Shown: positions 1 through 20,370 of the stretch, one piece after another | How the letters are laid out: each line of letters opens with the position of its first letter | How positions within the stretch are numbered: position 1 is the stretch's first letter | DNA from: a virus | Length of the DNA stretch: 20,370 bases | IMG/VR virus record: IMGVR_UViG_3300021598_000271 | Coordinates: 1 to 20,370 of that record | Direction: 5' to 3' (one strand) | The notes under the pieces: model-generated | Database searches by the model: none | Told to the model about the DNA's origin: nothing | The model's input: only the letters and a program-made list of their open reading frames with translations | Position numbers and translations under genes: made by a program

Positions 1-66
1 AGCGTACTAGGATATAAAGTAGTTTCTGTTGAAAAACAAAATCAAACAAGAAATATCTATGCCTAA
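1..66 (+). CDS. Possible 3' end of an upstream gene (partial)
   Basis: The first reading frame is open from the window edge and ends at a TAA at 64-66, giving a 21-residue C-terminal tail. The other two forward frames stop within the first 15 bases. If real, this gene overlaps the start of the head completion gene at 59 by 8 bases, a spacing seen repeatedly elsewhere in this window. Nothing in the tail is recognisable and the call rests only on frame openness and position. Confidence 0.35.
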   Translation, partial: SVLGYKVVSVEKQNQTRNIYA

Positions 67-499
67 ATTTGCTCAGGGTCGCTTTGAAATGAAGAACCCT
101 GACAAATATGTAGGGAAGAAAACACCACTGGCTCGCAGCAGTTGGGAATTTGTTTTCATGCGCATGTTAGATGAACATCCTGGTGTAGAAAATTGGGCCA
201 GCGAAAGCATACAGATACCTTATAGAGATCCGTTGACTGGCAGATATACAATTTATGTTCCTGATTTTTTTATAGTTTACAAAGATAAAAACGGAAAAAA
301 ACACGCAGAAGTAGTAGAAGTTAAGCCTAGCAATCAAATGATGTTAGAACGTGTGGGTAAGAGTCTTTACAATCAAGAACAATATATAAAAAATATGGCT
401 AAATGGGAAGCCGCAAATGCTTGGTGCAAACAGCAGAGTGTGAAATTCCGTGTAATCAACGAAGATGACATTTTCCATCAAGGCGGAAAACGTAGATAA
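59..499 (+). CDS. 4: Head completion nuclease, T4 gp4-like
   Basis: A 146-aa protein matching the T4 gp4 (gp50/65) head completion family in size (about 150 aa in T4) and pattern. The family acts on filled heads before tail joining. Visible are a basic N-terminus with a KNPDKYVG segment, an SSWE motif near residue 29 followed by a FMRMLDEHP segment, and a PD...EVK arrangement (PDFF, then VVEVKP) typical of the PD-(D/E)xK nuclease fold, so the protein probably cuts or trims DNA. The ATG at 59 is chosen over an in-frame TTG at 29 because the protein from 59 has the expected family length; no strong Shine-Dalgarno decides it. The small terminase gene follows after 7 bases, so head completion and packaging genes are clustered. 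Confidence 0.85.
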   Translation: MPKFAQGRFEMKNPDKYVGKKTPLARSSWEFVFMRMLDEHPGVENWASESIQIPYRDPLTGRYTIYVPDFFIVYKDKNGKKHAEVVEVKPSNQMMLERVGKSLYNQEQYIKNMAKWEAANAWCKQQSVKFRVINEDDIFHQGGKRR

Positions 500-506
500 G
501 TACATT

Positions 507-986
507 ATGACTAAAAAATTAGAAGAATTATTTAATCTAGAATCTGATGCCGAAAAGCCTACCGAAGTTGTAGAGCCAGTCAAAGAGCATCAGGAAGTTC
601 GAAGCCTTGATGAAAGTTACAAAGCAGTGGCTGAAATAACCAAAGGTTTACCACAGATCAAAGAATTGGACGAATTAGACGATAAAGAACTAGATAGTCT
701 AGCAAAAAAAGCAGAAGACGCCTATGACGATCTTATGGATTTAGGCATGAATGTAGAAGTTAGGTATAGCGGACGTATTTTTGAAGTAGCAGGAACTATG
801 TTAAAAAATGCTATAGATGCTAAATCCGCTAAAATAGAGAAAAAATTAAAAGCAGTCGATCTTCAATTGAAAAAGTATAAGATAGACAAAGATAACAATG
901 AAGACCCTAATGATGTTATCAACGGACAGGGTTATATCATAACAGATCGCAACGAACTGCTGAAAAAACTAGGCAGTAAGGAATAA
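507..986 (+). CDS. 16: Terminase small subunit, T4 gp16-like
   Basis: A 159-aa, mostly helical, charged protein, close to the length of T4 gp16 (about 164 aa). Gp16 forms a ring that recognises DNA and regulates the gp17 motor. The central part (about residues 60-135) has long amphipathic helices that could form the coiled-coil core, with an Asp/Asn-rich loop and a short C-terminal helix after it. An in-frame ATG at 465 exists, but it would overlap gp4 by 35 bases; the ATG at 507, seven bases past the gp4 stop, is preferred. An imperfect late-box-like ATAAGTA lies just upstream (496-502). The assignment rests on size, composition and position near gp4 and gp17, because small terminases diverge strongly. 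Confidence 0.7.
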   Translation: MTKKLEELFNLESDAEKPTEVVEPVKEHQEVRSLDESYKAVAEITKGLPQIKELDELDDKELDSLAKKAEDAYDDLMDLGMNVEVRYSGRIFEVAGTMLKNAIDAKSAKIEKKLKAVDLQLKKYKIDKDNNEDPNDVINGQGYIITDRNELLKKLGSKE

Positions 987-989
987 ATA
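983..989 (+). promoter_or_regulatory. T4-type late promoter box for the 995 gene
   Basis: ATAAATA at 983-989 matches the core of the T4 late promoter (TATAAATA). Five bases (CACAT) separate it from the ATG at 995. T4 late transcription starts about six bases after the box, so the transcript would begin at or beside the start codon. An AGGA at 979-982 lies 12 bases from the ATG and overlaps the box, so it would not be in such an mRNA. Confidence 0.6.
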
Positions 990-994
990 CACAT

Positions 995-1561
995 ATGAAA
1001 AGTTTTAGACAATATCTTGCCGAAAGCCAAAAAGTTTACAGTTTCAAGGTAAAAGTTGCGGGCGATCTTCCTGGAAAATTTCAAGAAGGCCTAAAAAATC
1101 GCCTTGATCGTTGTAAAGTGTTAACACTAGAAAAAATCACTACGACTCCTATACAAAAGTTACCTTTAGATTTTCCAGGAATGGAAAACAAAGAAGTGCA
1201 TGTATTTGAAGTGATTTGTGAATATCCCATTACCAGTCCAGAAATCATTCAGGACATCAAAGGCATGGGATTAGACGAAGCATGTTTCAGAGTAAGAGGC
1301 AGCAGCGAGCCTTCAGAAGAAGAACAAGTTATTGCCACTAGCGAAACAAAAAGCGAAGCACTATTAAGTGAAACAGATCTTGATAAGAACACAGGCAAGA
1401 TCAAACACAAAGATTATTTTGGTGATGATTTTAATAAATCATTTCTGAAAGATTTAGAAAAATCAAGCAAGGCCCGTAAAAAAGATCAGGGACAGACTGA
1501 ATACAAACTGCCCAAGGCCAAGATCGACAAAGCAGGTACTAAGAGCCCAATGGGGAGTTAA
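995..1561 (+). CDS. Putative internal capsid protein with T4-type capsid-targeting N-terminus
   Basis: A 188-aa protein of unknown function. Its N-terminus, MKSFRQYLAE, closely resembles the T4 capsid-targeting sequence of internal proteins (MKTYQEFIAE type). In T4 this tag directs proteins into the prohead scaffold and is cut off after an (L/I)xE site by the gp21 protease; here LAE at residues 8-10 would be the cut site. The body (residues 15-110) looks like a compact alpha/beta domain, and the C-terminal 75 residues are Lys/Asp/Ser-rich and probably disordered. It has its own late-type promoter box 5 bp upstream, consistent with a virion component, and lies between the two terminase genes. 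What is seen is the N-terminal motif and late box; packaging into the head is inference. Confidence 0.6.
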   Translation: MKSFRQYLAESQKVYSFKVKVAGDLPGKFQEGLKNRLDRCKVLTLEKITTTPIQKLPLDFPGMENKEVHVFEVICEYPITSPEIIQDIKGMGLDEACFRVRGSSEPSEEEQVIATSETKSEALLSETDLDKNTGKIKHKDYFGDDFNKSFLKDLEKSSKARKKDQGQTEYKLPKAKIDKAGTKSPMGS

Positions 1562-1563
1562 TT

Positions 1564-2292
1564 ATGAATTTTCAAGAATTATTAGCAAAGATGCAGCAGT
1601 TAGATCGACCTGCATCTACAGTAGAACAAGTAACAGATGAAATGGGATGTGGAGACATGTCCCCATCAATGCCACCGGCCAATGAGCCTCCTGTGGCACC
1701 TCCTAGCATGAGCATTAATTTAAATGCTCAAGGTATGGACAACATTGAAGATCTAATGAAGTTAGTAACTAAGGTAAATCCAGATATGGACAAACCTAAT
1801 CTTCCTCCTTTACCTTCTATGGGCGACATGCCAAGCATTGCTTCAATTAAACCTGCTATGCCTCCTTTAAAGATGCTGCCAGATCTAGACAGTGAGCCAG
1901 AAGGTGATCATTCTGAGCCAGATGCTGATAACATGGGCGGTCCAAGCGACAATGATGCAGATAATAAAATTGATGTCATTCAGAAGTCTATGGGGGACAT
2001 TGACGGCGACGGCGACCATGATATGGACGACCATGATGCTGAGAAGAAAGATAAAAAAGACGAAAAAGAAGCATTTGGTAACTCACCAATTGGCGGTTCA
2101 GAGCCCGAGACAAAAGGTCTTGATGCTGCAATACCCGATGGTGACGATCTAAACAAGCCTAAGAAGAGTTTCAGTGGTAAGCCATATCGTGGCGACAACC
2201 CAATGGCTGCTAACGCATATGAAAGCACAGATTTACGTGCTCAAATCCGTGCAGAATTACAACGTAGATTAACAGAAGCAAAAAAATCTTGA
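1564..2292 (+). CDS. Acidic, Pro/Met-rich, low-complexity phage protein
   Basis: A 242-aa protein that starts two bases after the preceding stop, so it is probably co-transcribed with the capsid-targeted protein. The N-terminus (1-15) and C-terminus (222-239) look helical. Between them are a Pro/Met-rich stretch (31-107) and a very acidic one (108-170). Residues 145-156 contain a DxDxDG calcium-loop pattern (D145, D147, D149, G150), with Asp rather than Glu at the twelfth position, so cation binding is possible but unproven. The C-terminal LTEA (residues 236-239) also resembles a gp21-type cleavage site. No family of known function is recognised; context suggests a scaffold or internal head component. 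A terminator follows. Confidence 0.6.
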   Translation: MNFQELLAKMQQLDRPASTVEQVTDEMGCGDMSPSMPPANEPPVAPPSMSINLNAQGMDNIEDLMKLVTKVNPDMDKPNLPPLPSMGDMPSIASIKPAMPPLKMLPDLDSEPEGDHSEPDADNMGGPSDNDADNKIDVIQKSMGDIDGDGDHDMDDHDAEKKDKKDEKEAFGNSPIGGSEPETKGLDAAIPDGDDLNKPKKSFSGKPYRGDNPMAANAYESTDLRAQIRAELQRRLTEAKKS

Positions 2293-2306
2293 AATAAAAA
2301 GAAAAT

Positions 2307-2319
2307 GCGTGGTTCACGC
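2307..2319 (+). other. Small hairpin upstream of the gp17 terminator
   Basis: A perfect 5-bp stem, GCGTG/CACGC, with a GTT loop, lies 15 bases after the 2292 stop and just before the terminator. It may protect the 3' end of the transcript or may be chance. Confidence 0.35.
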
Positions 2320-2325
2320 TAACTC

Positions 2326-2353
2326 AAATAGGCTCTTCGGGGCCTATTTTTTT
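2326..2353 (+). terminator. Rho-independent terminator with cTTCGg tetraloop
   Basis: A stem with core ATAGGCTC pairing to GGGCCTAT (one T-G pair), closed by a C(TTCG)G loop at 2335-2340, followed by a run of T to 2353. It ends the 16-to-2292 transcription unit directly before the late box of gp17. Confidence 0.85.
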
Positions 2354-2355
2354 CA

Positions 2356-2362
2356 GTAAATA
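2356..2362 (+). promoter_or_regulatory. T4-type late promoter box for gp17
   Basis: GTAAATA at 2356-2362 is followed by five bases (ATTAT) and the ATG at 2368, the same geometry as at 995 and 3966. It starts two bases after the terminator T-run. There is no Shine-Dalgarno between the T-run and the ATG. Confidence 0.6.
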
Positions 2363-2367
2363 ATTAT

Positions 2368-3954
2368 ATGGCAAAATCATTAGACGGTGTATTAATCAAG
2401 AAGGCTCATGCCCCACAGCGATATACACTAGAAGAAGTAAAACATCTCGAAGCATGTATGGATCCTATTACAGGGCCGTTATACTTCTGCAAGAATTTTT
2501 TAAAGATACAGCATCCTGTTCGAGGAGCAATTAAATTTGATCCTTATGAATATCAAGAAAGATTGATACAGGCCTATCACGAAAACAAGCAGTGTATCGC
2601 TATGTTACCACGTCAAATGGGTAAGACCACTTGCGCCACAGGTTATCTACTTTGGTACACTATGTTTGTACCAGAAGCACAAGTACTGATCGCTGCTCAC
2701 AAATATGAAGGTGCGCAGGACATTATGAATCGTTATAGATACGGTTATGAAAACTTGCCTGACTTTATTCGTGCTGGAGTTTATTCATATAATAGAAATA
2801 CAATTGAATATGATAACGGAAGTCGTATTCAAGCAACCACAACTACAGAAAATACAGGTCGTGGTAAATCTCTTTCTTTAATTTACTGTGACGAGTTTGC
2901 GTTTGTACAACCTCCAGAAAAAGCCAAAGAGTTCTGGACTGCACTATCACCGACATTGTCAACAGGCGGTAAATGTATTATTACATCAACTCCAAACTCG
3001 GACGAAGACCAGTTTGCTCTTATCTGGACTGAGGCTAATAACAGATTTGACGAACATGGCAACGAACAGAAATTAGGAATGAACGGGTTCCATAGTTATT
3101 TTGCACATTGGTCAGAACACCCAGATAGAGACGAAGAGTGGGCAAAAATAGAACGTGCAAAAATTGGCGAAGAACGTTTCCGCCGTGAGTTTGATTGTGA
3201 GTTTTTGATCTTTGATGAAACACTGATCAATGCAGTAAAACTAGCAGAACTCAAAGGTAGCGAACCTGTAATGACTATGGGTCAAACACGTTGGTATAAA
3301 GATATTGATCCAAGATGTACATATCTAGTGGCTCTAGATCCTAGTCTAGGAACTGGTGGAGACTATGCAGCCATACAGGTTTACGAAATGCCTTCAATGG
3401 AACAGGTAGCAGAATGGCGGCATAATCTAACCCCAGTACAATCACAGACTAAAAATCTTAGAGAAATATGTAATTACATCACAAGCAGAGGTAAAGAAAA
3501 AGGCGGCAACCCTACCATTTATTATTCAGTAGAAAATAACTCTGTGGGTGAAAGTGCTTTAATTTGTATCAGTAATATAGGAGAAGAAAACTTTCCGGGA
3601 TTATTTTTGTCAGAACCTATACGCAAAGGCCATGTACGCAGATTCCGAAAGGGTTTTAATACCACCCATAAATCTAAGATCAGTACTTGTAGCCAACTAA
3701 AACATATGTTAGAAACTGGAAAAATGCGTATACACAGCAAGCCTTTGATCAGCGAATTAAAAACCTTTGTGGCACACGGCATAGGTTTTGGAGCCAAAAC
3801 CGGCGAACACGATGACCTAGTTTCTAGCGTTCTATTAGTATTACGCATGGCTGCTATCTTAGCGGACTGGGATCCTAGAGTTTATGAAAAAATGACAGAT
3901 AAAATCACAGAAGATCAACTGCCTATGCCAATTTTTGTAAGTACAGGGTTTTGA
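2368..3954 (+). CDS. 17: Terminase large subunit (packaging ATPase/nuclease), T4 gp17-like
   Basis: A 528-aa motor that pumps DNA into the prohead and cuts concatemers; T4 gp17 is about 610 aa. The ATPase domain shows a Walker A of the T4 type (PRQMGKTT, 81-88), Walker B with catalytic Glu (LIYCDE, 171-176) and a coupling motif STPN (207-210). The C-terminal RNase H-like nuclease domain shows the three acidic positions: D324 in VALDPS, E389 in SVEN, and D482/D483 in HDDLVSS. All key residues are present, so it should be active. It follows a terminator and has its own late-type box, and its stop codon overlaps the late box of the next gene. Confidence 0.97.
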   Translation: MAKSLDGVLIKKAHAPQRYTLEEVKHLEACMDPITGPLYFCKNFLKIQHPVRGAIKFDPYEYQERLIQAYHENKQCIAMLPRQMGKTTCATGYLLWYTMFVPEAQVLIAAHKYEGAQDIMNRYRYGYENLPDFIRAGVYSYNRNTIEYDNGSRIQATTTTENTGRGKSLSLIYCDEFAFVQPPEKAKEFWTALSPTLSTGGKCIITSTPNSDEDQFALIWTEANNRFDEHGNEQKLGMNGFHSYFAHWSEHPDRDEEWAKIERAKIGEERFRREFDCEFLIFDETLINAVKLAELKGSEPVMTMGQTRWYKDIDPRCTYLVALDPSLGTGGDYAAIQVYEMPSMEQVAEWRHNLTPVQSQTKNLREICNYITSRGKEKGGNPTIYYSVENNSVGESALICISNIGEENFPGLFLSEPIRKGHVRRFRKGFNTTHKSKISTCSQLKHMLETGKMRIHSKPLISELKTFVAHGIGFGAKTGEHDDLVSSVLLVLRMAAILADWDPRVYEKMTDKITEDQLPMPIFVSTGF

Positions 3955-3960
3955 TAAATA
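3953..3960 (+). promoter_or_regulatory. T4-type late promoter box for the 3966 gene
   Basis: GATAAATA at 3953-3960 overlaps the gp17 stop codon and is followed by five bases (CACTT) and the ATG at 3966. No Shine-Dalgarno lies in a useful position. The box and spacer (ATAAATACAC) are nearly identical to those at 983-992. Confidence 0.6.
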
Positions 3961-3965
3961 CACTT

Positions 3966-5675
3966 ATGAATGCAACTAACAATATTGCCACCGATTTATT
4001 CTATAAAATACGCAGCCGTTTTCGCGGTTTAAAATTAGGCGACGAAACCGGTCAACTTACCATTAATCCAGAAGAAGCACGTTTTTTTGATTTTGATTAC
4101 ATGGAAGGTGAAACGCCAATTGGCCATGTTAGCATCAGTCTAGCCGAAGACAATTCTATGAAAGTGTATTTCAGCACTGGCATAACAGAAGGCATGGACA
4201 CACCGCAAAAAAATAATTGGTACGGATTTTTAAAAGAATTACGTACCTTTGCCAAACGTAGATTAATGGCTTTTGATACTAGAGACATCGCCAAAGATAA
4301 TTTAGACAAAAGAGATTACGAGTTCTTGAGTCAGCATAATAAACCTAAAGAACAACCAAATACTGTAATAAAGCCCGTTGGAGAATCAGTCATGAATGAA
4401 AGCACACTTTATGGTACTAAAACCATGAGTTATCAGAAATTAATGGATACACGCCTTATCATCAAACACAGTCAAGCAGTGATGGATGATACACAACCAG
4501 GTGCAAGAACAAGAAATATTTCTGCACTGTTTGTAGAAAATCAAGACGGTGAAAGATTCAAATATCCTTTCATTCATCTAGCAGGTGCTAGAGCCATGCA
4601 ACGTCATGTGGCCAACGGCGGACTACCATATGATGACCTTGGCAAAAGCATCATCCAAATGAGTGAAGAAATTGCACAACTAAAGAGTTTTGGAAATTAT
4701 GTTGTTCGCAACGATCTAATGAATTCAGATACCAATGGTATTGTAGAACGTAGTACACAGGCTCTAAACGATCTAAGAGAAACTATTCAGAAATTATCTA
4801 AGCAAACACATTACGAATCATACAAAGAAAATTTCCAAGCCCAAGAACATTTAGAAATACCACAAGACGTTGTAGAAGAATACAAAGAAAAATTCACAGT
4901 TAGAAATTTCAAAGAAGATATTAAATCAGTATTTCCTGTTATCTATCGTCTGATGCAGGAAGGAAGCACATTAGGCTACGCTGACATAGTCGCAATGACA
5001 CAAGAAAGCACAACCAACGACGAAGCCGAAATATTCGAGGATGACGAAGCCGAATCATTTAGCAAGTTTGAAAATTGGGTTATGACCTTAGGTGAAGAAT
5101 CTGCTATTACATCGTCTGATGAGGAAGAACAAAAAGCAGCCATGAAAGAATTACAAGAACTTGTAGGAGAACATTTTCCTGCAGGAGCAGATGGCAACAA
5201 TGCAATTCCAAGTTTAAAAGGCATCATTGATGATCCTCAATTATATCAGCAAATTAAACAACAGGCCAAAGAACAAGGCGAAGATAGTTGTGTGAGAGGG
5301 TTGGTTAAAGATTGGTTAGAATCCAATGCGCCTGAAGTTGTAGATCAATTAGATTTTGGGGACTTTACTGAAGAGCCAATGGCTGGAGAAGAGTCGCCAG
5401 AAGAAGAGCCGCAAATGGCAGACGTTGATCAAGAACACTCACAGAGATTAAATGTACAAGAATTGGCAGAATTTATAACTTCATTTTATGATCGAGAATC
5501 CGGAACTTTTCCAAAAGGTCCAGAAGGTGTAGCGATCATGGTAGGCAAGAAGTTCGGCGGACAGGCTGAAAGCGTGGCTCGTAAATTCGTAGAACGCATG
5601 GCTCCGCATCAGAGTACCGAACAAAATCCAGAACTGCAAGAATTGGCTCGTATCAAAGAACTTTCAGGCGTATAA
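3966..5675 (+). CDS. Large acidic phage protein, probable virion component
   Basis: A 569-aa protein of unknown function. The N-terminal part (1-125) is a mixed alpha/beta segment. A second module (about 148-240) has a GTKTMSYQKL start, an ARTRNISALFVEN strand region and an ARAMQRHVANGG helix. Residues 285-345 are helical, followed by two very acidic linkers (about 352-375 and 460-490) and a C-terminal helical segment ending in ELARIKELSGV. There is no signal peptide or membrane segment. The ATG at 3966 is preferred over an in-frame TTG at 3951 because it sits 5 bp from a late-type box. The late box, the position after gp17 and the length suggest a structural or head-associated protein, but no known T4 counterpart is recognised. 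Confidence 0.65.
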   Translation: MNATNNIATDLFYKIRSRFRGLKLGDETGQLTINPEEARFFDFDYMEGETPIGHVSISLAEDNSMKVYFSTGITEGMDTPQKNNWYGFLKELRTFAKRRLMAFDTRDIAKDNLDKRDYEFLSQHNKPKEQPNTVIKPVGESVMNESTLYGTKTMSYQKLMDTRLIIKHSQAVMDDTQPGARTRNISALFVENQDGERFKYPFIHLAGARAMQRHVANGGLPYDDLGKSIIQMSEEIAQLKSFGNYVVRNDLMNSDTNGIVERSTQALNDLRETIQKLSKQTHYESYKENFQAQEHLEIPQDVVEEYKEKFTVRNFKEDIKSVFPVIYRLMQEGSTLGYADIVAMTQESTTNDEAEIFEDDEAESFSKFENWVMTLGEESAITSSDEEEQKAAMKELQELVGEHFPAGADGNNAIPSLKGIIDDPQLYQQIKQQAKEQGEDSCVRGLVKDWLESNAPEVVDQLDFGDFTEEPMAGEESPEEEPQMADVDQEHSQRLNVQELAEFITSFYDRESGTFPKGPEGVAIMVGKKFGGQAESVARKFVERMAPHQSTEQNPELQELARIKELSGV

Positions 5676-5692
5676 TTTATCAAACCATCCAT

Positions 5693-5720
5693 AAAGGGCA
5701 CTTCGGTGCCCTTTTTCTTT
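5693..5720 (+). terminator. Rho-independent terminator with cTTCGg tetraloop
   Basis: A perfect 9-bp stem (AAAGGGCAC / GTGCCCTTT) closed by TTCG at 5702-5705, with a T-rich tail (TTTTTCTTT) starting inside the stem. It ends the packaging/structural block and uses the same loop type as the terminator before gp17. Confidence 0.9.
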
Positions 5721-5748
5721 TAATATTGTCAACGTATTTTTATCTAAG

Positions 5749-5780
5749 GCGTTATATATATACGCACAGCAATTTTGCTG
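5749..5780 (+). promoter_or_regulatory. AT-rich core and perfect inverted repeat upstream of the secreted-protein gene
   Basis: The 131-bp gap 5676-5806 holds the terminator, a GCGT...ACGC pair flanking a TATATATATA-like core (5749-5765), and a perfect 6-bp inverted repeat CAGCAA-TT-TTGCTG (5767-5780). The AT core could serve as a -10 region; a TTGTCA at 5726-5731 is about 20 bp upstream, too far for a standard sigma70 spacer. The inverted repeat could be an operator or an mRNA hairpin before the Shine-Dalgarno. Confidence 0.4.
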
Positions 5781-5806
5781 GCGTTAATTCAAAAAGGAGA
5801 TTTCAA

Positions 5807-6001
5807 ATGAAATCGATCGTAACTTTAGTAGCATCATTGTTTGCAGTATCCGCTTTTGCACAAGCACCGGCAGCACCTGCTAAGAAAGAAGAAGCCAAAC
5901 CAGCCGCAGCCGCTCCAGCACCTGCTGCTAGTAAGCCTGCCGATAAAAAGGTCGAGCCTGTCAAAAGCGACGCCAAAAAAGCAGAGCCTGCTAAGAAGTA
6001 A
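5807..6001 (+). CDS. Small secreted Ala/Pro/Lys-rich protein, probably host-derived
   Basis: A 64-aa protein. Residues 1-18 form a classic Sec signal peptide: a Lys after Met, a hydrophobic core and an AFA cleavage motif before QAPAAPA. The mature part of about 46 residues is almost only Ala, Pro, Lys and Glu, in PAK/KPA-type repeats, so it should be a disordered cationic periplasmic or secreted peptide. The ATG at 5807 has an excellent Shine-Dalgarno (AAGGAG, about 8 bases upstream), unlike the late genes before it; a longer in-frame start at 5726 lies before it and would spoil the signal peptide. Such proteins are familiar from Betaproteobacteria. It sits between terminators as a self-contained cassette, like a moron gene. 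Its function is unknown. Confidence 0.75.
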   Translation: MKSIVTLVASLFAVSAFAQAPAAPAKKEEAKPAAAAPAPAASKPADKKVEPVKSDAKKAEPAKK

Positions 6002-6194
6002 TCCAACTCGATCAGTTGTTCTAACATTTGATGATTGTGAAATTGAGTACGTATTTGAAGATGCGATACACAGAGGTTACAGCAGACCAAAGTTAGAAGA
6101 ACTGGATGAAGATGATCTTCCTGAACATACCAGATGGAGATTATTTTTAGCCCGTCAGTTGGCACTTTTGAAGTACAAAGAAATCCACGGTTAA
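6000..6194 (+). other. Gene-like open frame without its own start codon
   Basis: From 6000 a frame reads 64 residues that look like a genuine folded protein: VVLTFDDCEIEYVFEDA, then a PKLEELDEDDLPEHTRW segment and a helix RLFLARQLALLKY. It ends at a TAA (6192-6194) that lies inside the following terminator, a typical gene end. No ATG, GTG or TTG occurs in this frame after the TTG at 5841, which lies inside the signal-peptide gene. The frame is +1 relative to that gene and meets its stop at 5999-6001. It could be translated by a +1 frameshift or a rare start codon, or be a gene whose start was removed when the secreted-protein cassette was inserted. No family is recognised. Confidence 0.5.
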
Positions 6195-6208
6195 CGTGGA
6201 TTTTTTTT
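6181..6208 (+). terminator. Rho-independent terminator
   Basis: A perfect 9-bp stem (AAATCCACG / CGTGGATTT) with a GTTAA loop at 6190-6194, running into eight T residues (6201-6208). The loop contains the stop codon of the start-less frame. It separates this cassette from the gp32 unit. Confidence 0.9.
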
Positions 6209-6241
6209 GGTAAGATAAATTAAAAAAATAGCAGATAATAG

Positions 6242-6270
6242 TTGACCTTGCTAAATAAAAAGCGCATAAT
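6242..6270 (+). promoter_or_regulatory. Sigma70-type promoter of the gp32 gene
   Basis: TTGACC (6242-6247) and CATAAT (6265-6270) are separated by exactly 17 bp, each matching the sigma70 consensus at five of six positions. Transcription should start near 6277, giving a leader of about 50 bases before gp32. This is a host-polymerase promoter, fitting early or middle expression of replication genes. Confidence 0.75.
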
Positions 6271-6281
6271 ACTGTTATGCG
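6263..6281 (+). promoter_or_regulatory. Inverted repeat overlapping the gp32 -10 box
   Basis: A perfect 7-bp inverted repeat, CGCATAA and TTATGCG with a 5-base spacer, includes the -10 hexamer and the predicted start point. As DNA it is placed where a repressor would block the promoter. Most of the left arm lies upstream of the start point, so a hairpin in the normal mRNA is less likely. Confidence 0.5.
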
Positions 6282-6315
6282 AAAGGCATATAACAAGTCA
6301 TTTACATTAAGGCAT

Positions 6316-6322
6316 AAGGAGG
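6316..6322 (+). promoter_or_regulatory. Strong Shine-Dalgarno of gp32
   Basis: AAGGAGG seven bases before the ATG at 6330 is a full consensus site, the strongest in the window. GGCATA occurs twice in the leader (6285-6290 and 6311-6316), the second copy touching the Shine-Dalgarno. T4 gene 32 is translationally autoregulated from its leader; whether this leader folds similarly is not shown. Confidence 0.8.
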
Positions 6323-6329
6323 CTATAAA

Positions 6330-7304
6330 ATGGCAACACTAGCAGAAATTCGTGCTAAACTTCAAGAAGCACAAAACAAGAGCACAGGCTCTACATCAAG
6401 CGGCGGCGACAACGCAATTTACCCCCACTGGAATATGCAAGAAGGCAAAGAAGCCGTAGTACGTTTCTTACCTGACGGCAACACCAACAATACTTTCTTC
6501 TGGGTAGAACGTGCAATGATTAAATTGCCGTTTGCAGGTATCAAAGGCGAAACAGATTCGCGTCCAGTTCAAGTACAAGTTCCTTGTGTTGAAATGTACA
6601 ACGATGGTACAGCATGTCCAATCCTATCAGAAGTACGTGGTTGGTTCAAAGACAAGAATCTAGAAGACATGGGTCGTAAGTATTGGAAAAAGCGTTCATA
6701 CATTTTCCAAGGTTTCGTTGTTGAAGATCCTCTTAAAGAAGATTCACAACCAGAGAACCCAATCCGCAGATTTATCATTGGTCCTCAGATCTATCAGATC
6801 ATCCGTGCGGCATTGATGGATAGTGAAATTGAAGAATTGCCAACTGATGTACTACGTGGCCTCGATTTCCGTATTGCTAAAACTAGCAAAGGTGGATTTG
6901 CTGACTACTCTACATCAAAGTGGAGCCGTAGAGAGCGTTCCTTATCAGATGTTGAAAAGGCTGCTATCGAATCACATGGTCTTTTTAATCTATCAGACTT
7001 TTTGCCAAAGAAACCTACAGACATTGAGTTGAAGGTTATGAAGGAGATGTTTGAAGCATCTGTTGATGGCGAAGCCTATGACATGGATCGTTGGGGACAA
7101 TACTTCAAACCAGCAGGTATGGGAGCAGCCACAGGTGATCCTAACAAACAAGTAGCGAGAGCAGCAGTAGCAGATGATCAGGTTGATGACGAACCAGCAC
7201 CTGTATCTAAGCCTGTTGTAGCCGAGACAGCACCAGCAAGTACTGAAAGTTCATCTAGAGCACAGGATATCCTTGCTAAAATTCGTGCCCGTCAGGGACA
7301 ATAA
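6330..7304 (+). CDS. 32: Single-stranded DNA-binding protein, T4 gp32-like
   Basis: A 324-aa protein of the gp32 family (T4: about 301 aa), which coats single-stranded DNA in replication and recombination and cooperates with UvsX and UvsY. Residues 28-50 (YPHWNMQEGKEAVVRFLPDG) begin the OB-fold. C86 and C96 keep the Cys-x9-Cys spacing of T4 C77/C87, but the third Cys is Leu (L99) and there is no His at the expected place, so the T4 zinc site looks lost. After about residue 265 the chain becomes a flexible Ala/Pro/Asp-rich tail. The last residues (ILAKIRARQ) echo the N-terminus (LAEIRAKLQ), which is unusual. It opens the recombination gene block. Confidence 0.93.
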   Translation: MATLAEIRAKLQEAQNKSTGSTSSGGDNAIYPHWNMQEGKEAVVRFLPDGNTNNTFFWVERAMIKLPFAGIKGETDSRPVQVQVPCVEMYNDGTACPILSEVRGWFKDKNLEDMGRKYWKKRSYIFQGFVVEDPLKEDSQPENPIRRFIIGPQIYQIIRAALMDSEIEELPTDVLRGLDFRIAKTSKGGFADYSTSKWSRRERSLSDVEKAAIESHGLFNLSDFLPKKPTDIELKVMKEMFEASVDGEAYDMDRWGQYFKPAGMGAATGDPNKQVARAAVADDQVDDEPAPVSKPVVAETAPASTESSSRAQDILAKIRARQGQ

Positions 7305-7313
7305 TTAACACGG

Positions 7314-7347
7314 CTCGGGCCTCTAAGACATAGTTCTTACGCCCGAG
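7314..7347 (+). other. Two-tier hairpin between gp32 and the next gene
   Basis: A perfect 7-bp outer stem (CTCGGGC / GCCCGAG) encloses an inner 5-bp stem (TAAGA / TCTTA) with a CATAGT loop. The downstream bases (TTCTTCTC) are only a weak T-tract, so this may be a leaky terminator, an RNA-processing site or a stabiliser of the gp32 3' end. Confidence 0.6.
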
Positions 7348-7371
7348 TTCTTCTCACTATAGGATTCTAAA

Positions 7372-7563
7372 ATGGCAAAATTAACAAAATTAGCAAAAGT
7401 AAATGAATCGATCACTATCAATCGTTATGACAATGCATGGATGGTTGAAATTGGTGGTCGTGACAAAAAAGAAGATTGGAAAAATACTAAGACTGTTTGT
7501 AACACAGAAGAAGAACTTGTTGCTGTGATCAAAGAGTGGAATTCAATGGACTTGGATAATTAA
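7372..7563 (+). CDS. Small conserved-looking phage protein between gp32 and uvsX
   Basis: A 63-aa soluble protein with a basic N-terminus, a central beta-type stretch (NRYDNAWMVEIGGRD) and a C-terminal helix (EEELVAVIKEWN). The AGGA at about 7361 gives a reasonable Shine-Dalgarno. It is followed one base later by uvsX, so it is co-translated with the recombination genes. No function is recognised; the position suggests a replication or recombination accessory role. Confidence 0.65.
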   Translation: MAKLTKLAKVNESITINRYDNAWMVEIGGRDKKEDWKNTKTVCNTEEELVAVIKEWNSMDLDN

Positions 7564-7564
7564 T

Positions 7565-8644
7565 ATGGCAAAAGCATTTGATATTTCTAAATTTAGAAAG
7601 TCAATTACAAAGTCCATTGAAGGACTTAGTATTGGCTTTAACGATCCAACAGATTGGGTCAGCACAGGCAATTACGCATTAAATTATCTAATCAGCGGTG
7701 ACTTTCATAAAGGTGTTCCGCTAGGTAAGGTAACTGTGTTTGCGGGTGAGTCGGGCGCAGGTAAGTCTTACATCTGTTCTGGCAATCTTATTAAGGCAGC
7801 ACAGGCACAAGGCATTTATCCTATTCTAGTTGATACAGAAAATGCGCTCGATGAAGATTGGTTAAAAGCACTTGGTGTTGATACCAGTGAAGATAAGTTG
7901 TTAAAACTTAACATGGCTATGATTGACGATGTAGCAAAGACTATCACAGAATTTGTTGCAGAATACAAAGCAATGCCAGAAGAAACTCGTCCTAAAGTTT
8001 TATTTGTGTTAGATTCTTTGGGTATGTTGTTAACACCGACAGACGTTAATCAGTTTGAGGCAGGCGATTTGAAAGGTGACATGGGTCGTAAACCTAAAGC
8101 ACTTACAGCACTTGTTCGTAATTGTGTTAACATGTTTGGTTCATTGAACATTGGCCTAGTAGCAACTAATCACACATACGCTTCACAAGATATGTTTGAT
8201 CCAGATGACAAGATCAGCGGAGGTCAAGGTTTTATCTATGCATCGAGCATTGTTGTTGCTATGAAAAAACTTAAACTCAAAGAGGATGACGACGGTAACA
8301 AGATTACAGAAGTTCGTGGCATTCGTGCTGCCTGTAAGATTATGAAAACTCGCTATGCGAAACCGTTTGAAAGTGTACAGGTTAAGATTCCTTACGAAAC
8401 AGGTATGAATCCATATAGTGGACTGGTCGACCTGGCTGAAGCAAAAGGGATGCTCAAGAAAGAAGGAAATAGTCTTGTATACGTGACTGCCGATGGCGAA
8501 ATCATCAAACAGTTCCGCAAGGCCTGGGAACGTAACGAGAACGGCGGTCTTGATGCTATCATGTCTGACATTTCAAAACACGGTGAAAAAACTGAATCTG
8601 GGATAACTAAAGATGTTATACCTGATTTGGAGAGCGCAGAATGA
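7565..8644 (+). CDS. uvsX: UvsX recombinase (RecA/Rad51 family)
   Basis: A 359-aa strand-exchange ATPase, somewhat shorter than T4 UvsX (about 391 aa). It forms filaments on gp32-coated DNA with UvsY help and drives recombination-dependent replication. Walker A is GESGAGKS (61-68) and Walker B is VLFVLD (145-150). The segment VATNHTYASQDMFD with the following SGGQGFIYAS corresponds to the RecA-fold motifs after the DNA-binding loops. The C-terminal tail after about residue 300 is more charged. The start two bases after the previous stop and the 4-base ATGA overlap with the next gene show tight coupling. Confidence 0.96.
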   Translation: MAKAFDISKFRKSITKSIEGLSIGFNDPTDWVSTGNYALNYLISGDFHKGVPLGKVTVFAGESGAGKSYICSGNLIKAAQAQGIYPILVDTENALDEDWLKALGVDTSEDKLLKLNMAMIDDVAKTITEFVAEYKAMPEETRPKVLFVLDSLGMLLTPTDVNQFEAGDLKGDMGRKPKALTALVRNCVNMFGSLNIGLVATNHTYASQDMFDPDDKISGGQGFIYASSIVVAMKKLKLKEDDDGNKITEVRGIRAACKIMKTRYAKPFESVQVKIPYETGMNPYSGLVDLAEAKGMLKKEGNSLVYVTADGEIIKQFRKAWERNENGGLDAIMSDISKHGEKTESGITKDVIPDLESAE

Positions 8645-8883
8645 AAGAAGATTTGATCGCAGATATTTGGACACTGGTTGTCGAACATATCCCCGAAAAG
8701 CATCGTAAAGATGTGGCTGCAGATTTTGTTAATACATTGTTGGATTATGGCATCAAGGAATCGACCTTGCAGAGCCTGCAAGGCATCGACGGTTATCTTG
8801 ACGGTGCCATTGACTATGCCATTGATGATGAAGAGATTGAAGCCGAAGAAGATGAATACGATTACAATGAAGATGAGGATTAA
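8641..8883 (+). CDS. Small protein with extremely acidic C-terminus
   Basis: An 80-aa protein starting inside the uvsX stop (ATGA overlap). Residues 1-55 look like a small helical domain (MKEDLIADIWTLVVEHIPEK, then a helix ending VNTLLDYGIKESTL), and residues 62-80 are almost all Asp, Glu and Tyr. The next gene follows directly after its stop. It lies between uvsX and a uvsY-like gene, so a role in loading or modulating the recombinase is possible; the acidic tail could mimic DNA. No family of known function is recognised. Confidence 0.65.
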   Translation: MKEDLIADIWTLVVEHIPEKHRKDVAADFVNTLLDYGIKESTLQSLQGIDGYLDGAIDYAIDDEEIEAEEDEYDYNEDED

Positions 8884-9339
8884 ATGAATTGGTATGATCG
8901 GGTTTCTAAAGACATTTCACAAATCCCCGATGCTGTGGCATTTTATGAGGCTGAGTTACTAGCAGCCAAACAAGACGCCCGTATATCGGGAAACATTGAA
9001 AGGGCGTCGGCATCGATGCCCGGTATTGTTGAAAACCGATTTAACCAGTTACAAGAAATTGAAGGTATTTTAGAATATCTCAATATTGAACTTCGTAGAC
9101 TTCGTAGTCAGCATTTCCGTAAGTATCTCGAAAACTATCAACGTAGCCTATCCTCTAGAGACTGTGAAAAGTTTGTAGAAGGCGAGGCCGACGTTGTAGA
9201 CTTTGAAAAAATTATCAACGACTTTGCTCTGTTGAGAAACAAATGGCTTGGTATTATTAAAGCCTTAGATATTAAACAATGGCAGTTATCAAATATCGTT
9301 AAATTAAGAACTGCCGGATTAGAAGACGCCACTTTATGA
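8884..9339 (+). CDS. uvsY: UvsY-like recombination mediator (candidate)
   Basis: A 151-aa, mainly helical protein, near the size of T4 UvsY (137 aa), which helps UvsX displace gp32 from single-stranded DNA. It begins with a helical region, has an Arg-rich helix pair in the middle (RRLRSQHFRKYLENYQR) and a final helical block (FALLRNKWLGIIKALD, then WQLSNIVKLRTAGLEDA) that resembles the UvsY C-terminal helix pattern. It sits directly after uvsX and its small partner. Sequence similarity to T4 UvsY is weak by eye, so the call leans on size, fold and position. The sugar dehydrogenase gene begins within its stop codon. Confidence 0.55.
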   Translation: MNWYDRVSKDISQIPDAVAFYEAELLAAKQDARISGNIERASASMPGIVENRFNQLQEIEGILEYLNIELRRLRSQHFRKYLENYQRSLSSRDCEKFVEGEADVVDFEKIINDFALLRNKWLGIIKALDIKQWQLSNIVKLRTAGLEDATL

Positions 9340-10112
9340 AAATAGGAATATTAGGTTTAGGTTATGTAGGATCAGCAGTAGCATATTCTCATAGAAATCA
9401 ACAGATAGTTGTAAGAGATCCTAAATTAGGAGACAAGTCAGCATCCATTGAAGAAATTAAAAATTGTGATGCTATCTATGTATGTGTTCCTACTCCCATG
9501 TTAGAAGATGGGCATTGTGACGACTCTTATGTTAAATCTGTTTTAAAAGAATTACAAGATTATAAAAATGTAATCATATGCAAAAGTACAGTGCCTCCGG
9601 GCGTTTATTTGCGATTACAAGATCAATATCCTAATCTTGTTCATGCACCTGAATTTCTTACAGCGGCCAATGCTATTGCTGATTACGAAATGTCAACATG
9701 GGTATTAATTGGTGGTAATACTGATTATTGTCTTAAAGCCAAAGAAGTAATACAATCTAGCACTATTAAGGCACAACAATACCATTTCACTAATATCTCT
9801 ACTGCCAGTTTGTTCAAATATCTAGCCAATAGTTTTTTAGCAACCAAAGTAACTTTTATGAATGCGTTTTTTCAGTTAGCCAAAGAAGTGGATGTTGACT
9901 GGAATGAAATTAAAAATATCGCCAAAAATGATTCTCGCCTGGGAACTAGTCACTGGGACGTTCCTGGACCAGATGGTCAATTTGGGTATGGCGGTGCTTG
10001 TTTTCCTAAAGATGTTGCAGCCATCCTCGAACACGGGCTCGATATAGGAATTGAATTAGAATTACTAGGCCGTGTTGAAGATATCAACAAAAAGAATCGA
10101 AAATACGATTAA
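9336..10112 (+). CDS. UDP-glucose/GDP-mannose dehydrogenase family protein, short form
   Basis: A nucleotide-sugar 6-dehydrogenase, the enzyme type that oxidises UDP-glucose or a similar sugar to the uronic acid with NAD. The Rossmann motif GLGYVG is at 7-12, followed by CVPTPM and the STVPPG motif near residue 84. The central helix carries the KYxxNxxLAxK signature (FKYLANSFLATK), and the catalytic Cys is C222 in GYGGACFPKD. At 258 aa it is much shorter than usual (about 390-440): the C-terminal sugar-nucleotide-binding domain is missing, although all the catalytic residues of the first two domains remain. It overlaps the uvsY-like gene by 4 bases and begins the glycan region. Its stop overlaps the stop of the opposing gene at a TTAA palindrome. 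Confidence 0.88.
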   Translation: MKIGILGLGYVGSAVAYSHRNQQIVVRDPKLGDKSASIEEIKNCDAIYVCVPTPMLEDGHCDDSYVKSVLKELQDYKNVIICKSTVPPGVYLRLQDQYPNLVHAPEFLTAANAIADYEMSTWVLIGGNTDYCLKAKEVIQSSTIKAQQYHFTNISTASLFKYLANSFLATKVTFMNAFFQLAKEVDVDWNEIKNIAKNDSRLGTSHWDVPGPDGQFGYGGACFPKDVAAILEHGLDIGIELELLGRVEDINKKNRKYD

Positions 10113-11734
10113 AGATTTTCTTTTACGTATTCTTCGATAGTTTTTGTCACAGTCCAACTAAAAGTTTCAGACAGTTTTGTATTATCCGCAAGTGTGATAT
10201 ATGCTTCGCCCATCCTTGGCTCAATCATAGAAATGTCATCGGAAATCATAGCAGCCAATTCTAAAACAGAGTGATTAGTTCCTGATCCAACATTAAAAAC
10301 TTCCCCATACTTATCGTGAGAATCGACTTGCATTGCTAATATGTTTGCGGCAACAACATCATTGACATGTGTAAAATCTCTACGTTGTGTGCCATCGGGT
10401 ACAATAGTCAACGGTAATCCAGATTTTTTCTGTCTTAAAAATAATCCTACTACTGGTGCATACACACCTCTCACTGGTTCTCTAGGACCGTATACATTGA
10501 AATAACGGAAGATAATAGTTTTTAGTCCAAACAATTTTGTGTACATACTACACAATTTCTCGCCTGCTACTTTAGATACAGAGTAAGGATTGAGACAATC
10601 GTCGGGCATAGTTTCTGACAGTGGCGGTTTATTAGCAAGCCCGTAAGCAGACGAAGTCGAACTATACATAACTTTTTTAACACCTGCCTCTCTGCTAGCC
10701 TGAAGAACTGTAGCAGTACCTAGTGCATTAGTTCTCACTGCGCCCAATGGGTTTAAAATAGTAGGTTGTATTCTTGATTCAGCAGCACAGTGAAATACAT
10801 AATCTATATTTTCATATAGATGTTTTGTACTTTCATAATCTGCAATATCTAATTTATGATAAGATGCTTTTTCATTAAAATAAAATTGTTCGTGTACAGC
10901 AGAACTTTCATTATCGATTACTGTAACTTGATGACCTAGTCCAATCAATGTATCTACAATATGCGATCCTATAAATCCTGCACCGCCGGTTACTAAAGAT
11001 TTCATAATATTATTATTTTCCTTACTTAAATTGTCTTTTTGTTTTTTACCCCAGAAATGATAAAAATATTTTTCAAGATTAGAATCTTCAAATCCGCAAT
11101 ATTTCTTTCCGCTGGTATGATTACCATTCCAAAGATTCAAATATTTAAAATTATTTTTATTTAAGATTCTGTCTAATACATAAGTATCATACCTTCTTAC
11201 AAATTGTAAAATTTCTTCACTGTTCCAAAAACTTTCATATTGTTCTAAAAAATTATCTAATTCTGGATGTTTTAAATTAAAGGCGACAAAACCAGTGTCA
11301 AGTCCTAGGTCTTTGAGATAGGGATTTTCCCATTTATTTAGAGTTTCGTCTAATTTTATAATTTTTTTGTTGTTTACACTTAACAACTCATCTTCGCCTG
11401 GTATAAGTTCTTCTATCTTAGGAATTCTTTTTACCTGAACGTCTGCGTCTAGCCAAATACAATAATCGTAATGTTTTTTACTTTTTTTAATAGCAGATAC
11501 AATAGATCGACTTTTTCGCCAAAACTTAACTTCTATACCGGAAAGAAAAGAAGGACAAGTAGTAAGATCTAGACGAGTGTTTATAATCCGTTGATCATCT
11601 ATCAAAGATGAAATTTCTTTCTCAACAAAGAAATTACAATCTCCTGGTAATAGATCCCATGTATGCTTTACTTTGCTAAAAAAATGTTTGTGATACTCTT
11701 CATTAAATCCTGTATTCCAAGAAACTTTTATCAT
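10109..11734 (-). CDS. Glycosyltransferase / NAD-dependent sugar epimerase fusion
   Basis: A 541-aa, two-domain protein. Residues 1-235 are a GT-A-type glycosyltransferase with a WLDADV (DxD) motif at 94-99, LDTGFVAFN (145-153) and an ending H-x-W-G-K (226-230). Residues 244-541 are an extended short-chain dehydrogenase (UDP-glucose 4-epimerase/dehydratase type) with TGGAGFIG (249-256), a YSSTSSAYG segment and the catalytic pair Y384/K388. The join is a Lys/Asn-rich linker at 231-243, and M244 (ATG at 11005) could also be an internal start. The glycosyltransferase half is a paralog of domains at 16150, 18547 and 19247. The fusion could make and transfer the same sugar. The start has an AAGGA Shine-Dalgarno and lies 4 bases after the upstream stop. 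Confidence 0.88.
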   Translation of the reverse strand: MIKVSWNTGFNEEYHKHFFSKVKHTWDLLPGDCNFFVEKEISSLIDDQRIINTRLDLTTCPSFLSGIEVKFWRKSRSIVSAIKKSKKHYDYCIWLDADVQVKRIPKIEELIPGEDELLSVNNKKIIKLDETLNKWENPYLKDLGLDTGFVAFNLKHPELDNFLEQYESFWNSEEILQFVRRYDTYVLDRILNKNNFKYLNLWNGNHTSGKKYCGFEDSNLEKYFYHFWGKKQKDNLSKENNNIMKSLVTGGAGFIGSHIVDTLIGLGHQVTVIDNESSAVHEQFYFNEKASYHKLDIADYESTKHLYENIDYVFHCAAESRIQPTILNPLGAVRTNALGTATVLQASREAGVKKVMYSSTSSAYGLANKPPLSETMPDDCLNPYSVSKVAGEKLCSMYTKLFGLKTIIFRYFNVYGPREPVRGVYAPVVGLFLRQKKSGLPLTIVPDGTQRRDFTHVNDVVAANILAMQVDSHDKYGEVFNVGSGTNHSVLELAAMISDDISMIEPRMGEAYITLADNTKLSETFSWTVTKTIEEYVKENL

Positions 11735-11738
11735 TTAA

Positions 11739-12539
11739 TTAATCCTTAGGAACATTATGCCAGTAGGCAGGATATTTTTTTAAAGTTTCGAGAATACTTT
11801 TTGGATAATTAACAACGCTAAGAACCTCACTGTCGGTTTTATGATTAATTGCTGCTTTGGTATCTTTTCTTTTAAAGGCTTCTAAGATTTGTTCGGGATC
11901 TCTATAATCAGTCTCAATACAACTAACAACTTTGTTTTTTATAATTTCATCTGACCCCATCCAAGACCAATGCCAACCGACCGACTCATCAAGTCCTATA
12001 CAATGATCTCGATTTTTTCTTTTGGCTATATCTTTGCTACCTTTATATAAATCGTGTGGAGTTTCAAACATAAATCGTTTAGCCACGACACTACCCTTCC
12101 ATCCTCTAAATAACTTTTGATCAAATTTGTACATGTACATTTCTAAACCACAAGAAACGGGTTTATTATTTTGCTCTAATGCATTGAGGATTTTTTCAAA
12201 TTTTTCAGGATTTAAAATTTCATCTAAATCACCATGTATAACAATATCATTACTATTACACTGATCTAAACGATCCTTAAACCCTTTACGCATGCCTGTC
12301 TCGCAGTAACTTCTGTGAGGATGGTCCTCTTCAAGATTAATACTTAGAACTTCTAATTTTTCACCGAACCGTTTCTTATATCTATCAATATTATTTTTTA
12401 AGAAAAATTCTTTAGGACGACTGCTTAGTGTTCGATCAGCCTCTACAACTATCCATTTATCAACATAAGTATCACTTATTTCTAAGTGAATATCTAACAT
12501 GTCAAATTCATTATTAAAAAGAAATGTGTCTATTATCAT
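11739..12539 (-). CDS. Glycosyltransferase family 17-like protein
   Basis: A 266-aa protein resembling GT17, the family of beta-1,4-N-acetylglucosaminyltransferase III. The N-terminus DTFLFNNEFDMLDIHL (4-19) and the VEADRT motif (32-37) match the family opening, and HGDLDEI (102-108) fits the metal-binding Asp site. The first half is the nucleotide-sugar-binding part, and the C-terminal third contains a GWHWSWMG segment typical of these short bacterial and viral forms. It has no signal peptide or membrane segment, so it would act in the cytoplasm. It is part of a tightly packed minus-strand block with gaps of 3-4 bases on each side. Confidence 0.75.
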   Translation of the reverse strand: MIIDTFLFNNEFDMLDIHLEISDTYVDKWIVVEADRTLSSRPKEFFLKNNIDRYKKRFGEKLEVLSINLEEDHPHRSYCETGMRKGFKDRLDQCNSNDIVIHGDLDEILNPEKFEKILNALEQNNKPVSCGLEMYMYKFDQKLFRGWKGSVVAKRFMFETPHDLYKGSKDIAKRKNRDHCIGLDESVGWHWSWMGSDEIIKNKVVSCIETDYRDPEQILEAFKRKDTKAAINHKTDSEVLSVVNYPKSILETLKKYPAYWHNVPKD

Positions 12540-12542
12540 ATT

Positions 12543-13184
12543 TTAAAACTTATAAATTATTTGATATTTGTCATAAATTGGAAATACATTTTTTGATTCC
12601 AAATATTCAACAATCATTCTACCCTTTCCAGATCGACGTCCATCTAATAGATAAGCGTTATCATCTATTGCAACTATCGCTCCTTCTTTAAGAGAATTTT
12701 CGATAGACTTAAATTCTTTGAGATGATGATTAGCACTATCAAAATCGTCGTGCCATTTAACATCCCATGAATCTAAATAAAACAAATCGATAGCATCTAA
12801 ATTATTTAAAGAAGAAAGCCAAGTAACGCTGTCTGAACAAAAAGATTTGTAGTACTTTTCATCGATAAAACTATTTGCCGTATCAACTGCAGATTGATTT
12901 ATATCTACTGACCTAACAAAACCACCATGCAATTTTACCATCTCAGCAAATAAAAAACCACTATTACCGTCTTTCCAATTATTTGGATTTCTAACTGTCC
13001 CTGTTTCAATTATTTGAAAATCATTATTTTTCTTTTGTAATAGAAGTTCAAACATTAATTTAAAACCCTGCCCTCGATCATACAAACCTGGTTTACAATT
13101 TCTTTTTTCGCATGCTCCTGGTTTTGATACTACTTGATCAAGCAACGGTTGATAATTTTGTTTATAAGTTTCTAGCCAATTCAT
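12543..13184 (-). CDS. Class I SAM-dependent methyltransferase-like protein
   Basis: A 213-aa protein with the class I methyltransferase layout: ETGT (60-63) as motif I, VDIN (93-96) as the acidic end of strand 2, DLFYLDSWD (133-141) around strand 4, and VAIDDN (171-176) at strand 5. The DxD/DDN acidic residues suggest a metal-assisted enzyme of the type acting on sugar or small-molecule hydroxyls. The start has an AGGG about 6 bases upstream. It lies in the minus-strand glycan block, so a role in sugar methylation is inferred from context. Confidence 0.65.
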   Translation of the reverse strand: MNWLETYKQNYQPLLDQVVSKPGACEKRNCKPGLYDRGQGFKLMFELLLQKKNNDFQIIETGTVRNPNNWKDGNSGFLFAEMVKLHGGFVRSVDINQSAVDTANSFIDEKYYKSFCSDSVTWLSSLNNLDAIDLFYLDSWDVKWHDDFDSANHHLKEFKSIENSLKEGAIVAIDDNAYLLDGRRSGKGRMIVEYLESKNVFPIYDKYQIIYKF

Positions 13185-13187
13185 TTT

Positions 13188-13877
13188 TTACCCTAATAAA
13201 ATTTGGTGGTCGAATTCTACAGATTGATTTGATTCATCAGGAACTGGAACATTCCAGTGTCGTTTGCACATAATAAATTCAAATTTTTCTAAATCATCAA
13301 AGTCTTTACAACGATCCGGAAGATAAAAAAATGCATTAACACCTCTTGTGTCCACTGTTAAAAAGTTATATCCAGCGGAAGATAAAAGAGTTTTAAATGC
13401 AGAAAGACTAGCACCACAGTTTTTGATATGATAATTGTCTAAATTAGGTTTAACTGAGCAAATCAAATCTGGACCATAAAAGGAAAGATATTCTGTGCAA
13501 ATAATTGACGGAAAAAATTTATTAGAAAGTAATTCTTTTAATATCCAAAAGTCGATACTATCAATGTCTAAACTAAAGAAATCAGGTGACAAAGTAGACC
13601 AACTATTGATTAAATCTTTTATATTTGATAAATTGATTTGTTTAACATTATGTGTATAATTAGGATGAAACCATGCCTGATCTAACATATCGTGCCCAAT
13701 ACCATTATACCCATGATTCTCTATCAAATTTCTTAACATATTTTCGGTTCCGTTACCCGAACCTATTTCAATTGCTGTAAAATTTTTTTTGATTAATCGA
13801 GAAACCATTGTGTGAATAATACCATCTTCTAAATTCTGAGAGAAGTTTTTATATTCGTAAGATAATCTGTTTTTCAT
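13188..13877 (-). CDS. FkbM-like methyltransferase-fold protein
   Basis: A 229-aa protein starting with a YKNFSQNLEDGI segment that precedes EIGSGNGTENM (37-47), the glycine-rich SAM-binding motif. SLDIDSIDFWIL (102-113) corresponds to the D-x-D/G-x-x-x-W block of FkbM-type methyltransferases. The start at 13877 is chosen because a late-type box, GTAAATA, lies exactly 5 bp upstream on the minus strand. Earlier in-frame starts at 13916 and 13985 are rejected: 13985 would overlap the divergent gene. It is the first gene of the minus-strand glycan block and probably methylates a sugar; the C-terminal third is not recognised. Confidence 0.65.
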   Translation of the reverse strand: MKNRLSYEYKNFSQNLEDGIIHTMVSRLIKKNFTAIEIGSGNGTENMLRNLIENHGYNGIGHDMLDQAWFHPNYTHNVKQINLSNIKDLINSWSTLSPDFFSLDIDSIDFWILKELLSNKFFPSIICTEYLSFYGPDLICSVKPNLDNYHIKNCGASLSAFKTLLSSAGYNFLTVDTRGVNAFFYLPDRCKDFDDLEKFEFIMCKRHWNVPVPDESNQSVEFDHQILLG

Positions 13878-13882
13878 AAGAA

Positions 13883-13888
13883 TATTTA
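13883..13888 (-). promoter_or_regulatory. T4-type late promoter box for the minus glycan block
   Basis: Read on the minus strand, TAAATA is followed by TTCTT and the ATG at 13877, the same 5-bp geometry as the plus-strand late boxes. No Shine-Dalgarno lies between the box and the ATG. Confidence 0.55.
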
Positions 13889-13904
13889 CCAATAAACGTA
13901 GCAC

Positions 13905-13911
13905 ATAAATA
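13905..13911 (+). promoter_or_regulatory. T4-type late promoter box for the plus glycan block
   Basis: ATAAATA at 13905-13911, then TTCAT, then ATG at 13917. It sits 16 bases from the opposing late box, so the two major glycan blocks are driven apart from a 39-bp gap (13878-13916). Confidence 0.6.
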
Positions 13912-13916
13912 TTCAT

Positions 13917-14681
13917 ATGAAAAACATTGTAATTGTTACTGGCGGCTTTGACCCCATACATTCCGGGCATATTGCCTACATACAAGAAGCACGAAAATTA
14001 GGAGATTTCCTAGTTATAGGAGCCAATTCAGACGAGTGGCTTAGGCGTAAAAAGAAAAAAGAATTTATGCCTTGGATTGAACGTGCAGCCGTGCTATCTG
14101 CCTTATCTAATGTTGATCGTGTAATCAATTTTGATGACAGCGACAACAGCGCCAAGGATGCAATTAGAAAAGTAAGGTCTATATATCCTAATGATCATAT
14201 TATTTTTGCTAACGGTGGAGATCGAACTAATGCCAATATTCCTGAAATGGATATCAAAGATGAAAATCTGGAGTTTGTTTTTGGGGTAGGCGGCGAACAT
14301 AAAATGAATTCAAGTTCTTGGATATTGCAAGAATGGAAAGCGCCTAAGACTGAGCGTCAATGGGGCTATTGGCGGGTTTTACACGAGCAAGGCCAAGAGG
14401 TAAAGTTAAAAGAACTAACCGTTGCTCCCGGCAAAATGCTGTCAATGCAGAAGCATAAAGAAAGAGCAGAACATTGGTTTGTGGCTGACGGTACTGCTAC
14501 AGTTTATACTATCAATTCAAGTACTGATGCAGAATTGCACGGAGTATATAAAAAATTCCAACATATTCATATCAATCGTCAAGAGTGGCATCAATTGTGC
14601 AACGAAGGGGACACTCCCCTAAAGGTTATTGAAATTCAATACGGTGAAAATTGTATAGAAGAGGATATAGAAAGATTATGA
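13917..14681 (+). CDS. Nucleotidyltransferase / mannose-6-phosphate isomerase-type cupin fusion
   Basis: A 254-aa fusion. Residues 1-138 are a cytidylyltransferase-like fold with GGFDPIHSGH (9-18), where the H-x-G-H motif binds the nucleotide triphosphate, and an NSSSWIL segment near 131-137. Residues 141-254 match the cupin domain of type II phosphomannose isomerase / GDP-mannose pyrophosphorylase: RQWGYWRVL, then LSMQKHKERAEHW with likely metal ligands Q178, H180 and E185, and H225 further on. The chain ends at EEDIERL, where family members usually continue into a YGR segment with a catalytic Arg, so isomerase activity may be lost. The start is set by the late-type box 5 bp upstream. It overlaps the next gene by 4 bases (ATGA). 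Substrates are not known. Confidence 0.8.
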   Translation: MKNIVIVTGGFDPIHSGHIAYIQEARKLGDFLVIGANSDEWLRRKKKKEFMPWIERAAVLSALSNVDRVINFDDSDNSAKDAIRKVRSIYPNDHIIFANGGDRTNANIPEMDIKDENLEFVFGVGGEHKMNSSSWILQEWKAPKTERQWGYWRVLHEQGQEVKLKELTVAPGKMLSMQKHKERAEHWFVADGTATVYTINSSTDAELHGVYKKFQHIHINRQEWHQLCNEGDTPLKVIEIQYGENCIEEDIERL

Positions 14682-15364
14682 TAGTAGTTGACAAGTGGTA
14701 TGCACCATTTGAGGATTTTTTCTCTCATCTTCCGGGAGGAGAAAGAATAGAAAATTTTGGTAAAGAATCTAGACTAGAAGCATTAAAATTTGTTTCAAAA
14801 AAAAGATCAGTTATAGATATAGGTGCTCACATAGGAATAAGTGTAAATCATTGGTCGACAGAATTTGATAGTGTCTATGCATTCGAACCTCTAAAAGAAC
14901 ATTATGATTGTCTAATCAAAAATACTGAAACGTTAAACAATATAAAATCCTACAATTATGGGTTGGGAAACTTTGAGGGTACTACAAAAGGCGCTTACCG
15001 TAGTTTAAAAAATAGCGGATCCTTTCAAATTATAGATAGTAATTATGTACAGCCCAGAAACGAAAATAAGATTAGAAATCTTGTAGATATAGAAATAAAA
15101 AAATTAGACTCTTTTGAATTTGAAAATATAGATCTTATTAAAATTGACGTAGAAGGATGGGAATTTGAAGTTATTCAAGGGGCTATTGAAACTATTAAAA
15201 AACATAAACCTGTTTTAATGATAGAAGTGTTAGTTGACCACCCTAACAAAACTTTAAAAACAGGCTATGACAGTAATAAATTAAATGATTTGCTAAAAGA
15301 TCTAAATTATAAAGAATCGGCGCATATCATTCCAGACGATAAGATTTTTACACCAAATGAATAA
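14678..15364 (+). CDS. FkbM family methyltransferase
   Basis: A 228-aa SAM-dependent methyltransferase of the FkbM type, usually acting on sugar hydroxyls or glycosylated products. DIGAHIG (47-53) is motif I, FEP (69-71) is the family's strand-2 signature, and KIDVEGWE (155-162) is the hallmark FkbM motif. All are intact, so the enzyme should be active. The ATG overlaps the previous stop by 4 bases, and the last 8 bases overlap the next gene. It is a second FkbM-like copy besides the one at 13188, with a much better preserved motif set. Confidence 0.88.
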   Translation: MIVVDKWYAPFEDFFSHLPGGERIENFGKESRLEALKFVSKKRSVIDIGAHIGISVNHWSTEFDSVYAFEPLKEHYDCLIKNTETLNNIKSYNYGLGNFEGTTKGAYRSLKNSGSFQIIDSNYVQPRNENKIRNLVDIEIKKLDSFEFENIDLIKIDVEGWEFEVIQGAIETIKKHKPVLMIEVLVDHPNKTLKTGYDSNKLNDLLKDLNYKESAHIIPDDKIFTPNE

Positions 15365-16157
15365 TTGGATATTTCTCAGTAAAGAAGGCAAAGATGAATA
15401 TGTCAATATGTTTGCTATCGGCAGCGGCGGCCGTGTTATAAACACAGACGACTTTGATTATAGAGACAGTGACGACCCTATCATTCTTAGAGGTATCTTA
15501 AAACATAAGATAATGAAAAAATGTTGGCTAGATGGCCGAGATTTTTATTTTATGGATACTGGTTATATGGGCAATCACCGAGGACCTTTGAATCCTATGG
15601 GATGGAAATTTTATCATCGCATTGTTAAAAATGATCTGCAGCACAGCGAAATGATTAAAAGACCAGATGATCGTTTTCGTAAGTTAGCCATTCCGTTACA
15701 CGATTGGAAAAAAGGCGGAAGAAAGATCTTAATCGCCAAACCTGACGAAAAACCTATGAAATTTTATGGGTTAGAATTAGACGAATGGTTACAAGAAACT
15801 ATTGATACTATTAAAAAATATACCGATAGGCCTATCGAAGTTCGAGAAAGAGTTAAGAGTAGAGTAGAACGTACTATCAATAGCACATTAAAAGAAGCAT
15901 TAGACGATGATGTTCATTGTCTAGTTACCTTTAATAGCAATTCAGCCACAGAAGCAGTAATGTATGGATATCCGTCATTTACACTATCACCAACACATGC
16001 TGCATCGCCTGTGACTAGCCAAGACCTTAGTAAAATAGAAACACCTTTTTATCCAGACAAGGATTTAGTTTATGCATGGGCCTGCCACTTGGCCTATGGA
16101 CAATTTCATATAAATGAACTTAAAGATGGCTCAGCATGGAGAATTTTAAATGAGTGA
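15357..16157 (+). CDS. KpsC/KpsS-like capsular polysaccharide transferase-type protein (copy 1)
   Basis: A 266-aa soluble protein whose second half has a GT-B-like ending: a KILIAKPDE strand (about 124-133), then TFNSNSATEAVMYGYPSF (about 190-207), resembling the NSxxxxEAxxxGxP site of capsule-synthesis (KpsC/KpsS-type) sugar transferases. The first half is not recognised. The C-terminal 90 residues align with those of the 17616 gene (DLSKIE, then Pro-rich, and a final GSAWRIL / GECWSHM block). It has no membrane segment. It overlaps the flanking genes by 8 bases each, suggesting translational coupling. The substrate is unknown. Confidence 0.55.
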   Translation: MNNWIFLSKEGKDEYVNMFAIGSGGRVINTDDFDYRDSDDPIILRGILKHKIMKKCWLDGRDFYFMDTGYMGNHRGPLNPMGWKFYHRIVKNDLQHSEMIKRPDDRFRKLAIPLHDWKKGGRKILIAKPDEKPMKFYGLELDEWLQETIDTIKKYTDRPIEVRERVKSRVERTINSTLKEALDDDVHCLVTFNSNSATEAVMYGYPSFTLSPTHAASPVTSQDLSKIETPFYPDKDLVYAWACHLAYGQFHINELKDGSAWRILNE

Positions 16158-17619
16158 TGGTTTTTTACCTGTTTATGTAGGCTACGATTATAGAGAAGAT
16201 ATTGCGTACAAAGTATGCGAATATTCTATCTATAAAAATACGCCAAGCGCCGAAGTTAAACCTCTTAAACAGGATCAATTAAGAAGAGACGGATATTACA
16301 CTAGATCAGTTGATCCTCTAAGTTCTACAGAATTTACATTTACTAGGTTCCTAGTTCCCCATCTCATGAACCTTGAAGGGTGGGCATTATTCTGTGACTG
16401 CGACTTTGTATGGGATGGCGATATACAGAGAGTATTTGATCAAGCAGATTCTAGATATGCAGTTATGGTAGTCAAACATAATTACAATCCTACAAACACC
16501 ATTAAGATGGATGGCAAACCACAGACTCAATATCCAAGAAAAAATTGGAGTTCAATGATATTGTGGAATTGCAGCCATCCATCTAATGCCAAACTTACTT
16601 TAGAAGATATAAACAATCAGACTGGTTCTTATCTGCACAGATTCCAATGGTTAGATGATTCGGAGATAGGTGAACTAAATGTTCAATACAATTTTTTAGT
16701 AGGACATAACAAGCCAGAAGAATGTCACGGAGGCAAACCTATAGCCTATCATTGGACTGAGGGAGGTCCGTGGTTCCCCCAGTATATGGATTGTGAATAT
16801 AAAAATATTTGGTATAACTATCTCATAGAATATTCTAACGAATTAAGCAGAAACAATGTGACTGCTTATTCTCCTATTACATGGGTTACTTCTCTTTCTA
16901 GAGAATATTGGGAATATTGTGCCAAACATACTATGCCCACATGGAGTAGACTACCAGGTGATGTAGTAGTGGTGTGGGACGACAAACCTGTAGACTTTCC
17001 TGTTGGCAGAACTTACAATTTTTGGAAAGAAGTGGCCAACCCCGATGATCCCTGGATCAAAGAAGGTATGGGAGGAACCAAAGCCGACAGATTCTGGAAG
17101 AAAAGTCGTGTGCAGGTATGGGCCGTTAGAAAATTCAAAGGTATTGTTATATGGATCGACGCCGATATAGCCGTAACTGCACCGCTGAGTCGCCCTCGAG
17201 CATTAGAACTATTGCATCCAGGAAAAAATGTTTGGGGAACATTAGACTGCGGCAGTGATCATCCACAAAAGTATGATCATATTGATACTGGAATTGTATC
17301 TTTTAATTCAAGACATTTAGAATTTGATAAATTTATTAAAGAATATTCCTTGATGTGGTATAACGGAAAGATATATGAATGTAGACAACCGTACGATCAC
17401 TATGCAGTAACAATGCTAAGTAAAAAATGGCCCGTGCAAACTTTTGTACCGCATTGGTCCCAGTGGGCTTCGTCTACAGATGAATATCCTAACAGATTTA
17501 ACATGCAGAACAGTTATGTCAAAGACTATTTCGAACACTATCTAGGAATAGAGAAAAAAGAACAATTAAAAAGATTAAACGGTGAAGAACCAGTTTCCAA
17601 AAAGGAAAAGAAAAAATGA
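16150..17619 (+). CDS. Double-headed glycosyltransferase (two GT-A domains)
   Basis: A 489-aa protein with two distinct glycosyltransferase domains. Residues 5-225 resemble GT8-like enzymes: VYVGYDYREDIAYKV, TEFTFTRFLVPHL and the metal site DCDF (83-86). Residues 238-470 are another GT-A domain with WIDADI (335-340), HIDTGIVSFN (377-386) and a late HW pair. This second domain is a paralog of the N-terminal half of the 10109 gene and of the 18547 and 19247 genes. Both DxD sites are intact, so it may add two successive sugars, as two-domain chain-building enzymes do. The C-terminus is a Lys-rich tail. It overlaps both neighbours (8 and 4 bases). Confidence 0.85.
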   Translation: MSDGFLPVYVGYDYREDIAYKVCEYSIYKNTPSAEVKPLKQDQLRRDGYYTRSVDPLSSTEFTFTRFLVPHLMNLEGWALFCDCDFVWDGDIQRVFDQADSRYAVMVVKHNYNPTNTIKMDGKPQTQYPRKNWSSMILWNCSHPSNAKLTLEDINNQTGSYLHRFQWLDDSEIGELNVQYNFLVGHNKPEECHGGKPIAYHWTEGGPWFPQYMDCEYKNIWYNYLIEYSNELSRNNVTAYSPITWVTSLSREYWEYCAKHTMPTWSRLPGDVVVVWDDKPVDFPVGRTYNFWKEVANPDDPWIKEGMGGTKADRFWKKSRVQVWAVRKFKGIVIWIDADIAVTAPLSRPRALELLHPGKNVWGTLDCGSDHPQKYDHIDTGIVSFNSRHLEFDKFIKEYSLMWYNGKIYECRQPYDHYAVTMLSKKWPVQTFVPHWSQWASSTDEYPNRFNMQNSYVKDYFEHYLGIEKKEQLKRLNGEEPVSKKEKKK

Positions 17620-18554
17620 AATTTGTAGTCTATCAGGCATGTTTACCTGCGACAAATAAAAACCTAGAAAAAAATGAAATTTTAAATAGATTTCCTTTGG
17701 GCGTAGCCTATCTAGGACAGGATGATGTTGTTATCCATGAACAAAGAAATCTCATAGAAGCAGATGTGGCCATGATGGTAGGTTGGGTACATGAAGATTC
17801 TGCAGATACTCCGCATTTAGTATTTCGTAAACAGATTATTAATGAGCAAAGAAAAAGAAATAAAAAAGTCTTGTTAGCAGATTCAAATTTGTTCCTTTAT
17901 AAAGATAAAAGTAATCCAAATCATTATCTTAGATACAGTTACAATGGCATTTTTCCTAATACTGGAGATTATTGCGATCAAGATATCGATCCTAACAGGT
18001 GGAAGAATCTATCTCAGAACATAGGTATTGGTCTAAAGGACTATCGAACCTCTGGTAATCATATTCTGTTATGCCTACAACGTAACGGCGGATGGAGTAT
18101 GGGTGGATTTGATGTAGTTGACTGGACTGCACAAATTATAAAAGAATTAAGAAAACATACCGATAGAGAAATAGTTATTAGAGCACATCCGGGAGATAAA
18201 AAATCAAAAAATTATCTTTCTCCAAACAACCTGATTAAGAAAATTGGTTTTTTAAAAGGTGTTCGTCTTAGTCGAGACGGAGTTGATCTATTAGGAGACC
18301 TTAAACACTGTTGGGCTGTGGTAAATTATAACTCTAGTCCTACAGTAGGCGCAGCCATTGAGGGATTTCCTATATTTGTAACAGATCCTGAACGTAGTCA
18401 ATGTAAAGAGATTGCAAATACTGATTTATCAAAGATAGAAAATCCAAATTTACCGGATAGACAGAAGTGGGCCGAACGACTTGCTATGTTCCATTGGAAC
18501 TTTAATGAAATAGCCAACGGTGAATGTTGGTCACACATGAGAAAATATGCTTAA
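17616..18554 (+). CDS. KpsC/KpsS-like capsular polysaccharide transferase-type protein (copy 2)
   Basis: A 312-aa protein. The C-terminal part has a GT-B-like pattern: HILLCLQRNGG (149-159), REIVIRAHPGD (184-194) and VNYNSSPTVGAAIEGFPIF (236-254), the site comparable to the nucleotide-sugar motif of capsule-synthesis transferases. It is a paralog of the 15357 gene (shared DLSKIE, KxTDRxI and NSxxT blocks) but keeps the basic RAHPG motif that copy 1 replaces by RERVK. The N-terminal 120 residues are not recognised. It has no membrane segment. It overlaps the previous gene by 4 and the next by 8 bases. Confidence 0.6.
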   Translation: MKFVVYQACLPATNKNLEKNEILNRFPLGVAYLGQDDVVIHEQRNLIEADVAMMVGWVHEDSADTPHLVFRKQIINEQRKRNKKVLLADSNLFLYKDKSNPNHYLRYSYNGIFPNTGDYCDQDIDPNRWKNLSQNIGIGLKDYRTSGNHILLCLQRNGGWSMGGFDVVDWTAQIIKELRKHTDREIVIRAHPGDKKSKNYLSPNNLIKKIGFLKGVRLSRDGVDLLGDLKHCWAVVNYNSSPTVGAAIEGFPIFVTDPERSQCKEIANTDLSKIENPNLPDRQKWAERLAMFHWNFNEIANGECWSHMRKYA

Positions 18555-19263
18555 TATCGAAGTTATCACTAGTTTTAATCAACACTATTACGACCTCATT
18601 GGTAAAGATGCTGTCTCTACTTGGTTGAAGTACTGGCCTAAAGACATGTCCCTAACTTGCTATGTGGAAGAATTTGAATTGCCCGCTGATCCCCGAATAA
18701 ACCAAGTTTCTTTCGATACGTTTGAAAAAGAATATTTTACATTTCAAGGAACAGAGCATAAACAGGTTAAGAAGTTTGCTAAAAAAGCATGGAGTTTCAT
18801 ACATGCTATGCAGCACTCTACTGCTGATAGGATCGTATGGTTAGACGCAGATGTTTTACATACCGACTACATTGAGAAAAAATTTCTCAATGAAATTTTG
18901 CCCGATGATGTGTTAAGTACTCACATGGGCGTAACATATTTTTCAGCCAAGGACGGCACACCTGGTAGATGGTTTGTTCCCGAGACTGGTTTTTTTGCTG
19001 TCAACACTAAACACAAACTTTTTGATCAATTTAGATCGGAATATAGACGTCATTACGTAGAACACGATCATAAGAACATGAGAAGATTCTACGACAACGA
19101 TGTCTACGGATATGTATTTGAGAAATTAAAAGCCCCAGGTAATGATCTTTGTAAAGATTTTACCAAAGGCTACAAAACACCAATGAGACATACTGTATTA
19201 GGACCTTATATGCAACACTATAAGGCCAAGCACAGCAAAGCAGAATTTAATTCTGACGACTGA
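18547..19263 (+). CDS. GT-A glycosyltransferase, DxD type
   Basis: A 238-aa single-domain member of the paralogous glycosyltransferase group in this region. It opens with VITSFNQHYYD and YWPKDMSLTCYVE (the group's F-x-x-x-Y and W-P-x-D pattern), has WLDADV (98-103) as the metal/nucleotide site, ETGFFAVN (146-153) and a final MQHYKAKHSK segment like the H-x-x-x-K ending of its relatives. It has no signal or membrane segment. It is the last gene of the plus-strand glycan block and overlaps the opposing gene's end by 17 bases. Confidence 0.8.
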   Translation: MLNIEVITSFNQHYYDLIGKDAVSTWLKYWPKDMSLTCYVEEFELPADPRINQVSFDTFEKEYFTFQGTEHKQVKKFAKKAWSFIHAMQHSTADRIVWLDADVLHTDYIEKKFLNEILPDDVLSTHMGVTYFSAKDGTPGRWFVPETGFFAVNTKHKLFDQFRSEYRRHYVEHDHKNMRRFYDNDVYGYVFEKLKAPGNDLCKDFTKGYKTPMRHTVLGPYMQHYKAKHSKAEFNSDD

Positions 19264-20071
19264 CCCAATATTTTTCGGTTCTAGGTCTTATAAAATCAGT
19301 ATTGAGGCTCTTTCCGTAGTTCTTTCTATTGCCTTTGAGATGATCTAGGTATGCACCCCACTCACTATTGATTAACGGATGACCCTCACCTTTAATCAAT
19401 CCCTTACACCAATCATTCCATTGCCATTCTGGGTGTCTTAGTTTAACTTCTTTACGAACTTCGTCAAATACCCAACAGTCGTTCCATTCACTGAATTGGA
19501 ATAATCTGCCGCTGTCATAAGCCTGCTGGAATTCAAACAAAAATTCTTGTGTAAAAGGGTCTTTGAGATTCATAGAATACAAACCACACTCGGTAAACTT
19601 CTTTTCTCGACCTAAAAATCCTAGACCAATATGAGGTTGCGACATCTTTTCAATAAAATGATGGGGAATAGAAGTGTGGCATACCATATCGGCATCCATC
19701 CAGAACAACAAATCAGCATCGGTGTTACGTGCTGCATGACAGACTGAATAGATCTTATGACTGAAGCGTATAGCATCCCATCTAAAACCAACTCCTGGCC
19801 TTTTTCCTTTCTTATCAGGAGGACCAGTAGGAACTTCTCCCTTGGCTCGAGGATCGTTGCCCCATTTATTTTTAAATGCTACTAGATCCGGACAGGATTC
19901 GTGTAAATCTCTTACTACAAGATTTTCTGAAGACTCATCTATGCTATGATCTTGAGGATAAGCATACAGTGTGATATCTTTTGGCCAATGTTGTAAGAAT
20001 GTCTGTATCATTCTTTTGGCATATTTGTCATAACCTTCTTTATGGAAGGTAGTAACTACGGCTTTTTTCAT
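19247..20071 (-). CDS. GT-A glycosyltransferase, DxD type
   Basis: A 274-aa single-domain member of the same glycosyltransferase group: VVTTFHKEGYDKY at the N-terminus, HWPKDITLYAY, the metal site WMDADM (124-129), and an ECGLYSMN block that corresponds to D/E-T-G-x-x-x-x-N in the others. An Asp/Lys-rich insert (about 72-97) precedes the DxD site and is absent in the paralogs. The C-terminal GAYLDHLKGNRKN stands in place of the usual H-x-x-x-K ending. Its start overlaps the upstream gmd stop by 4 bases, so it is transcribed with gmd and may use or follow a GDP-sugar product. Confidence 0.8.
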   Translation of the reverse strand: MKKAVVTTFHKEGYDKYAKRMIQTFLQHWPKDITLYAYPQDHSIDESSENLVVRDLHESCPDLVAFKNKWGNDPRAKGEVPTGPPDKKGKRPGVGFRWDAIRFSHKIYSVCHAARNTDADLLFWMDADMVCHTSIPHHFIEKMSQPHIGLGFLGREKKFTECGLYSMNLKDPFTQEFLFEFQQAYDSGRLFQFSEWNDCWVFDEVRKEVKLRHPEWQWNDWCKGLIKGEGHPLINSEWGAYLDHLKGNRKNYGKSLNTDFIRPRTEKYWVSRQN

Positions 20072-20370
20072 TTAGTTTGGTATCTCTTGATATCTGCTTC
20101 TACCATCATTTTAACCAGATCATCAAAACTAGTTCGTCTTTGCCATCCTAGTACTGTTTCTGCTTTCTTAGGATTACCGCAAAGACTGTAAAGTTCAGCA
20201 GGTCTCTTGAATCTAGGATCACTCTTGATATATTTTTGCCAATCGTTGACACCTGCATATTTAAATGCACGTTCTAGTAGATCCCCAATGGTATATTGAA
20301 TACCTGTGGCAACAACATAGTCACCTGGCTGATCTTGTTGTAACATTAACCACATGGCTTCGACAAAATC
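20068..20370 (-). CDS. gmd: GDP-mannose 4,6-dehydratase, 3' part (cut by window edge)
   Basis: The frame is open to the window edge and gives the last 100 residues of a GDP-mannose 4,6-dehydratase, which makes GDP-4-keto-6-deoxymannose, the precursor of GDP-fucose, GDP-rhamnose and related sugars. Recognisable are DFVEAMWLMLQQDQP, the DYVVATG strand, YTIGDLLERAF, DPRFKRPAE and the LGWQRRTSFDDLVKMMVEAD ending, all characteristic of the C-terminal region of this family. The NAD-binding N-terminus lies beyond 20370. It is transcribed with the next glycosyltransferase. The activity is assigned from family resemblance; the catalytic residues are outside the window. Confidence 0.92.
   Translation of the reverse strand, partial: DFVEAMWLMLQQDQPGDYVVATGIQYTIGDLLERAFKYAGVNDWQKYIKSDPRFKRPAELYSLCGNPKKAETVLGWQRRTSFDDLVKMMVEADIKRYQTK

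Follow-up and report, generated by a model that had tools for sequence, protein, structure and literature searches.

The window analysed here, i.e. the whole 20,370-nucleotide stretch of IMG/VR record IMGVR_UViG_3300021598_000271, is a 20-kb virus contig, a fragment of its genome. It belongs to a T4-superfamily phage and encodes a head-closure protein, the small and large terminase subunits, structural proteins, gp32 and UvsX. Its large terminase (TerL) shares 85–100% identity with the TerL of 80 IMG/VR loci, several of which sit on contigs of 270–364 kb, and ~53% with that of the isolate Pseudomonas jumbo phage PA5oct. A scan of genome contigs for a host-linked copy of the window found none, and neither Rfam nor tRNA scans gave a hit in it. 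Between 9336 and 20370, next to the replication genes, sugar-nucleotide, glycosyltransferase-like and methyltransferase-like genes follow one another in a long series, and many of these overlap start to stop. The features on which the analysis centres are the following, k being the number of bases between the candidate late box and the start codon:

497..509, plus strand: variant box TAAGTA (497-502), spacer CATT (N4) and ATG 507 of a small-terminase-like gene (phrog_16202; phrog_445, terminase small subunit)
984..997, plus strand: box TAAATA (984-989), spacer CACAT and ATG 995 of a virion structural protein gene (phrog_14802); box at k=5 in 66/68 orthologues
2326..2353, plus strand: predicted intrinsic terminator with a 10-bp stem, UUCG loop and T-run, ending 3 nt 5' of the TerL box (fold -13 kcal/mol, z -5.2; also returned by the terminator scan)
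2357..2370, plus strand: box TAAATA (2357-2362), spacer ATTAT and ATG 2368 of the terminase large subunit gene (phrog_36964, E 5e-117); box kept in 79/83 orthologues
3955..3968, plus strand: box TAAATA (3955-3960), spacer CACTT and ATG 3966 of a head/structural protein gene (phrog_13484); box kept in 78/78 orthologues
13875..13888, minus strand: box TAAATA (13888-13883), spacer TTCTT and ATG 13877 of a gene without PHROG match
13906..13919, plus strand: box TAAATA (13906-13911), spacer TTCAT and ATG 13917 of a nucleotidyltransferase-like gene (phrog_7878); box kept in 21/23 orthologues

The five TAAATA-N5-ATG modules proposed by the first-pass annotation were all recovered at the ATGs it had named (995, 2368, 3966, 13877 minus and 13917 plus), the last two forming a divergent pair, while the TAAGTA-N4-ATG module at 497-509 and the terminator at 2326-2353, abutting the TerL box, had been overlooked. 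The five TAAATA modules hold one third of the 15 TAAATA hexamers of the window. Shuffled sequences contained 0.55 ± 0.76 modules on average, with a maximum of 3. For a fixed spacing, the probability that an ATG follows at least 5 of 15 TAAATA is 7e-6, rising to 3e-4 once corrected for 45 spacings, on the window alone. That five exact spacings are hard to attribute to chance, as initially argued, is hence borne out, and the relatives make the case overwhelming. The variant TAAGTA was kept in 66/66 orthologues of the small-terminase-like gene, at k=4 in 57 and k=5 in 9, with a T at -1 in all. The scarcity of TAAATA in the window (15 vs 31 expected) was set aside as a sign of selection, several other permutations of the hexamer being equally rare. 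A further late box (6252-6257) lies 72 nt upstream of the gp32 start (ATG 6330), within a sigma-70-like site matching 10/12 positions (6242-6270), and this gene, which bears a strong Shine-Dalgarno (SD) sequence, may be served by an early as well as a leadered late promoter.

Comparison of the 5-base spacing with others, suggested as a check at the outset, was conducted across the 80 related loci, counting TAAATA-Nk-ATG wherever the ATG opened a frame of at least 60 codons. It revealed a sharp spike of 335 sites at k=5, flanked by 23 at k=4 and 12 at k=6, with most other spacings below 10. Seven of eight control hexamers gave 0–11 sites at k=4/5, vs 355 for TAAATA, while the eighth (AAATAT) shares positions with the real box. 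In addition to the orthologue families listed above, the box was kept in tail tube 2 (55/57), an HNH-like gene (32/34) and a neck-protein-like gene (24/35). The length of the spacer is fixed and its sequence free, with 8–20 distinct spacers per family. Upstream of TerL, among loci such as L199, L145, L192 and their kin, the box of some relatives stands 7–8 bases from the ATG instead of 5, and several carry TAAGTA-N5; the start geometry may differ between subclades. A secondary peak at k=31 was rejected as a single phenomenon, as it combines a real leadered tail sheath promoter with a chance coding-sequence match within a single structural gene.

The T4 late box TATAAATA spans -13 to -6 (PMC1524935), so that with an N5 spacer +1 falls on the A of the ATG, in agreement with the promoter layout cited in the first-pass annotation. 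As evidence independent of T4, the base preceding this A was examined in the k=5 genes of the window, of the relatives G001, G002 and G011 and of the cultured pelagiphage HTVC008M, taking starts that overlap the preceding gene as comparison. C or T occupied -1 in 66/71 k=5 genes and in 97/115 when all short-spaced genes are pooled, vs 152/384 (~40%) overlap starts (Fisher 4e-18); k=4 genes were less strict (21/33 pyrimidine). Bacterial transcription usually starts with a pyrimidine at -1 and a purine at +1, and we know of no translational role for a pyrimidine at -1.

At some genes, terminators leave the putative transcripts little space for a leader. A strong hairpin followed by a T-run ends 1–5 bases before the box at all 78 TerL loci and all 55 tube-2 loci tested. 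In the window, the gap from the TerL terminator to the ATG measures ~14 bases, in which the box is the sole candidate promoter, and a simple sigma-70 scan of the window was without plus-strand hits from 395 to 4272. No terminator precedes the box of gene 995 or that of gene 3966. No conserved block was found at -35..-30 in the G011 logo, nor any conserved -35 element among the k=5 sites of relatives, where a single moderate column (-34, T in 68%) probably reflects shared terminators and orthologues.

Short-spaced starts also differed markedly in their translation signals. Their mean SD energy was -0.54 kcal/mol, vs -4.05 at overlap starts (p 5e-31) and -4.88 where the same box lies 15–40 nt upstream (p 6e-25), and the start codons at k=5 comprised 184 distinct ATG, 2 TTG and no GTG, an AUG preference typical of leaderless translation (PMC9031893). 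Within the window, the initial statement that the five modules lack a usable SD applies to 2368 and 13917, and roughly to 3966 and 13877, with 995 as the exception: there AAGGA, a possible distant SD, stands just 5' of the box (duplex -6.1 kcal/mol), in the final codons of the gene before it; an SD-like motif recurs in 41/66 orthologues. This motif would be removed if initiation occurred at the box, yet could serve a read-through mRNA, and as no terminator precedes gene 995, the gene may also be read from an upstream mRNA. The clear SD sites attributed to 5807, 6330 and 7372 were found for the first two (-8.7 and -12.2 kcal/mol), that of 7372 being only modest (-4.0). CA-rich start regions help leaderless mRNAs; no enrichment in them was detected at these genes.

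A second class of genes in the same genomes carries the same box further upstream, together with an SD: at 31–36 nt with an AGGAG-type SD for the tail sheath, at 20–22 (or 41–47) nt for tube 1, and at 18–26 nt for an epimerase. In G011, the distribution of spacings was bimodal, with 55 sites at k=4–6 and a second group at 23–31. Use of one box both ways in the same phages speaks for its being a promoter, the SD vanishing precisely where the leader does. For the major capsid gene, an SD is present and no box lies nearby, so that the notion of leaderless late genes holds only for a subset of them.

Genes for the machinery expected of such promoters were identified in part. All 12 relatives and comparison phages searched encode the late sigma factor gp55 (phrog_12791), which was detected in none of 14 controls; the window fragment does not reach gp55. 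A search for RNA polymerase beta (PF00562) was negative in all ten relatives and comparison phages examined and positive in all 14 controls. BLAST matches to gp33 and gp45 were obtained in HTVC008M only, and neither Pfam nor BLAST retrieved gp45 from the jumbo relatives, a weak test given that PF02916 also missed the clamps of P-SSM2 and HTVC008M, which are evident by annotation or BLAST.

Taken together, these patterns are best explained by leaderless late mRNAs produced from a late promoter of the T4 type that is fused to the start codon, a reading to which we assign a probability of about 0.85 on the strength of sequence comparisons. The host's RNA polymerase, with gp55 as its phage-encoded sigma, would recognise TAAATA (or TAAGTA) as a -10 element, without a -35, and would start the RNA on the A of the ATG, yielding 5'-pppAUG messages devoid of leader and SD, at whose 5'-terminal AUG ribosomes would start via the leaderless route. 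The tail sheath, tube 1 and epimerase genes would retain the ancestral form, i.e. the same box, a leader of ~15–31 nt and then an SD, and one promoter type would consequently give rise to two translational classes of late genes. The promoter activity of the box, the exact start site and the leaderless mode of translation are all predicted here from genomic patterns. The original proposal of leaderless late genes therefore survives in a restricted form: nearly all the sequence-level predictions tested agreed with it, among them the enrichment of the 5-base spacing whose absence would, by the first-pass annotation, have refuted it, but it covers only a subset of late genes, sheath, tube 1 and epimerase being leadered.

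Three other readings were weighed against this one. The hexamer, located at -11 to -6, might be an A/U-rich ribosome-binding element replacing the SD, on mRNAs initiated at promoters further upstream; it does occupy the SD position in genes that lack an SD, and the absence of a terminator before the boxes of 995 and 3966 would permit a read-through mRNA. We nevertheless consider this very improbable, as a strong terminator lies ~3–5 nt 5' of the box at every TerL and tube-2 locus tested, as the hexamer also occurs 20–36 nt upstream of SD-bearing late genes, where a ribosome site is impossible, and as the -1 pyrimidine and the gp55 gene would be left unexplained. It is likewise improbable that the promoter acts as proposed with a start 1–4 nt off the A, giving a very short leader and mRNAs that are not strictly leaderless. 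Bacterial RNA polymerase start sites commonly shift by 1–2 bases, spacings of 4, 6 and, in some relatives, 7–8 also exist, and k=4 sites are looser at -1, whereas the sharp mode at 5, the T4 geometry and the pyrimidine–purine step all indicate the A; such short-leader messages would moreover be functionally close to leaderless ones.

Chance combined with shared ancestry, by which box-like hexamers near ATGs in AT-rich DNA would have been copied among close kin, could draw on the fact that many loci are near relatives (TerL 85–100% identical). This was refuted by spacers that vary freely at fixed length (8–20 kinds per family), by contigs of 57–59% GC holding 27 and 40 sites vs none for the reversed pattern, by the flat control hexamers, and by the lack of a clear excess in most of 16 isolate genomes. 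Within the reading of a late promoter fused to the start codon, we tentatively suggest that the box-to-ATG distance itself, and no separate regulator, may determine if a late message lacks a leader or is SD-led, setting protein dosage or exploiting ribosomes altered late in infection.

Late transcription of T4 is a textbook case. Its promoters (gp55/gp33/gp45; TATAAATA) share with those described here the TAAATA core without -35, the position upstream of late virion genes and an encoded gp55. By contrast, T4 box-to-ATG distances cluster at ~24–28 and leave a leader, while a distance of 5 leaves none; the upstream T(-13)/A(-12) of T4 is not fixed in our phages (-12 is A in 55% and G in 22%; in G011, C in 60%), and one conserved gene family uses TAAGTA. 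The late promoters of the cyanophages S-PM2, Syn9 and P-SSM2 (NATAAATA) have the same core and sigma family (PMC2984593), but cyanophage boxes, like those of T4, are distant enough for a leader (P-SSM2 clusters at 21–25 nt), and none of these three genomes is enriched at k=5. Leaderless mRNAs of bacteria and of lambda cI (PMC9031893) similarly lack an SD, strongly prefer AUG and carry the start codon at the 5' end, as predicted here; they represent single genes or host-wide habits, whereas here one phage promoter class would be fused while sister promoters keep their leaders. The phiKZ late promoters (T-3 A T G+1) offer another jumbo-phage late motif overlapping an ATG-like sequence (PMC7598289), but depend on the phage's own multisubunit RNA polymerase, place +1 at the G of TATG and have no upstream -10-like box. 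T4 late promoters and leaderless mRNAs were each already known; a literature search, with subscription papers largely outside its reach, found no report of gp55-type late promoters fused to start codons.

The trait extends well beyond the loci close to the window. Whole-genome counts of TAAATA-N5-ATG against a reversed-pattern control gave 40 vs 0 in G011 (578-kb contig, 59% GC) and 27 vs 0 in G009 (500-kb contig, 57% GC), together with 20 vs 5, 14 vs 4 and 17 vs 5 in the relatives G001, G002 and G007, respectively. Cultured pelagiphage HTVC008M yielded 14 vs 4, or 12 vs 1 when a pyrimidine was required at -1, and in its first 50 kb all 7 pyrimidine-at--1 sites coincided with starts annotated by the depositors, those of head closure, tube cap and baseplate genes among them. 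Among the 16 isolate genomes searched, no clear excess over control was seen in T4, P-SSM2, Syn9, S-PM2, GAP32, CBB, 121Q, Munch, XaC1, Vibrio 2.275.O, Atu_ph07, Phosso and PA5oct, a set that takes in cyanophages and enteric jumbo phages; with the pyrimidine filter Atu_ph07 gave 10 vs 3, and was not counted either way. Loci retrieved with the TerL of PA5oct and Phosso as queries displayed the same k=5 spike, and the idea of a trait restricted to a freshwater clade was dropped, as the Phosso-query loci, whose nearest kin form a separate lineage, spike too. On the TerL tree, where per-locus labels are noisy, the trait occupies the greater part of a 70-row clade, within which PA5oct is nested but lacks it, and recurs outside this clade, a distribution implying that gains or losses occurred.

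The carriers constitute a large group of T4-like giant phages, mostly uncultured. If our reading is correct, a large jumbo-phage clade from freshwater and marine environments, and at least one cultured pelagiphage, would systematically use leaderless expression in virion assembly. Late-promoter prediction is reported to have failed in the genomes of a pelagimyophage study (PMC7029224), which fusion of the late box to start codons may explain. The module also offers gene callers a precise start rule in these genomes, and the natural leaderless/leadered gene pairs, sharing promoter type and genome, would allow the translation of leaderless messages to be measured. Phage-encoded bS21 was rejected as the cause of the trait: it was identified in 10/14 genomes (G001:33352-33510, G002:292290-292445, HTVC008M 91237-91392 and others), but also in PA5oct and Phosso, both devoid of the trait. 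Finally, the whole genome of Campylobacter phage CP30A (NC_018861) displayed a marginal excess, with 10 vs 5 sites, or 9 vs 2 with a pyrimidine at -1, and may represent another case.
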